Notes: generated from the sequence alone by a model not told the origin. Positions 1 through 64,000 are shown, counted from the first letter of the stretch. The stretch: DNA of 64,000 bases from Actinomycetes bacterium (GCA_021846515.1 JAJZWU010000010.1:1-64000), one strand, 5' to 3'. Program-made: numbers and translations.

Positions 1-48
1 TTATCTATCAAGACAACCATTTACATAGTCTGAGCTGCACTTATTGAG

Positions 49-122
<74 letters not shown>

Positions 123-548
123 AATGTTATCCACTTTAGTTGCAATGCAACATATATCATATTGCAAACTATTGCCTGCTGTAAGTAGCACTATCGGGAA
201 TGCCCGGGCAGTTGAGCTACCTACAGCCTGTAAGCATACCAAGCAATACCGCCTACCGGGGTAGTTGACGACATAATTTATTTTAGCACATTCCTGTGTG
301 GTATCCCGTCAAGGTTGCCAATTCTTAAGGCTGCCAATTCATATTTATCCAGGAGCGATCTTTCATCGTTATGTCCAACATTATTTATTTTATACCTACC
401 GAGAACGAAGCCTGAGGAATATGTTCGGCATTTTGTTCACTATGCCGATAACAATAATAATGAGCTATAACAGATTATATAATGTCCGGCTATGTAGTCG
501 GCCAGCCATGTTCCCGGCATTGAATTTTAGCTGTGCAGGTTTTGGAAG
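123..548. other. Intergenic stretch without recognised gene
   Basis: About 425 bases between the tRNA and the LRV-repeat gene. The open frames here are short, have no recognisable protein signature and no convincing ribosome site. A TATAAT-like hexamer sits near 478-483 but no matching -35 element was seen. I find nothing else to call. Confidence 0.5.
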
Positions 549-1790
549 GTGTCAAAGTACGGTGAGTGCATGAGTACCCGTATGGCTGCTGGGATAAACC
601 ATGAATATGATCGATTGGATATTCTTATAAGGATGTCTGTGGACAGGGATCCAAGACAGCGAGCAAGAGCAGCCTCGCATAACGATGCCACTCCGTGTAT
701 GCTGGCAATTCTGGCTACTGATAAAGTCGCTAGTGTACGTAGATCAGTTGGAGCCAATCCCGTCGCTCCAGAATTTGTATTGGATCATCTGTCCAGGGAT
801 AGCGATGCACCGACGAGGATCGCGGTGGTGAGTAATACAAACACAGGTAGGTCTGCATTGTTGCGGCTGTCTGAAGATGCTGATCCCCATGTGAGAGCAG
901 GGGTGGCGTCAAATTCTAATGTTATGGAAAGCGTGTTAATTAAGTTAGCCAGAGACAAGGACCCAATAGTCCGTATGGCGGCAGCCGAGAATGGTTTACT
1001 TCCTTACAGTGTTTTGCAGGACATGGTTAAAGATGTTTCTGGTCTGGTCAGGTCGGCCATCGCTGCCAGCCAGCGCATTGATAGTACCACTATAGGCTTT
1101 ATGACTGGAGATGAGAGTGTCAAGGTACGCCAATCCGTAGCGAGTAATCCGAATATTCTAGAAGGTGATCTGAAGAAGTTGGCATATGATGATTCAGAGT
1201 TGGTACGCCGTTCTGTGGCATCGAATCCATCTGCAGGAATCGATATTCTGAAAGAACTTGCCGGTGACCCTGATGTCTCTGTCAGAATTGCTGTTTCGAG
1301 GAATCCGTCTGCTACAGAAAAAATAATCAAGATCGTGGCAAATTATCAGGCTGGTAGGTACAGCGTACACATAGCATCAAGTCCAGCGACTGAGCCAGAT
1401 ATCCTGTTTGGCTTGGCATCTGTTACCAATTGGGTGATACGCCAGGCTATTGCGCTAAATAGAGCGACGCCAAAAAAAGCATTGGAGCTGCTTGCCTATG
1501 ATGCTGATTGGAGGGTCCGTAGAGGAGTAGCGCAGAATAGGTCGGCGCCTCCTGATGCATTGAGGGTGCTCGCTCACGACCCGTATGATGAGATAAAGCA
1601 GGCGGTGGCAGACAATCCTTCCAGTCCCAATGATGCAGTGCAAGAGGCGCTTAAGGGCAAGGGGGCTGGTAGGCATGAATTGGCCTCATCCAAGCGACCA
1701 AATAGGAGCGATGGAGGAAGAACCACCGGCGGTAGTAGAGCTTCACTTGCAAGTGCAGGCAGGGCAGTACTAAGGCTGATAAAAGGTTGA
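549..1790 (+). CDS. LRV/HEAT-like repeat protein
   Basis: A 413-residue protein made almost entirely of about 12-13 tandem helical repeats of roughly 23-26 residues. The pattern is VR-x2-V-A-x-N-P then a hydrophobic helix ending in LA-x-D; residues such as VRRSVASNPS recur. This matches the leucine-rich repeat variant (LRV) type of alpha-solenoid, related to HEAT repeats, which usually serves as a protein-binding scaffold. The N-terminal Fe-S cysteine cluster of some LRV proteins is absent. There is no signal peptide or membrane segment, so it is probably cytoplasmic. The last 40 residues are basic and Ser/Gly-rich. The start could be the GTG at 549 or the ATG at 570, which has GGTGAG just upstream. 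The partner cannot be told from context. Confidence 0.8.
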   Translation: MSKYGECMSTRMAAGINHEYDRLDILIRMSVDRDPRQRARAASHNDATPCMLAILATDKVASVRRSVGANPVAPEFVLDHLSRDSDAPTRIAVVSNTNTGRSALLRLSEDADPHVRAGVASNSNVMESVLIKLARDKDPIVRMAAAENGLLPYSVLQDMVKDVSGLVRSAIAASQRIDSTTIGFMTGDESVKVRQSVASNPNILEGDLKKLAYDDSELVRRSVASNPSAGIDILKELAGDPDVSVRIAVSRNPSATEKIIKIVANYQAGRYSVHIASSPATEPDILFGLASVTNWVIRQAIALNRATPKKALELLAYDADWRVRRGVAQNRSAPPDALRVLAHDPYDEIKQAVADNPSSPNDAVQEALKGKGAGRHELASSKRPNRSDGGRTTGGSRASLASAGRAVLRLIKG

Positions 1791-1815
1791 CTTTTAGATG
1801 GGGGTATGTTAAGAT
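1787..1815 (+). promoter_or_regulatory. Sigma70-like promoter TTGACT-17-TAAGAT
   Basis: TTGACT at 1787-1792 and TAAGAT at 1810-1815 are separated by 17 bases. The -35 box overlaps the stop codon of the preceding gene. Transcription would start near 1822 and give a 5' leader of about 50 bases for the secreted protein gene at 1874. Confidence 0.65.
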
Positions 1816-1829
1816 CATTATAGGCAGAG

Positions 1830-1856
1830 CGATCTCTCTCTGGTAGCGGGAGATCG
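1830..1856 (+). promoter_or_regulatory. 5'-leader hairpin before the secreted protein gene
   Basis: CGATCTC at 1830-1836 pairs with GAGATCG at 1850-1856. A T-G and a C-G pair continue the stem inward around a 9-base loop. It lies in the predicted untranslated leader just upstream of the AGGAGG ribosome site, so it could stabilise the mRNA or affect translation. There is no poly-T tract, so it is not a terminator. Confidence 0.4.
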
Positions 1857-1873
1857 GATGAGGAGGTTAGGAC

Positions 1874-3442
1874 ATGAGTAGGTTAAAGGGATTGCTGGCT
1901 CGAAAGATAATTGCAGCCGTAGCTGGTATTGGGTTGGTCGCAGGTGGGAGCTTAGCCTATGGAGTACAGGCTGTCACCTCGGGTCAACCTGCCAGTTTCA
2001 CTATCCAAAGACAGTCATTGGGAGGTAAATCCAAGCCGATTGCAGCCAGCTCCAGTACCACGGTGAACTACCAGACCGCCAAGGTGGGTGGCGAGGTTCA
2101 TGCAACTGTAACCGGGTTGCCCAATTTAGCGGGCATGATGGGCGGCGGCGGTCCATTGGGTGGTCTTATGGGTGGTGACAGTTCGGCTGCGGCAAAGACG
2201 GCCAGTCCTCCAATCGCATCTTCTGTAATGAGTTTCGGGGCAAATGGTAGTGGGGCGGTAAATCTGTCAACCAACGAGGAGGAGGGGAGTATCCATATAG
2301 ACGGTTTTATTGGGTCAATGCTCGGTGGACCGGTGCAGGTGCGTGTAACGGGTAATACTGCTTATCTATCTGTGCCGGTACTTTCAATGTTCGATGGTGG
2401 CAAGCCATGGGTATCCATCTCGATACCACAGTCGTTACTTACAAAAATATCCCAGCCCCATAGTTTCTATTATACACAGCCGGGGGGCTGGCTTGATCTC
2501 CTGAAGCCGGTATCATCCAGCATCACAGATGTGGGAACTGCTACGGTGAATGGGCATAATACGACAATCTACAAAGCTACGATCAATGTAACTACAGTAG
2601 TGAACGATATTATGCAATACGTCAAGAGTGCAATCCCCATACCTTCAAAGATGCAATCCAAGGTGGGTACAGCAATTAAGGCGCTGGAGAGTGATCTGCA
2701 TGCCTCTGTCGATCTGTATGTGGGCGGCACTGGATTGGTCAGAAGGGTTACCGGAAGTCTGACTGGGACATTCCCGTCACTGGCATCGATCATGCAATCG
2801 GGATCAGGTAGTTCACCCCCTAACTCATCCAGCAAGCTGCACGGTACAGCATTGGGTAGCCGTGGGTCATTGCATGGATCCCCCACATTGTGCCCAGAGG
2901 CTAATGCTACTACCGCTACTCATTGTATAAAGTTGCCCAGACTACCACTTCCCAAGCTCCCTACAGCGCCGATTACAATAAATGTTGAAGGGGAGTTGAC
3001 CTTCTCGTCGTTCGGTACTCCAGTAAGTGTGACGGCTCCTTCTGCCGGTCAAACAGTCACTGCTTCCAGCCTGGTCTCTTCTATAATGAAGCTGTTCAAC
3101 TCCTTCAAGGGGATATTTGGCAATAGTGGAAAATCTGGTTCTGGCAGTTCTAGCGGCAGTGGAACCGGTTCTAGTAATTCTGGAGGAACTGGTATTTCTG
3201 GAGGTTTGGGTGGCATTTTCAATAACATCTGTAGTAACGGTGGTTCAGGCTCTTCTGGGAGTGGAGGCAGTGGCAGCATAGGCGGCCCACTTGGTGGCAT
3301 CTTGAACAGTATTTGCAGTGGCAGCTCTGGTTCTGGCAGTTCTAGCGGCAGTGGAACCGGAAACTCTGGAGGGATTGGCGGCTTGTTTGGTGGAGGCTCG
3401 ATATCTGGCAGTTCGGCATCCGGAAGAGTGAGCCGGGCATAG
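1874..3442 (+). CDS. Secreted protein with lipoprotein-like beta domain and Ser/Gly tail
   Basis: A 522-residue protein starting with a Sec signal peptide: basic MSRLKG..RK, then a hydrophobic stretch to about residue 30. There is no lipobox. The middle part (about 45-330) reads like the LppX/LprG-type beta domains of actinobacterial lipoproteins and resembles the lipoprotein at 46980-47876 in layout, including a DVGTATVNG stretch before a predicted strand-rich half. The C-terminal 120 residues are a Gly/Ser low-complexity tail in which an LGGI-x-N-x-IC unit occurs twice, giving two cysteines. Ribosome site GAGGAGG lies about 8 bases before the ATG. A cell-envelope location is inferred; the ligand is unknown. 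Confidence 0.7.
   Translation: MSRLKGLLARKIIAAVAGIGLVAGGSLAYGVQAVTSGQPASFTIQRQSLGGKSKPIAASSSTTVNYQTAKVGGEVHATVTGLPNLAGMMGGGGPLGGLMGGDSSAAAKTASPPIASSVMSFGANGSGAVNLSTNEEEGSIHIDGFIGSMLGGPVQVRVTGNTAYLSVPVLSMFDGGKPWVSISIPQSLLTKISQPHSFYYTQPGGWLDLLKPVSSSITDVGTATVNGHNTTIYKATINVTTVVNDIMQYVKSAIPIPSKMQSKVGTAIKALESDLHASVDLYVGGTGLVRRVTGSLTGTFPSLASIMQSGSGSSPPNSSSKLHGTALGSRGSLHGSPTLCPEANATTATHCIKLPRLPLPKLPTAPITINVEGELTFSSFGTPVSVTAPSAGQTVTASSLVSSIMKLFNSFKGIFGNSGKSGSGSSSGSGTGSSNSGGTGISGGLGGIFNNICSNGGSGSSGSGGSGSIGGPLGGILNSICSGSSGSGSSSGSGTGNSGGIGGLFGGGSISGSSASGRVSRA
3134..3360 (+). repeat. Perfect 35-bp direct repeat inside the Gly/Ser tail
   Basis: The 35 bases at 3134-3168 recur without change at 3326-3360, about 190 bp apart. 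Each copy encodes SGSGSSSGSGTG in the low-complexity tail. Exact nucleotide identity points to recent duplication or gene conversion, and the pair could support length variation by recombination. Confidence 0.85.
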
Positions 3443-3516
3443 CCACCCCAAGCAACATCTATAATTATAGCTATCATTTGCGTAATATTGTGTACCCATA
3501 GATAGTCTGCAGCTAA

Positions 3517-3522
3517 TAGAAT
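3517..3522 (+). promoter_or_regulatory. -10 box TAGAAT of a likely leaderless leuS transcript
   Basis: TAGAAT ends 6 bases before the leuS ATG and no Shine-Dalgarno sequence intervenes. Transcription would start at or next to the start codon. The -35 region is poor. A second option is TTGCGT-17-GATAGT at 3478-3506. Confidence 0.4.
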
Positions 3523-3528
3523 CTACGC

Positions 3529-6291
3529 ATGGCGCGCGTTTACGACGTTCAGAGCATAGAGAAAAAATGGCAGGAGATTTGGGCGGCTGAACACTCATAC
3601 GATATAGATTCCACTGACCCACGTCCTCCAAAGTATGTACTGTGTATGTACCCATATCCAAGCGGTAAGGCGCATCAAGGGCATATTCGTAACTATACGT
3701 TTGGAGATGTATTGGTGCGAAAGTATGTTATGCAGGGTTTTGGGGTGCTGTCACCGTTTGGTTTTGACTCCTTCGGTCTGCCAGCAGAGAATGCAGCCAT
3801 TAAAACCGGTGAGCATCCACGATCATTTACTGATGCTCGCATAGAGGAACTCAAGCAGAGCGTTATTTCACTTGGTGCGATGTATGACTGGAGGAGGGAG
3901 ATAAGAAGTCATGATCCTCAGTACATTAAGTGGAACCAGGTAATATTTTTGCGCTTGCTTCAAGCTGGGTTGGCCTATAGGGCAATGGCGCCTGTCAACT
4001 GGTGTCCTGGATGTCGCACCGTACTCGCCAACGAGCAGGTAGTCGATGGGCGTTGTGAGCGATCAGGTGACTTGGTGCAGCAGTTGGACCTGGAACAATG
4101 GTTCTTTCGTATTACAAAGTATGCCGACGAGCTCCTTGATTCGCTTGATCAGCTTGATTGGCCTGAGCGGGTCAAGATAATGCAGAGGAATTGGATAGGA
4201 CGTTCCTATGGAGCTGAGATTGACCTGCCGGTCGTGGGGGGAGAGAGTGAAGGTATTTCCTTGCGCGTGTTTACCACGCGACCAGATACCAGTTTTGGTA
4301 TGACCTTTGCAGCTATAGCGGCCGACCATCCTATGGTAGATATGCTTGCGAGTGAATCGCAAAAAGACAAAGTTGCTTTATTTTGCCACCGTATGAGTGA
4401 AGCAAGTGAATCTGCTGTATCTACAAGCAACGGAGATGAGGGAGCCATTGGCGGCGCTCAATCAAATAGCGATATATCGGGGGATGTAGATGGTGCTATA
4501 CCACGCGATATGGCATTAAGTGATGACATGACCCACATCGAGACAGAATTTATAGAGCGCGGTGTCTTTACGGGCAGTATGGTAGTAAATCCATTCAACG
4601 GTCAGCATATTCCTGTATACGTTGTCGACTATGTACTTATGGGCTATGGCACCGGTGCGATTATGGCAGTTCCCGCAGAAGACGAACGAGACTGGGAGTT
4701 TGCCAGATTATATGGATTACCTATTATCAGGACAACTCAGCCACCCGATGACTTTGGCGAAGGTGCCTGGACGGGCGATGGGGTAAAGATCAATTCATCT
4801 TTTCTGGATGGTCTTTCGATAGAAGAAGCCAAAGAGCGCTCTATCCAATGGTTGGAGGACAATGGCACAGGCAGGAGAAAGGTAAATTACCGCCTACGTG
4901 ATTGGCTTATCTCTCGCCAACGTTACTGGGGATGCCCCATACCTGTAATACGCTGCCATGATTGTGGGGTAGTCCCGGTAGATATAGACGATCTTCCGAT
5001 TCTTGCGCCAGATGACGTAGAGTTCTTGCCTACAGGTGAATCGCCGCTGGCTCGCAACGATAGTTTTGTAAATGTCAGTTGCCCAAAGTGTGGAGGTGCC
5101 GCAAAGCGAGAGACTGATACTATGGATACCTTTGTCGACTCATCCTGGTATTTCCTTCGTTTCTGTGACCCCTGGAATGACAGGCAGCCATTCGATCCGA
5201 ATGTTGCTGCTCATTTTATGCCGGTAGATCAATATATAGGCGGTATAGAGCATGCCATTTTGCATCTTCTGTATGCACGTTTTTTTACCAAAGCGTTGAT
5301 CGATGTGGGTTTGGCTCAGGGTATTGAACGCGAGCCCTTCTCCAAGCTATTTACTCAAGGTATGATACGTATGGGTGGTAGCAAGATGTCCAAATCAAAG
5401 GGCAACTTGATAGCACCTTCTAAATACTTTGAATCTTCCGGTGCAGATGCACTTCGCCTATTTCATTTATTTGTAGGTCCACCTACCGACGACTTTGATT
5501 GGACAGATCAGACAGAAGAGATCATTGAGGGGTGTGCAAGGTTTCTTGAGCGCGTCTGGAGACTGGCTACTATCAACTCCGGTCATAATAGGAGGAGCGC
5601 CATAGACACACTCAGTAGCTATGACGGAGCTAACCGTTCAGAATACACTGGGGATGGCGGAGATAGCAGTAAGGGTGAAGATAGCGGCAATAGAGCAGAC
5701 GGGAAAGACCACTACGAGCTTAGGGGCGTTGATACAAGCGACAGCAAGCTGAGCGAAGAGCTGAAGCACCTTATGCACAGAACCATAGCAAAAGTGAGCG
5801 ACGATCTTGACAGGTGGTCGTTCAATACAGCTGTTGCAGCCTGTATGGAGTTGGCAAATGGCATACACAGGTATCTCGCAAATACTACTGTTGATGCCGG
5901 TAACACTACCTACTTGAGCAAAGAGACGTGTGATATAGCACTACGTGACCAGGCTATAGATGCTCTACTCCTCTTGCTGGCTCCAATGGCACCTCACATA
6001 ACAGCAGAGCTATGGCAGCAAAGGTATGGAGAGGATGCCAGGATACATAAGATGCAGTGGCCGACCTACGATCCGGCAATGCTTAGAAGGCAATCCGAAA
6101 CAATGGTTGTACAGGTGAATGGGAAGTTGCGCGATAAGATAGATGTAGATCCGCAGCTGTCCGAGGAAGCAGCTACCGACTTGGCCTTGTCGTCGCCCAA
6201 GGTAGTGTCGACTATTGGTAATGCTGAAATTGTACGAGTAATAAGCAAACCGCCCAAATTGGTCAATATCGTTGTAAAAGTGGCCAGATAG
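3529..6291 (+). CDS. leuS: Leucine--tRNA ligase
   Basis: Class I leucyl-tRNA synthetase, charging tRNA-Leu in the cytoplasm; 920 residues, longer than many bacterial versions. The HIGH-type motif HQGH is in the N-terminal Rossmann half, the CP1 editing domain carries [14 protein letters not shown] near residues 380-390, WYFLRF is about residue 540, and the KMSKS loop KMSKSKGN is about residue 621. The anticodon-binding and C-terminal domains follow. Two unusual insertions are visible: an acidic Ser/Gly/Asp-rich stretch of about 35 residues (about 295-330) inside the editing domain, and one of about 60 residues (about 682-742) after the catalytic core. Both are hydrophilic and in frame. The ATG at 3529 begins the conserved [11 protein letters not shown] region. 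Confidence 0.98.
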
Positions 6292-6359
6292 GGTAACGCT
6301 CAGTCTATCCTGATAAAACCGTGCCTAAGTTACTACCCAAGCTATATCAACTACGCAGT

Positions 6360-7385
6360 TTACTTCCCGGTCTTTTTGAAGCTATTCACGATGGAAGATA
6401 GTTGTTCTGGATCCATCTGATACATGGAGTACATGCTAAACCTGTCGATGACGTCTCCAAACCGCTCAGCTATCTTGCCTGGTAGCTCCTCCGGGTTGCA
6501 CCTTATGGAGAATGCGGCCAAAACGTCGTCGTCTATTAGTTCTGCCATTTGCACCCACTGACCCTGTTTGGATAGTCTATTCAATTCTGTCTGCAGGTCG
6601 CCCCAACCATGCATTTCCAGGACTGGCCGGTAGGCCGGCGTGGAGCCGTAAAAAGAGACTTGTGCCTTTACCAGAGCTATGGCGGACTCTATCTGCTGCT
6701 CGTTGTCGCCCGTTACGACAAACCCAGGATAGGCCACCTCTATATCTTTTCGTGTCTTGCCGACCTTGTCCAGCCCCTTCTCTAAAGCAGGTATGGTCAC
6801 TTCGCGTAAATATTTTTCTGTCGTGAAAGCATGTACCAACAGACCGTCAGCTACCTCTCCTGCTACTTCGGCCATGATTGGGCCAACGGCAGCCAGAAAT
6901 ACTTTTGGTGTTCCGTACTGATTTGGTCCCGGATTGAAAAACGGAGTCATCAGCGTGTGCCTATAGAAATCACCGCGGAAATTGAGCGGCTCACCCTCAT
7001 TCCACGACCTCCAGATTGCTCGCATAGCGAGAATGTACTCTCGCATCCTTGGCGCCGGATGAGACCAGGTCATAGAAAATCTCTTTTCTATGTGTGGCTT
7101 GATCTGTGAACCGAGCCCCAGGATGAACCTTCCACGTGAGATGTTATGAATGTCGTTCGACATCATGGCCGTGTTCATTGGATTACGGGCAAATGCTACG
7201 GCTATCCCTGTAGCAAGCTCCATCGTATGAGTATGCTCTGCCGCCAGTGCCAAGGTTAAGAAGGGGTCGTGACCGGTTTCGGGACACCAAGCCCCGTCGT
7301 ATCCAGCTTCCTCCAATCGTTTCGCCTGTTTCTCTACCTGACCTGCATCGCCGAAACCTATAGCTCCATCAATCTTCATAGACAT
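6360..7385 (-). CDS. LLM-class F420-dependent oxidoreductase
   Basis: A 341-residue member of the luciferase-like monooxygenase superfamily. Family features are the N-terminal strand followed by QAKRLEEAGYDGAWCPET, then LALAAEHT, GIAVAFARNP, the RGRFILGLGSQ segment of the TIM barrel, and WGDL in the C-terminal part. The sequence resembles the F420-dependent subgroup found in actinobacteria, whose substrates are mostly unknown, so the cofactor is inferred from family and host. It is cytoplasmic, with no signal peptide. It converges with leuS across a 68-bp gap. Two in-frame Met codons (MSM) make the start uncertain by two residues. Confidence 0.85.
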   Translation of the reverse strand: MSMKIDGAIGFGDAGQVEKQAKRLEEAGYDGAWCPETGHDPFLTLALAAEHTHTMELATGIAVAFARNPMNTAMMSNDIHNISRGRFILGLGSQIKPHIEKRFSMTWSHPAPRMREYILAMRAIWRSWNEGEPLNFRGDFYRHTLMTPFFNPGPNQYGTPKVFLAAVGPIMAEVAGEVADGLLVHAFTTEKYLREVTIPALEKGLDKVGKTRKDIEVAYPGFVVTGDNEQQIESAIALVKAQVSFYGSTPAYRPVLEMHGWGDLQTELNRLSKQGQWVQMAELIDDDVLAAFSIRCNPEELPGKIAERFGDVIDRFSMYSMYQMDPEQLSSIVNSFKKTGK

Positions 7386-7572
7386 TACTTTAGACTATTT
7401 GTAGGCACCTTCGCCAGTGTCCTCACACTTTATGTATTGTCGACTGTATTTGCTCCGGCGCCAATGTCGGTGCCGACGCGGGCGACTCATCGATATGAAC
7501 AACCTCATGACCATTGGCCTAGATGCCCCTTGTGCCAGATAAGCGCTTGTTGTACTGTTGTACCTATTCTGC

Positions 7573-7601
7573 TTGCATAGAGCTATAAAATATAACATAA
7601 T
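7573..7601 (+). promoter_or_regulatory. Leaderless promoter TTGCAT-17-CATAAT
   Basis: TTGCAT at 7573-7578 and CATAAT at 7596-7601 are 17 bases apart. The ATG at 7609 lies 7 bases beyond the -10 box with no ribosome site. This decides the start of the downstream gene in favour of 7609 and suggests a leaderless mRNA. Confidence 0.6.
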
Positions 7602-7608
7602 AAGTTAT

Positions 7609-8124
7609 ATGGAAGATTCGAATAACCGGGTGGTGGCCACTGAAGAAGAAAAATTGAAGGTTGCTCATTCGCTGTACTCAGCCTATCTCGCCGGCCAGAT
7701 CTCCGGTGAAGACTACCAAGAGAGGTATTCTTCTCTGATGGCTACAGTATATGTAGACGAGGCTCTCTCTTTTCTAAACGGTATAGTTACAGATTTACCC
7801 AGCGAGCAGCTAGCCACTGGTGTTGCGGGGAAACATTTGGCACCGCTATCTCCCGGCCAAGAGGGCAGGCAAGAGACCCAAGATATTCAAGGCAAGGAGA
7901 GGGAGCTTGATCCTGTAGACATTGCGTTACTTATGCGCCAAAGTTCACAGACCGGATCAAAGAACGACTATAGATGGATTACAGTGGCTGCAACCATAAT
8001 ATTTATTATCCTGCTACTCCTTTTGGGAATCATGCTTGTGTCGCGAACTCATCCAACCACTGGAGGAGCACCGAGCTTCGTTCCAGCAGCGCATCAAGTA
8101 GTGTTTATTAAACCCGTTCGGTGA
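7609..8124 (+). CDS. DUF1707/SHOCT-like membrane-anchored protein
   Basis: A 171-residue protein. Residues about 10-65 (KVAHSLYSAYLAGQISGEDYQER...) match the short helical DUF1707/SHOCT-like module common in actinobacterial small membrane proteins. A charged linker follows, then one transmembrane helix (about 126-147, WITVAATIIFII...) and a short tail. A cytoplasmic N-terminus with a single membrane anchor is the simplest topology. The ATG at 7609 is preferred to the upstream in-frame codon at 7558 because of the promoter spacing. The 3' end overlaps the convergent mannosidase gene by 17 bases. Function unknown. Confidence 0.75.
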   Translation: MEDSNNRVVATEEEKLKVAHSLYSAYLAGQISGEDYQERYSSLMATVYVDEALSFLNGIVTDLPSEQLATGVAGKHLAPLSPGQEGRQETQDIQGKERELDPVDIALLMRQSSQTGSKNDYRWITVAATIIFIILLLLLGIMLVSRTHPTTGGAPSFVPAAHQVVFIKPVR

Positions 8125-10843
8125 GTACGCGTATGGTAATGAACGCACCTTGGTAATGCTCTGGCTCCAGGTATATGGTATTACCTGATAGAGGAAGTTC
8201 ATCTATGTTCCTTTCCAGCGCGTCACATAAGTAGGCTTGCACCGGATGAGCGCTATTGAAGGTTACCTGAGCCCGCGCAGCAGAGGAATTCGGCGCGCCA
8301 TTCTCGTCTTTACTCTTCTGGGTGTTTGGCTGCTTTTTGAATCGGAATATCAGTCCATTACCGTCTGAGGCCGGTTTGGCGGCCATGAGATTGAACATAG
8401 GCGGTTCAATGGTTAGCGTTTCAGACGCTATTTGCATAAGTGAGTGTATGGATGGATCTACATGGGCAAGCAACTTATTCTGAACCAATTCACCGATCCG
8501 AATAGTCTCTACTGATATGCTCTCTCCGTGGCTGCTTGATATTAGGGAAGTGGCAATTGAGCTGGAGACATTCTTGTTTTTGACGGTAGGATAATCTTGG
8601 TTTGACGGGAAATACAGACCTATGTCCAGCACACAGCGCTCTTTTTCGCGGTACCCTGCAGGGAATCCCAGAAAGGGGACAAATCCAAGTGCACGTTCTT
8701 TACCCGGGTTACGTCCGGCTACGATTAAAATACTTCCATCAGTATCTGCACTTATGCCGGTAGAGCAGTATGTGCTTATAACAAGGTTATGATGATTATT
8801 TTGGTTGCCTATATGAGCCCAACCATTGATGGGCCAGAATGTAGGTAAAAAGTGACGTCTTGGGGGGCGAGATACAGGTGCTCCCGGCTGTGACATAACT
8901 ATACGTACACCGTTGCTTGCTGCAATGGCATCTTCGTTATATCTGGGGCCTGAACATAGACGTATGCGCCCCAACTTCCGTGAATGTATATTGAGGGGTG
9001 CTGTGGTAGAACGTTCCTGCGATGTAGGTTGTCCGGATGGGGAAAGGCGCAATAACACACTTCTCCGGAAGCGAGGATTCAACTCTATATGCATCGCGAT
9101 AAATGGGCTGTCTGGTGCTATCCATATAGATTTCATTGCCAGCCTGCCTTCCAGCTCAACTGCCATATCTATATTTATGCCCCCACGATTCTCTCTTATG
9201 CTGGCCTGTGCTGGGGTATTGTCAGTGCTGCCAACTTCATCCAGCTTTCCTCCAGCAAATTCATTGCCCATTCGCCACATACCTCCCCTGTCAAGTGCCG
9301 AGATCAACTCACCACATGGCGACAGCAGGGAACTACCGTCAATCTTACTTATACATTTGCTTATTTTTCCACCGGATGAGAGATCGATTTCAATGGAGAG
9401 GTAGCTAGATTCAACAGCTATTATGTCTCCATTTCGTCTATATGTAACAGGTATGCCTTTCTCAGTCGGTTTGTTGGTTTCTGCAGTGATGCCCGTGGCG
9501 TTGTTCGTAGGCACGGTATTGCTTGCAGATAAAAGTGAGGTGTGCGCAATACCCAATGCGTGCATGAGCCAGGGTCGTTGCTCGCTATGGTATACCCTGT
9601 TTGATCCGGTGCCTGTAATAAAGTCATGGTGGTTACCCACTGCCGCGATTTGCCAGGCTGGCTTATTCGCATTGAATATATCTGATTGTAATTTAGCGTT
9701 ACCCAGTGCTACCGAGGCTGTTTCAGCGGCTGTAAGTCTGTCAGTAATCTTTTTATGAGCGTTCTTCAGAGGGAGCCTGGAACTGTAAAATCCCATAAAA
9801 TACGGGTTCGAGTCCATGTCAAACTCTTCCAGGGAATCGGCATGGCATCGAACCAGATTGAAATAGTCATCCAATCCGGCATTTACCACGAAGATACCTG
9901 TTTTTCTGGCGTGTATTTCGTTGTATCTATCGATCAGCGAAACAAGCCCTTTGAGGGGGATTGTGAAGTCAAGTCCCATTGCCAGCAGCAGATAGGGAGT
10001 GGGAGATAAGCGGTCGAGCTGGTTGGCAAATTTTTCTATCTTGCTGGCGACATTGCTATCGCTGCGATCGGGTATTCCCTGGTACATGGCCAGAGAACGG
10101 CTTATACCGTGTCCGGCTATCATATCACCATGACCGTAGTTGAAGGCATTCCAGTGAGCTAGGACTCTTGATCCATTCGAGTCTGTCCAGAAAAAGTCAA
10201 GAGCGCGAGCACCCATAAGCCTCTCAGCATTCGACTGTATCCTGGGATAATGAGATTTTGGCGTGTATTCGATCCCAATAAAGTACATACCATCTATCCT
10301 CGTAAACGCCACTGCATCAATTCCACATGAAGCGGCGATAGAAGGTAGCCCCGGAGTGTGCCCGAAACTATCTGGTAGGTAAAGGGTGCGAGGTTCCACT
10401 GCCATGTTGTTGTCGCGTAGCCACTGCTGGCCGGCAAGTAGGTCCCTGATGAGGGCTTCTTCAGTGGGTAGCAGTGTATCGGGGGTGGTAATTCCTGAAC
10501 CAGTCAGCCGTAGTTGGCCGTTGTTCACCAGATCTATTACCGTCTGACGTCTATGGGGAGAGCGTTCAAAATACTTGCGTAAAAAGAAGATACACTCTAC
10601 GTCGAATATCCTCCTTGGTTCAAGCATTAGCTCTGTTACTGCACGCTCTAATGCTTTGCGCACCATGTATTTGTAGTATTCACGGGATGTCAGTACCCAG
10701 TCTGGATCCCAGTGAGTGGACTCCGCTACCACCATCACCCTCTCTGCCCAATCGGGAATACCCAGTTTGTCTCTAAGCTGGCGTTCTCTCTCTACCGGAT
10801 CCGTCGCTTGAGTACCTGTCAGTCCAGCTGTTTCATTGCTCAT
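8108..10843 (-). CDS. GH38 alpha-mannosidase-like glycosidase
   Basis: A 911-residue protein of glycoside hydrolase family 38 type. The N-terminal catalytic part has the metal-site motif HWDPDW (H44, D46) and LPDSFGHTPG, where D158 sits at the expected nucleophile position. A long beta-sandwich C-terminal half follows. Family members hydrolyse alpha-mannosides with a divalent metal. There is no signal peptide, so it is likely cytoplasmic, acting on imported or recycled glycans. The gene stands alone, divergent from the region before 11105. A TTGACA at about 10869-10874 on the minus strand may belong to its promoter, but its -10 would fall almost on the ATG, so the true start may be a little internal. 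Substrate specificity is not readable. Confidence 0.85.
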   Translation of the reverse strand: MSNETAGLTGTQATDPVERERQLRDKLGIPDWAERVMVVAESTHWDPDWVLTSREYYKYMVRKALERAVTELMLEPRRIFDVECIFFLRKYFERSPHRRQTVIDLVNNGQLRLTGSGITTPDTLLPTEEALIRDLLAGQQWLRDNNMAVEPRTLYLPDSFGHTPGLPSIAASCGIDAVAFTRIDGMYFIGIEYTPKSHYPRIQSNAERLMGARALDFFWTDSNGSRVLAHWNAFNYGHGDMIAGHGISRSLAMYQGIPDRSDSNVASKIEKFANQLDRLSPTPYLLLAMGLDFTIPLKGLVSLIDRYNEIHARKTGIFVVNAGLDDYFNLVRCHADSLEEFDMDSNPYFMGFYSSRLPLKNAHKKITDRLTAAETASVALGNAKLQSDIFNANKPAWQIAAVGNHHDFITGTGSNRVYHSEQRPWLMHALGIAHTSLLSASNTVPTNNATGITAETNKPTEKGIPVTYRRNGDIIAVESSYLSIEIDLSSGGKISKCISKIDGSSLLSPCGELISALDRGGMWRMGNEFAGGKLDEVGSTDNTPAQASIRENRGGINIDMAVELEGRLAMKSIWIAPDSPFIAMHIELNPRFRRSVLLRLSPSGQPTSQERSTTAPLNIHSRKLGRIRLCSGPRYNEDAIAASNGVRIVMSQPGAPVSRPPRRHFLPTFWPINGWAHIGNQNNHHNLVISTYCSTGISADTDGSILIVAGRNPGKERALGFVPFLGFPAGYREKERCVLDIGLYFPSNQDYPTVKNKNVSSSIATSLISSSHGESISVETIRIGELVQNKLLAHVDPSIHSLMQIASETLTIEPPMFNLMAAKPASDGNGLIFRFKKQPNTQKSKDENGAPNSSAARAQVTFNSAHPVQAYLCDALERNIDELPLSGNTIYLEPEHYQGAFITIRVLTERV

Positions 10844-10949
10844 AATAGTGCTATCTTACCTTTCTTTGTCAACGCTCCGTTTGCTAAACTAAAAATGTTA
10901 CATCATCTGTAGTAGATAACCATATATTGCCCAATTATTACAGCATCGC

Positions 10950-11018
10950 ATGAACAGTCCTTATTCTCATCCAATTCCAATAGACAAGCTCTGCCGCAAG
11001 ATACGCTGTATGAGCTGA
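10950..11018 (+). CDS. Possible Cys-containing leader peptide (22 aa)
   Basis: A 22-codon frame starting at ATG 10950. Its second half, IPIDKLCRKIRC, carries two cysteines and resembles the short actinobacterial leader peptides placed before sulfur-metabolism genes. The -10-like TATTAC ends 8 bases before the ATG, which would make it leaderless. It lies 86 bases upstream of a rhodanese-ThiF gene. No terminator or convincing -35 box was found, so this is a weak candidate. Confidence 0.25.
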   Translation: MNSPYSHPIPIDKLCRKIRCMS

Positions 11019-11044
11019 ACGCCAAGTGTGACGCGACCACAATT

Positions 11045-11072
11045 CTTGACTATTATGGTAATATTTATAGTA
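11045..11072 (+). promoter_or_regulatory. Candidate promoter TTGACT-16-TAGTAT
   Basis: TTGACT at 11045-11050 and TAGTAT at 11067-11072 are 16 bases apart. Transcription would start near 11079. A ribosome site GGAGG precedes the ATG at 11105. Confidence 0.4.
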
Positions 11073-11104
11073 TTAACTTTCAACAGAGAACCGGAGGTAA
11101 GTGC

Positions 11105-12337
11105 ATGGCAACCAGTAGAGAATTGTTTGCAAGAGCCAGAGCAGACATAGTAGAGATTACTCCTGCCGAGGCGGAGTCCAGGCTGAATGATGAACATGTC
11201 ATCTTTCTGGATGTTCGCGAAGCTGACGAGCACGAGCAGGGCACCATTCCGGGAACACATCATATCCCACGAGGATTCTTGGAATTACAGGTGGAGGGAA
11301 GGATACCAAATAAATCTACTGAAGTCATCATATACTGTGCGGGTGGCGTACGTTCTGCACTTGCCGCAAAGACCATGCAGGAGCTTGGCTATGCCAATGT
11401 GTCATCTTTAATAGGCGGGTTCAACCGCTGGAAGGACGAAGGACGAACTTGGGCGGTGCCGAAAGTGCTCAGCGCTGATCAACGCAACAGGTATCACAGG
11501 CACATACTATTGCCGGAAGTGGGGGAGAAGGGACAGCAAAAGTTGCTTGAGTCCAAGGTACTTCTGCTTGGAGCCGGAGGATTGGGGTCGCCGGCGGCAA
11601 TGTACCTTGCTGCTGCCGGAGTAGGCACCTTGGGGATTATAGATATGGATGTGGTCGACGCATCAAACCTCCAGCGCCAGATATTGCACAATCTTGATCG
11701 TATAGGAGAGTCCAAGGTAGAGTCTGCAAAGCGTACAATCAATGCTATGAATCCCGATGTGGATGTCATAACTTACGATGTAAGGCTTGGGGCTGATAAC
11801 GTTGTCGACATTATGGGTGAATACGACTTGATTGTGGATGGAACCGATAATTTTCCAACCAGGTATCTGGTAAATGATGCTTCATTGATTACTGGCGTTC
11901 CTGTGGTGCATGGTTCGATCTTTCGTTTTGAAGGTCAAGTAACGGTCTTTGATCCATATAAGGGACCCTGCTATCGTTGCATGGTTCCCGAGCCACCCCC
12001 GCCGGAGTTGGCTCCATCTTGTGCAGAAGCTGGAGTGCTGGGAGTATTGTGTGGCATCATTGGCTCCCTTGAGGCGCTTGAAGCTATAAAGATGCTGCTT
12101 GGGTTGGGTGATCCGCTGGTAGGCAGGCTTCTCTCTTATGACGCGCTTGAGGAATCATTTAGGATATTCAAGGTCAAAAGGGATCCGTCATGTCCCACCT
12201 GCGGGCCTGATGCGGGAGAGATCATCATAGCTGAGTACGATCAGTTGTGCATGCCTCATATTGCGCGCACCAGCGAACCGCTGTCATCACTTGCTGTGAC
12301 TGACCCAGAGACGGTACTGGTTACCGCTGGTTCCTAA
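11105..12337 (+). CDS. Rhodanese-ThiF/MoeB-family adenylyltransferase
   Basis: A 410-residue two-domain sulfur-activation enzyme. Residues 15-115 are a rhodanese domain with active-site loop CAGGVRS (C78), which would carry a persulfide. Residues 120-385 are an E1-like ThiF/MoeB domain with the ATP loop GAGGLGSP (156-163), DxDxVDxSNLQRQ, zinc pairs CYRC and CPTC, and a CAEAGVLGVLCG segment. Such proteins adenylate the C-terminal glycine of a ubiquitin-like carrier (MoaD, ThiS or CysO type) and can pass sulfur to it. In actinobacterial MoeZ the rhodanese is normally C-terminal; here it is N-terminal. A strong GGAGG site precedes the ATG. The mutase gene follows after 22 bases. The carrier protein is not in this window. 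Confidence 0.9.
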   Translation: MATSRELFARARADIVEITPAEAESRLNDEHVIFLDVREADEHEQGTIPGTHHIPRGFLELQVEGRIPNKSTEVIIYCAGGVRSALAAKTMQELGYANVSSLIGGFNRWKDEGRTWAVPKVLSADQRNRYHRHILLPEVGEKGQQKLLESKVLLLGAGGLGSPAAMYLAAAGVGTLGIIDMDVVDASNLQRQILHNLDRIGESKVESAKRTINAMNPDVDVITYDVRLGADNVVDIMGEYDLIVDGTDNFPTRYLVNDASLITGVPVVHGSIFRFEGQVTVFDPYKGPCYRCMVPEPPPPELAPSCAEAGVLGVLCGIIGSLEALEAIKMLLGLGDPLVGRLLSYDALEESFRIFKVKRDPSCPTCGPDAGEIIIAEYDQLCMPHIARTSEPLSSLAVTDPETVLVTAGS

Positions 12338-12345
12338 AAGAGACT

Positions 12346-12351
12346 TATAAT
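12346..12351 (+). promoter_or_regulatory. -10 box TATAAT of a likely leaderless mutase transcript
   Basis: A consensus TATAAT ends 8 bases before the ATG at 12360, with no Shine-Dalgarno sequence between. The -35 region is weak. It suggests that the mutase gene can be transcribed separately from the rhodanese-ThiF gene. Confidence 0.45.
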
Positions 12352-12359
12352 AATTCATT

Positions 12360-13952
12360 ATGAGTGAAGGCGATCATGATTTACGCCGTACCGATTCCGG
12401 CATAGAGATAAAACCTCTATATACTGCTAAAGACCTGGGAACCTGGAACCCGGCAACCAAGCTTGGATTACCCGGTGAGGCCCCGTATACGAGAGGTATA
12501 TATCCAACGATGTACAGGGGGAAGCCTTGGACAATGCGGCAATATGCCGGCTTTGGCACCGCTGAGGCCACAAACAGGAGATTCAAGTTTTTACTGGATG
12601 CGGGCCAGACCGGCTTGTCATGTGCCTTTGATCTCCCAACCCAGATGGGTTACGATTCCGACCACCCCAGAGCCGAGGGCGAGGTGGGGAAAGTGGGGGT
12701 GGCAATTGATTCCCTGGCTGACATGAGACTCTTGCTGGACGGGCTACCTCTTGATAAGGTAACCACCTCGATGACCATCAACTCGACTGGAGCCATCTTG
12801 CTGTTGCTCTATATGCTGGTAGGGGAGGAGAACGGTGTACCGCCTGCAAAGCTACGAGGAACTATTCAAAACGATATATTGAAAGAATATATCGCCAGGG
12901 GAACCTATATCTATCCACCCAGGGCATCTATGAGGATAGTTACTGACATCTTTTCTTACTGTGCAGAGCATCTTCCCAACTGGAATACTATTTCTATATC
13001 CGGTTACCACATAAGGGAGGCAGGATCTACTGCCGTACAGGAGATCGCCTTTACTCTATCCAATGCTATTGCCTATGTGGAAGCCGCATTAAGCGCAGGT
13101 CTTGATGTAGATACATTTGCTCCTCGCTTGTCGTTTTTTTGGAACGGCCACAACAATCTCTTTGAGGAGGTCGCCAAATTTCGGGCAGCTCGCAGGATGT
13201 GGTGGAAGATCATGGATGAACGATTCCACGCGAATGACGAGAGATCCAAGTTGTTGCGCTTCCACACTCAGACTGGTGGATCTACCCTAACCGCCCAGCA
13301 GCCGGAGAACAATATCGTCAGGGTTGCTATTCAGGCACTAGGGGCGGTGTTGGGAGGGACTCAAAGCCTCCATACCAACGGTTTTGATGAAGCCTTGGGT
13401 CTGCCAACAGAAAATGCAGCTAAATTGGCACTGCGCACTCAACAGGTTATTGCTTATGAATCTGGGGTAACCGACACCGTAGATCCATTGGCCGGCTCTT
13501 ATTTCATCGAGCAGCTTACCGATCAAGTAGAGGAAGCTGCCTGGAGCTACATAGAGAAGATTGATGGTATGGGTGGATCCGTAGCAGCTATTGAAAGCGG
13601 GTTTATACAAGACGAGATAGAGCGTGCGGCATACGAGTATGCACGTAGTATAGATTCGGGTGATCGTATCATTGTGGGTGTAAATAAGTTTACAGAAGAG
13701 GGGCACCCTGAAGCAGAGGTATTCCCAATCGATCCCGCCCTACAACTTGCTCAGATGGAGAGGGTTCGCCAGGTGCGCGAAGAGCGGGATAATGATGCTG
13801 TACAAGCAGCTCTTTCGGATCTGGAATCTGCTGTTTTGGGGTCCAGCAACATTCTCGTGCCCATGAAGGTAGCACTATCACGAATGGCTACCCTTGGCGA
13901 AGTCTCAGATGTACTCCGTAAGGTAATGGGGATTTACGAGCCAGTACGCTAG
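12360..13952 (+). CDS. Methylmalonyl-CoA mutase large (catalytic) subunit
   Basis: A 530-residue acyl-CoA mutase catalytic subunit. The TIM barrel that binds the CoA ester is complete: [62 protein letters not shown] and [11 protein letters not shown] are all present. It ends before any B12-binding DxHxxG domain, so it is the short two-subunit form. A separate small cobalamin-binding subunit must be supplied from elsewhere; none is in the window. The likely reaction is (R)-methylmalonyl-CoA to succinyl-CoA in propionate metabolism. An isobutyryl-CoA or other acyl-CoA mutase cannot be fully excluded. The nearby biotin carboxylase supports the propionyl-CoA assignment. Confidence 0.92.
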
Positions 13953-13972
13953 AGTTTAGTAGCCAGTAAGCC

Positions 13973-15130
13973 TTAGCTGGGCTGGGTCAATTCCTGAGCT
14001 TGTTCTACAAAGTCGATTACGGTCAACGCCATCGCTACAGCAGAGTCATATATGGCGCTGGTAGCTGTCTGTTCTATGCAAGCACGCGCAAATTCTGATT
14101 GGTGGTTGGAGGCGCCTTTTGCGTCTATGCCTATCATCGGGTGTATGCTCGGTACTGCAAGCGATACATTGCCCATATCTGTAGAGAACATCGGAGGCGG
14201 CTCACCATTTGCATCCCTGGAGTAGTCACGCCCGAGGGAAGTGGCATTTCTTTCCCATATCCTTATTAACTTGGGATCTGTTCTGAGCTCAGAGTAGGTA
14301 GGGGAGAGCATCTCTATCTCAAGCCTTGATCCCGTTGCAATAGCTCCAGCCTCGAAGCACCTGTCGACCTTTTCGCGCAGTATATGCAGCCGGTCAATTG
14401 TAGATGCTCGTACCATGTATCTGGCCGTTGTGTGAGACGGTATTATATTGGGGGCATCGCCACCCTTTTCGACGATACCATGTACCTGCTCATCTCCGGT
14501 GAGAGATTGGCGCAATAAACCTATGGCAACCTGGGCAACCACAAGGGCATCGGCAGCGTTAATACCTTTATCCGGAGCGGCTGATGCATGTGCTTCCTGG
14601 CCGTGATAGTGAACCCTGAAATGGTCTACGGCCAGGCACTTTGGATAGAGCCGGTCTTCCGGCCAGGGGTGTACCATCATTGCTGCAGCCATGTCCCGGA
14701 ATGCTCCGCGTTCAAGCATAACGATCTTTCCACCGCCTCCCTCTTCTGAAGGTGTGCCCAGTACGGTTAGCCTACATCCGAGTTCTTCGATTACCCTTGC
14801 CAGCGCCCATGCTGCTCCTAATGCGGCAGCCGATATGATATTGTGCCCGCAAGCATGGCCGACTACCGGCAGTGCATCGTATTCAGCGCATAATGCCACA
14901 TTGAGTGCACCTTTCCCAGTTGTAGCCTTAACCGCCGTTGCAAGGCCGTACGCACCGACCTCTACACTGAACCCACGTTCCAGCAGTAGATTGCCCAGTT
15001 CCCTGGAGGCAAGCTTCTCCTCACCGTCCAACTCGGGATGAGAATGAAGATAGCGGCTGAACTCTACAAGGCGATCGATATCCTTGTCTACCTGTTTCCT
15101 GGCTAACTGTTTTAATGCAGGCGGTTGCAT
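13973..15130 (-). CDS. M20-family amidohydrolase
   Basis: A 385-residue zinc-dependent peptidase/amidohydrolase of the M20D (AbgB/HipO-like) type. Signatures are RYLHSHPELDGEE, ALCAEYDALPVVGHACGHN with metal ligands, GTPSEEGGGGK with the catalytic Glu region, MVHPWPED, and the dimerisation-domain segment HYHGQEAHASAAP. Members cleave N-acyl amino acids or aminobenzoyl-glutamate, and the exact substrate is not readable. It is cytoplasmic, with no signal peptide. It lies 47 bases downstream of the biotin carboxylase gene on the same strand, so co-transcription is possible. TTGGCA-17-TTAATT just before the ATG is an alternative own promoter. It converges with the mutase gene, 20 bases apart. Confidence 0.88.
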   Translation of the reverse strand: MQPPALKQLARKQVDKDIDRLVEFSRYLHSHPELDGEEKLASRELGNLLLERGFSVEVGAYGLATAVKATTGKGALNVALCAEYDALPVVGHACGHNIISAAALGAAWALARVIEELGCRLTVLGTPSEEGGGGKIVMLERGAFRDMAAAMMVHPWPEDRLYPKCLAVDHFRVHYHGQEAHASAAPDKGINAADALVVAQVAIGLLRQSLTGDEQVHGIVEKGGDAPNIIPSHTTARYMVRASTIDRLHILREKVDRCFEAGAIATGSRLEIEMLSPTYSELRTDPKLIRIWERNATSLGRDYSRDANGEPPPMFSTDMGNVSLAVPSIHPMIGIDAKGASNHQSEFARACIEQTATSAIYDSAVAMALTVIDFVEQAQELTQPS

Positions 15131-15177
15131 AAACTAATTAACGCCGGTATCGTCTGAGTGCCAAATGCTCCATCACG

Positions 15178-16974
15178 CTATACTATGACTGCCAGTTCAT
15201 CTCCGGCAGCAATATAATCCCCAGATGATACGTTGATTGACTTTACGGTGCCGGAAGTTGGTGACTCGATCATATTTTCCATCTTCATAGCTTCAAGTAC
15301 GCATATGGTCTGTCCAGCATCTACCTCCTGGCCTACCTCTACCAGTACTTTTATGATAGTCCCTTGCATAGGAGCCGTTATGCTGCCAGATGCTTGACCC
15401 ATGGATCGGTTGGCTTGGTCACTGCTTCTCTTTTTGGATCCAGACTTTGAGTTGGCCGAACGCTTTGGGGATTGTCCTGCTGCCGGTAGGTCGGAAATAG
15501 GCAGCCACATACGTAGCCGATATCTACGCCCCTGTACTTCTGCTGTTATATCGGTCTCTTGTAATTGCATGGAGCCTTGAGTATCGTCCGGCGATTTAGT
15601 ATCGGCAGGTGGCTCCTGCATGTCCAACTGATCGAAATTAAGAGACGACTCGACCCATCGTGTAGAGTGTTTTGCTGCAGCGAAGTCCGGGTGCGACAGG
15701 ATGAGCACATCTGCGGGAATGGTGGTTTTGACACCTTCTATATAGGTCTCTCCGAGTGCTCTTAGCATCCTGTTTCGTGCCTGCTCTCTGTCGCCTGCCC
15801 ATACTACAAGTTTGGCTATGAGATTGTCATAGTGTTGGCTGACGGTATCCCCCGATTCATACCCACTGTCAAGGCGTACGCCGGGTCCGCCTGGAGGTAT
15901 TAGCTTTGAGATGCTGCCGGGTGAAGGTAGAAATAGGCCGCGTGCGGGATCTTCAGCATTGATGCGAACCTCTATGGCATGACCGTTTATGCGTACATCA
16001 TCCTGGGAGAATCCAAGTGGCTCTCCTGCCGCGACCTTTAACTGCAGTGCAACCAGATCGACGCCGGTAACCAACTCGGTGATTGGGTGCTCTACCTGAA
16101 GCCTTGTGTTCATCTCGAGAAAGTAAAACTCTCCATCCTGGTAGAGGAACTCCACTGTTCCTGCATTGCGATATCCACAGGCAAGCGCCACCCTGATTGC
16201 TGCCTCGCCCATGGCATTACGTATGTCTTGTGGGAAGTTTGGTGCAGGCGTCTCTTCTACCAGTTTCTGGTGGCGTCGCTGGCAGGAGCAGTCTCGTTCT
16301 CCAAGCCATACTGCGTTACCGTGGTTATCCACTATGATCTGCATTTCTATGTGGCGAGGCCATGAGAGGTATTTTTCCATGTATACCTCATCCCGCCCAA
16401 AATAGGCTAGTGCCTCCCTCTTGGCCGACTCCAGAGCCTCCGTTACGGACTCCGAGTTATCTACCACCTTCATTCCCCTGCCCCCACCACCATACGCTGC
16501 CTTTATGGCGACAGGCCAACCGTGCTCATTGCCAAATACCGCTACTTCTTCTGGAGCCGTAATTGCTTCCATGGTGCCCGGTACCCCATCCACTCCTGCA
16601 GCTTTGGCGGCTATACGAGAGCTTATCTTGTCTCCCATCGTCTCTATGGCTTCCGGAGGAGGGCCTACGAAGATTGCACCGCGTTCTTTGACTGCCCTTG
16701 AAAAGTCGGTATTTTCAGAGAAAAAGCCGTATCCTGGGTGTACTGCATCTGCGCCACTTCTGGTTAGCACGTCAAGCATGGCCTCTATGTTCAGGTAGCT
16801 TTCCGCTGCCGTGGTTCCACCAATGCAGTATGCTTCGTCGGCCATTCTGGCGTGCATGGAGAATCTATCGGGTTCAGAATAGATGGCCACAGTTTTTATG
16901 CCCATTTCACGGCATGTCCGAATTATTCTTACCGCGATCTCGCCTCTGTTGGCAACGAGTACCTTATTAAGCAT
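15178..16974 (-). CDS. Acetyl/propionyl-CoA carboxylase biotin carboxylase-BCCP subunit
   Basis: A 598-residue alpha subunit. The biotin carboxylase part (1-450) shows VANRGEIAVRIIRTCREMG, HPGYGFFSEN, the ATP-grasp loop GGGGRGMK, ERDCSCQRRHQK, and EMNTRLQVEHPITE. A linker rich in Ser/Lys follows. The C-terminal BCCP domain (about 525-598) has biotinyl-lysine motif EAMKMEN near residue 561. It carboxylates biotin with ATP and bicarbonate for a carboxyltransferase beta subunit, which is not present here. Propionyl- or acetyl-CoA is the expected acceptor. Ribosome site GAAAGGA precedes the ATG. The biotin ligase gene diverges 119 bases away, which suits joint supply of the enzyme and its modifier. 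Confidence 0.95.
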   Translation of the reverse strand: MLNKVLVANRGEIAVRIIRTCREMGIKTVAIYSEPDRFSMHARMADEAYCIGGTTAAESYLNIEAMLDVLTRSGADAVHPGYGFFSENTDFSRAVKERGAIFVGPPPEAIETMGDKISSRIAAKAAGVDGVPGTMEAITAPEEVAVFGNEHGWPVAIKAAYGGGGRGMKVVDNSESVTEALESAKREALAYFGRDEVYMEKYLSWPRHIEMQIIVDNHGNAVWLGERDCSCQRRHQKLVEETPAPNFPQDIRNAMGEAAIRVALACGYRNAGTVEFLYQDGEFYFLEMNTRLQVEHPITELVTGVDLVALQLKVAAGEPLGFSQDDVRINGHAIEVRINAEDPARGLFLPSPGSISKLIPPGGPGVRLDSGYESGDTVSQHYDNLIAKLVVWAGDREQARNRMLRALGETYIEGVKTTIPADVLILSHPDFAAAKHSTRWVESSLNFDQLDMQEPPADTKSPDDTQGSMQLQETDITAEVQGRRYRLRMWLPISDLPAAGQSPKRSANSKSGSKKRSSDQANRSMGQASGSITAPMQGTIIKVLVEVGQEVDAGQTICVLEAMKMENMIESPTSGTVKSINVSSGDYIAAGDELAVIV

Positions 16975-17080
16975 TTATCATCCTTTCGTCAGCTATCGGT
17001 GTCTATTCTATCTTACTTGTTATTTGCTCCACGTTAGTTTAGCCTGTTACCCAAATTGCACGTGGAGCACATTGTCAAAT

Positions 17081-17086
17081 TACAAT
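17081..17086 (+). promoter_or_regulatory. -10 box TACAAT before a leaderless birA
   Basis: TACAAT ends 7 bases before the GTG at 17094. A TTGCAC lies 19 bases upstream of it. There is no ribosome site. This arrangement supports the GTG start and a leaderless transcript. Confidence 0.4.
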
Positions 17087-17093
17087 ATATTGC

Positions 17094-17948
17094 GTGAGAT
17101 CTAATTTGCCACCTACATTGTACAATTCTCTTTTTATGGCGGGTCATGAGGTCAGGTGGTTCAAGGAATTGGAATCTACCAATGACTATATCGTGAACCT
17201 TGCAAGGGATTCAGATACAGAAGTCGACAGGGATAGGCTGGCAGGACTGGTAGTAGTTTCTGATTACCAGTCCAAGGGCAGAGGCAGGATGGATAGAGAG
17301 TGGTTGGCGCCTCCCGGTAGGTGTTTGCTCATGTCCATCCTGGTTCCCGCTACGACAATTCCCGATAACCCCTTCCTGATAGTATCTGCAGTTTCTCTTG
17401 CTGTCGTTGAGGCCTGCATGGAGACTGTCAGCTTGCATGTAGATATCGCATGGCCCAATGACCTCTATGTGGGAGGTAAGAAACTGGGTGGCATTTTAAC
17501 CGAAATAGTCGGCGGTCTTCCCTACCTCGTGGTGGGGATTGGCCTAAATGTTACCTGGCCAGCTATCGCGGGAGATGGTGTCATCGAAGGCGCCTCGGCT
17601 GCCTCTGACCAATTGGAGGGCGAATCTACGCTGCATTCGACCAATACTGCTACTTCAATCCTGCTGGAGTCGGAGGAACTGGTAGATCGCAGATACCTGC
17701 TGGAGAGAATACTTGTTTGGATGGATAGACATCTAGAAGAGGCCACTATGCCGAATGGAATTGCAGATCTGCTAAAAGAGTACAGGGAACGTTGTATCAC
17801 TGTGGGCAAGTGTGTCTCTGTTTCGCTGGTCGGAGGGCGCGTTGTAGAGGGAACTGCCATTGCCATAGACAGCAATGGCCGCCTCAACGTAGAGAGTGGA
17901 TCAGGTGTCGAGGTATTCAGTTCAGGCGATGTCCGTATTATTCGCTAG
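17094..17948 (+). CDS. birA: Biotin--[acetyl-CoA-carboxylase] ligase
   Basis: A 284-residue biotin protein ligase that attaches biotin to the BCCP lysine by way of biotinyl-AMP. Seen are the LESTNDY motif, the ATP/biotin loop GRGRMDREW near residue 61, WPNDLYVGGKKLGGILTE (about 121-137), GIGLNV, and a C-terminal SH3-like domain. An N-terminal helix-turn-helix is absent, so this is a mono-functional enzyme, not a repressor. The GTG start is favoured by the -10 box 7 bases upstream; ATG 17136 is an alternative. It diverges from the biotin carboxylase gene it presumably serves. Its stop overlaps the convergent surface-protein gene by 4 bases. Confidence 0.93.
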   Translation: MRSNLPPTLYNSLFMAGHEVRWFKELESTNDYIVNLARDSDTEVDRDRLAGLVVVSDYQSKGRGRMDREWLAPPGRCLLMSILVPATTIPDNPFLIVSAVSLAVVEACMETVSLHVDIAWPNDLYVGGKKLGGILTEIVGGLPYLVVGIGLNVTWPAIAGDGVIEGASAASDQLEGESTLHSTNTATSILLESEELVDRRYLLERILVWMDRHLEEATMPNGIADLLKEYRERCITVGKCVSVSLVGGRVVEGTAIAIDSNGRLNVESGSGVEVFSSGDVRIIR

Positions 17949-20900
17949 CCGGATCTAGCCGACTTAAGGTATTTCATCTTTATAAATATTCCACCAGATA
18001 CTGCCAATAGGAGAGCGATAATCACGCCAATAACTATCCACAGGGTGGATGAACTGCCCTTATTCCGCGACGGATTACCTTTTGGACGCAACGCCGATAA
18101 TGTCCTGTAGTTTGTTCTCCCATGGTGTGGCTTTATCTTTGTGTGGGCGATAGTTTTGGGCTGAGTCTGTTTGGCGGGGTGGGCAGTGCCAGTGGAAGCT
18201 GCCTGTGTAGCAGTGGTACTTGCCGATACATTGGTGGTTTGAGACTGGCTACTACTGGATGGCGACGGTGACGGCACAGGAGACGGTGACGGCGCGGGCG
18301 GCTGAGGTGGAGGTATGACTGAAGATAGTGGGGTAGAGGCGCCTGGGGTTGCAAGAGTCTCCGGGTGGCCGTTCAGCCCGTATGCGTTAACCGCTTGTAT
18401 CGTAACTGATTGGGCGCCAACAGGAACTGCTATTGACTGAATCGATCCTGCTGCTCCCTGCGGCTTTACGGTAATTGTAGCAGACTTTGCAGAACCTGCA
18501 TTGTAAGAGGCTGGTAATTGGAGGCCGTTAAAGGTGACTGTATAGCCGGCAACTTCACCTGTATACCATCTGCTGCCGGGAGCTATAAAGCTGGCCGAAC
18601 TACTCTGCTTATTCCAAGAGACGGAACGTGGTGCACCGGGTGGCCTGGTATGCAGACCGTAAAGTCCACTGTTGTATTCGTCATGATGCCAGTGCCACCA
18701 TTGATTGTTTGTAGCAGGACTACCCGCCGTAGACCACGCCATGACGTACCCCTCTCTGGTACTTGCCACCAAATCAAGCTGACCATTTGAGAGGAGGTCG
18801 CCAGAGCTCGGTGAATACAGTGTCCAGCCTCCTGTAAAGAGAGGAAAGCCGGGAGCCAGGGAACCACCGGGCATGTAGGCATCAATGGCGCCTGAGTCAC
18901 CGCCTTCCACTATTGAAGTATGTCCTCCTGCCGTCACCCCCGTAAACATAGGCGCACCCAGGAAATCCCATCCCTGATGGGGGGCAGGAAAGCCGGGCAG
19001 TGGCTGTGCAACCCCAGAAGAGTTTGCTGGATATACTACTTCATACTGAGTTACATTGAGACCAGACTGAGGGTATTCTTCTGCTCCAGTTATATGCGAA
19101 GAGCCAAGCATCTCTTGGGCATAGGTAAGCTGTCCCCCAAAACGCCCAAATGCCCCACTTGTTGCAAATGGTACCGGAGACCCAGGGGGGAGTTTACCCG
19201 GAGTAGCCAGGCTGGGATTATTCAGCACATCCAGCATTGAAGTGGCAGCAGAGCCAAACGAGCCGTAGGTTGTGGTGGATGACCCATCTGTTCCGAGGAG
19301 GTAGGGAGGTGTCCACACAGGGCCGGTGGCAACTTGATCAATGCCATTACCCGTTGTGCTTGCAGCCACTGGTGAGTCAGTTCCTTCAGTTACCGGCCCC
19401 ATGGCCGAACCGTAGTCTTCCAGCAGCCCTGACAGTACCACTGGCCATCCGCTCAGTAATTGCCCCTTTGAGCTGTAGGCGAATACCGTACCGTAGGGAA
19501 GGGGCTGGATACCGCTTCCGGTGATCTGAGTGAATTGACTGCGCTCTACCACATCGAGTGATGATGAGCCACTCAAGTGTGCAATGGTGGGGGTTCCAAC
19601 CAGGGTCATGTCATTTTCGAGCAGGTAGCCTTTGTGGAGCTGAAATGATGATGGCAGCGTGACATGGACAGGCCACCCGGGAACATCGGCGCCATCTGGC
19701 TGCCATGCGTGTATATATCCGTCCATTCCAGCTTGTATGATATCCAGTTGACCATTTCCCTGTAGATTTGCCAGTACGGGAGCTGCGACTGCAGCTGCAA
19801 CCGGCTCCCTGGTATTGGGCAGTATGGGGGCAGGTATCGGCATGGGCTGCACCCCCCTGTCTGTTCTCTTGGGCCATCCCTGTTGCAGTTGCCCATGAGC
19901 GTTGAATACATAGACGTATCCTTCGGCGCTGGTGGCAACTACCGAGAGGTGACCGTTATTGTAGAGGCTGCCAACAGCTACCGGAGTGAGTATCGGTTGG
20001 TAGGCTGTGGCCATTCCGGGGGCAGATAATGGTACATTGACAGGGAGTGTATGTACCGGCCAGCCGGGCAGTTCGCTGCCGGTAGTGGGGTCGATTGCAT
20101 GGATGTATCCATCTGAGGTCCCAAATACCAAATCCAGCTGTCCTGTGCCCTGTAGGTCTACCAGAGCAGGGGTACCCTCGATACTTGAATTCATTTTCAA
20201 TGGGAACCCTTTCATCCAGGTGGAGTCATGCACTACGTTAATTGCTCGCCTTGTAATTCCTGTCAGTCCATTATTGCCATTTACGATTACTCTAATTGTG
20301 ACAGCATACTGCTCAGATGAATTGATAAACTTTGATGTCGATTGCCGGAATGGTGCGCTCCAGAATGATTCGGGTATCTTGCTGAGAGGGAGGGTTCCCA
20401 GTGTGCCGGAGTAGGATCCTGTCGCGCTACCTGTTCCTATCGTGAACCATTGGGACGAAGTCGGCTGCGGGCCGATGCCGGCCTGCAGTGTCCATGAAAA
20501 AGAGGTATTGCCGGGTGATTGAATTGTACCTGTTACGGGTACCGATGATTCTGCCGTCGGATCCTGTATAGAGTACCAGGAAGGTGAGGATATGCTTGGT
20601 ACGGGAGGTATCTGGTTGTTTGCAATAGCTTGCATCGCTGCAGGTATGTTGGGTATTCCATAGCCGTACTGCATGTTCCAGTGGCCGGGAGAGCCTGGCC
20701 AGGGAAGATTGGGATCTGTAATAGGGGTAGCCGTCTCTCTCATGATCTGCACCGCTTCCGGCCCGGTCAATGGCTGAGGTATGACATGATTACGATACTC
20801 TTCGTTGCCAAAAGACAGCAAGAGAGCAAGTGCCCCTCCCAGTGTAGGAGTCGATTGTGAAGTGCTGGAACGGTTTGGTGCAACGAACATAGCGTGAGTT

Positions 20901-21982
20901 CCCCATGAGGTAAGGTCGGATCTGGTCCAGGCAGTACCGGCATTATCAGGTACTGCACCGTTGCCTGGTATCACGTGTTGCCAATACATGCCGCCCTGGT
21001 GGTCGGTGGAATCAAAGTCGTTTGATGCTTCCAGCATGATAACGCCCTTTGAGTAGAGGAAGTTTATTGTCTGGCTCATAAGCCGTGAATAGCCCAAGTC
21101 CGCAGTGACTGATACTATGACCCGTGCTCCGGCATAGTAAGCATACATCCAAGCCTTTGCCAATTCAGTCGTAGAGTCCAATGACTCATTGCCGGCTTTT
21201 ACGGGGAGGATGGAGCAATTTGGGCAGCTTCTCAGTATCTCCAGCATCTGGTAATCCGAGTGGTCATATGCACTGTCGGCAGTAGCGGGGTCGTTGTTAT
21301 TCCTAAAGAAGTTCCATCCCGATATATTGTTCGGGTATGGGCCATGTCCAGGTCCGATCGAGAAGGCCTTGATCAAGTCCTCGGGGTCGATGTAGCCATT
21401 ATGGTTGTAATCTTTTACACGCGGGTCGTGTGCCCACTCGCTGGCACGTACAACCCCATCGTGGTCTATATCGTAATTGGCGATGTTGTTTGAATAGTAT
21501 AAATGGCATGGTTCGGTCTTTCCGTTGATAACCATGGTTGCGGAAGATAGGGTAGTGCCGGTACATGGTACAGGAAGGTTGTGCCAATTCAGATACATAT
21601 GGTCTGAAATAGTTTGAGCTCCAGACATCTGCCAATTCATGCCACCCTCTATGTATGCGACGACTACGTTCGGGCTACCGGTTGTGTATTGCCTGAATGC
21701 CTGTGCCAGGTTCATCCCCTGAGAACCCAGTGCAGTCATAGCCGGAGCGGCCGGCTGGGAGGGATTGGAGCTTTGGCATGGCAGCGATGGCGTAGATATA
21801 CAGGCGGGAGAGGGTGGCAGTAGCTGGCTACCTATTTGTTGTGTGGGGGGATTTGCAGAGGCAATAGCGCTTCTTACTATTACTGTAGATGTTATTACAG
21901 ATAGTATGGATACTGCAGATACCAGAGATATCAACACGCCGTATCGTATAATCTTATGATTGTCATTGATAGATGGCTTCAT
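17945..21982 (-). CDS. Surface-anchored subtilase-like protein with EF-hand loops and FG-GAP/VCBS repeats
   Basis: A 1345-residue exported protein. It has a signal peptide at about 14-42. A subtilisin-fold region (about 100-450) has VVVAYIEGG where D-T/S-G is normal (E112 for Asp), ISGWNFFRNNNDP, then DHSDY in place of HGTH (H241 kept), and STSQSTP where GTSMA-TP is usual (S375 kept). Two Ca-binding loops, D171-E182 and D191-D202, lie between the first two catalytic positions. A beta-sandwich follows. Next come five or so propeller-like repeats of the form PALVDLQGTGQLDLV..DGYIHAW, an Fn3-like segment, a Pro/Ser-rich stalk and a C-terminal transmembrane helix with basic end. It is probably a cell-surface protein with a weak or lost protease activity. 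No sortase signal was seen. Confidence 0.75.
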   Translation of the reverse strand: MKPSINDNHKIIRYGVLISLVSAVSILSVITSTVIVRSAIASANPPTQQIGSQLLPPSPACISTPSLPCQSSNPSQPAAPAMTALGSQGMNLAQAFRQYTTGSPNVVVAYIEGGMNWQMSGAQTISDHMYLNWHNLPVPCTGTTLSSATMVINGKTEPCHLYYSNNIANYDIDHDGVVRASEWAHDPRVKDYNHNGYIDPEDLIKAFSIGPGHGPYPNNISGWNFFRNNNDPATADSAYDHSDYQMLEILRSCPNCSILPVKAGNESLDSTTELAKAWMYAYYAGARVIVSVTADLGYSRLMSQTINFLYSKGVIMLEASNDFDSTDHQGGMYWQHVIPGNGAVPDNAGTAWTRSDLTSWGTHAMFVAPNRSSTSQSTPTLGGALALLLSFGNEEYRNHVIPQPLTGPEAVQIMRETATPITDPNLPWPGSPGHWNMQYGYGIPNIPAAMQAIANNQIPPVPSISSPSWYSIQDPTAESSVPVTGTIQSPGNTSFSWTLQAGIGPQPTSSQWFTIGTGSATGSYSGTLGTLPLSKIPESFWSAPFRQSTSKFINSSEQYAVTIRVIVNGNNGLTGITRRAINVVHDSTWMKGFPLKMNSSIEGTPALVDLQGTGQLDLVFGTSDGYIHAIDPTTGSELPGWPVHTLPVNVPLSAPGMATAYQPILTPVAVGSLYNNGHLSVVATSAEGYVYVFNAHGQLQQGWPKRTDRGVQPMPIPAPILPNTREPVAAAVAAPVLANLQGNGQLDIIQAGMDGYIHAWQPDGADVPGWPVHVTLPSSFQLHKGYLLENDMTLVGTPTIAHLSGSSSLDVVERSQFTQITGSGIQPLPYGTVFAYSSKGQLLSGWPVVLSGLLEDYGSAMGPVTEGTDSPVAASTTGNGIDQVATGPVWTPPYLLGTDGSSTTTYGSFGSAATSMLDVLNNPSLATPGKLPPGSPVPFATSGAFGRFGGQLTYAQEMLGSSHITGAEEYPQSGLNVTQYEVVYPANSSGVAQPLPGFPAPHQGWDFLGAPMFTGVTAGGHTSIVEGGDSGAIDAYMPGGSLAPGFPLFTGGWTLYSPSSGDLLSNGQLDLVASTREGYVMAWSTAGSPATNNQWWHWHHDEYNSGLYGLHTRPPGAPRSVSWNKQSSSASFIAPGSRWYTGEVAGYTVTFNGLQLPASYNAGSAKSATITVKPQGAAGSIQSIAVPVGAQSVTIQAVNAYGLNGHPETLATPGASTPLSSVIPPPQPPAPSPSPVPSPSPSSSSQSQTTNVSASTTATQAASTGTAHPAKQTQPKTIAHTKIKPHHGRTNYRTLSALRPKGNPSRNKGSSSTLWIVIGVIIALLLAVSGGIFIKMKYLKSARSG

Positions 21983-22028
21983 CTTCCGACCCCTTCTCCT
22001 TTGATACGTATATCTACTTACCTAAGTT

Positions 22029-22057
22029 ACTATAGAGTATCATAACGCTATTGTCAA
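22029..22057 (-). promoter_or_regulatory. Near-consensus promoter TTGACA-17-TATAGT
   Basis: On the minus strand TTGACA (22057-22052) and TATAGT (22034-22029) are 17 bases apart. Transcription would start near 22022, giving a leader of about 40 bases that contains AAAGGAG before the ATG at 21982. This is one of the strongest promoter matches in the window. Confidence 0.75.
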
Positions 22058-22124
22058 GTGCATTCTATCTTATGTTATGCCACCGCTCAGGTAATGGTTT
22101 GTCGAGAGTTGCCGACAGAGTGAT

Positions 22125-22142
22125 AAACGCGTAGGCGCGTTT
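22125..22142. other. Perfect 7-bp inverted repeat in divergent spacer
   Basis: AAACGCG and CGCGTTT flank TAGG between the surface-protein gene and the membrane-protein gene. Downstream, ATTGCAAC occurs twice about 35 bases apart. These could be operator-like sites for the divergent pair. No regulator is implied. Confidence 0.3.
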
Positions 22143-22233
22143 GGCAGATTGCAACGTCGTAGATCGTGATTTGTATGGATATTGCAACCAGTGGTTGGAT
22201 GAAGTATGTATTTAAGCATTATGATTGGATGAT

Positions 22234-23589
22234 ATGGGTGAACGGATCAAATACTCCACCAAAGAGGCACCGAGCCACTTGCCTGGCGTGGAGTCGCTGC
22301 CGGTAGGGTTGGTGCATAGATTATTTGCTGCACTGGGGCGTATCGGTAGAGACGGCTTTCTGGTAATGCTTGGCGCCATCTGGACCCTGGATGGACTACT
22401 CCAGCTGCAGCCATATATGTACGAGAAGGGCTCCAATGGTTTATTCGGTCCAGTAGCTCTTGAAACGATGGGTCGTCCTAATGCTCTAAACGACTTTTTG
22501 GCCTTTATGATTCGCCATATGGTGGCTCATGAAGCGATATCCAATAGCGCTATAGTGCTGGTTCAAGTAGCTATAGGTGTGCTTTTGATTTTGAGCTCTA
22601 TAAAACGGCGTTACGATATTGCTAGATTAACTCTTGTTGTATCGATAGCCTGGGCATTTATGGTGTGGGTTGTAGGAGAAGGAATTGGAGGCATGATTAT
22701 GCCCCAAGCATCAATGCTCACAGGAGCTCCGGGAGCGGCAATCATATATGTCTTGGCAGGATTATATCTCTGGCCGCCAAAAGATTTACTAAAATATTAT
22801 GTATCTGTTGATAGCGGCGAAGAAACAAGTGACAGCTCAAAAGAGCTGTCGGACGGCACAAACTGGGACAACTCTGATCAGCGTAACGATGGTGGGCAGG
22901 TATCTCAGCTTATGGACAAAAAAGCTGCATATCCTACTTATCCACTAGACAACAATGAGAAGGGGGCGGTCGCAGCACATGGTCTTCTTGGGAGCACCGC
23001 ATCTTATATAGCATGGGCCATCTTGTGGTGCGGATCCGCATTATTGGAACTTCAGTACGGTAACTTTGCGCCACATTCCATACCTACCCAGATAAGATAT
23101 GAGGCAAAGGGTGAGCCCCATTGGCTCTCTTTCTTGGATCTGCATATTGCCAGCATCTTGCACGGAGAGGGGACAGTGGTTGCCGGGACACTGCTTGTTG
23201 TCGAATTTGCTGTGGGGTGGTTGATCTTGCGGCCTGCTACTCGAAAGATTGCACTTATTTCCGGCATGGTGCTGTCTACAGCCTTCTGGGTGGTGGGACA
23301 GAATTTTGGGACGATATTTTCTGGACAGGCAACTGACCTCAATAGTGGCCCTCTTTTGGTTTTGCTGGCTCTGTTGCTTTGGCCCAGAAACATACGGCAG
23401 GCAAAGAGGCACTCCATATCTTCTGTCAGAGACGATGCCGCCTCAAGCAGTGGCAACTCAGGATCGGTACAAAATGATGCCGCCTCAAGCAGTGGCGATT
23501 CAGACTCAGGCCAGAGAGATGTTTCTTTGAGTAGCGGCAATACTGGCTCAGATCATAACAGGGATGACTCCGGTCTCATCCGTGTTTAA
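22234..23589 (+). CDS. Internally duplicated multi-pass membrane protein
   Basis: A 451-residue membrane protein formed by two similar halves of about four helices each. Half one (about 25-180) has GAIWTLDGLLQLQPYMY and WVVGEGIGGMIMPQASML..GAPGAAIIYVLAGLYLWP. Half two (about 250-390) has WAILWCGSALLELQYGN and WVVGQNFGTIFSGQATDL..GPLLVLLALLLWP. A hydrophilic loop of about 60 residues joins them and a repetitive Ser/Asp/Gly tail ends the protein. The layout recalls DoxX-like four-helix proteins, but I cannot assign a function. TATGAT ends 8 bases before the ATG at 22234 and favours it over the TTG at 22225. The 3' end overlaps the convergent lipoprotein gene by 14 bases. Confidence 0.75.
   Translation: MGERIKYSTKEAPSHLPGVESLPVGLVHRLFAALGRIGRDGFLVMLGAIWTLDGLLQLQPYMYEKGSNGLFGPVALETMGRPNALNDFLAFMIRHMVAHEAISNSAIVLVQVAIGVLLILSSIKRRYDIARLTLVVSIAWAFMVWVVGEGIGGMIMPQASMLTGAPGAAIIYVLAGLYLWPPKDLLKYYVSVDSGEETSDSSKELSDGTNWDNSDQRNDGGQVSQLMDKKAAYPTYPLDNNEKGAVAAHGLLGSTASYIAWAILWCGSALLELQYGNFAPHSIPTQIRYEAKGEPHWLSFLDLHIASILHGEGTVVAGTLLVVEFAVGWLILRPATRKIALISGMVLSTAFWVVGQNFGTIFSGQATDLNSGPLLVLLALLLWPRNIRQAKRHSISSVRDDAASSSGNSGSVQNDAASSSGDSDSGQRDVSLSSGNTGSDHNRDDSGLIRV
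23431..23556 (+). repeat. Three tandem 42-bp units in the C-terminal tail
   Basis: Units at 23431-23472, 23473-23514 and 23515-23556 encode 14-residue repeats of the pattern xDAASSSGxSxSxx. The first two are near identical and the third has diverged. This is a coding minisatellite in the hydrophilic tail. Confidence 0.85.
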
Positions 23590-24082
23590 TCTCATGTCCG
23601 TCTGCAGATAGCGCGTACCAGACCCCCCCAAATTGCTCCAGTGCCTCACCGTGGGTCTCTCCAGGTGATGAGTCCACGGTGTATGTATAGAGAGGGTGCC
23701 CTCCATAAGTCAACTGGTAATGCCCGCCGGGTCTTCGTATCTTTCCAACCAGGGAGGGGTCGACGCCTGTTCCAAGGTGTGGCTTTCCACTTGTTTCCAG
23801 TGGTGGCCATAGGGCGGTGCAGGCTCCCCGTGGGCAATTGCTTTTGTGGGGGGTATCCAAACTAAAGGCATACAGTGTATGTCCTGAACTGTTTACAAGT
23901 ATTGTTCCAATTGATGTATGTCGCAGTCCAATAGTTGGCGCAGACGCGGATAGGGTAGCAGGTGTGCTACTTGAGCATGCTGTGAGCCCAATCGCTGCCA
24001 GTATGCAGAGCGGTAAAAATAATAGGCTCCGTTGCATAAAACTCAGTGGTGATTGGCGGTATTGATGTAACACTCTGTTCAA
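23576..24082 (-). CDS. Lipoprotein with secreted-repeat domain (COG4315-like)
   Basis: A 168-residue lipoprotein. After a basic n-region and a hydrophobic core comes the lipobox LTAC, so the mature protein starts at a lipidated Cys. The rest holds two repeats of the secreted-repeat family (PF03640-like): GHTLYAFSLDT..SNCPRGACTALWPPL and GHPLYTYTVDSSPGETHGE, ending in WYALSADG. The family's function is not established. The start is the TTG at 24082, because AGGAGG lies 9 bases upstream inside the previous gene and the TTG overlaps that gene's stop as TTGA. MQRS at 24037 is an alternative without a ribosome site. Confidence 0.85.
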   Translation of the reverse strand: MNRVLHQYRQSPLSFMQRSLLFLPLCILAAIGLTACSSSTPATLSASAPTIGLRHTSIGTILVNSSGHTLYAFSLDTPHKSNCPRGACTALWPPLETSGKPHLGTGVDPSLVGKIRRPGGHYQLTYGGHPLYTYTVDSSPGETHGEALEQFGGVWYALSADGHEIKHG

Positions 24083-24456
24083 TTGCCATTACCTCCTGCT
24101 TTCAATGCATACCAACCAAGGCATGCTGCTCCTGTTATTTCAGCAGCAATCGCTATACCTCCTGAATAAGATATGCCCGGCTCTTCGAATCCGAATAGTG
24201 GGTGCACCAGGGCAACTACATAACCGCCGAGAGTCCCTATACAGAGTAGGACACCAGCCAAGGCAGCATATCTTCTTATCCATAATGCTCGTAGAAGCAC
24301 AATAGTAAGGGCTATTAACCAAGCCAGGATGACATCTGCCAAGAAGAGCGGGCCTATAGTAGGTATCTGGTCGTAATTCTCCCGGGCATAGAGATTTAAA
24401 TGCACTACCCCGAGGACCACCAGCGCTATCGTTCCCATGATTCGCAATTTGCTCAT
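24079..24456 (-). CDS. Small four-helix membrane protein
   Basis: A 125-residue integral membrane protein with four predicted helices (about 6-24, 37-58, 64-83, 97-117). A conserved-looking HLNLYARENYDQIPTIGPLF loop sits after the first helix and LVHPLFGFEEPG before the fourth. I recognise it only as an actinobacterial small membrane protein found next to secreted-repeat lipoproteins. The stop overlaps the lipoprotein start by four bases and carries its ribosome site, which indicates translational coupling and a shared role. Function unknown. Confidence 0.7.
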   Translation of the reverse strand: MSKLRIMGTIALVVLGVVHLNLYARENYDQIPTIGPLFLADVILAWLIALTIVLLRALWIRRYAALAGVLLCIGTLGGYVVALVHPLFGFEEPGISYSGGIAIAAEITGAACLGWYALKAGGNGN

Positions 24457-24516
24457 CGCTATTTATTATAGTCCGATTACGGTTTAAGTGCCATGGCACC
24501 TGCTTCTGAGATCACC

Positions 24517-27500
24517 CTATCCTGTTCCAGCCGCTACCTGCCGGTGCCTGGATACTCTTATCCTGTCTACTATACATGCAACAATAAATACCATAAACGC
24601 AAACAATGCAATATAGGTAAAGATGATTCCTGTTGTCATGCCTGGTGGCCAGTAGGAGAAGGTGACAGTAGATGCTCCCCTTGGCAGGAGAACCGCTTGA
24701 ACCAGGCCATACTGTGATACATTTTCTTTTACGGTACGACCGTTTGACTCTTTGATGGTTGCCGACCATCCCGGGGCCCATGCCATACTTCTTACCAGCA
24801 AGACTGGAGCTATTGTATCTACTGAATCTGTTTCGTTCCCTGCCGAATTGAATCTCTTGACGGAGATTGAATCTCCTGCTGGTTGGGGCAGAGGTGCTGG
24901 AGGCGAGCTACCCGGGTTAACGGTAGTTCCAGGTTTTGCAAACCATAGATGGCCATAAGAATCAGTGTTATAGTAGCTTATAAAATCACCTATACGGCCC
25001 GTATAGCGCCATTTCCCGGGCCTTACGGCGTTTACCAGAGGTCCGTTCAACGTCAGTATATTGTGTGATCCAGATTGGCCAATCGTAGTTATGTGTATAT
25101 GTTGTGGCTGGATGTGGGACTCTAATGCGCCGACAAGCCGTATTGCTATTGTTTGGACAGGGAGATTCAACGTAGCTGAATAGACGGTGTATTTTTTGTT
25201 TTGTCCTATACGTCTTGCCTTCAATGATTTGGCGACGATCAGGCTTGAGCCGGGAGACCGGCTTGTGATTGATCCAGATACTGGGTCTGTGTATCTGGTA
25301 TTTAGTGATGAGGTAGAGCCAGAGGTAGTTGAAGTGAGAGGCTGAGTCGAAGTAGATTCACCCTTTAGGCTTGACTGTAGCAGCTCGATTTGGATCTCCG
25401 GTGCTACTGGTGGCATTGTTCTTTTTTTGCTAATACGGTTAGATGCAGAGGTTCGTTTGTAGTTGGCAGTATGCCTTGGTGAACGGATAGACTTTTCTAA
25501 CAGGCGCTCAATTGGGTTTGGAACATCTATTACTACTCTCGATATATCTTTTATAGATCCCACATACCACTCCACGCCACCACCTCCTGTGTGGCTTGTA
25601 TTGGTGGTCATTGGGGTAGGATGAGATACAGTTTTTGAGAGATTGGAGGATTGGGTATTTACCGATTGGGCAGTGGAGGCGTTGGAGAGTTGGGTGGTAG
25701 TCACAGTAGCAGAGGAGTTACCCTGGTCAACGGTAGCGGATGACAGTGAACTAAGTGATGACTTTGAGGATGATCCTACGGATGCTGCCTCAGATGCGCT
25801 GTTGCCAATTTCACTGCCATAGCCTCCATTGAGACACTCTGAACTGGCAGGACTGAACTTGGACGACGAAGTGGTAAAGGCGTTCTTTGCTACCAGTAGT
25901 GTACCTATGTCAAGTTCGTTAGATATAGAGGAAGAGAGAAACGGTGTTCTAAGTGAGTCGAATGGATGGGTGCAGGTTACCGAATCGTATGTACCCCATA
26001 CCGCTGAGCCTACTCCCTGGATACTGGATATGTTGGCCAATACGTTCTGATCGGGCTGGGCCAGATGGAATACGTCCTTTAGGCTGGATATATTGGGATC
26101 CCAGATTCCGTACCTGGTCCCGGGCTGCACCTGCCCGGGAGCTATTTTGTCTGTTATGGTGGTGGAGAAATTAGAAGTCGTGGGGGCAATCGAATTTAAG
26201 CCAAAAAACTGGAACCCCGGCGCCATGGTTACACCAAAGAAACCTATATCCACTACAGTAAATACCGCCACAAATAGGCGTATAGACTTAAGCTGCATCT
26301 TATTTAGCCTTATTACGAATAGAAGACCGGCAATTGCCAATATAAGGGTGGCAACTGTCGATGGCCACATAGCTCTACCTGTACCCATTGAATTTTTGGC
26401 TACACGGAGAATCGTTTCTATGAGTCGTGGGTATGTTAGTCCAACTATTGCCAATACCACGGCTATAATCATTGGCACTATAGCGGAAGTTAGCTCTTTA
26501 CGCGTCCTGATCCAGGTTGACGTATCCTTTTTTGCAATGGTTATTTTCTGCAGCCAGAATCCGATTATGACTGAGAATGACAGGTCGGTCATTATTGCCA
26601 TCCTGCCCTGTACGCGTAGACTTCCGTAGAAAGGAATGTGGGATAGTATGATGCCTCCCGGAAAATCTGAACCTGCTGCCAGAATGATCCCAATGATGCC
26701 AAGTACAATCCACATCATCCATTTACCCGCCTCCGGGTCTCTGTGTCTCCCTATGGATGTAGCGAATAGGCTGATGAAAGCAACGAGTGGCAGCAATCCC
26801 ATGTAGGGGTTATGGTCGATAGAAAGTACACTGGCCGGTAAACCAAAATTACCGGACCCTCCTGCGATCCCAGGCAGAAATGCTTGAAGCCATCGTGCGG
26901 GCGATAAGGGAAATTCTCCAAACAAGTACTGGGTAGATCCGTTATGACGTTGCGATAGCCCTATGAATGACATGCCTACAAGTAATTGTGTCGAAGAGAA
27001 CGCGATGCCCCATATACAAGCCGCCAAAGATGCTGCCAGAAAGGTCATCCTCCGATGTATACCGTTATACGGTGTTCGTTGAACGGTGTGCCATATAATG
27101 ACGAATCCTGCCAATATCACTGCCGCTGCCATGGAGCTGGTGGATCCTGATAGTACAACCATAGCCAGGCTGAAGGCAACCAATATCATCCATCCAACTA
27201 TCCTCATCCATGGCAGAGCAGTTATTTTGGCGCTTGTTTGGTTGTCTGTGGAACCATCCATGGTTGTATCATGTTGATATCGGTAATCGGGCAGAGCTGA
27301 GAGATAGCTTGAACCCCTTATGTCGTACATAATACCTTCTATGCCAAGCAACAGCCATGGTAGCCACGCATCGGCTTCAATCACCATTATGTGCACGACC
27401 ATCTGTAGCATGATTCCGGTAAACGAATAGGTTGCAGCTGCTATGGTTGCAGGTAATGTAGAGATGCTTAGTTTCCGGCAGAGCAGATAGATGCCAACGA

Positions 27501-27927
27501 TACTTATCCAGTAGGTCAGGATCCAGGTAAGTGCCCATGCTGTAAATGATGGAAGGGCGGCAAAGAGTAGTATGGCGGGGTAAAAAGCTCCGGCGTTGAA
27601 CCCTCCCAGAAGTGGAGTACCGCTCCATACAAACGGGTTCCACAGTGGTAGATGCCCTGCTGCTATATCACGACCGGCCAGTACCCTGAGTGGAAGATTT
27701 TGAACCTGGTTGTCCCAGACCATCATTACGTGGTAGCCGAGCAGAGATGGTATACCTATCGCCAGTAGAGGAACCAGTAGCAACAGCCCCAGTGCGATCA
27801 AGCCACTACGCCTGTAGCGTAATGCATTTTTGCTGCCAGGGCTGGTTTCTCCCCTGACTATCTCTCTGGTATTTTTTGTTGCCAGTTTCACTTCTATAGT
27901 TAGTGCTCTATCACTTCCGGATTGCAT
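24517..27927 (-). CDS. YfhO-like giant multi-pass membrane protein
   Basis: An 1136-residue protein of the bacterial YfhO/GT-C-like membrane family. The N-terminal half (about 40-620) has about 12 hydrophobic helices with the family landmarks GRDIAAGHLPLWNPFVWSGTPLLG and YPAILLF. The C-terminal half is extracytoplasmic and ends with the recurrent block SMAWAPGWSATI..GRTV..NVSQYGLVQAVLLPRGASTVTFSYWPPG and a last helix. YfhO proteins are linked to lipoteichoic-acid or polysaccharide glycosylation in Firmicutes; the role here is inferred to be envelope glycan transfer. A Ser/Thr-rich stretch (about 690-790) and a second one near 860-900 are low complexity. The start overlaps the upstream dehydrogenase gene by 28 bases. 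A second paralogue is at 56825-59362. Confidence 0.82.
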   Translation of the reverse strand: MQSGSDRALTIEVKLATKNTREIVRGETSPGSKNALRYRRSGLIALGLLLLVPLLAIGIPSLLGYHVMMVWDNQVQNLPLRVLAGRDIAAGHLPLWNPFVWSGTPLLGGFNAGAFYPAILLFAALPSFTAWALTWILTYWISIVGIYLLCRKLSISTLPATIAAATYSFTGIMLQMVVHIMVIEADAWLPWLLLGIEGIMYDIRGSSYLSALPDYRYQHDTTMDGSTDNQTSAKITALPWMRIVGWMILVAFSLAMVVLSGSTSSMAAAVILAGFVIIWHTVQRTPYNGIHRRMTFLAASLAACIWGIAFSSTQLLVGMSFIGLSQRHNGSTQYLFGEFPLSPARWLQAFLPGIAGGSGNFGLPASVLSIDHNPYMGLLPLVAFISLFATSIGRHRDPEAGKWMMWIVLGIIGIILAAGSDFPGGIILSHIPFYGSLRVQGRMAIMTDLSFSVIIGFWLQKITIAKKDTSTWIRTRKELTSAIVPMIIAVVLAIVGLTYPRLIETILRVAKNSMGTGRAMWPSTVATLILAIAGLLFVIRLNKMQLKSIRLFVAVFTVVDIGFFGVTMAPGFQFFGLNSIAPTTSNFSTTITDKIAPGQVQPGTRYGIWDPNISSLKDVFHLAQPDQNVLANISSIQGVGSAVWGTYDSVTCTHPFDSLRTPFLSSSISNELDIGTLLVAKNAFTTSSSKFSPASSECLNGGYGSEIGNSASEAASVGSSSKSSLSSLSSATVDQGNSSATVTTTQLSNASTAQSVNTQSSNLSKTVSHPTPMTTNTSHTGGGGVEWYVGSIKDISRVVIDVPNPIERLLEKSIRSPRHTANYKRTSASNRISKKRTMPPVAPEIQIELLQSSLKGESTSTQPLTSTTSGSTSSLNTRYTDPVSGSITSRSPGSSLIVAKSLKARRIGQNKKYTVYSATLNLPVQTIAIRLVGALESHIQPQHIHITTIGQSGSHNILTLNGPLVNAVRPGKWRYTGRIGDFISYYNTDSYGHLWFAKPGTTVNPGSSPPAPLPQPAGDSISVKRFNSAGNETDSVDTIAPVLLVRSMAWAPGWSATIKESNGRTVKENVSQYGLVQAVLLPRGASTVTFSYWPPGMTTGIIFTYIALFAFMVFIVACIVDRIRVSRHRQVAAGTG

Positions 27928-28892
27928 AGGTCGGCCGGAGCCCTCCCGGAGATCAGCTCTTCTAGTCCATCTGCAATCATGGTCGTATGGTTGGTTTCTG
28001 TGTTGTAGGTGGCGCCTCCAATATGGGGAGTAAGTACTACGTTACTCATTTTTATAAGTGGATGGCCTTCAATCAGCATTTCCCCTTCAAAGTGATCAAG
28101 TGCGGCAGCGCCCAGTTTACCGGACTGTAGTGATTCTATAAGAGCGTTCTCGTCATGCAGGGCGGCTCTGGCAGTGTTTATATAGATGGAGCCGTCACGC
28201 ATCTTGGAGAACTGCTCGTAGGAGATCATGGCAAATGTCTCCGGGGTCATCGGGGCATGCATAGAGATGATGTCAGAGCGTTCTATCAGCTCTTCCAGCG
28301 ACTTGGTTGACTCATCCGAATAGGGGTCATATGCGATCACTTTGAGACCCAATCCCTCCATTCTCCACTTGGTTGCCCTGCCGACAGCACCAAGTCCTAC
28401 CAGACCTATTGTCTTTCCGGCGATCTCCCAAGATCGGAATCGCTGGTAAGGTATGGTGCCGTCTTTGAATATGTTGCCGGTACGAACATCACTGTCTGCG
28501 GGTATTATCCTTCGTGTAGCCGCTATCAGCAGTCCTACGGTAAGCTCTGCTACTCCATCTGCATTTCTGCCGGGGGCTCTGAGTACGGGTATACCTGCTT
28601 TTGTCGCTCCTTCTATGTCGATGTTGGTGGGATCTCCTCTAGTGGAAGCTATTGCATATAGAGGTAAATCAAATACTGGCCCCGAACATAGATCAGCTTC
28701 GCAGATAAGTACGCTTGCCTCTTCTTCTGCCAAGCGATCAGCCAGCTGTTCCGGTGAGTATATCCTCAGTGGTTCAGCTTCTATCCATGGATCGATTATC
28801 ATATCAAACATGGTATTCAATCTGTCCAAGCCTTCTCCCCTTAGAGGTGAAGTTGCCAGTGTCCTGAGCTTCTTGGGTCTTTCAGGTTTCAT
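27900..28892 (-). CDS. D-isomer specific 2-hydroxyacid dehydrogenase
   Basis: A 330-residue NAD-dependent dehydrogenase of the phosphoglycerate-dehydrogenase-like group. The NAD Rossmann loop is GLVGLGAVGRA (about 163-173). The catalytic triad is seen as Arg in NTARAALHDE, Glu in LDHFEGEM, and His in LTPHIGG. It lacks the C-terminal ACT domain of serine-pathway SerA, so another 2-hydroxy acid is likely. It diverges from the FGGY sugar kinase gene, a pairing often seen in sugar or polyol catabolic loci. An extended -10 (TGGTACAAT) ends 8 bases before the ATG, so the mRNA is probably leaderless. The YfhO gene overlaps its 3' end by 28 bases. Confidence 0.88.
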   Translation of the reverse strand: MKPERPKKLRTLATSPLRGEGLDRLNTMFDMIIDPWIEAEPLRIYSPEQLADRLAEEEASVLICEADLCSGPVFDLPLYAIASTRGDPTNIDIEGATKAGIPVLRAPGRNADGVAELTVGLLIAATRRIIPADSDVRTGNIFKDGTIPYQRFRSWEIAGKTIGLVGLGAVGRATKWRMEGLGLKVIAYDPYSDESTKSLEELIERSDIISMHAPMTPETFAMISYEQFSKMRDGSIYINTARAALHDENALIESLQSGKLGAAALDHFEGEMLIEGHPLIKMSNVVLTPHIGGATYNTETNHTTMIADGLEELISGRAPADLCNPEVIEH

Positions 28893-28900
28893 CCCGCATT

Positions 28901-28909
28901 ATTGTACCA
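28901..28909 (-). promoter_or_regulatory. Extended -10 element TGGTACAAT
   Basis: Minus-strand TACAAT (28906-28901) carries the TGn extension and ends 8 bases before the dehydrogenase ATG. No ribosome site lies between. A leaderless transcript is likely. The element lies in the spacer shared with the sugar kinase. Confidence 0.5.
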
Positions 28910-28961
28910 GATTCGAACACGCTACTCCTTGTCGGCATATGTTTGCAGGTATGGGCAGATC

Positions 28962-30377
28962 TTGAATATAACCATAGGGATCGATATTGGGACAAGGTCG
29001 GTGAAAGCGATAGCCGCTTTGGATGATGGAAGTGTGATTGCCAGGTCTTTGGTACGCCATAGACTGGTTACATCGTCCGGGGGTGCATTTGAACACGACG
29101 CGCGAGAGTCTTGGATAGATGGGCCTTTGGCTGCATATCAAGGTATCGTAGATCAGATAAACAATAGTCCTTATGCCAATCTGCCCATACGGGGGACATG
29201 TGTTGCCGCCATGGCGCCGTCTATGTGCGCAGTGGATGCCAAAGGTATGCCGGTATCTCCGGGGATACTTTATGGAGATTACAGGGGTAGAGATTATTAT
29301 GCCGGTGCCTCTCCTATATCGGGGGAGGCGCGTGGGTTTTTGGGAAGCCTTATTGAGAGCTATCCAGATGCGCATGCTTACTGGCCCGCTCAGGCTGTTG
29401 CCAATTACGCGCTGGCAGGAACTGCAGTGATTGACAGTTTTACGGCTATTGCACATGGACCACTCTCTAATGGAACTTGCTGGAATGAAGATTTACTGAC
29501 CGATATGGGCATTGAGCTGTCCAGGATGGCTGCAATAAAGCCTGCCGGACAGGCGGTGGGCAGTCTGTTGTCAGGTATTTATAGCGCAACTGAGACTGAG
29601 GGCAGACATAGTGCAGAAACCGATACGGTTGTGCTTGCATCCGGGCTTGTAGATGAACTTGGCGAGCAGATGGCTGCGGGGGAGCTAAGTGACGGTGACG
29701 TTCTGGTAGTGTTGGGTTCAACACTTATTGTATGGAAGAGGTTACCATTCTGGAAAGAGGTGGAAGGTCTTTGGAGCGTTCCAGATTTATTCAATTTGGA
29801 TACCGGATGTCTTATAGGGGGGGCAAGCAACGCGGGAGGGATATTTATAGATTGGGTTATAGATCATTTGCTTGCTGGAAATCGCAGAAAGACTTACTCC
29901 AGAGATCTTGATGCTTACTCCGTACCAGTATGGTCACCATACCCCCGCGGAGAGCGTACCCCGTTACATGATTTTTCCAAGCGTGCGGCTATCAGTGGCC
30001 TGGGACTTGAACACGGCTCAGATGAACTGGTTCGTGCAGCGTACGAGGCAAGCGGTTTCACAGTAAGGCGCATGATAGAGATGTCCGGATATGGTGCTTC
30101 AAGAGTATTGGCGACCGGTGGCGGGGTGAACTCAGATGAGTGGCTTCAAGCCCTGGCAGACTGCACCGGTTTACCCGTAGAGGTGGTCGCCAACCCAGAA
30201 GGTGCAGCATTGGGAGCGGCGTTCATGGCTCGCATAGCCTGTGGCATTGAACCGTCTGGAGCTCTTCCGGATCATTGGCAGAGGCTGGATCGTGCGGTAG
30301 ACCCTGATCCTGCCTGGCTGGAGCCTTGTTCGCAGAGATACGAGGTCTTTATGGATCTAACTAGCAATTTTGTATAG
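28962..30377 (+). CDS. FGGY-family carbohydrate kinase
   Basis: A sugar kinase of about 471 residues when started at the TTG at 28962; the frame is open back to a TTG at 28902. The start is placed at 28962 because the first phosphate-binding motif, IGIDIGTRSVKA, normally begins within a few residues of the N-terminus. Later motifs are GPLSNGTCWNEDLL, PAGQAVGSL, VVLGSTLIVWKR, SPYPRGERTPLHD and the ATP-site GGGVNSDEWLQALADCTG. Family members phosphorylate xylulose, gluconate, glycerol and similar polyols with ATP in the cytoplasm; the substrate is not readable. It diverges from a 2-hydroxyacid dehydrogenase, suggesting one catabolic unit. No transporter for the sugar is adjacent. Confidence 0.85.
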   Translation: MNITIGIDIGTRSVKAIAALDDGSVIARSLVRHRLVTSSGGAFEHDARESWIDGPLAAYQGIVDQINNSPYANLPIRGTCVAAMAPSMCAVDAKGMPVSPGILYGDYRGRDYYAGASPISGEARGFLGSLIESYPDAHAYWPAQAVANYALAGTAVIDSFTAIAHGPLSNGTCWNEDLLTDMGIELSRMAAIKPAGQAVGSLLSGIYSATETEGRHSAETDTVVLASGLVDELGEQMAAGELSDGDVLVVLGSTLIVWKRLPFWKEVEGLWSVPDLFNLDTGCLIGGASNAGGIFIDWVIDHLLAGNRRKTYSRDLDAYSVPVWSPYPRGERTPLHDFSKRAAISGLGLEHGSDELVRAAYEASGFTVRRMIEMSGYGASRVLATGGGVNSDEWLQALADCTGLPVEVVANPEGAALGAAFMARIACGIEPSGALPDHWQRLDRAVDPDPAWLEPCSQRYEVFMDLTSNFV

Positions 30378-30452
30378 CCTCATCAGTTCTATGTAGCATA
30401 CTCTACCTATTTGCCAGCTATATTACCTAATCCGGCAACAGCAGCACAGTGT

Positions 30453-32336
30453 CTAGTCGAGAGATTCGATTGTCTCTTCAGAGATAACTGTATCTATATC
30501 GTAGGAGCGGGTATCCTCTCCGACTGTTGCCTGCACTGCCGTAAATCCGTCAGAGAGGGGCAACTCTCCGTCAGGTTTTGAGCTATCATCCAGCGTTGCA
30601 TCATGTAAATCTGCCATACTTTCATGTGCTCCGTGATGGACGTAGCGCTCACCGCGCATCCAGGATGCCGCGGCCGCAATTAGGCTCATTGCTGCTGCAA
30701 AGAGAAATATAATGGTGAGTCCATGCTTGAATGGTCCTGCCATAAGGGAGGGGAAGAAAGAATGCCCGGTCAGCTTTGCCGCAGCTGAAGCAGGTATCTT
30801 GTGTAATACCGCGGGACCCAACAGTGTCTTGAGAGGATTATATCCCAGCATCGCAGCAAATAAATATCCTATTGGTGGGCCGGATGATATCTGTCTGGAT
30901 ATGCCTGCCGGTAGCCCGGCTGCGGTGAGGCCGTGGAATAGGGAGTGGGGGACACTTCCGGCCAGGCCCAGCGCCATCAGTGAAAAGAATATACCCAGCG
31001 ATAGGGGCATCCCGGAATTGAAAAAGGTGACTCGCATTCCGGAGGCAGAGCCGCGTTCTTCCGGTGGAACCGAGTTCATGATGCCGGCCGTATTTGGAGA
31101 TACAAACATGCCCATAGCCAAGCCATCTATGAATATAATCGTTGCAAACAACGGATATGGGAAATTTACGGGCAGTAGAGTCAACAAAACAAAATTGATA
31201 GCAGCAATCAGCATTCCTCCGGTAGCAAATGGCCTGGCGCCAAAGCGATCCGAGAGGTATCCTGACAGTGGGCCAGATATCAGGAATCCACCGGTCATCG
31301 GTACAAGGAATATACCAGCCCATAGGGGAGTATTGTTAAAACTATAGCCATGCAGAGGTAGCCATATTCCCTGTAGCCATATTATCATCATGAACATCAA
31401 CCCTCCCCTTCCTATGGCTGCCAGCAGACTTGCCATGTTTCCTGCGGTAAATGCCCTTATCTTGAATAGAGGCAGCTTGAACAGGGGTTGCTCTACATGA
31501 GATTCGACTACGACGAAGAGTGCAAGCAGGATTATCCCGCCAACTATGGTTCCGATTACAAACGGGCTTGTCCATCCCATTACGTGCCCACCGTATGGCC
31601 TAATGCCATAGGTAATACCAACCAGGATTCCGGCGAGAGCGAGAGCAAAGAGGATATTGCCCAGCCAATCTATTTTTACCTTATTGCGTATACCAATTTC
31701 CTTTAGGTTTATATATGCCCATAGGGTTCCAATGACTCCTATTGGAACATTCATCAAAAAGACCCAGCGCCAGTCTACGGTTGCCAGAAAACCTCCTGCT
31801 ATGAGGCCTATAAATGAGCCGGCCATTGCAGCAACCATGTTTATACCAAGAGCCATACCGCGTTGGCTCGCGGGGAATGCATCAGTAAGTAAGGCAACAG
31901 AATTTGACATCAAGAAAGCGGCCCCTACCGCCTGGATGAGCCTGATAATAATAATTTCCATAGCCCCAGCTGCTCCGTGGCTCCAAACAACTGACAGACC
32001 TAAAGAGCCCAGAGTGAATATTGCGAAACCGGCATTGTATACTTTCACCCTCCCGTACATGTCACCAATCTTGCCAACTGTTACAACCAGCACGGCGGTT
32101 ACTAGCAAGTACCCCATAAGGATCCAGAGCAGGTAGGTGAAGTTTGCCGGATTGAGTGGATTGAGCTTTATGCCTCTGAATATTGCCGGCAGTGCTATTA
32201 TCAGACTTGATGCGTTTATGGTTGCCATTAGTACGCCAAGCGTCGTGTTTGATAGTACTGACCACTTGTAATTAGGGCCGACCTTCACGCTAGCGGCACC
32301 GTCTATCTGCCCATTGGTACTTATAGTATCGCCCAT
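30453..32336 (-). CDS. MFS transporter, DHA2 (EmrB/QacA-like) family
   Basis: A 627-residue secondary transporter with about 14 hydrophobic helices, characteristic of the drug:H+ antiporter-2 group. Motif A is seen as GKIGDMYGRVKVYNAGF after helix 2, motif C-like sequence GSFIGLIAGGFL in helix 5, and SGPLSGYLSDRFGARP in the second half. The last 70 residues form a hydrophilic, acidic cytoplasmic tail. Such proteins export drugs, lipids or peptides in exchange for protons. No TetR or MarR regulator lies beside it, so the substrate is open. The gene converges with the sugar kinase, 75 bases apart. Confidence 0.9.
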   Translation of the reverse strand: MGDTISTNGQIDGAASVKVGPNYKWSVLSNTTLGVLMATINASSLIIALPAIFRGIKLNPLNPANFTYLLWILMGYLLVTAVLVVTVGKIGDMYGRVKVYNAGFAIFTLGSLGLSVVWSHGAAGAMEIIIIRLIQAVGAAFLMSNSVALLTDAFPASQRGMALGINMVAAMAGSFIGLIAGGFLATVDWRWVFLMNVPIGVIGTLWAYINLKEIGIRNKVKIDWLGNILFALALAGILVGITYGIRPYGGHVMGWTSPFVIGTIVGGIILLALFVVVESHVEQPLFKLPLFKIRAFTAGNMASLLAAIGRGGLMFMMIIWLQGIWLPLHGYSFNNTPLWAGIFLVPMTGGFLISGPLSGYLSDRFGARPFATGGMLIAAINFVLLTLLPVNFPYPLFATIIFIDGLAMGMFVSPNTAGIMNSVPPEERGSASGMRVTFFNSGMPLSLGIFFSLMALGLAGSVPHSLFHGLTAAGLPAGISRQISSGPPIGYLFAAMLGYNPLKTLLGPAVLHKIPASAAAKLTGHSFFPSLMAGPFKHGLTIIFLFAAAMSLIAAAASWMRGERYVHHGAHESMADLHDATLDDSSKPDGELPLSDGFTAVQATVGEDTRSYDIDTVISEETIESLD

Positions 32337-32729
32337 TGTATCAGCTACTTTCTGTTCTATCTCTTGGTGTCTATCCTGTAATTAGTGTTTAGTGCCCATA
32401 CTGCAATGATTCTGTAGTGCTTTCCGTCCCGTATTGGGTCTTGCATTGGATGCACTATAGAAAGTATAGTAGCATGAAATCGTTTTATAGTCAAAATAAC
32501 ATTCTACTTGTCCTACCGGTATGTATATAGTGCCGAATGACGTTGAATTGATTCTTCAGGGCTCTCATGTAGCTAGCACACAATAGCTATTCCCTGTCCT
32601 GCTGGAGTCAGATAAAAATGTTCCGCTATTCTTAATATCCAATAGGGACTTCGTATTTATTGATGGATTTGACCTGTCTGAAATGAGGCTCCACTAGAAT
32701 CCGGAGAGCCTCCTTGGCCTGATAACGAG
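32337..32729. other. Intergenic stretch before tRNA-Gly
   Basis: About 390 bases with no supported gene. AGGCTC (32686-32691) and GAGCCT (32706-32711) form a 6-bp inverted repeat just downstream of tRNA-Gly on the minus strand, a weak terminator candidate followed by CATTTC. Nothing else is recognised. Confidence 0.4.
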
Positions 32730-32800
<71 letters not shown>

Positions 32801-32876
32801 ATAATATTGCTGTATGCCAGGTACCCCGACTGGCATGAACTGATTGAACTGCTCACGCAATTATATCATACACCGG

Positions 32877-33254
32877 CTAATGGATATTGGATATAAATGA
32901 CTCTTCATCTACGATTACCCTGGTTATGAATCCAGCACATATGGTTCCCGGTTCTCCATATGCCTTGACCGAGAAGGTAAGTCGTCGCCCTTCGATCTTA
33001 TCTAGAATGGCTTCAGCAGTTACATCCGAGCCGATGCGTACCGGCGCTACATGGTCCATCTGGATGCGTAAACCTACAGACGTTTTACCGGGTGGCAGTT
33101 CTTTGTCTACGGCGCCACAGGCAGCTTCTTCGCATAACGCAATCAACCTCGGTGTAGCCAGTACATTTACATGACCCGACTTGAAGTATATAGCACTGTC
33201 GTTTTCTGTAACATGCAAAACGACACTATGTCGCAAACCGGTCTCTAATGTCAT
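32877..33254 (-). CDS. FlK-like acyl-CoA thioesterase (hotdog fold)
   Basis: A 125-residue hotdog protein resembling fluoroacetyl-CoA thioesterase FlK and its relatives. Key parts are VLATPRLIALCEEAA (central helix with the Glu), KTSVGLRIQMDHVAPVRIGSDVTAEA and EGRRLTFSVKAYGEPGTIC. In FlK the Thr, Glu and His of this core catalyse hydrolysis; Thr, Glu and His occur here at matching places. The physiological acyl-CoA is unlikely to be fluoroacetyl-CoA and is unknown. TACACT ends 7 bases before the ATG, suggesting a leaderless mRNA. tldD diverges 71 bases away. Confidence 0.8.
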   Translation of the reverse strand: MTLETGLRHSVVLHVTENDSAIYFKSGHVNVLATPRLIALCEEAACGAVDKELPPGKTSVGLRIQMDHVAPVRIGSDVTAEAILDKIEGRRLTFSVKAYGEPGTICAGFITRVIVDEESFISNIH

Positions 33255-33290
33255 AGTTATCAGTGTAGCCGCATTTTGGGGAAGGCTCCA

Positions 33291-33319
33291 TTGCTTTTAT
33301 CTATATAGTGTAATACAGT
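33291..33319 (+). promoter_or_regulatory. Leaderless promoter TTGCTT-17-TACAGT of tldD
   Basis: TTGCTT at 33291-33296 and TACAGT at 33314-33319 are 17 bases apart. The tldD ATG is 6 bases beyond the -10 box, with no ribosome site. Confidence 0.5.
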
Positions 33320-33325
33320 TGGTAC

Positions 33326-34723
33326 ATGCTTGTAGAACGTGACATCCTGGATAAGGTACTTAGCGGTGCATTGGCTGGTGGCGGAGATTTTGCTGAGATA
33401 TTCGTCGAAGAGCAGGGCTCAACCTCTGCCGTACTGGACGACGGGAGGGTAGAAGAACTATCTACAGGAAGTCGCCGCGGCGCCGGTATACGAGTAGTCT
33501 CGGGAGATGCGACCGGATATGCCCATACGGCGGATCTATCTGAGAAGTCGCTGCTTGAAGCTGCCCGTACTGCATCTGCTATTGCCAAAGGGATGTCAGG
33601 ATCTTCTGCTCCCAGGGAGGTGGCCATTTCACACATGGACACCGTTAATCCCTCCACTGTTCTTATAGATCCCGACTCGGTCTCTAAGCCGAGAAAGATA
33701 GAACTGCTACAGCGAGCAGATGATGCTGCCCGCAGCGGGAGGAGTGCAATTTCTCAGGTAAGCGCTGCATATGGTGAATCAAAACGGAAGATACTTGTAG
33801 CATCCAGCGATGGTCATGAGTCGCAGGACGAGCAGATTCGTACCAGGTTGTCGGTATCGTGCATAGCGCTCGGCGATGGAGGTATGCAAACCGGATATGA
33901 AACAATTGCCCGTACAGTCGGTTTCGAAGTGTTCGATAGTATGTCGGTAGAGGAGATTGCAGCAAAGGCCGCTGATAGAGCAGTCAAAAAACTCTCCGCA
34001 AGGCCGGCTCCGTCCGGCCAGATGGTAGCGGTACTGGCTTCAGGCAGCGGGGGAGTGCTCTTTCATGAAGCTTGCGGTCATGGTCTCGAAGCTGACCACA
34101 TAGACAAGGATGCTTCTGTCTATGTAGGTAGGCTCGGTGAAACGGTCGCAAGTCCACTAATCACCCTAGTAGATGATGGTACGCTCGGCGGGGAGTGGGG
34201 AAGCTATGGGATAGATGATGAAGGCAACCTCCCGGCGCGTAATGTATTGATAGAGAATGGTGTTCTGGCCGATTATATGTGGGATGTTCTCCGTGCCAGG
34301 AAGAAAGCCAGATCGTCTTCTGGAAATGGGCGTAGGCAGTCCTACAGGCATTTACCTATGGTACGGATGACGAACACGTTTATACTCCCCGGAAAGGATG
34401 ATCCTGATGAGATAGTAGCCCAGACTCCCCATGGAATATATGTAGCACAGTTGGGTGGAGGCCAGGTAAACATCACTACCGGAGATTTCGTATTCGGTAT
34501 GACCGAGGCATATATGATTGAAAATGGGAGGATAACAGAGCCACTGAGAGATGCCAATCTGATCGGAAATGGCCCGGATATTCTGACGAAGATCGATGCG
34601 GTTGCCTCAGATTTTGCCGTGTTCCCAGGCACATGTGGCAAAGATGGGCAAAGTGTTCCTGTGGGCTGTGGGCAGCCTACATTGCGTATAACGGGGGTTA
34701 CGATAGGAGGTACCGCTCAATGA
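33326..34723 (+). CDS. tldD: TldD-family metalloprotease
   Basis: A 465-residue catalytic subunit of the TldD/TldE protease. The zinc motif HEACGH followed by GLEAD (about residue 247) is intact. The N-terminal domain contains EIFVEEQGSTSAVLDDGRVEELSTGSRRGAGIRV, and a GQVNITTGDFVFGMTEAYMIENG segment marks the C-terminal domain. TldD with TldE degrades unfolded peptides and matures some ribosomal peptides. tldE follows with a four-base overlap, so the heterodimer is made from one mRNA. No RiPP precursor is evident nearby. It is cytoplasmic. Confidence 0.95.
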   Translation: MLVERDILDKVLSGALAGGGDFAEIFVEEQGSTSAVLDDGRVEELSTGSRRGAGIRVVSGDATGYAHTADLSEKSLLEAARTASAIAKGMSGSSAPREVAISHMDTVNPSTVLIDPDSVSKPRKIELLQRADDAARSGRSAISQVSAAYGESKRKILVASSDGHESQDEQIRTRLSVSCIALGDGGMQTGYETIARTVGFEVFDSMSVEEIAAKAADRAVKKLSARPAPSGQMVAVLASGSGGVLFHEACGHGLEADHIDKDASVYVGRLGETVASPLITLVDDGTLGGEWGSYGIDDEGNLPARNVLIENGVLADYMWDVLRARKKARSSSGNGRRQSYRHLPMVRMTNTFILPGKDDPDEIVAQTPHGIYVAQLGGGQVNITTGDFVFGMTEAYMIENGRITEPLRDANLIGNGPDILTKIDAVASDFAVFPGTCGKDGQSVPVGCGQPTLRITGVTIGGTAQ

Positions 34724-36081
34724 GCAAAGTATTGAATAAGGATATAGTGAAGATGGCATGCTGCATTGCAGAGCAGGCGTTACCCGGCGAACAGATAGAG
34801 GCTTATATCTCCAGGTCGACCACTCTGGATATTCGTGCATTCGACGGTGAGGTAGAGCATCTGGTCTCCGCTGCATCGGATGGTGTGGGGATAAGGGTTA
34901 TATCCGGTCATCGTCAGGGATTCGCCTACTGTGGTTATCTGGACGACGAAGCTATTAAGAAGACTCTTTCGGAGGCTCGCGATAATGTATCTTTTGCCAA
35001 CGAAGATATCCATGCATCCATGGCATATCCTGACGAGGTAGAAGCTACGCAGATGGAACTGCTTGATCCCGCAATAGCAGCTACTGCCGTATCCGAGAAG
35101 ACCCGACTCGTTGTCGAGCTGGAAAAAGAGACCAGAAAAAGTGACCCCAGGATCAGGCAGGTCGATTCTGCCGACTATTCCGATGTAACCGGAGAGGCGG
35201 CAATATGCAATTCCAACGGAGTACAGGCATACAGCGAAGGTAGCTATTGCGATATTTCTGTATCGGTTATTGCCGGCGAGGGATCGGATTCCCAGACGGG
35301 GACAGGTTTTTCGGTTGCCCGTAAATTCGCGTTACTGGATCCAAAGACCGCTATGAATGACGCAGTGACGCGAGCTGTACGTCTACTTGGAGCAGGTAAA
35401 CCTGCCGGCAGGGAATGCTCGGTGGTCCTCGATCCAAGGGTAACTGCAACTCTGATAAGTGTAGTAGCCAGTGCATTGTCCGGTGAATATGTTACCAAGG
35501 GACGTTCTTTTCTGGCTGGAAGAGTAGGGGAGAAGATTATGTCTTCCGGGTTGTCCCTTGTAGATGATCCTACCGATTCGCGAGCACTATCAGCTGATTT
35601 ATACGACGAGGAGGGGCTTGCCTCCAGACGTAATGAGCTGGTACGTGATGGTGTGTTGATGGGCTTTGTATATGATTCTACCTCTGCGTCGAGAGCTGGA
35701 GTGCAATCTACGGCCTCTGCCGTGAGAGCAGGTTATTCGTCAGGTCCGGTTGCGGCATGTAGAGCGCTGCTTCTCTCCAGTGGGGACAGCCATACCCTTG
35801 AAGATGTTGTTGCCAATGTGGGTGACGGGCTATATGTCCAATCGGTGACCGGGGTTCATTCGGGGGTCAATCCCATAAGCGGTGATTTCTCCGTAGGGGT
35901 AGAAGGCATTATGATCCGTGGTGGGGCACTGGCAGAGCCGGTTCGGGAGGCTACTATTGCCTCTACACTTCAAAAGATGCTTCTTTCGATTACCCATGTA
36001 GCCAACGACATTCAGTGGTTGCCCGGCAATGCCGCAGGACAGACCATCGCAATTTCGGAAATGGTGCTGTCCGGTAACTGA
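34720..36081 (+). CDS. tldE: TldE/PmbA-family protein
   Basis: A 453-residue partner of TldD. It shares the fold (DIRAFDGEVEHLVSAASDGVGIRVISGHRQGFAYCG near the N-terminus and GVHSGVNPISGDFSVGVEGIMIRGG near the C-terminus) but lacks the HExxxH zinc motif, as expected for the non-catalytic subunit that shapes the substrate channel. The ATG at 34720 overlaps the tldD stop as ATGA. AGGAGG at 34705-34710 gives a 9-base spacing, which sets this start over the open frame further upstream. Confidence 0.94.
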   Translation: MSKVLNKDIVKMACCIAEQALPGEQIEAYISRSTTLDIRAFDGEVEHLVSAASDGVGIRVISGHRQGFAYCGYLDDEAIKKTLSEARDNVSFANEDIHASMAYPDEVEATQMELLDPAIAATAVSEKTRLVVELEKETRKSDPRIRQVDSADYSDVTGEAAICNSNGVQAYSEGSYCDISVSVIAGEGSDSQTGTGFSVARKFALLDPKTAMNDAVTRAVRLLGAGKPAGRECSVVLDPRVTATLISVVASALSGEYVTKGRSFLAGRVGEKIMSSGLSLVDDPTDSRALSADLYDEEGLASRRNELVRDGVLMGFVYDSTSASRAGVQSTASAVRAGYSSGPVAACRALLLSSGDSHTLEDVVANVGDGLYVQSVTGVHSGVNPISGDFSVGVEGIMIRGGALAEPVREATIASTLQKMLLSITHVANDIQWLPGNAAGQTIAISEMVLSGN

Positions 36082-36186
36082 CTAAGTATGTTACTTGAGG
36101 CCAGCCTTCAGCTGTCAGGCATGTCGGGTAACGATGAATGGAGCAAGTTGGCCACTGAGTATATTACCTTCTGACTGCCTCAGGTT

Positions 36187-36549
36187 TCAGGCCGATGATG
36201 CAGTCTTTGAACTACTGGTAGTCTTGGAGTCGGTAGTCTTCGAATCGACGGCCTTGGAGCCAGCTTTATCCGCTACCGATGTCGTGCCTGTATCGCTGGT
36301 CTTTGTGGTCGTATCGTTACTAGACACTTCTGTGGCGGCCGGAGTGGTCGATTTGGATGATTTCGATTTCGATGTGCGGTTATCGGTCTTATAGAAACCG
36401 CTGCCTTTGAAGACTATGCCTATAGAGCCAAACACCTTACGCAGTCTGCCGCCGCACTTGGGGCATATCTCCAGAGGCTCATCTTTGAACGATTGAACAA
36501 TTTCAAGGTGCTCTTTACAGCTGTCACAAACATACTCATAAGTTGGCAT
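36187..36549 (-). CDS. FmdB-type zinc-ribbon protein with Ser/Thr-rich tail
   Basis: A 120-residue protein. Residues 1-55 are the FmdB regulatory zinc ribbon: MPTYEYVCDSC and CPKCGG provide the CxxC pairs, followed by FGSIGIVFKGSGFYKTD. The remaining half is a low-complexity Ser/Thr/Lys/Asp tail. FmdB was first noted near formamidase genes as a putative regulator, and its biochemical role is unsettled. TACAAT ends 7 bases before the ATG, and there is no ribosome site, so it is a likely leaderless gene. It converges with tldE. Confidence 0.88.
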   Translation of the reverse strand: MPTYEYVCDSCKEHLEIVQSFKDEPLEICPKCGGRLRKVFGSIGIVFKGSGFYKTDNRTSKSKSSKSTTPAATEVSSNDTTTKTSDTGTTSVADKAGSKAVDSKTTDSKTTSSSKTASSA

Positions 36550-36629
36550 AATAGGTATTGTAGCAGGAATTAAATAGACCGGTGGCTACAGGTATCCCTG
36601 TTCGCACGATCCGATGATATGATTTTTAC

Positions 36630-37457
36630 GTGGCAGAAGCAGACGAGAAGCCAAGTTCATTATCCGCAGGTGATCTGCTGGTATCCATGATTGGGGATGC
36701 CGCCAGTGCTGTTCTTCAGGACGACTCACTGAGCGTAAGGAATGTACATGATACTCGTACGGCTATTAGACGACTCAGGGCGTATCTCAGGACTTTCCGT
36801 CCGCTGTTGGATCTACCGTGGTTGACTGGATTATCGGCCGAACTCCAATGGTATCAACAGTCACTTGCGCCCATTCGCGATCTGGATGTCATATACAAGT
36901 GGTTGGATGCCGCTAAGGATCTTGCTGATTATGTAGATGATGCAAGTGCAATAGATGCAATGCAAGACATACTCAAAGGCCAGAGAAATAAAGCTCGGCA
37001 TGTATTTATTGAGGCCAGATCATCTGCAAGAGGTATTGAGCTACTGAACAAGCTGGATCTTCTCAGCCACGAAGTTCCATTGGGAGCACGCGCGTCCAAT
37101 TCGGTCAAAGTCTTTTTACCTCTGGTTAGAAAGGCCAGAAGAGAGCTACAGGATGCTGAACGCATTATGGCTGATAGTCCCGGTCGTTCGCACATCCATG
37201 AGGCCCGGATTAAGGCAAAGTCCCTTAGGTATGCCTGTGAAGCTCTGACACCCCATTTGGGCAGGTCGGTAGCTAAGATAGGAGCTGATGCAAAGGGCAT
37301 TCAGGATCGACTCGGAGGCATCCTGGACAATGTGATTGCATGCGAATGGCTGGAGCAGAATGCCTCAACAGATCCGAGTGTAGCCTTTAGTGCGGGCAAG
37401 CTGTGGGTAGTAGGTATGCAGAGATGGGAGGCTGCTCGTTCACGGCTGGGCAACTGA
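36630..37457 (+). CDS. CHAD-domain protein
   Basis: A 275-residue all-helical protein with conserved histidines and basic residues: VHDTRTAIRRLRAYLRTFRPLL near the N-terminus, APIRDLDV, and IHEARIKAKSLRYACEAL near residue 195. CHAD domains bind polyphosphate and often accompany CYTH phosphatases or polyphosphate kinases. The CYTH domain is not fused here and is not in the window, so a polyphosphate-granule role is inference. The GTG start at 36630 is supported by TATGAT 6 bases upstream, a leaderless layout. It converges with a 55-residue gene, 21 bases apart. Confidence 0.88.
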   Translation: MAEADEKPSSLSAGDLLVSMIGDAASAVLQDDSLSVRNVHDTRTAIRRLRAYLRTFRPLLDLPWLTGLSAELQWYQQSLAPIRDLDVIYKWLDAAKDLADYVDDASAIDAMQDILKGQRNKARHVFIEARSSARGIELLNKLDLLSHEVPLGARASNSVKVFLPLVRKARRELQDAERIMADSPGRSHIHEARIKAKSLRYACEALTPHLGRSVAKIGADAKGIQDRLGGILDNVIACEWLEQNASTDPSVAFSAGKLWVVGMQRWEAARSRLGN

Positions 37458-37478
37458 TGGCCTGCAATCATGTAGTCT

Positions 37479-37646
37479 TTAGTCGGCCCGTTTGGCGGAA
37501 GCTGGCGGTACGGGAGGCCAAGCATCGTAGCTGCCTGACCCTATCTCGCCCGGTTGACCGGATATCAGCTCAACAATTTTTCGCGACAGGATAAATGCAC
37601 CAAGTCCTGCCGCTGTCGCTGTTGCCAGTTTTAGAAACAATTTCAT
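37479..37646 (-). CDS. Small 55-residue membrane-associated protein
   Basis: A short gene below usual length limits. ATG 37646-37644 is preceded by AAGGAGG with 7-base spacing, a near-perfect ribosome site, and TATACT near 37674-37669 can act as -10. The peptide begins MKLFLKLATATAAGLGAFILSR, a basic then hydrophobic segment that could be one transmembrane helix or a signal, and ends with a Pro-rich polar tail (WPPVPPAS). It resembles in outline small actinobacterial DUF4235-type peptides, but I cannot assign a family. It stops 21 bases from the convergent CHAD gene. Confidence 0.6.
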   Translation of the reverse strand: MKLFLKLATATAAGLGAFILSRKIVELISGQPGEIGSGSYDAWPPVPPASAKRAD

Positions 37647-37715
37647 TTCATATCCTCCTTCTTAGCCCAGTATACGCGACTTGACCTATGTGTGCTCGTA
37701 CTTATCATATGCGGG

Positions 37716-37744
37716 TTGCATTTCCATGAATGGCGTAGTATAAT
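37716..37744 (+). promoter_or_regulatory. Promoter TTGCAT-17-TATAAT of the leuA leader
   Basis: TTGCAT at 37716-37721 and a perfect TATAAT at 37739-37744 are 17 bases apart. Transcription would begin at 37751-37752, on the ATG of the leader peptide, so that peptide would be translated from a leaderless mRNA. Confidence 0.8.
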
Positions 37745-37751
37745 ACTTTGC

Positions 37752-37796
37752 ATGTTAAAAAGTGAGAACTTGACCGGAACTTTACTGCTGACCTGA
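37752..37796 (+). CDS. Leucine-rich leader peptide of leuA attenuator
   Basis: Fourteen codons reading MLKSENLTGTLLLT and a TGA stop. Five codons are Leu (TTA, TTG, TTA, CTG, CTG), three of them consecutive just before the end. The stop is followed directly by a hairpin and a terminator, and then leuA. This is the classic layout of ribosome-mediated leucine attenuation: stalling on Leu codons when charged tRNA-Leu is scarce should favour read-through into leuA. Leu leader peptides are known before leuA in other actinobacteria. The start has a promoter -10 box 7 bases upstream. Confidence 0.8.
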   Translation: MLKSENLTGTLLLT

Positions 37797-37797
37797 G

Positions 37798-37821
37798 GGC
37801 GAGCTATATATCGCGCTCGCC
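37798..37821 (+). promoter_or_regulatory. Upstream hairpin of leuA attenuator
   Basis: GGCGAGC (37798-37804) pairs perfectly with GCTCGCC (37815-37821) around a 10-base loop. It begins 2 bases after the leader-peptide stop, so a ribosome at the stop would cover its 5' arm. It may be the pause hairpin. I could not resolve a clear alternative pairing with the terminator. Confidence 0.65.
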
Positions 37822-37825
37822 TATA

Positions 37826-37854
37826 CCCCTGAGCCATATGGCCAGGGGTTTTTT
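37826..37854 (+). terminator. Intrinsic terminator/attenuator before leuA
   Basis: CCCCTG (37826-37831) pairs with CAGGGG (37843-37848). An inner stem GCCA/TGGC continues the helix after one bulged A, and TTTTTT (37849-37854) follows. This Rho-independent signal lies 45 bases before leuA, inside its leader, and so acts as an attenuator. Confidence 0.85.
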
Positions 37855-37898
37855 AATGGTCGGATAGGTAAATAAGGTAATTGCAAAGGAGATAATAA

Positions 37899-39542
37899 AT
37901 GACAAGCAGCAGTGACAATAATAGCAACGGGAAGGTATCCGCAGGCGTGTCGGAATCGGCCGGTAGGGATCAGGGGAAGGGAAATCCGGAAGAGCATCTG
38001 GTAATATTTGATACCACACTTCGCGACGGAGAACAGGCTCCGGGAATATCGCTTGACCCGCAGGAGAAACTTGAGATAGCCGAGCAGCTTGCACGTTTGG
38101 GAGTAGATTATATTGAAGCAGGATTTCCCGTTTCCAGCCAGGGTGATTTTGACTCCGTTCAGGCAATTGCCCGGTCGATTCATGGACCGGTAATATGCGG
38201 CCTTTCACGTACCCATGTCTCAGATGTGGATCGCTGCTACGATGCATTGAAAGATGCAGACAGGGCGAGGATCCATGTATTTATTTCCACCAGTCCCGAG
38301 CATATGGAGTACATGCTTAAGATGAGCCCTGAACAGGTCATGAGAGAGGTCCACACTGGGGTGGCGAGGGCGAGGGAACATTTGGAAGACGTAGAGTTCA
38401 GTCCGCAGGACGCTACCAGGACATCGATGGACTTTCTACTTGAAGTGCTGAATGAGGCAGTTTCGCAGGGCGCCACAACTCTGAATATTCCCGATACGGT
38501 GGGATATGGTATTCCGTGGGATTTCGGGCACTTGATAACTCGTATCCGTAAAGAAGTCCCAGGTGACTACATAATTTCCACCCATTGCCACAATGATCTC
38601 GGTCTGGCCACCGCCAATTCAATTGCCGGAGTGCAGGCTGGTGCCAGGCAGGTAGAGGTCTGTATAAATGGCATAGGTGAGCGTGCCGGCAACGCGGCAC
38701 TTGAGGAAGTAGTCATGGCCGTGAATATCAGAGGTGATCAGTTTCCTGCTGTTCGTACGGGAATAAATACCGAGGAACTGGCGAGGACGTCAAGGCTTGT
38801 TTCAAGACTCACCGGTTACCCTGTGCAGTACAACAAGGCAGTGGTTGGCAGGAATGCATTTGCACATGAAGCTGGGATACACCAGCATGGGGTACTTTCA
38901 GATAGGCGTACCTATGAGATTATCGATGCCGCTACAGTAGGGCAGCAGGGCAGCCAGATAGTGCTCGGAAAGCATTCAGGTCGCCATGCCTTTATAGACT
39001 CGCTCGAAAAAATGGGCATTCACGCTCACGGTGATGTAATCAATCAGGCGTTCAGAAGATTCAAGGATCTGGCAGACCGGAAGGTTGAGATTACCGAGGC
39101 GGATCTTGAAGCAATTGTTGCAGAGGAGATTGGCATGGATGTGGTAGAAGGGTATGTCCTTGAAAGCCTGGAGGTGTCCGGTGGGACTCAGGGCGCACCC
39201 AAAGCGAAAGTGGTAGTAAGTAGATCAGGCACCAGCAAGGAGGCTACCTCTGAGGGCAATGGAATGATAGACGCTGCTTGTAGGGCAATAGAGGCAGCTA
39301 CGTCCACCGGCGCCGAATTGGCAGGCTTCAGCGTGTCGTCGGTTACCGGAGGTATTGACGCTCTGGGAGATGTGGTGATACAGCTGAAGTCGGATGGTAT
39401 AAAGGTGTCAGGCAAGGGCGTGTCTACTGATGTAGTAGAGGCATCTGCAAGGGCTTATCTTGCTGCTGTAAATCGTCTGGTTCGTGCTAAGAGCCGCAGC
39501 ACTCATGATCATTCTGTATTGGAGGCAGACACCGGACCATAG
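37899..39542 (+). CDS. leuA: 2-isopropylmalate synthase
   Basis: A 547-residue enzyme condensing acetyl-CoA with 2-ketoisovalerate, the first committed step of leucine synthesis. The catalytic TIM barrel has DTTLRDGEQAPG, EAGFPVSSQGDF, the metal ligands in HCHNDLGLA and NGIGERAGNAALEE. After the linker (YNKAVVGRNAFAHEAGIHQHG) a C-terminal LeuA regulatory domain follows (LESLEVSGG.. to AYLAAVNRL), the site of leucine feedback inhibition in the family. The first 30 residues are a polar extension. The ribosome site AAAGGAG is about 7 bases before the ATG. Expression is probably controlled by the leader-peptide attenuator upstream. Confidence 0.97.
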   Translation: MTSSSDNNSNGKVSAGVSESAGRDQGKGNPEEHLVIFDTTLRDGEQAPGISLDPQEKLEIAEQLARLGVDYIEAGFPVSSQGDFDSVQAIARSIHGPVICGLSRTHVSDVDRCYDALKDADRARIHVFISTSPEHMEYMLKMSPEQVMREVHTGVARAREHLEDVEFSPQDATRTSMDFLLEVLNEAVSQGATTLNIPDTVGYGIPWDFGHLITRIRKEVPGDYIISTHCHNDLGLATANSIAGVQAGARQVEVCINGIGERAGNAALEEVVMAVNIRGDQFPAVRTGINTEELARTSRLVSRLTGYPVQYNKAVVGRNAFAHEAGIHQHGVLSDRRTYEIIDAATVGQQGSQIVLGKHSGRHAFIDSLEKMGIHAHGDVINQAFRRFKDLADRKVEITEADLEAIVAEEIGMDVVEGYVLESLEVSGGTQGAPKAKVVVSRSGTSKEATSEGNGMIDAACRAIEAATSTGAELAGFSVSSVTGGIDALGDVVIQLKSDGIKVSGKGVSTDVVEASARAYLAAVNRLVRAKSRSTHDHSVLEADTGP

Positions 39543-39578
39543 CTTGACGGAGTTACCTTTTCCTGATCTATCTACAGG

Positions 39579-40448
39579 TTAAGAGGTTACTACTACCTCA
39601 CCCATCATGTAGCCCAGATGGTGCATACCCCAGCCGCATGGCATGATGCAGTGCCAGTAGTAGATGCCGGGCTTTGGGGCAATGAATTGGAAGGTGGTCG
39701 CACGTGGATGTGCATGCGCTCCCGGGTGAATTGTTACATTCAGATGGAGCGGGGTAGAGGTGAACGAATGTGCATCGGTACTGAAGTTGGTTACCGTGAC
39801 ATCTACATGCTCTCTGGACTTTACAGAGAATATTGCCGGTACGTAGGCATCCTGTAGCACGCCGCCTCCTGGCTTTGGCTTGCCATATAGCGGTGGGGGA
39901 TTGATGTCCAGCATCACCTGCGCAATACCATCATGGGCTCTGACAGCCTCCGGAGGAGTGGACTTCATGTCGGAATTGCCGAGAAGGTACTGACTACTGA
40001 TCAAGCCTACTGCAGCGATAGTAACTGCCATCATGACCAGTATAGCAATCTTAGATCCTTGTTTTGCTGCGATCCTGCCTATGCCGCCAGCCGACTCCGT
40101 ATATGCTTTAGCGACAATGGGGTCAGTATGTCCAGTGGATTCATCTGTGTATGTAGCCAGATGATGCGAGACAGTCTCCCCATGTGCATTGGAATGGGTA
40201 TCGAATGCAGCCAACTCATTTTCGAGGCCGGATAGGCCGGAGAACTGTCCTGCCATCTCCCAGTCGAGCCCTGCCTCTTTGGCGCTCCAAGCCTCGTCGG
40301 GATATAAGCCTGCTGCAGCCCAATATTTTGCTTCCCATGAGCGGAACCCTGCAGCACGCCAACGTGTGGCAGTATGTAAGTCGAAGCCGTTTGCTGCCCA
40401 ACCTTCTGCGTGGTAGCGCCAGTTTGAGAGTGTACCCGGCTCCATCAT
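39579..40448 (-). CDS. Membrane-anchored CuA-like cupredoxin with N-terminal helical repeats
   Basis: A 289-residue protein with three parts. Residues 10-70 hold three to four copies of a short helical unit (W-x-AAGF-x3-EA) that should lie in the cytoplasm. Residues 133-156 form one transmembrane helix. Residues 170-289 form an exported cupredoxin with possible copper ligands H227, C267, C271, H276 or H277, and M281 or M282, in HCIMPCGWGMHHLGYMM. The C-x3-C spacing is that of CuA sites in cytochrome oxidase subunit II, but the His and Met lie further away than usual. It is the last gene of the Fe-S/NrfD cluster and probably takes or gives electrons outside the membrane. It converges with leuA, 36 bases apart. 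Confidence 0.75.
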   Translation of the reverse strand: MMEPGTLSNWRYHAEGWAANGFDLHTATRWRAAGFRSWEAKYWAAAGLYPDEAWSAKEAGLDWEMAGQFSGLSGLENELAAFDTHSNAHGETVSHHLATYTDESTGHTDPIVAKAYTESAGGIGRIAAKQGSKIAILVMMAVTIAAVGLISSQYLLGNSDMKSTPPEAVRAHDGIAQVMLDINPPPLYGKPKPGGGVLQDAYVPAIFSVKSREHVDVTVTNFSTDAHSFTSTPLHLNVTIHPGAHAHPRATTFQFIAPKPGIYYWHCIMPCGWGMHHLGYMMGEVVVTS

Positions 40449-40529
40449 CCTATCCGCCCAGCTTCAATTGTTGCATGCCCGCGACACAACTACAGTGTGT
40501 CAACATTCTTAATCTGTAGGAATTGATGG

Positions 40530-40745
40530 TTAGCGTACCAGCGTTTGCAAAGCATAGGCAATACCCGCGATCACTGCAACGGATACTCCCAGCTCGATCA
40601 GTGTAGTCACTACAGTGATAATCGTAATAAGAGCCGTCCTTACGGCTGGGGTAGGGGGGATTACAATCTCCTCTGCACCTTTCACGTCTACACTGCCGGT
40701 AGACTCTTCCTCGGCTATTTGATACCGTGTCTCTGTTGTCGTCAT
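40530..40745 (-). CDS. Small single-helix membrane protein of redox cluster
   Basis: A 71-residue protein with a polar N-terminal 35 residues and one long hydrophobic helix (about 38-68). The ribosome site AAGGAGGT is 6 bases before the ATG. It sits between the Ig-like membrane protein and the cupredoxin on the same strand, so it may be a small accessory subunit of that membrane complex. No family recognised. Confidence 0.65.
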   Translation of the reverse strand: MTTTETRYQIAEEESTGSVDVKGAEEIVIPPTPAVRTALITIITVVTTLIELGVSVAVIAGIAYALQTLVR

Positions 40746-40848
40746 TTATGTACCTCCTTGATACTGTTTATTGTTGCCAAATTCTTATTCGTTGTAAACA
40801 TCTCACTTGTGGATACCCGCCTGTCCCTAATCCAATTTCCTGCCTTGA

Positions 40849-41487
40849 TCATCGTGCATACCTGTGGCTGGTACGTTTGAATATCAAATTAACCCTAACG
40901 GCACTACCGATAAGCATCAGCCATAATATTGCCAAGATTCCCAACAATATCCCACCTACCCAGCGTCCCAGCATACCGTCTGGTCGTTTGGATTGTAATG
41001 TTCCCTTGAAGGGGAAAGAGGCCGAACCGGCAGTATAGGTAGTGCTAGCGGTTGCAAGAGTATTTCCGGATGCGTCGTTTATCTGTGCGGTAAGGGATTG
41101 AGCGCCCTTCCATGTTGGTGAATAAGTAACGGTGGCTACTCCGCTGGCATCCGTCTTAGCTGTCCCAACCAGCAGCAGTGGTGCCTTGCCGCCAAACTGG
41201 CCTGCAAATTGCGAAGCAGCCAGGTAGAAGTCCACCGTCATGCCCGTCGTATTGCCCGTCCTTCCGGTCGCGCTTACCTGCGCGGTCAGCGTTACCTGCT
41301 TCGGATTGGATGGCACCTGAGCGGCGTTAAGACTTATTGAGTAGTTGCTGACTGACTGTGCCCCAAACGCGACAGATGTGTCAATGAAAGCCAACAGTAT
41401 GCCGACTATCATGGCGACAGCAGTAAGTGCCACTCGGCTCCGTCCCGTGTGGCATTGCCGATAGCGTTGTAAGTTAGTAGCGAACAT
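40849..41487 (-). CDS. Ig-like domain membrane protein
   Basis: A 212-residue exported protein. A signal or anchor helix (about 20-42) is followed by a beta-rich region with the pattern of bacterial Ig-like domains (VTLTAQVSATGRTGNTTGMTVDFYL.., GVATVTYSPTWKGAQSLTAQI) and a C-terminal transmembrane helix (about 178-200) with a basic tail. Its ATG lies inside the last codons of the NrfD gene, a 14-base overlap that implies translational coupling. It is presumably a structural or docking subunit on the outer face of the complex. Function unknown. Confidence 0.7.
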   Translation of the reverse strand: MFATNLQRYRQCHTGRSRVALTAVAMIVGILLAFIDTSVAFGAQSVSNYSISLNAAQVPSNPKQVTLTAQVSATGRTGNTTGMTVDFYLAASQFAGQFGGKAPLLLVGTAKTDASGVATVTYSPTWKGAQSLTAQINDASGNTLATASTTYTAGSASFPFKGTLQSKRPDGMLGRWVGGILLGILAILWLMLIGSAVRVNLIFKRTSHRYAR

Positions 41488-43018
41488 TCTGTCTTACCTG
41501 CCTTTCAGTCATCTTGGGGATTCTTTTGATTTGCCGGTTATCCGAGTAGTAGTTCTTGTCCGGGCTGCTCAGATCTTCTTCAAGGCCACCATCCTCTGCT
41601 GCCATTTCTTCCATCTCTGCGACCGGCAGGATTGGCACGAATTTGAAGAGTACCAGCATTAGCAGTGGTATCGCCGCAGTGGCAGCCAGGGTGATGAAAA
41701 TTGGGATCCAGGTGAAGTGATATGTTCCCCATGTGGCGTTCGCTGTATTTAATGGAGACTTTATCAATGGTTCGGTGGCTGGAGGTATGACTATTACAAG
41801 TCTTTTTACCCACATAGCCAGCAATACGATTACCGAGGCCGTTACAATGCCTTTCGTATTGCGCAGGCGTTTGAAGGCAAGCACGGCGAGAGGCAGTATG
41901 CCCGCGCCGACTACGAAGAACCAGAACGGTATCCAGTAGCGCCCCAGTATGGTCTGATACACCCAACTGGCATTTCCAATCGTGCCAGAATAACCGTCTA
42001 CGAGGTATTCCGTGAACGTAAGGTATAGGTAAGCTGCACCAAGGGCTACCAAAATAAACCCCAATCTAACGAAGTGCTTTCCGGTGATGTAACGCTCCAA
42101 GCCATAACCACGGCGAAATGCTGCAGCCATTACTATCACGAGAGCTACCCCGGTATAGAGGGCACCCACCACGAACAGTACCGGAAAGATAGTCTCCAGG
42201 TATCCTGCCCGGCTGGATGATGAAAAAGCAAAGCTCAGCACTGAATGTACAGAGACGGCCATAGGTATGATCATGATCGATATAAGACCAAGTGCACCAT
42301 GCAGTGTTCGCCTCTGTGCGATACTGCCAACCCAATTGTTCCCCACGATAGAGTAGAGCTTCTTGCATATGCGGGTTTTAATGTTGTCAGGTCCATTTGA
42401 GAGTCTTTGCAGGGTGATCTTCAGATCAGGGATCAGAGGCAGGTAGAAAAATACCATTGTTGCCAGCAGGTATGTGCTTACAGCAAAAAAGTCCCACAGG
42501 ATTGGTGAGGATAGATTCCAGTATGGCGGCCAGACCAGCTCCCATATTCTCGGGGATTCTCCGAGATGTGGGATTATGAACATCATCCCGATTGGTAGCG
42601 TAACCAGTGCTGTAGCTTCGGCTATACGGGTAAGCGGGGCACGCCAGTGAGCCTTTGTAAGGCGCAGTACCGCGGATACTACCGCACCACCGTAGGTAAC
42701 ACCGATAAATGCAACCAGGTCGGCTTCGTAGATTGCCCAGAAGGCCTGATTATTGTAGCCTGCCGACCCCAACCCATCGCGTAGCTGCATGATCCATGCA
42801 AAGATGCCTGCTATCACTACCACAGATAGAGTAATCGTTGCCGTCCACCACCATTTGCCGGTTTGGAGCACCGGGCGCATCGCAGCTTCTCGTATGTCTT
42901 CACGCGCCGGTACGGGATCTACCCCGTCGTAGGCTATGCTCATTGCCTCCTCTGCTCTGCTGTCGTCTATTGTTGTACTTGCAGTCGTATCCACTTTTTC
43001 AACCTGCTTCCTCGTCAT
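41474..43018 (-). CDS. NrfD/PsrC-type quinone-interacting membrane subunit
   Basis: A 514-residue integral membrane protein of the NrfD/PsrC family with about ten hydrophobic helices. Family-like features are the long first helix, GVTYGGAVVSAVLRLTKAHWRAPLTRIAEA, and the bilobal arrangement of the remaining helices; HAL-rich WTAT and WIPFWFFVVGAGILPL segments lie in the second half. In DMSO, polysulfide and alternative complex III systems such subunits exchange electrons with menaquinone next to an Fe-S subunit. The ATG lies 20 bases inside the upstream Fe-S gene. No catalytic molybdenum subunit accompanies it. A hydrophilic 45-residue extension precedes helix 1. Confidence 0.88.
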   Translation of the reverse strand: MTRKQVEKVDTTASTTIDDSRAEEAMSIAYDGVDPVPAREDIREAAMRPVLQTGKWWWTATITLSVVVIAGIFAWIMQLRDGLGSAGYNNQAFWAIYEADLVAFIGVTYGGAVVSAVLRLTKAHWRAPLTRIAEATALVTLPIGMMFIIPHLGESPRIWELVWPPYWNLSSPILWDFFAVSTYLLATMVFFYLPLIPDLKITLQRLSNGPDNIKTRICKKLYSIVGNNWVGSIAQRRTLHGALGLISIMIIPMAVSVHSVLSFAFSSSSRAGYLETIFPVLFVVGALYTGVALVIVMAAAFRRGYGLERYITGKHFVRLGFILVALGAAYLYLTFTEYLVDGYSGTIGNASWVYQTILGRYWIPFWFFVVGAGILPLAVLAFKRLRNTKGIVTASVIVLLAMWVKRLVIVIPPATEPLIKSPLNTANATWGTYHFTWIPIFITLAATAAIPLLMLVLFKFVPILPVAEMEEMAAEDGGLEEDLSSPDKNYYSDNRQIKRIPKMTERQVRQNVRY

Positions 43019-43952
43019 TGTCCAAATCCTGATCGTGGCCGAGTATGTAAAATACCCTTGGGTGAGTTCCGTAAGATTCCTTGAACTTTACGGCATCGTT
43101 ATTGGCCAGAAACGCAGACAGCTTGATGACCTGTCCACTTGCATTGACCGCTACGTCTGTCTCCAAGTCTCCCATGTATAGGGCATCCATGGGGCAGTTT
43201 CCGACACATTCCGGGATTTTCCCCATGGGCAGCATGGCTGCACAAAATATACACTTGCCTACGGTTCCTTCCACCTGAGGCACCGGCCACTGTGGTTCCT
43301 GCGGGAACGGCTGGCGAGGCGCCGACTTTGGTGGCCCCCAGTTAAAGTAACGTGCCTGGTAGGGGCAGGCATTCATGCAGATACGGGTGCCGATACAGCG
43401 GTCCTGTCTGACAAGTACCAAGCCTTCGTCGGTACGGAAATTTGCCTTTACCGGACAGACCGGCACACAAGGTGGATCCTCGCACATCATGCATGGCCTT
43501 GGCATGTAGTAGGTATTGCCTGAGGCGTTCTTCATTGTGAATACATCTATCCAGGTTTGGTCTTTGTGAAGATAATGAGCCGTCTGGCATGACATGGTAC
43601 AGACCTTGCAGCCGTTGCAGTAACGCAAATCTATGACCATGCACCATTGATGCTTCGCCTTCGCCGGTGCATCATCATCTGAGTGCACAGCTGTGCCGGT
43701 AGTAGCGGCCGCTTTGTGCTCGGTTAGTGCTTCCAGCACCCCACCTCCTGCAAGTGCTCCTGCTATGCCAACTATACCTGCTCTTTCCAGGAAGTGCCTC
43801 CTGCTGATGCCGCTATGGTTCTTGGTGCCATCTTTGTCAGGGGTGATATCCTGATCAGTTGCTACCCCCGGGAGTCCGATGTTGCCGGACCCCCGGTCGG
43901 TGCCAGTGCCTGCTCTGTCCGGCAGATGTACCTTTTGCCTGTTTGATGCCAT
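42999..43952 (-). CDS. Tat-exported four-cluster Fe-S protein (PsrB/ActB-like)
   Basis: A 317-residue ferredoxin-type electron-transfer subunit. A long 50-residue leader precedes the twin-arginine motif SRRHFLER and a hydrophobic segment, so the folded protein is exported by Tat. Four cysteine motifs follow: C112-C115-C118-C122, C154-C157-C162-C166, C186-T189-C192-C196 and C234-C237-C249-C253. The third has Thr in place of the second Cys (CIGTRIC), which predicts a [3Fe-4S] rather than a [4Fe-4S] cluster. It would relay electrons between the NrfD subunit and a partner. Ribosome site AAGGAG is 3 bases before the ATG. The gene follows the cupredoxin lipoprotein gene after 72 bases. Confidence 0.88.
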   Translation of the reverse strand: MASNRQKVHLPDRAGTGTDRGSGNIGLPGVATDQDITPDKDGTKNHSGISRRHFLERAGIVGIAGALAGGGVLEALTEHKAAATTGTAVHSDDDAPAKAKHQWCMVIDLRYCNGCKVCTMSCQTAHYLHKDQTWIDVFTMKNASGNTYYMPRPCMMCEDPPCVPVCPVKANFRTDEGLVLVRQDRCIGTRICMNACPYQARYFNWGPPKSAPRQPFPQEPQWPVPQVEGTVGKCIFCAAMLPMGKIPECVGNCPMDALYMGDLETDVAVNASGQVIKLSAFLANNDAVKFKESYGTHPRVFYILGHDQDLDNDEEAG

Positions 43953-44024
43953 TGTCTCCTTCTTCTTTCTTGGGTCTACTGCCGTGTATCTATTCCATGT
44001 GATCTGTGTTCAGCCATGCACTAC

Positions 44025-44651
44025 CTATTGGACGACCAGCGACCCCATCATGTAACCGGGGGTAACCATCGGTCCTCCCATTCCTGTAGAACCTGTCCCA
44101 CAGGGAGCCTCGCATTGCCAGGTATAGGTTCCTGCCTTGGTGGTCTTGAATGTAAAGGTGACTATTGTTGGAGTCCTGCCGCTGGCACCCGGTGTCGGGG
44201 CTGGGGGAATTGGAATGTTCAGTGACAGACCTGGAACGGTAAAGGTATGAGATATATTGGCAGCCGGTATGGATGTCACTGCGCTACCATTGACCGTCTC
44301 TGTTCCTCCCTGGACATTGGCGAAGAGCGAACCTGAGTTGAGCGGTGCAGTTCCATCGTCGTAGTTGTAGATAGTCAGTATTACTGTTGCATCTTTGGGC
44401 AGGGTAAGATCAGCGGGAGAAAACATCGGCCAACCTGAGTGTTTGATCATTGATCCGGTCAGAATGGTCATTGATTCGTGAACGGTTACCGGCTTTTGTG
44501 CCCCAGGTGCAGTCGAACTGCCGGAGTTGCTGGAGCATGCTGCACCCAGCAGAGCTACGCCTATCAGAAGCGTAGGGACGAGCAACTTGATACTGTGCAC
44601 CTTCTCCGTAACGACCATTGCTATGCTTCCTGGTATATGTAGTTTAGTCAT
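44025..44651 (-). CDS. Cupredoxin-like lipoprotein with CxxPCG motif
   Basis: A 208-residue lipoprotein. Signal peptide with lipobox LGAAC (C39) and a Ser/Gly linker. The mature domain has cupredoxin-type strands: NISHTF (H135), FTFKTTKAGTYTWQCEAPCG (C180, C184), then GMGGPMVTPGYMMG (M195, M201, M202). It shares the CxxPCG and GYMMG ending with the protein at 39579-40448, but no His follows the second Cys, so the copper site is incomplete or unusual. It is the first gene of the redox cluster, and a ribosome site AAGGAAG precedes the ATG. A role as extracytoplasmic electron carrier or assembly factor is inferred. Confidence 0.75.
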   Translation of the reverse strand: MTKLHIPGSIAMVVTEKVHSIKLLVPTLLIGVALLGAACSSNSGSSTAPGAQKPVTVHESMTILTGSMIKHSGWPMFSPADLTLPKDATVILTIYNYDDGTAPLNSGSLFANVQGGTETVNGSAVTSIPAANISHTFTVPGLSLNIPIPPAPTPGASGRTPTIVTFTFKTTKAGTYTWQCEAPCGTGSTGMGGPMVTPGYMMGSLVVQ

Positions 44652-45089
44652 TTTGACTTCCTTTCTTCTCTCAACGAATACTTTCTTTTCTATGACATCC
44701 TGCCGCTCCGGTCTATCGGTTGCATACGTATATGAATGCCAATGCTTATATCATGACTGAAAACAAGCAAAAATGAAACGGTGAAATACCCTACGTAGCT
44801 TCCGTGGTTACCCGTAGAGGGCAGCCGTATTGATCAAGGTAATCATGTACGTAATTGAGAGCAAGAGAAGATACATACGCAAATTATGCGTAGGGGCGTG
44901 TGCCACATTCCCAATCACCCACCCCACACCCGACATGCTGTGGTCACATTTCCCCGCAATATATTGTTATTAGATTATATCGTAACAAGTTTTTATATAT
45001 GATTCGTAGTATGCCCTTCTATTTGCTTTGTGCATTCAGCGTTAAGAATTCCCGACGCGCATAAATCTTGGTGGTAGTATAATAGACTC
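44652..45089. other. Intergenic spacer with 6-bp inverted repeat
   Basis: About 440 bases between the redox cluster and rnpB, which diverge. No gene is supported. TACGCA (44876-44881) and TGCGTA (44887-44892) flank AATTA, an operator-like inverted repeat that could serve the redox cluster. The remainder is unremarkable. Confidence 0.35.
45078..45083 (+). promoter_or_regulatory. -10 box TATAAT of rnpB
   Basis: A perfect TATAAT ends 6 bases before the start of the RNase P RNA P1 helix. The -35 region is not consensus. Confidence 0.6.
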
Positions 45090-45427
<338 letters not shown>

Positions 45428-45447
<20 letters not shown>

Positions 45448-46042
45448 GCAAAAAATTCACGTTGAATCTGTTCATAATTGGTTGCCCTTCAATAATAGTG
45501 ATTGAGCTGAGTGATGCCGTATCCAGATGCATGCGCCAGGTTGCACTGTCGTCTACACCGAGTGCCCAGGATATTGCAGCCTTTATCGGCGAGACGTGAC
45601 TGACAGCTATGACAACTTCGTCGTTTCCATAGCCGCTTTTTGCTATATCGTTACATACTGCCCTTACACGTAGTCCGACGGATGCGACAGATTCACCATT
45701 TGGGGGCGTGAAATTGATATCCGACATCCAATCCTCCCAGAAGCTGCGCGATATAGAGTCTATAGGCTTTCCATCAAAGTCACCATAGTCCATCTCGATC
45801 AAGCGCTCCTCTATCTCCACAGGCGCCTCCAGGCCCATAAGCATAGCTGTCTCACGGGCTCTCGACAATGGACTTGAGAACAACCTTACAACTTTTCTGT
45901 TCTGTAGCATTTCAGGCAAATAGCCAGCCAGATTACGGGCCTGTCGCCTTCCGTTGTCAGAGAGCGATACGTCCAGGTGGCCTGCTGTAAGGTGTGACGC
46001 GTTTGCTGTAGATTCGCCATGTCTGATTAGTATCAATTCCAT
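45428..46042 (-). CDS. Histidine phosphatase (phosphoglycerate mutase-like)
   Basis: A 204-residue member of the histidine phosphatase superfamily. The phosphorylated His is in LIRHGES (about residues 6-12), a second motif is SPLSRARETA, and VIAVSHVSPIKA supplies the second His. Substrates of this family vary (phosphosugars, phosphopeptides, alpha-ribazole phosphate) and cannot be read here. Its start overlaps the stop of the zinc-ribbon gene by 10 bases, so the two are probably co-expressed. Its last six or seven codons are the complement of the rnpB 3' arm. The pairing with a ribonuclease H-like gene known in some actinobacteria is not seen. Confidence 0.85.
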
Positions 46043-46779
46043 ACGTCTTCAATGAGAAATCTTCCACAATTTTCACAGACTGCAACGTTACTGTCCACGC
46101 GAGTAGATGTTATCGATGCAGGTGTCACGGTAAGGTGGCATCCGCTGCACTTGCCATTTTGTAAGCGAGCAGCACCTACTCCGCCTGCTCGCATCCTAAT
46201 TGTATCATACCGGTATATGATGTCTCCTGGGACATGTCGCTCGATCTCTGTACGCCTTTTCATGGCCGACTGTATTTTGGTATCCAGCGAGTTGATCTTT
46301 GAGTTTACTATCTTGAGTAATTGATCGGATCTTGTGGAGAGTTGGTCGACCTCTGTTTGTAGTCCATCAAGTTCCTGCTCCAGCTCCTCCAGATCAAGCA
46401 TCAATTCAAACTGTTCGTCCTGGAGCTGTTCAGCCCGCATGTCAAGGTTATCTATTTCTTTGGTCATTGCTTCTATCTCGCGGCTGGAGAATAGCTGTCC
46501 GGAACGCATCTTTCTATCAAATATCTTTTTCCGAGCGACTACAGTGTTTACCTCCATCTGCAAGTTGCGCTGTTTTTCCGTAATGGCATCTTTTTTAATA
46601 CGGAAGCCGGTATTTCTGGAATAAAGATCCTTCATCTTGTCCCTGATGTCTGCAAGCGCCACCCTTTCCGGTAGGGTAGTCTTTACGTACTCAAGCTGTT
46701 CTACCTCAGAGTCACAATCCTGTAACATAAGAAGCCACTTACCCATATTGCCAGGGTCCTTATTTCCTCTGTCTACCAT
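46033..46779 (-). CDS. Coiled-coil protein with C-terminal C4 zinc ribbon (DUF164-type)
   Basis: A 248-residue protein. Residues about 15-170 are strongly charged heptad-like sequence, predicted as a long antiparallel coiled coil, with EQLQDEQFELMLDLEELEQELDG in the middle. The C-terminal part carries CSGCHLTV and CENCGRFL, a four-Cys zinc ribbon. This is the CT398/DUF164 layout, conserved in many bacteria next to genes for a histidine phosphatase and RNase H-like protein; its role, possibly nucleic-acid or flagellar-assembly related, is unsettled. TAATAT ends 6 bases before the ATG, so a leaderless mRNA is possible. Confidence 0.85.
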   Translation of the reverse strand: MVDRGNKDPGNMGKWLLMLQDCDSEVEQLEYVKTTLPERVALADIRDKMKDLYSRNTGFRIKKDAITEKQRNLQMEVNTVVARKKIFDRKMRSGQLFSSREIEAMTKEIDNLDMRAEQLQDEQFELMLDLEELEQELDGLQTEVDQLSTRSDQLLKIVNSKINSLDTKIQSAMKRRTEIERHVPGDIIYRYDTIRMRAGGVGAARLQNGKCSGCHLTVTPASITSTRVDSNVAVCENCGRFLIEDVWN

Positions 46780-46860
46780 GCTTATATATTAAAGCATTTT
46801 GAGTGTAGTTGTACGGGGGTCTTATGTGTGAGTGTCTTGCACGGAGTATCGCAAATGAAA

Positions 46861-46906
46861 TACTGCAGGTGAGAGATCCTCCCTTTACGGGTTCGCACCT
46901 GCAGTA
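46861..46906. terminator. 11-bp inverted repeat, possible terminator
   Basis: TACTGCAGGTG (46861-46871) and CACCTGCAGTA (46896-46906) form a perfect 11-bp stem around a 24-base loop. It lies 74 bases downstream of the lipoprotein stop on the minus strand, where it is followed by TTTCATTTG. The weak T tract makes the terminator assignment uncertain, and it could also be a protein-binding palindrome. Confidence 0.5.
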
Positions 46907-46979
46907 AATCTGTTCTTTGTGTCCTTATTTACAGTAGTGGCCTACAACACAATTTGTATACCACAACGTTTGTATATAC

Positions 46980-47876
46980 TTAGGCCGTCTTGTACTCCGA
47001 TACCGGCGGCGCGGTTACCGGTGGCACCGTTACGCCAAAGTTGGAAAACGCCACACCGAGCGTTACAGAAGTAGGAGCAGCACCTGCCTTTGCCGGTATG
47101 GTAATTGTCGTGGTGAGATGCACTATCTCCCCGGCGCTATTCAGGTAAACATTGAGAGTATGATTGGCTGTTCCTCCGGCGCTATAAAGTGCCTTGAACA
47201 GGCTCTGGTAAGGTCCAGGCGCAGCTGCTGCTTCGGCAAGATCTACTACAACTTTATATTCTGTGGATACTCCCCCTACGGTCGATGATCCCATGTCGGT
47301 TACCGTCATATCGGAAGTAGTCAAGATCTCAAGCAGTCCTGCGGGGTTGCTGACGATCTGGGAGACCTCTGTCGTACTTATGCTTAGCAATCCAGCAATT
47401 ACGCTGGGGGTTAGCTGAATATACTTCTTCCCGGCAGCCAGTGATGCTATTAGTGATCCCGGCTTTGGTTCTACATAGATATCGCCACCGACGAAAAGTG
47501 TAGTTACGGGGCCATTCAACACTTTTGCAGGGTCGACCGTGCCTGCGCCTGCCATGTTTAGGCTGACCGTTCCGTACTTGGATGAAAAGTTAAACGGCCC
47601 TGCGACGGTAAGATTGAGGGACGTAAAACTGACTGCTATTCCAGCAAGATTGGCCTTTATGTCTTTACCGGCTACATCCATGGATACATCAGCGCTTCCC
47701 TTACCCAAAGTAACAGAAGGACTCTTCTCTACTTTTTGTAATGGTGTCAGTGTTGTTGTAGTGACAGCGCCCGGAGATGATGTCGTAGTGGTGGTCGATT
47801 TAGAGCTTGAACATGCTGCAAGTCCTGTGGCCATAGCCAACACTCCTGCACCAAGCATAATCTTATTAAATTTCAT
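46980..47876 (-). CDS. Lipoprotein with LppX/LprG-like fold
   Basis: A 298-residue lipoprotein beginning MKFNKIMLGAGVLAMATGLAAC, with lipobox LAAC and a Ser/Thr-rich linker. The mature part is a beta-rich domain with alternating hydrophobic strands (KGSADVSMDVAGKD, LTVAGPFNFSSKYG, VTDMGSSTVGGVSTEYKV, LNVYLNSAGEIVHLTTTITIP), resembling actinobacterial LppX/LprAFG lipid-binding lipoproteins. Its outline matches the secreted protein at 1874-3442. The start is set by GGAGG 10 bases upstream of ATG 47876. It may share an mRNA with the MurT-GatD gene, 66 bases upstream. Lipid carriage is inference. Confidence 0.75.
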   Translation of the reverse strand: MKFNKIMLGAGVLAMATGLAACSSSKSTTTTTSSPGAVTTTTLTPLQKVEKSPSVTLGKGSADVSMDVAGKDIKANLAGIAVSFTSLNLTVAGPFNFSSKYGTVSLNMAGAGTVDPAKVLNGPVTTLFVGGDIYVEPKPGSLIASLAAGKKYIQLTPSVIAGLLSISTTEVSQIVSNPAGLLEILTTSDMTVTDMGSSTVGGVSTEYKVVVDLAEAAAAPGPYQSLFKALYSAGGTANHTLNVYLNSAGEIVHLTTTITIPAKAGAAPTSVTLGVAFSNFGVTVPPVTAPPVSEYKTA

Positions 47877-47942
47877 AGAATAACGTCCTCCTTCACTCAA
47901 TTATTAACGTTGTCTGTAAAATAGCACTCCCTGATTGTTTAG

Positions 47943-50426
47943 TCAAGTAATACTCAGCTTATTCTCAAGAAGGCGAGACCGCAAGTCATTTGCCGTATGA
48001 TCAATGTCGTTCAGTGGCGAGGGCGATCCTGGAGTAGGAACCGGGAGTGGGGAAGGTGAGGAGGGCGACGCTGAGGTTGGAGCCAAAGAAGAGCCTGGAA
48101 TAGGGAGGCTGATTCCAGTGGCTATCGATAGGATGCTGTCAGCCAGTGCAGGGTTTCTGGCCAGTACCGGTCCATGCATGTATGTACCCACGATATTCCC
48201 GTATACAATCCCCTCAGTGCTGTCCTTCGGCAGTCCGTTCCCAGCCCCTTTCAATACCCGGCCCAGTGGTTGCGCCTCGCGCCCAATGGCGGTGCGCCCA
48301 GAATGGTTCTCAAAACCGGTAAGCAGCTGGTTACCCAGCCATGGTGACCTACATACCATTTCCCCCACCGCTCGTGGTTGTGTAGTCTTTACGGTGACTG
48401 CCGGCACAAGAGCAACTCCAGGATGGATCGATACATCACTTCCTGGGAATGATTCGCCGATGATCTGGTATCCGGCACAGACCGCCAACATCGCAGCGCC
48501 ATTACTCAGTGCGTGATTCATAGCTGCCCTGGCAGGTTCTGCGCCAAGCAATTTGGCTGCATAAGCCTGGGGCGCATCTTCTCCGCCGCCAATGCAGTAA
48601 ATATCGCATTGTGCAGGAATATCGTCTCCGGCTTTAACTTGCAGAAGCTCGGTATCGAAGCCATACAGTTTAGCTCGTTTAGCGAGTATCAGTGCATTTC
48701 CGCCATCTCCATAGGTACCCAGAATGTCGGGATAGATCAACACTATCCTGAGCGACGAGTCTCGAGTGGCGCTATTGCCGGTTCTGATTCTCCTCTCATC
48801 TTTAATGTTGTTGTCTATTTGGTGGTTGTGCTCATCATCGGAGGAGCGGTTTAATCTATCTGCCTGTTTAATGATGGTCGCCAAGCCATTAACAGGGATA
48901 GGATTTGCAATGGAGAGCACCTTGCGCAGTTCCTGGAATGCTGTGTAATTACCTACATAGTCTATGCTTGCAGGGCTACCGGAGCCACTGGGGTTTCCAC
49001 CTGCAACGCCAGCCATGGCAATTGCTCTCAGCTGATCCTCTGTGTACCTGTATTCTACCCCCGCATAGGAGAGCCTGACGGCCAGATCCAGCCCGCGTAG
49101 AGCAGTGGCTATTACCGGTCTCTGGGCAAGTCTCTCAAATGGTACGTCCCATAGCCAGGATGGATCTAGTCCGTCGGCAATTTTTGCATTGATGCCAATT
49201 ACCAATGGCGTCGTGGAAGCCATAAGGAGGTCAAGCAATTCAAGCCACCCTGCGGGATTCTTCGCCAACATCATTGTTAGGGTTGTTTCTACTGTACATG
49301 TAGGGTCGTGTGAATCTACCAGTTTTATATCTATGGACAAGAACCTCCCTGCTACTGATGTCAATTTTGTTATACGATCTGTGGAATCTATTGTATTCTT
49401 GCCCAGTAAAGCTGCTGCCGTTACAGCCATGGCGGCGTTGGATATGTTGAATTGCCCAGGCAGCAAGGTAACTAATGGTATCTCACTCCCACCCCTGGTC
49501 ATCTTGTTACCATGTACCGTAACTGATGGAACCGGTCTGGCAAACCCACATTCACATGACCACATACTACTGTCAGCAAAGATAATCCTGCCTCCACAGT
49601 TTGGGCAGCTTGAAGCATCATCTATCCAACGTTGTCCTGCCGATACCCAGGTGACATGACTTCCCGGTATCCCTGAGGCAGCCCATACAATCATGGGATC
49701 GTCGCAGTTTGCCACTACCTGTAGAGATGTTCGCGATTCCGGTGTTAGCCGTTCTACCTGTTCATCTGTTGCCGTCTGCCCTATCATAGTTTGCAGCGCC
49801 GCTCCTCCTACCGCCTGTCCAGATACTTGCCCCATTGGCTCCGGCTTTCCATCTGTCACCATCTCTCCATGAAATGCGTCAATCAGTGCTTTTCTCCACT
49901 TGGAACTGGTCATCCTTACCTCATTGACCCTGTCAAGCTGATCGCGTGATAGGTTCAGCAGCACAACTACCCCGGGGTGCGATCTCCTGATCAACTCCGG
50001 CAGGTACCCTTCATCGACCTCCAGCACAGCATCTGTGTTCCTCTCCGAGCTGATAAGGGCGTATACGATACCGGCAGGCAGGTTCGAGCCGGATAGCGAT
50101 GTCGCCACATCAAGATGTTTAACAGAGCGCCCATTGTATCGTGAAGTGCTGCTTGAATCAGTATCCAGATTAAGCTCTGAGAGAGCATAAGCGATCATCC
50201 GGGTAGTAGTTGTCTTACCGTTGGTGCCACTCACCAGAACCACTCTTCGAGCGGAGGTGAGCTTTTCCAGTATGTTGGGATACAGAAAAAGTGCCGCCCT
50301 GCCGCCAATGACCGACCCTGAACCGAGGTGAAGGACTACTGAGATACGGGCAAGAAACCTGGCTACTGTCTCAGAAAAAATAAGGCGTACATTTTGCGTA
50401 AGCTGTCGTATTTGCGGTAGCGTCAT
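47943..50426 (-). CDS. Single-chain MurT-GatD fusion (lipid II isoglutaminyl synthase)
   Basis: An 827-residue fusion. Residues 1-540 are MurT-like: a Mur-ligase ATP loop GTNGKTTTTRM (about 68-78), LNLSRDQLDR, a four-Cys zinc ribbon CPNCGG..CECG (about 275-292) and a C-terminal DUF1727-type region. After a polar linker of about 25 residues, residues 556-800 are GatD-like glutamine amidotransferase: YGDGGNALIL, nucleophile Cys in AVCAGYQ (about 649), and His in TYMHGPVLARNP (about 752). MurT and GatD are normally two proteins that amidate D-Glu of the lipid II stem peptide using glutamine. Here one chain would do both steps. The last 40 residues are a Pro/Ser-rich spacer. TACACT ends 8 bases before the ATG (leaderless). 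Confidence 0.9.
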   Translation of the reverse strand: MTLPQIRQLTQNVRLIFSETVARFLARISVVLHLGSGSVIGGRAALFLYPNILEKLTSARRVVLVSGTNGKTTTTRMIAYALSELNLDTDSSSTSRYNGRSVKHLDVATSLSGSNLPAGIVYALISSERNTDAVLEVDEGYLPELIRRSHPGVVVLLNLSRDQLDRVNEVRMTSSKWRKALIDAFHGEMVTDGKPEPMGQVSGQAVGGAALQTMIGQTATDEQVERLTPESRTSLQVVANCDDPMIVWAASGIPGSHVTWVSAGQRWIDDASSCPNCGGRIIFADSSMWSCECGFARPVPSVTVHGNKMTRGGSEIPLVTLLPGQFNISNAAMAVTAAALLGKNTIDSTDRITKLTSVAGRFLSIDIKLVDSHDPTCTVETTLTMMLAKNPAGWLELLDLLMASTTPLVIGINAKIADGLDPSWLWDVPFERLAQRPVIATALRGLDLAVRLSYAGVEYRYTEDQLRAIAMAGVAGGNPSGSGSPASIDYVGNYTAFQELRKVLSIANPIPVNGLATIIKQADRLNRSSDDEHNHQIDNNIKDERRIRTGNSATRDSSLRIVLIYPDILGTYGDGGNALILAKRAKLYGFDTELLQVKAGDDIPAQCDIYCIGGGEDAPQAYAAKLLGAEPARAAMNHALSNGAAMLAVCAGYQIIGESFPGSDVSIHPGVALVPAVTVKTTQPRAVGEMVCRSPWLGNQLLTGFENHSGRTAIGREAQPLGRVLKGAGNGLPKDSTEGIVYGNIVGTYMHGPVLARNPALADSILSIATGISLPIPGSSLAPTSASPSSPSPLPVPTPGSPSPLNDIDHTANDLRSRLLENKLSIT

Positions 50427-50465
50427 ATCTGTATAGTGTAAGACATTTATAAGGAGGTTTTTATA

Positions 50466-51371
50466 ATGGGCATACTTGATGGCAAGGTAGCAATAGTTAC
50501 AGGCGCCGGAAGAGGGATCGGCAGAGGAGAGGCTATGCTGCTTGCAGCCGAAGGCGCCAAGGTGGTGGTCAATGATCTCGGCGCCGATGTAACCGGTGCG
50601 GGTGGAGACAAGAGTCCTGCTCAGCAGAGTGTAGATGATATCATCGCCGCTGGAGGCGAAGCGATAATAAATGCAGATGACATCAGTTCGTGGCAGGGAG
50701 CCAAGAACCTGGTAGACGAAGCCGTATCCACTTGGGGCAAGCTGGATATAGTCGTCAATAACGCCGGTATCTTACGCGACAAGATGAGTTTTAATATAGA
50801 TGAGTCCGATTGGGATGATGTCATAAGAGTCCATCTTAAGGGACATTTTGCCATGGCTCGCCATGCTGCAGCCTACTGGCGAGAGCGTTCAAAAGCCGGT
50901 GATGAGGTGAAGGCATCTATCATCAATACCACCTCGGAGTCGGGTATCTATGGCAACCCCGGTCAGGCCAATTATTCTGCCGCCAAGGCTGGTATCGCTT
51001 CTCTGACATGGGTGATGGCACGTGAGCTCCAACGTTACGGGGTAAGGGTAAATGCAATTGCGCCTAGAGCCAGGACCAGGATGACCGAGAATCTTTTTGG
51101 GTCGTTCAGTGACCCGGGTGAAGGTCAATTTGATGCCTACGATCCACTGAACGTGGCGCCAATGGTAGCTTTTTTGGCATCTGACCTTGCAGGTGATATA
51201 AGCGGGCAGATATTTGTTGTCTATGGCGGTGAAATCACGGTCATGGAGGGCTTTACTCCGGCAGGAGAGCTTAAGAGGGATGCCAGGTGGACACCGAGCG
51301 AACTGGCGGATCACAAGGCTGAACTTTTTGCGAAGCACCCAAGCGTGCTTCCTGGGATGCCCGGGTTCTAG
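50466..51371 (+). CDS. SDR-family 3-hydroxyacyl-CoA dehydrogenase-like protein
   Basis: A 301-residue short-chain dehydrogenase. The NAD(P) loop is TGAGRGIGRGEA (about 13-24), NNAG follows near 97, and the catalytic pair is Ser in NTTSESG and Tyr-Lys in NYSAAKAG (about 168-173). The sequence resembles the dehydrogenase domain of multifunctional beta-oxidation enzymes and the actinobacterial enzymes of fatty-acid or steroid side-chain breakdown. The extra C-terminal 40 residues (PSELADHKAELFAK..) are typical of that subgroup. A strong AAGGAGG precedes the ATG. Glutamine synthetase follows after 2 bases, so they form an operon, though the metabolic link is not obvious. It diverges from MurT-GatD with only 39 bases between. 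Confidence 0.88.
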   Translation: MGILDGKVAIVTGAGRGIGRGEAMLLAAEGAKVVVNDLGADVTGAGGDKSPAQQSVDDIIAAGGEAIINADDISSWQGAKNLVDEAVSTWGKLDIVVNNAGILRDKMSFNIDESDWDDVIRVHLKGHFAMARHAAAYWRERSKAGDEVKASIINTTSESGIYGNPGQANYSAAKAGIASLTWVMARELQRYGVRVNAIAPRARTRMTENLFGSFSDPGEGQFDAYDPLNVAPMVAFLASDLAGDISGQIFVVYGGEITVMEGFTPAGELKRDARWTPSELADHKAELFAKHPSVLPGMPGF

Positions 51372-51373
51372 CG

Positions 51374-52711
51374 GTGGAAACTGGCGACGACTCTGGCCTG
51401 CAGTACGTTGTCAGGACGATAGAGGAGAGGGGCATACAATTTGTCCAGCTCTGGTTTACCGATGTGCTCGGTACATTAAAAGCATTTAGCATTGCACCTG
51501 CCGAGGTAGAAGGTGCGCTGTTGGATGGCATGACCTTTGACGGTTCGGCTGTAGATGGTTTCAGCAGGGTACAGGAGAGCGACATGATAGCGCATCCCGA
51601 CCCGAGCACCTTTGAGCTACTCCCCTGGAGAGACGGTGATGCGCTGGCTGCAAGGATATTTTGTGATATTTCCAATCCAGATGGATCGCCGTTTGAAGGC
51701 AGCCCGAGAGAGGTATTGCGCCGTGCAACCGATCGCGCCTACAAACTAGGGTATGGCTTCTACGTAGGTCCCGAGATAGAGTTCTTTTACTTCCATGAGC
51801 AGCCGCGCACGCAACCTATCGATAACGGTTCCTACTTTGATCTTATTGCTGCAGAATTGTGCAGCGACCTTAGGAGAGAAAGCATCCAATCCCTGGAAAC
51901 TATGGGAATTCCGGTAGAGCATACCCAGCATGAGGATGCCCCAGGTCAGTATGAGATAGATTTACGTTATACGGATGCCCTTACTATGGCTGATACCGTC
52001 ATGACCACCAGAATGATCGTAAAAGAAGTAGCTACCAGAAGGCACGTAATTGCCAGCTTCATGCCAAAGCCCATCTCTGGGGTACAGGGCTCGGGCATGC
52101 ACACACATATCTCACTATTTAGGGGTGATGCCAACGCATTCTATGACCCGGATGACATTATTGGATTATCCACTGAAGCTAAATGCTTTATAGCGGGATT
52201 GCTCAGGCACGCACCCGAAATTACTGCCGTTACAAACCAATGGGTCAATTCATACAAACGTCTGGTGCCCGGTTATGAAGCCCCAGCTTATGTTTCATGG
52301 GCCAGAAACAATAGGTCAGCGCTGGTAAGGGTGCCTGTCATCAGAAAGAGTAAGCCAGAGACGACCAGAATCGAGTATAGAGCCGTTGATTCGGCATGTA
52401 ACCCCTATCTGTCGTTCGCGGTTATCCTGGCGGCAGGTATGGATGGTCTGGAGAAGGGTTATGAATTACCATCAGAAGCAGACGTAAACCTATTTGACCT
52501 CTCCATAAAAGACCTCGAGAATACCGGTGTGGTGCGATTGCCACACAACCTATTTGAAGCTGTTACTCTGATGGAGGGGTCAAGCCTGGTTGCAGAGACT
52601 CTTGGCGAGCATGTCTTTGAGTGGTTTATTCGCAACAAACTGGAAGAGTGGCACTCATTCAGGGAACATGTCAGTGAGTACGAAATTGACAGGTACCTGA
52701 CCATACTCTGA
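51374..52711 (+). CDS. Glutamine synthetase-like protein, non-adenylylated type
   Basis: A 445-residue type I glutamine synthetase. Landmarks are [49 protein letters not shown] and ARNNRSALVRVP, covering the metal, glutamate and ATP sites. At the adenylylation loop the Tyr is replaced by Phe (VNLFDLS, F374), so control by ATase is not expected. Several actinobacteria carry such extra GS paralogues, some acting as gamma-glutamylpolyamine or ethanolamine ligases, so the substrate may differ from plain ammonia. The GTG start follows the SDR stop by 2 bases, and the response-regulator gene overlaps its stop by one base. Confidence 0.88.
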   Translation: METGDDSGLQYVVRTIEERGIQFVQLWFTDVLGTLKAFSIAPAEVEGALLDGMTFDGSAVDGFSRVQESDMIAHPDPSTFELLPWRDGDALAARIFCDISNPDGSPFEGSPREVLRRATDRAYKLGYGFYVGPEIEFFYFHEQPRTQPIDNGSYFDLIAAELCSDLRRESIQSLETMGIPVEHTQHEDAPGQYEIDLRYTDALTMADTVMTTRMIVKEVATRRHVIASFMPKPISGVQGSGMHTHISLFRGDANAFYDPDDIIGLSTEAKCFIAGLLRHAPEITAVTNQWVNSYKRLVPGYEAPAYVSWARNNRSALVRVPVIRKSKPETTRIEYRAVDSACNPYLSFAVILAAGMDGLEKGYELPSEADVNLFDLSIKDLENTGVVRLPHNLFEAVTLMEGSSLVAETLGEHVFEWFIRNKLEEWHSFREHVSEYEIDRYLTIL

Positions 52712-53349
52712 TGGCTATAGCGTATTTCCCGGAGCTTCCTGCTGATCTGGTGCAAAGCCTGCAAAATATGGGCATGTCACCACAGAAGGTAGAAGACTTA
52801 TCCGGAGTAGAGGGGTATCCGGGCATACTGGTGTATATGCTGGATAATCCTGAGACCATGCTACAGGCACTTCGGTCCGCTGTAGAAAGTAGCGACAAGA
52901 ATACGCCACATGTGTTACTTATAATTGCGAAGAATCAGCTGGAACTACTTGACAGGGCTAAAGGCCTCTTTGACGACTGGTGCTTTATTGCTGCCGATAT
53001 AGAGGAGGTTGCATTACGTGCCCACTTTCTCTTTGGCAGGGTTTCAGGGAATGTAATAAAGTACGGCCCTCTTGAGGTCAATGCCGACAGCTATCAGGCA
53101 ACTGTCAATGGACAGCTACTGGATCTCACATATATGGAGTACAAACTGTTGGCCTTTTTGGCCGCTAATCCGGAGAAGGTATTCAGCAGGGAGGCATTAC
53201 TGACCAGGGTATGGGGTTACGACTACTATGGAGGAGCCCGTACCGTCGATGTTCATATTCGCCGCCTGCGCTCAAAAATGGGCGACAGGCATGCGAACAT
53301 GATAAGCACAATAAGGTCGGTAGGCTATATGCTTACCACAAAAATTTAA
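52711..53349 (+). CDS. GlnR-like orphan OmpR-family regulator
   Basis: A 212-residue transcription factor. The C-terminal half is an OmpR/PhoB winged helix: LTYMEYKLLAFLAANPEKVFSREALLTRVWGYDYYGGARTVDVHIRRLRSKMGD. The N-terminal half has the size of a receiver domain but lacks the acidic pocket and phospho-Asp context (VYMLDNPETM), which is typical of the atypical nitrogen regulator GlnR. No kinase gene is near. ATG and TGA overlap as TGATG with the glutamine synthetase gene, so the regulator is translated with it. Control of the glnA-glnB-amtB genes that face it is inference. Confidence 0.8.
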   Translation: MAIAYFPELPADLVQSLQNMGMSPQKVEDLSGVEGYPGILVYMLDNPETMLQALRSAVESSDKNTPHVLLIIAKNQLELLDRAKGLFDDWCFIAADIEEVALRAHFLFGRVSGNVIKYGPLEVNADSYQATVNGQLLDLTYMEYKLLAFLAANPEKVFSREALLTRVWGYDYYGGARTVDVHIRRLRSKMGDRHANMISTIRSVGYMLTTKI

Positions 53350-53436
53350 GATGTCGCAGTAGGTGTAAACCTCGGCTGACCCCGACTAACTAAGCCGGAT
53401 ATATGCTCTTATTCCAGCACTGATAGATCTTCTGAT

Positions 53437-54861
53437 TTATATATCGTAGTAGAGATGGAACTCCCATGGATGCGGCCGTAGGCGTATGGCATCTACTTCA
53501 TTGGTTCTCTTGTAGTCAATCCAGACATCTATGAGGTCATCGGTGAATACCCCTCCCTCCTTGAGATATGCATTGTCAGACTCAAGTGCATCCAGAGCCT
53601 CTTCCAGCGAAGAGGGCACCTGTGGAACCTTGGCGATCTCTTCCGGTGAGAGTTCGTATAGATCCACGTCAAGCGGTGCTGGGGGTTCGATCTTGTTTTT
53701 TACACCGTCCAAGCCTGCCATGAGCATTGCAGAGAATGCTATGTATGGATTGCAGGATGGGTCGGGGCACCTGAACTCCACTCTCTTTGCCTTTGGCGAT
53801 GGGGAGTACATCGGAATACGGCATGCCGCAGACCTGTTTCGTTGCGAGTACACCAGATTGACTGGAGCCTCAAACCCAGGCACCAGTCTCTTGTAGGAGT
53901 TTGTGGTGGGGGCGGCAAATGCCAATATGGAAGCAGCGTGTTTCAGCAGACCTCCAATGTAGTGGCGGGCCATCTCGGAGATGCCGGCATATCCAGCCGG
54001 ATCCGAAAAGAGCGGCTTTCCATCTTTCCACAGTGACTGATGAGTATGCATACCTGATCCGTTATCCTGAAATAGTGGCTTTGGCATGAAGGTCGCGGTC
54101 ATCCCGTGTGCATGTGCAACCGATTTCACTACGTATTTGTAGAGCATGAGTTTGTCGGCTATATCAAGTAACGGGCTGAACCGCATGTCAATCTCTGCCT
54201 GGCCAGCGGTAGCAACTTCATGGTGCTGCACCTCTATGTTTATGCCGAGCCTCTCCATGATGAGAATCATTTCTGATCGAATGTCTTGTAGGTGATCCAT
54301 TGGAGGGACGGGGAAATACCCTTCCTTGTACCTTGGCTTGTAACCCAGATTGGGACCCTCGTCTTTGCCGGAGTTCCATATCCCCTCCTCGGAGTCGACC
54401 GAGTAGTATGCACTGTGGGCATCTTGGTGAAACCTTACATCTGAGAATATGAAGAACTCTGCTTCGGGACCGAAGTACGCCGTATCGGCCAGACCTGTCT
54501 CCGCCAGGTAGGCTTCAGCTTTTTTGGCAACATACCTGGGATCACGCGAATACGACTCTCCGGTGATGGGATCTTTTACAAAACAGTTTATATTGAGGGT
54601 ACGGTGCTGGCGGAATGGGTCTACAATGGCGGTGTCGGGATCCGGAATAAGCAACATATCGGATTCTTCGATTGATTGGAAACCGCGTATGGACGAGCCG
54701 TCAAAGCCGAATCCCTCCTCGAAAGCTGACTCCGTCAACTCGTGAGCAGGGACTGAGAAATGCTGCATCAGCCCTGGGAGGTCACAGAAGCGTAGATCCA
54801 CGACCTCTATGCCCATGTCAGATACTTGTCTTATTACTTCGTTCGGTGTTTTGTTGCTCAT
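53437..54861 (-). CDS. glnA: Glutamine synthetase, type I
   Basis: A 474-residue main glutamine synthetase, making glutamine from glutamate, ammonia and ATP. Conserved parts are [64 protein letters not shown] and [12 protein letters not shown]. Tyr402 in [10 protein letters not shown] sits in the adenylylation loop, so activity is probably adjusted by ATase. Ribosome site AAAAGGAG precedes the ATG, with TATAGT further upstream. It follows glnB after 94 bases on the same strand and may be read both from its own promoter and from amtB. Confidence 0.97.
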
Positions 54862-54955
54862 TTATTCTCCTTTTTGTCTTTCACTATACTTGATTGGGGC
54901 ACATCTGGCTAAATTATCTCCGATTAAGTTCAGGCAGTAAATTAGATATATCGTA

Positions 54956-56643
<1,688 letters not shown>

Positions 56644-56824
56644 TCTACTCCTTTCGGGTTATTTAATTTTTACATAATTCATTTACACAAGCTGTACATG
56701 AGCGGCTAACTGAGTAGCCTCTGCATTGTACAGACACGGTCATTTTAGTTACTGAATGCTTCTAGAATGCTACGGGAGTGTGAACGTCTTGTTACAGCAC
56801 TATCAAAGCCATAACAACGACTAC

Positions 56825-59362
56825 CTATCGTTTACCTGTCAACTGCTGTCGACGCAGGTCGGCTATGAGGAGTATTGCTATAAGCAATATCCCTACCGCT
56901 GCAGCCATGAGTCCATCATAGAATGAGCCGGGCTGGTAGCTGAGCGTGATTGTGCTAGCTCCCCTTGGGGCGGCTACAGTTAGAAATACATCATCTGTGG
57001 TCTTTGCATGTACCGGTTCTCCATTCACCGTGGCATGCCAGCCGGGTAGTGCAGATATTCTGGCAATTAGCTTACCCGGCTTCGATGCGTAGGTATCTAC
57101 GGTAACTTGGTTGTTTCCCTGCCAACGTACTGATCTTACGCTGCCTGTAGTAAGGGTGAATCTATGTACTCCGGCGACCCTTATGATCTCAAAACCGGGA
57201 CCCTTGGCTACCAGCGTTAACCCTGCTTTCAGCGGCTCCTTCATGACCTGAAGCGCACCGGGGAAATAGGTGGAGACGCAAAGATAGCGTATACCGTAGA
57301 ACCGGGCAAGTGCTGGATCCGCTATAGTAGGAATGAATATGTTATCAGGGCCTACTATCTCTTTTGGAACAAGTTCTTTTTCCGGTATACTGGCTTCATG
57401 AGCCCAAGAATCAAAGTATGCCTTTGGCAGCATTGGATCTCTGGCAGCAAATAGATTCACACCATAAGCGATATTTGATTCAGGGACGAATCCCGTGTAG
57501 GACGGTATGGTAGATACATTTTTGGCTAATGCAGCGTCGTAGTGCGATCCGGTAGTCAGATCGTACAGGGGAGGTCCCGCTCCCAGGATGCTGCGCCCTA
57601 CCGTCTTTTCAGCCAGTGTTGTATTGGAATCTTGAGGATAGAATGAGCGCCCAAATGTATCAGCTTGCGATATTGGTGGAATAAGCAGTACGGCTTCTGT
57701 GGCGAGAATCACTATGGCCAGGGTGGTTATTGCTAATTTTAAATTAGGTACCTGAGGCTCGCTGTAGTGTGTGTAGAGCCAGTATGCAATTATTGCTACC
57801 AATACTGCCAGGTAGCCTGCTATAGCCTGTTCTATGGATGTTGTCCTGATCATGCGATACCTTGGCGACAAAGTACTGCTATTGCTTATCGCGAACAGCA
57901 CTCCAAGCACAATACCGACCAACGCTGCAATTGCAAAAAAGATGTACCTATCTTTATTCTCTGAGCGTAATAATTGAGTAAGCCCAAGCACTGCCAGCAT
58001 GACAAGGATGAAATCAAGCGACATCAGTAGCCTGGTGAATCCGATAATCCTTGCATGGGGAATGGCAGATATAAGTTTTTGTACAGGGCCAAAATCAAAT
58101 ATCGTAAAGAAATCTATTATTGCCGTTATCGCCAGTCCCCTTACAAGTGGTCTCCCCCAGAGCCTTATCGTACCGTAGATGGCAAGTAAGATGATTACCG
58201 GCCCGACACAGGAGCTCAACTCGTAGAATGAAAATGGGCCGAACCAACTGGCTCCGGCAGGATAGTGTCCTATGGCTGCAGATGTCCCGAAGTAGCGAGG
58301 TGCGATTAGATCAAAAATTGCAGATAATGGCAGTCCGCTATAGGGTTGTCTAAATCCCTGCGTTGCCCTTGTGCTGAGTGGTATCAGCTGTAACCCTGTA
58401 AGCAATAGGGGAGCCGAGAGGAGAACCCCCAATATCGTAGAGATGGCTACTCTAAGTGCAGTTCGCGAGATGCTTTGAATATCTTTACGATATGACCATG
58501 CCGCGACAGCGCAGGTTACCATAATGGTTATTGTTATGAAGAGATAGGATTCTGGGTGGCCGGCATATACTGCAAATGCAATAACTACACCCAGCGCCAC
58601 AATCAGCCTATTTGGCCTGTCGCTTCTGTGTAGAAGTATAACTAATGCCACTATCCACCCAAGCCAGGCATTGACCTCCCCCTGAGGCCACCCGGCCCAG
58701 TTACCTATCGAACCCGACATCTCGAATGCCACAGCACCTGCGATACTTATGGCGGGAGGTACTCCCATAACTCTTGCGGCAACGTAAGCTCCCGTACCTG
58801 CTATAAACATCGTCGTAAAGACGCTAACCAGGTAGGCGTTTTTAAGCGGAAAGAGGTAAGCGACCAGATGGGGCAGCGACAGTACCGCCGATTGGAAGTT
58901 GCCGAACTGAGCCATGCCCAAGAGGGTATATGGGTTCCAGAGGGGAAATACACCATGGTGAATAGACTGCCAGTCGAAGGTCATCCATGGAACCATCTGG
59001 CTGGCTTGATCAAATGATGCTTTATTGTGGACATGATTGAATAGCCCGTGAGTGACCGGCCAGATGTTCATTATGTCCAGAGAACCCAGTACAAACCCCC
59101 TCGATAGTGCCGGGTAGAAAACAATGGCGGTTATTACCGCGATCACTCCAATTCCAACGATATCGCTACGTGATATATGGTGCTGTATCTTATTTGGATA
59201 TGGGATGCCTTGCCATGTTTTAGTGTGGCTGCGTGCCTCAGCGGGAATGTGCTCCGTAGTGATATGCCGTGGTAACGTGCCGTAATATGGTGGGGAGGTG
59301 TGTTGTGCTGTAGTAGTGCGGCGTGCAGCGTGCCTTGGCCTTTTTTTCACCGGCTCTCTCAT
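56825..59362 (-). CDS. YfhO-like multi-pass membrane protein, second copy
   Basis: An 845-residue relative of the protein at 24517-27927. The first 80 residues are basic and cytoplasmic. Twelve to thirteen hydrophobic helices follow, with the family landmarks VPWMTFDWQSIHHGVFPLWNPYTLLG and AAVLSLPHLVAYLFPL-like helices. The extracytoplasmic C-terminus ends in ALPGWHATVNGEPV..DVFLTVAAPRGASTITLSYQPG, matching the first copy's block, then a last helix and a basic tail. The Ser/Thr-rich insertions of the first copy are absent. An envelope glycosylation role is inferred from the family. TAAAAT ends 6 bases before the ATG, so it may be leaderless. Confidence 0.82.
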   Translation of the reverse strand: MREPVKKRPRHAARRTTTAQHTSPPYYGTLPRHITTEHIPAEARSHTKTWQGIPYPNKIQHHISRSDIVGIGVIAVITAIVFYPALSRGFVLGSLDIMNIWPVTHGLFNHVHNKASFDQASQMVPWMTFDWQSIHHGVFPLWNPYTLLGMAQFGNFQSAVLSLPHLVAYLFPLKNAYLVSVFTTMFIAGTGAYVAARVMGVPPAISIAGAVAFEMSGSIGNWAGWPQGEVNAWLGWIVALVILLHRSDRPNRLIVALGVVIAFAVYAGHPESYLFITITIMVTCAVAAWSYRKDIQSISRTALRVAISTILGVLLSAPLLLTGLQLIPLSTRATQGFRQPYSGLPLSAIFDLIAPRYFGTSAAIGHYPAGASWFGPFSFYELSSCVGPVIILLAIYGTIRLWGRPLVRGLAITAIIDFFTIFDFGPVQKLISAIPHARIIGFTRLLMSLDFILVMLAVLGLTQLLRSENKDRYIFFAIAALVGIVLGVLFAISNSSTLSPRYRMIRTTSIEQAIAGYLAVLVAIIAYWLYTHYSEPQVPNLKLAITTLAIVILATEAVLLIPPISQADTFGRSFYPQDSNTTLAEKTVGRSILGAGPPLYDLTTGSHYDAALAKNVSTIPSYTGFVPESNIAYGVNLFAARDPMLPKAYFDSWAHEASIPEKELVPKEIVGPDNIFIPTIADPALARFYGIRYLCVSTYFPGALQVMKEPLKAGLTLVAKGPGFEIIRVAGVHRFTLTTGSVRSVRWQGNNQVTVDTYASKPGKLIARISALPGWHATVNGEPVHAKTTDDVFLTVAAPRGASTITLSYQPGSFYDGLMAAAVGILLIAILLIADLRRQQLTGKR

Positions 59363-59446
59363 GGAGGTATTTTACCTGATATAGAGTTCTTAGCGGTGAC
59401 TTGATTGTGATAGTTATCGTGGGTCAATCATGGTAGCTTATATTAC

Positions 59447-60802
59447 ATGTCCATCTCATCCAAGACTCCGTTCAGTATCTCATCTCTATATGCTGAATTG
59501 AATAGCGTCATATCCAGTGCTTTTCCTCGCAGTAGAGAATTATGGGTAAAGGGAGAGATACAAAAAGTCAGTGATTACTTTCATAAGAGTGGGCACTGCT
59601 ATATAGATCTGGTTGATCCCGATTACCCCGATCCCGCCAAGGCTCCGGTACTTAGAGTCAAATGTTGGAAGCAGACTTGGTCGGTAGTGCGTTCACGGCT
59701 TTCCCAGGAGGGAATAGAGCTGGCAGACGGAATGAATGTGATAATAAGTGGTTATATAGACTTTTATCAGGTTAAAGGTGAGGTTAGCCTGATTCTTGAG
59801 AACGTGGACCTGGAGTCTCTGCTTGGCAGGCTTGCACTCGAGCGTAAACGTCTTATTGAGGCTCTCTCCAAAGAGGGTCTCATGGATTTGAATAAGTCTC
59901 TTCCAATTCCTCCCGTACCTCTAAAGGTGGGCTTGGTCGCCAGTCCCGGCACAGAGGGGTATTCGGATTTCATCGGGCAACTCACGAATTCCGGCTATGG
60001 CTTTCATATAGTGGTGGTTCCTGCTCAGGTACAGGGTAGCCTTGCAGCGAGGTCAATTGTTGCTGGACTGGATACTTTGGCAGGCTACGAACTGGATGTT
60101 GCAGTGATCGTGCGAGGTGGTGGCTCGAAGGCGGATCTACTTACTTTTGATGATGCTTCGGTTGCCAGACGGGTTGCTACAATGCCTATACCTGTTTTGG
60201 CTGGGATAGGCCACACAGGAGATGAGTCGATCGTCGACCTGGTAGCCAACTCTTCGTTTATTACTCCGACCAGTTGCGGAAGGTGGCTGGTGGAGGCAGT
60301 CGATACCTATATGGAGTATATGCAAAGTTCGGCAGAGAGGATTTCCTCTCTGGCGATGGAATCGATTACCTATGCGGAAAACTACTTTGCTACCCTTTCC
60401 GGTAAAATTGCTACTGGAGGAAGCAGAGTCCTGGACAACCAGTCCAGAATAATAACAGGACTTGCAAACAAGTTGACATCTCAGACGCTTGTCCACCTGG
60501 TTCGGGAGAGAGAAATGCTTAAGCACATTGGCAGGCAGTTGTCTGATTCAGCGACGAGGGCAATATCTTTCGACGCAACCACCCTGGAGAATGCCAGGCG
60601 TTTGGTTTTGGCTTATGACCCTATCCACCAAATCAAGCGAGGATATAGCATTACATGGGTAGTAGATGGAGAAGGCAAACGGATTATCCGTTCAGTACGG
60701 GATACCAGTCTGGGAGATACTATAATTACCAGACTTGGTGACGGGGATATCCAGTCTGAAGTCTCATCGCTCAATCAAGCTTCATCGTCTAACGATAGTT
60801 GA
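59447..60802 (+). CDS. xseA: Exodeoxyribonuclease VII large subunit
   Basis: A 451-residue catalytic subunit of exonuclease VII, which degrades single-stranded DNA. An N-terminal OB-fold (ELWVKGEIQKVSDYFHKSGHCYIDLVD..) is followed by the catalytic core with KVGLVASPGTEGYSDFIGQL, VPAQVQG, VIVRGGGSKADLLTFDD and IPVLAGIGHTGDESIVDLVAN, then a helical C-terminal region that assembles with XseB. xseB follows after 51 bases. A ribosome site is not evident. Confidence 0.95.
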   Translation: MSISSKTPFSISSLYAELNSVISSAFPRSRELWVKGEIQKVSDYFHKSGHCYIDLVDPDYPDPAKAPVLRVKCWKQTWSVVRSRLSQEGIELADGMNVIISGYIDFYQVKGEVSLILENVDLESLLGRLALERKRLIEALSKEGLMDLNKSLPIPPVPLKVGLVASPGTEGYSDFIGQLTNSGYGFHIVVVPAQVQGSLAARSIVAGLDTLAGYELDVAVIVRGGGSKADLLTFDDASVARRVATMPIPVLAGIGHTGDESIVDLVANSSFITPTSCGRWLVEAVDTYMEYMQSSAERISSLAMESITYAENYFATLSGKIATGGSRVLDNQSRIITGLANKLTSQTLVHLVREREMLKHIGRQLSDSATRAISFDATTLENARRLVLAYDPIHQIKRGYSITWVVDGEGKRIIRSVRDTSLGDTIITRLGDGDIQSEVSSLNQASSSNDS

Positions 60803-60853
60803 TCATTTAGTGGAATGCCATCACGTAGTGAAGATAAGTAGTAGACTGTTCAC

Positions 60854-61174
60854 GTGCCGGAAGTAGATAAACTGACCTATAGAGAAGCGATAGACGAGCT
60901 AAATGCAATCTTGTCGTACATGGAACAGTCTGATGTGGACATAGATGAGTTGGTTCCAAAATTAGAGCGCGCCACCGCTATAATTGCAGAGATAGACAAG
61001 AGGATCAAGACGAGCAAGGCACGCGTCGAAGAGATCGTTCCCAGGCTAAATAACCTTGCAGCAGGGGAAAGTCCTACAGAGGAGGATGAACTATTCGAGT
61101 TTGAGGAAGAACCATACGAGTTCAATGGACAGCTAATCGACCAAGACATTGACCAAGATGAAGAGCCATTCTAG
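60854..61174 (+). CDS. xseB: Exodeoxyribonuclease VII small subunit
   Basis: A 106-residue helical subunit. TYREAIDELNAILSYMEQSDVDIDELVPKLERATAII is the conserved pair of helices that packs on XseA. The C-terminal 40 residues are strongly acidic and longer than in most XseB proteins. The GTG start at 60854 has TAGACT 6 bases upstream, so a second promoter inside the operon is possible. The end overlaps the ACT-domain gene by 17 bases. Confidence 0.93.
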   Translation: MPEVDKLTYREAIDELNAILSYMEQSDVDIDELVPKLERATAIIAEIDKRIKTSKARVEEIVPRLNNLAAGESPTEEDELFEFEEEPYEFNGQLIDQDIDQDEEPF

Positions 61175-61706
61175 AGTTCTTCTTTCGATTGCCGGCTTGG
61201 ATCAGCCGGGAATAGTCACCTCAGTTACCGATGCCCTAGCCAAAGAGGGCTGGAACCTGGAAGACGCTACGATGAGTATCTTACGAGGATACTTTAGTAT
61301 CATGGTGATGGTAGCGGTTGGTAGTGATGTTACTCCACAACAGGTAATCTCGGCGCTCGATCATGCACGGCAAAAATATGCACTGCAGGTAGAGGCGACC
61401 AGCTGCCTGGATAGTATCGAAAAAGATACTACCGAGCTCTTACCGTGGTCTATATTCGTACATGGTTCTGATCGTCCGGGTATCGTACATGCCGTTGCGG
61501 CTGAGATTTTCAAAGTGGGGGGAAACATTGTGGATCTCGTAGCCAGGCCGGGTGGCCGGAGGGGGGATTCTGTATATATCATGACCATCAGGGCAATGAT
61601 ACCTTCCGGTAAGCCTTCGGATATGTTCCATGACAACCTGTCTCGCTTAGCCGTACAAGAGGGGATTGATTGTTCGGCTAGGCTGGACTCAGCATTCATT
61701 CTATGA
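61158..61706 (+). CDS. Tandem ACT-domain protein (GcvR-like)
   Basis: A 182-residue protein made of two ACT domains. Both begin with a ligand-site loop: IAGLDQPGIVTSVTDALAKEGWNLEDATMS (about 10-40) and VHGSDRPGIVHAVAAEIFKVGGNIVDLVARPGG (about 105-138). This is the layout of GcvR-type regulators that bind amino acids such as glycine. No DNA-binding domain is present. The target is unknown. ATG 61158 is chosen; TTG 61149 is possible. It overlaps xseB and is followed 4 bases later by def, so these genes share an operon. Confidence 0.82.
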   Translation: MKSHSRVLLSIAGLDQPGIVTSVTDALAKEGWNLEDATMSILRGYFSIMVMVAVGSDVTPQQVISALDHARQKYALQVEATSCLDSIEKDTTELLPWSIFVHGSDRPGIVHAVAAEIFKVGGNIVDLVARPGGRRGDSVYIMTIRAMIPSGKPSDMFHDNLSRLAVQEGIDCSARLDSAFIL

Positions 61707-61710
61707 GGCT

Positions 61711-62208
61711 ATGGCGCTTCGAAATGTTATAACGGTTCCACATCCGTTGCTTGGCAGGGTGGCTGATGACGTAGGGTCGGTATTGCGGGAATTGGCTGAT
61801 GATCTTGTCGATACTATGTACGGGTCTCCCGCATGTGTAGGCCTGGCTGCTCCACAAATTGCAGTAAGTCAACGAGCTTTTGTAGTAGATGTGAGTAAGC
61901 ATCGTGCAATGGCCGGGAAGTTTTCAAATGGCCTGATTGTTCTCTTTGATCCCGTAATTACCTGTACTGGTAATCGAGAGGTTGCCCGTGAGGGCTGTAT
62001 GAGTGTACCTGACTTTACCTGTGACGTGGAGCGATATACAAACATATCCTTGACAGGTATCGGCTTGGACGGAGAGAAGTGCCATATAGAAGCAGAGGGG
62101 TTTGAAGCCAGGGCAATACAGCACGAGGTGGATCATCTGGACGGGCTGCTCATACTCGATCGGGTAACCGGTCCTCACGGGGTATTTCAGCGAAAGGTAT
62201 ACAAGTAG
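61711..62208 (+). CDS. def: Peptide deformylase
   Basis: A 165-residue metalloenzyme that removes the formyl group from nascent proteins. All three motifs are intact: VGLAAPQ (about 42-48), EGCMS (about 94-98) and QHEVDHLDG (about 135-143), giving the Cys and two His metal ligands and the catalytic Glu. The start at ATG 61711 (MALRNVITVPHPLL) is favoured because the family normally begins just before the HP-x-L motif; GAGG lies shortly upstream. Confidence 0.96.
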   Translation: MALRNVITVPHPLLGRVADDVGSVLRELADDLVDTMYGSPACVGLAAPQIAVSQRAFVVDVSKHRAMAGKFSNGLIVLFDPVITCTGNREVAREGCMSVPDFTCDVERYTNISLTGIGLDGEKCHIEAEGFEARAIQHEVDHLDGLLILDRVTGPHGVFQRKVYK

Positions 62209-62366
62209 TACATAGGCTTGTTGGTGGCGGGGGAACCCGTCTGGATTTGTGTAAGTAAGGTATGTCTAGCTGGCGGCGCTATGGTCGTGTGCGACCCAAT
62301 GCTATAAGTGATACAGCCTTGGCTTATTCTATATATGAGATATGAGCACCGAAAGGAGATGATTTT

Positions 62367-62945
62367 GTGGAACTTGATTTTGACAGTCCGGAAAGTCCGG
62401 AGGTAGAGATACGATACAGTGCCAGGCGGAGAAAGACTGCCAGTGCTGTATGGCGGGACGGGAAAGTGGTGGTCTCCCTACCTGCTACACTGCCTGATTC
62501 TGAACGTTCCGAGGTCGTTAATGGACTCGTTCAAAGTGTCATGCGCAAACGTAGGATTATGTCTTCTTGTTCAAACGAAGCATTGGAGTTGCGCGCCAGG
62601 CAACTGGCCGATCTATATACGGATGGAGTATACGCCGACTCGGTACGTTGGGTAACCAACCAGAATACTCGTTGGGGGTCATGCACTCCCCGTAATGGTG
62701 AGATCAGGATTTCAGATAGATTACAGCCGGTTCCGCCATGGGTCATGGATGCCGTACTTGTACATGAGCTTGCCCATCTGCTGGAGCCCAATCACAGCTT
62801 CCGTTTTCATGCTATTGCCAATTGTTATCCCCGTATGGAGGAAGCTATGACCTTTTTATCCGGTTTTAGCCTTGGAATGGCCAATGTCGGCCACAAGCAG
62901 GGAGATTCCATGCCATCTTTCTTCCCCGATGGCTTGCCTGGTTGA
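62367..62945 (+). CDS. YgjP-like (DUF45) metallopeptidase
   Basis: A 192-residue protein with the M48-like zinc motif HELAHLLEPNHSFRFH near residues 132-147. Upstream are the family features IRYSARRRKTASAVWRDGKVVVSLPATLP, RWVTNQNTRWGSCTPRNGEIRIS and PPWVMDAVLVHEL. Substrate and role are unknown; some relatives are linked to restriction systems. The GTG start at 62367 follows AAAGGAG with a 9-base spacing. The spacer before it (62209-62366) has no gene. Confidence 0.88.
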   Translation: MELDFDSPESPEVEIRYSARRRKTASAVWRDGKVVVSLPATLPDSERSEVVNGLVQSVMRKRRIMSSCSNEALELRARQLADLYTDGVYADSVRWVTNQNTRWGSCTPRNGEIRISDRLQPVPPWVMDAVLVHELAHLLEPNHSFRFHAIANCYPRMEEAMTFLSGFSLGMANVGHKQGDSMPSFFPDGLPG

Positions 62946-62958
62946 GTCGTGAGGTCAT

Positions 62959-63200
62959 TTACTCCGATGACTGGTCAATATTTGACAGAGATTGAGCCAT
63001 ATTTTGCAATATATTGTGTAACGTATCACCTTCATATTCACCGGTAGCAAGACTCTTACTGATTTCATGCGCAAGCGTTACGGCATCCATCAATCTAAGT
63101 ACAACACCAGATGGTGAAATATTGAGGATTGCTGCAGCCTGTTTGGTGGATTCATCACGCTCAGGATAAAACGAGCCTGCACATATTCCACCGCAGGTGG
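62959..63200 (-). pseudogene. Remnant of antitoxin-like excisionase-type HTH protein
   Basis: A minus-strand frame of about 75 codons ends at a TAA at 62959-62961. It contains STKQAAAILNISPSGVVLRLMDA, which resembles the HTH of excisionase-like antitoxins (TxxEAAxLLxVSRPxxxxLL), followed by a helical stretch ending NIDQSSE. No start codon precedes the HTH after the upstream in-frame TAA, and the usual C-terminal half of the HTH wing is missing. I read it as a decayed gene. The partner toxin is not seen. Confidence 0.4.
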
Positions 63201-63383
63201 ATAAATTTTAGTCTGTCACTATTTGATGTATCCGGTTGGTTTACGGCCTCGACGTAGTTCCTACTACGCCTGGGCATGGCAATGTGCTTCACCACGCCCG
63301 TCCGCGGACTTCCAAGCAGCCTGGCTCATTTTCTCTTACTGGTCTACATCCAATCACCATCGCTATGTGGTAAAATCAATTGT
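63201..63383. other. Spacer before the Uma2 gene
   Basis: About 180 bases with no supported gene. A TAAAAT at 63371-63376 ends 7 bases before the Uma2 ATG. Short GC-rich words around 63240-63310 could be a decayed element but match nothing I recognise. Confidence 0.35.
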
Positions 63384-64000
63384 ATGGCAGTAACTACCGA
63401 AACAGCTACGGCGCCATCAATGCCAGTAGAGGCTACAACTGCGCCAGGGGCTATAGCACCAGAGACCGCACCGCCGGAGATGCCAAAACCTGGGAGGACA
63501 CCCAGACCTTTTACCACATCTGATCTTGATGCCATGGTAGATGACGGTTACAGGCGTGAGATCATAGAAGGGAGATTAATAGTGAGCCCATCACCAATAT
63601 CCGAACACCAGAAGGCAGCGGGTAGATTGTATTCTTTGCTCGACAGGTATTGCCCTAACGGCCTCAGTGTTCTCATTGCTCCCCTTGACTGGCATCCCCC
63701 TACCGGAGAGAGCCTGCAGCCCGATATCATGGTCATCCGTGAAGAGGACTACAACCCTAAAGGCTTCCAGATTGGCGCCCCACTTCTTGCAGTGGAAGTA
63801 CGCTCACCTTCTACTGCCATCTATGACGAAACCGAAAAACGTGCCCGTTACGAATCACTTGGAGTAATTGACTACTGGATGGTAGACCCCGCTACTCCAA
63901 GTATCGTCGCATTGCATCTGACAGATAGCCACTACGTAGAGGTAGGTAGAGTCACCGGAGATGATAGCTTAAAAGCAACCACCCCCTTCCCCGTTACTGT
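63384..64000 (+). CDS. Uma2-family (DUF820) putative endonuclease, 3' end cut by window
   Basis: An open frame of at least 205 codons that runs off the right edge. After a Pro/Ala/Thr-rich N-terminal 45 residues come the Uma2 landmarks of a PD-(D/E)xK nuclease fold: YRREIIEGRLIVSPSP, the metal Asp in LQPDIMVI, the Glu in LLAVEVRSPSTA and the Lys/Arg helix EKRARYESLGVIDYWMVDP. Uma2 proteins are common in cyanobacteria and actinobacteria, and their role is unknown. TAAAAT 7 bases upstream suggests a leaderless start. It is near a decayed antitoxin-like fragment. Confidence 0.88.
   Translation, partial: MAVTTETATAPSMPVEATTAPGAIAPETAPPEMPKPGRTPRPFTTSDLDAMVDDGYRREIIEGRLIVSPSPISEHQKAAGRLYSLLDRYCPNGLSVLIAPLDWHPPTGESLQPDIMVIREEDYNPKGFQIGAPLLAVEVRSPSTAIYDETEKRARYESLGVIDYWMVDPATPSIVALHLTDSHYVEVGRVTGDDSLKATTPFPVT

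Follow-up and report, generated by a model that had tools for sequence, protein, structure and literature searches.

Through what route do electrons leave an iron-sulfur/NrfD-type quinone module when neither a haem nor a molybdenum subunit is encoded with it? The question is raised by a gene array in a 64,000-nucleotide stretch of DNA (hereafter the window; JAJZWU010000010.1:1-64000 of GCA_021846515.1) from an Actinomycetes bacterium, in which genes for two cupredoxins flank those for an Fe-S protein and an NrfD-type membrane subunit. QrcABCD, DsrMKJOP and PsrABC likewise contain an Fe-S plus NrfD-type quinone module, but they have haem c, DsrK or molybdopterin catalytic subunits of their own, of which this cluster has none.

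The gene array

The original prediction had read the region as a tight minus-strand array of six genes, and all six open reading frames were recovered, running from 44651 to 39579 (Table 1). The FeS and NrfD genes overlap by 20 nt and the NrfD and Ig genes by 14 nt, the remaining gaps being 72-103 nt. The NrfD assignment rests on a Pfam match with E 7e-24, while the FeS protein was matched by Fer4_11 (E 6e-16) and, below the cut-off, by a DsrO-like model (E 1.5e-46). CupA and CupB matched Cupredoxin_1 only below its cut-off, and the Ig label derives from sub-threshold matches (E 0.0025-0.01) to a gene that is itself conserved. The CxxPCG and GYMMG motifs that had been reported are present in both CupA and CupB. 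About ten hydrophobic segments are seen in NrfD, two in the Ig protein and one each in CupB and the small peptide, and the twin-arginine motif of the FeS protein is invariant among its aligned relatives. The W/AGF repeats of CupB form helical hairpins ahead of the transmembrane (TM) helix (residues 1-80; window 40448-40200, minus strand), with residues 20-60 modelled at a pLDDT of ~80, and are probably cytoplasmic. A scan for promoters and terminators gave results at background.

Table 1. Features of the array and of other parts of the window
Feature	Position	Strand	Remarks
CupA, secreted cupredoxin	44025-44651	-	208 aa; lipobox-like N-terminus LLGAAC; motif HTF...WQCEAPCGTGSTGMGGPM...GYMMG
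FeS, Tat-type Fe-S protein, ActB2/PsrB/DsrO-like	42999-43952	-	317 aa; RR motif; four cluster motifs
NrfD-type membrane subunit, closest to ActC of ACIII	41474-43018	-	514 aa; PF03916
Ig-like single-domain protein	40849-41487	-	212 aa; signal peptide and C-terminal helix after conserved RPDG motif
One-helix peptide	40530-40745	-	71 aa
CupB	39579-40448	-	289 aa; N-terminal W/AGF helical repeats, one TM helix, cupredoxin domain HSF...WHCIMPCGWGMHHLGYMMG
2-isopropylmalate synthase-like gene	ends at 39542	opposite to array
RNase P RNA (RF00010)	45095-45446	+	just upstream of the cluster, divergent
Cluster-4 homologue	22225-23589	+	two repeats, GEGFGG...TDxNSGPL
Small lipoprotein	23576-24082	-	GHTLYAF/GHPLYTY repeats; adjoins the cluster-4 homologue

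Relationship of the Fe-S/NrfD core to alternative complex III

Comparison of an NrfD profile with the PDB recovered ActC of four solved alternative complex III (ACIII) structures and, weakly, ActF; PsrC was not matched. The generic PsrBC/DmsBC/NarHI-type label of the original prediction is thereby replaced by a specifically ActC/ActB2-like core, although the FeS protein resembles ArrB and PsrB as well. The putative quinol site of R. marinus ActC comprises Trp82, Ile86, Phe89, Pro136, His139, Leu166, Asp169, Val250 and Asp253 (PMC5928083). Residues W94, E98, H151, D176 and S256 of the window NrfD correspond to W82, I86, H139, D169 and S245 of ActC. Across the cupredoxin-type sequences the equivalents of Trp82, His139, Asp169 and Ser245 are kept in 46/46, Asp253 is replaced by Ala in the same 46, and Ile86 by Glu in 37 of them.

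A second signature common to the two systems lies in the Fe-S protein, where one cluster motif of the window clade reads CIGTRICMNACP, with Thr in place of Cys; other relatives have CIGCR, and ActB carries the same Thr (CIGTRYCSNNCP). Of the ActB clusters, it is the [3Fe-4S] one that lies beside the quinol (PMC5928083). Given the Cys-to-Thr replacement, the FeS protein of the window clade is likewise predicted to hold a [3Fe-4S] cluster. Among loci in which both proteins are readable, 35 have both the FeS Thr and the NrfD Glu (ActC position 86), 30 have neither, and none has just one of them; as the changes fall within one clade of the tree, they may have arisen once or twice, not 35 times independently. 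In the basal cupredoxin-type loci the Fe-S protein has a normal four-Cys cluster and the Glu is absent. The pairing of a Thr at the Fe-S cluster with a Glu in the quinol pocket yields a prediction as to how the first electron step is tuned.

Despite these shared features, the cluster is not an ACIII by membership. Whereas ACIII has a second NrfD subunit, ActF, the window genome has a single NrfD match; the pentahaem ActA and monohaem ActE are lacking, with no Cytochrome_C7 match in the genome; ActB carries a fused Mo-pterin-like domain, B1, which the 317-aa FeS protein lacks, the only PF00384 protein of the genome being NuoG; and ActD has no recognised counterpart in the cluster. A copper protein as likely acceptor is a point in common with the ACIII of Chloroflexus and Roseiflexus, which uses auracyanin, but here the cupredoxins are encoded inside the cluster and differ in ligand set. 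With several defining features missing, the system is best classed as a variant of the NrfD/ACIII kind.

Search for missing subunits and the remaining respiratory chain

The absence of haem and molybdenum subunits from the cluster, as originally described, held on inspection, and the search was extended to the whole window genome, a 2.27 Mb draft that is 92% complete, so that absences apply to the families searched. A PsrA-like, ActA or ActE subunit encoded elsewhere was not found: the only PF00384 match reads as NuoG rather than a molybdopterin catalytic subunit, and the only clear c-type cytochrome, in searches with the Cytochrome_C7 and CBB3-type families, is QcrC (a CBB3-type c match). One further cytochrome c match was weak, below the cut-off and interrupted by an internal stop.

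QcrC, QcrA and QcrB are encoded together on one contig, and the genome also has NuoG and an aa3-type oxidase whose CuA motif is normal. Cytochrome b was matched in all 23 genomes checked, strongly in 16 of the 17 that carry the cluster, which led us to reject the idea of the cluster as sole complex III: with a bc1-type cytochrome b in the carriers it is not required in that capacity. Since a standard bc1/aa3 chain is present, the complex is an addition to it, that is, accessory to bc1/aa3. Most carriers also show a weak second cytochrome b match; at one locus (L008 883-3123, plus strand; genome contig C39) a second, divergent cytochrome b N-terminal protein of 363 aa is followed by a 383-aa membrane protein.

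Conservation of the gene neighborhood

To place the array among its relatives we used 38 loci from a contig scan, most with 50-85% NrfD identity, in which genes were called as open reading frames rather than taken from annotation; a weak short match, L047, was additional. The close relatives of the window genome are actinobacterial metagenome-assembled genomes (MAGs). These probably come from acid-mine sites, judging from the MAG sets and from the taxonomic order, which includes known acidophilic iron-cycling Acidimicrobiia. An FeS gene adjoins or lies near NrfD in 38/38 loci, either directly before it or with a gene for another membrane protein family, termed cluster 4, in between (L015, L022, L025 and L035), and the Ig gene, detected by single-sequence search in 35/38, comes after NrfD. 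Cupredoxin genes, one to four per locus, lie within 4.5 kb in 34/38; in three of the others (L016, L029, L032) the contig ends at or inside FeS, and in L036 the cupredoxin is ~6 kb off on the other strand. The core of the array is thus conserved in related genomes, and its order far exceeds chance. The original prediction had named two findings that would tell against it, a molybdenum or haem subunit co-conserved with the cluster and absence of the gene order from relatives, and neither was encountered.

Only L009-L011, the close relatives of the window, were found to encode the one-helix peptide. Genes for a sensor kinase and/or a LuxR-type response regulator accompany 25/38 loci, mostly divergently from the cluster, as expected for a regulated form of respiration. 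A reading of these adjacent genes as COX I/II was ruled out by Pfam, which identifies a PAS histidine kinase and a LuxR-type regulator.

Among 395 genomes drawn from the class, the close NrfD type was present in 17, all belonging to the same taxonomic order, and a phylum-wide draw found this type only in that order. CX3C cupredoxins are encoded in 17/17 of these genomes. Eight genomes were sampled that have the haem-type or TIG-type NrfD described below; seven of them had no cupredoxin and G090 had one weak match. Four relatives without NrfD (G014, G047, G055, G063) keep one or two weaker cupredoxin homologues.

Haem-type and TIG-type sister clusters

Other Acidimicrobiia possess clusters with homologous FeS and NrfD in which the place of the Ig gene is taken by one whose product combines a comparable Ig-like domain and helix with an additional helix and with CxxCH motifs, of which there are one or two (for example L058, L059, L063, L065, L066, L067, L076). 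The N-terminal part of this protein was matched weakly by the Ig profile (at some loci with 18-22 bits), and its homology to the Ig subunit is drawn from position and architecture along with these scores. In contrast to the cupredoxin type, such clusters have a cytochrome c output, and in the pocket of their NrfD H139 is replaced by D and the Glu is absent. No description of these FeS-NrfD-[Ig+TM+cytochrome c] clusters was found in the open-licence papers searched. The presence of cytochrome c on the Ig subunit suggests that copper and haem look like alternative outputs of one core, and the occurrence of both sister complexes within one bacterial class offers a comparison pair. The original statement that neither known type of system is represented here is therefore to be divided: molybdenum and haem subunits are indeed absent, but the same class includes sister complexes whose Ig subunit bears cytochrome c. 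Multihaem cytochromes are encoded near L059, L066 and L076; upstream of the cluster in L059 (4532-6781, plus strand) a part resembling cytochrome b6f subunit IV is joined to seven CxxCH motifs.

A third version (L056, L057) has secreted TIG/IPT-domain proteins, with neither a CxxCH output nor a CX3C cupredoxin, while L055 combines TIG proteins with cupredoxins. Maximum-likelihood tree inference unites the cupredoxin-type NrfDs in a single group (support 100/98; 47 rows, including L055 and L052, whose cupredoxin genes are on another contig), next to which stands the TIG type, with the haem type and ActC further out. Long branches meet in this tree and its root serves for drawing only, so the ancestral output cannot be read from it.

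The cupredoxins and their putative copper site

To examine potential ligands we aligned 86 domains picked by the CX3C motif, in which both Cys are hence invariant by selection. Also invariant are the His of H(T/S/A)(F/W), the Trp of W-x-C, the Pro of CxxPC, two Met and one Gly. Most of the domains lack the second His found in blue-copper and CuA sites, and a Met seven residues past the second Cys is confined to the CupA type and is not invariant. The family thus shares with CuA the CX3C Cys pair, by which its members were picked, in a cupredoxin fold, but not the two His and one Met at CuA spacing; nor does it have the Cys, two His and Met of a type 1 (blue) site, only one His being invariant. 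We had considered CupB as a NirK-type T1 site (C-x8-H-x4-M), and dropped this when a wider alignment showed that the His at NirK spacing is not family-wide.

By profile, the nearest solved relatives are the CuA domains of NosZ and COX II. The AlphaFold model of CupA (pLDDT 83) matches rusticyanin, ranked first, CuA domains and AcoP; that of CupB has a pLDDT of 60 as a whole and mostly 80-90 in the cupredoxin domain, which matches COX II CuA domains. The fold is common to all of these and the CX3C spacing is that of CuA, but the family differs from them in having no C-terminal His ligand and two conserved Met instead. Sequence and models make copper binding by CupA and CupB likely but, with the second His missing, less than certain, and the site would be of unusual make-up. 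A ligand set of one His, two Cys and two Met, if true, would be an unusual copper site. At L022, where several cupredoxins are encoded, one paralogue (461-1405, minus strand) reads CMAPSG, with Ser replacing the second Cys.

A candidate quinol:cupredoxin oxidoreductase and its alternatives

We consider it reasonably probable that the cluster encodes a membrane quinol oxidase in which the ActB2-ActC half of ACIII forms the core and copper proteins serve as electron output. Its products would form a complex, perhaps a proton-pumping one, in which quinol, assumed to be menaquinol, would be oxidised in an outer-side pocket of NrfD. The electrons would pass to the nearby Fe-S cluster, predicted to be [3Fe-4S], and through the Fe-S chain in the Tat-exported subunit to CupA and CupB; these, anchored by lipid or helix, would be held alongside, perhaps on the Ig-like subunit, and would feed a high-potential acceptor beyond the membrane, for which the aa3 oxidase and ferric iron are both plausible. 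The ActC-like NrfD with its retained quinol-site residues, the co-occurrence of Thr and Glu, the grouping of the cupredoxin-type NrfDs, the constant presence of cupredoxins in the carrier genomes, the CxxCH domain taking their place in related clusters and the kinase/regulator genes argue for this reading; the missing second His, the Asp253-to-Ala change, the four-Cys basal loci without Glu, the bc1-type cytochrome b of the carriers and the Ser of the L022 paralogue argue against it. The quinol:cupredoxin oxidoreductase first proposed from the window thus gains from the partial retention of ACIII-type quinol residues, while its electron flow and copper binding stay presumptive.

The claim that known systems have nothing of this kind was too strong, as the ACIII of Chloroflexus is already a menaquinol:auracyanin oxidoreductase using a copper protein as acceptor, according to references given in PMC9316378. 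What stands as new is that haem subunits are absent and that an ACIII-like cluster encodes cupredoxins as output genes of its own, and we found no paper describing the FeS/NrfD/Ig/cupredoxin combination in the open-licence literature. If this is true, the core with which the ACIII family oxidises quinol can deliver electrons to copper carriers instead of haem subunits.

Two alternatives would detach the cupredoxins from the core or supply it with another partner. An ordinary CISM enzyme of the Psr/Dms/Nar kind, whose Mo-bisPGD catalytic subunit is lacking from the cluster, might appear in this form if that subunit were missing from the assembly, and both the incompleteness of the genome and the ArrB- and PsrB-like aspect of FeS are in keeping with this. 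Yet NrfD is ActC-like and not PsrC-like, the sole PF00384 protein has its place as NuoG, and no molybdenum subunit was recognised beside the 38 loci in the neighbor clusters examined, all of which makes this explanation very improbable. The CX3C cupredoxins could instead be copper-delivery or thiol-redox proteins, akin to the Sco-like use of CX3C, that merely sit beside the NrfD complex. Without the second His they are not standard blue copper or CuA proteins, which suits such a role, as does the cluster-4 membrane protein found in 20/38 loci. We think it unlikely, however, for up to four cupredoxin genes per locus and their presence in every carrier genome, the haem c occupying their place in the sister clusters, and the closeness of sequence and fold to electron-transfer CuA domains speak otherwise, and the Fe-S/NrfD pair would be left with no acceptor.

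Other alternatives accept the copper output and concern its use. Anaerobic ferric iron respiration might be the main job, with soluble Fe(III) beyond the wall receiving the electrons of quinol by way of Fe-S and cupredoxins. Fe(III) reduction occurs in acidophilic Acidimicrobiia such as Ferrimicrobium, Acidithrix and Acidimicrobium (PMC8790237), and several cupredoxins per locus together with kinase/regulator genes fit an inducible path. The proposal is attractive because Ferrimicrobium acidiphilum is reported to have no c-type cytochrome with more than two haems, its mediators being called unknown (PMC8350767). However, such an NrfD is missing from G014, a 2.2 Mb single-contig genome with RuBisCO, probably of Acidimicrobium ferrooxidans, which is known to reduce Fe(III), so the cluster is not a general Fe(III) route, and we regard this as its main job with considerable doubt. 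Reverse flow, in which cupredoxins would bring electrons from Fe(II) to the complex and quinone would be reduced uphill at the expense of the proton gradient, appears quite unlikely. It would accord with the proposal that NrfD subunits are ion translocators (PMC8076601) and with rusticyanin as top fold match of CupA; on the other hand, the predicted [3Fe-4S] cluster favors quinol oxidation by analogy with ActB, and RuBisCO has no match in 15/17 carrier genomes, being clear only in G334 and weak in G303, which weakens an autotrophic uphill role and suggests that the demand for uphill transport is probably low.

Returning to the quinol:cupredoxin oxidoreductase, its most specific form would be a haem-free quinol oxidase of acidophilic actinobacteria without multihaem cytochromes, passing electrons from Fe-S to cupredoxins with a new His-Cys2-Met2 copper site and on to extracellular ferric iron or another high-potential acceptor; we advance this tentatively, as a whole that is more apt to fail than to hold. 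It would make the cluster a candidate link between the quinone pool and outside electron carriers in Gram-positive iron-cycling acidophiles that lack multihaem cytochromes, and could help explain respiration without such cytochromes in uncultured acid-mine actinobacteria.

Other genes associated with the clusters

Members of the cluster-4 membrane protein family that were tested had no Pfam or NCBIfam match. Besides the homologue elsewhere in the window (Table 1), the window genome has a second copy on contig C15. A radical SAM gene of the anaerobic sulfatase-maturase type lies downstream of the cluster in L012, L014 (5743-7218, minus strand) and L022, the L014 gene matching TIGR03942 above the cut-off.
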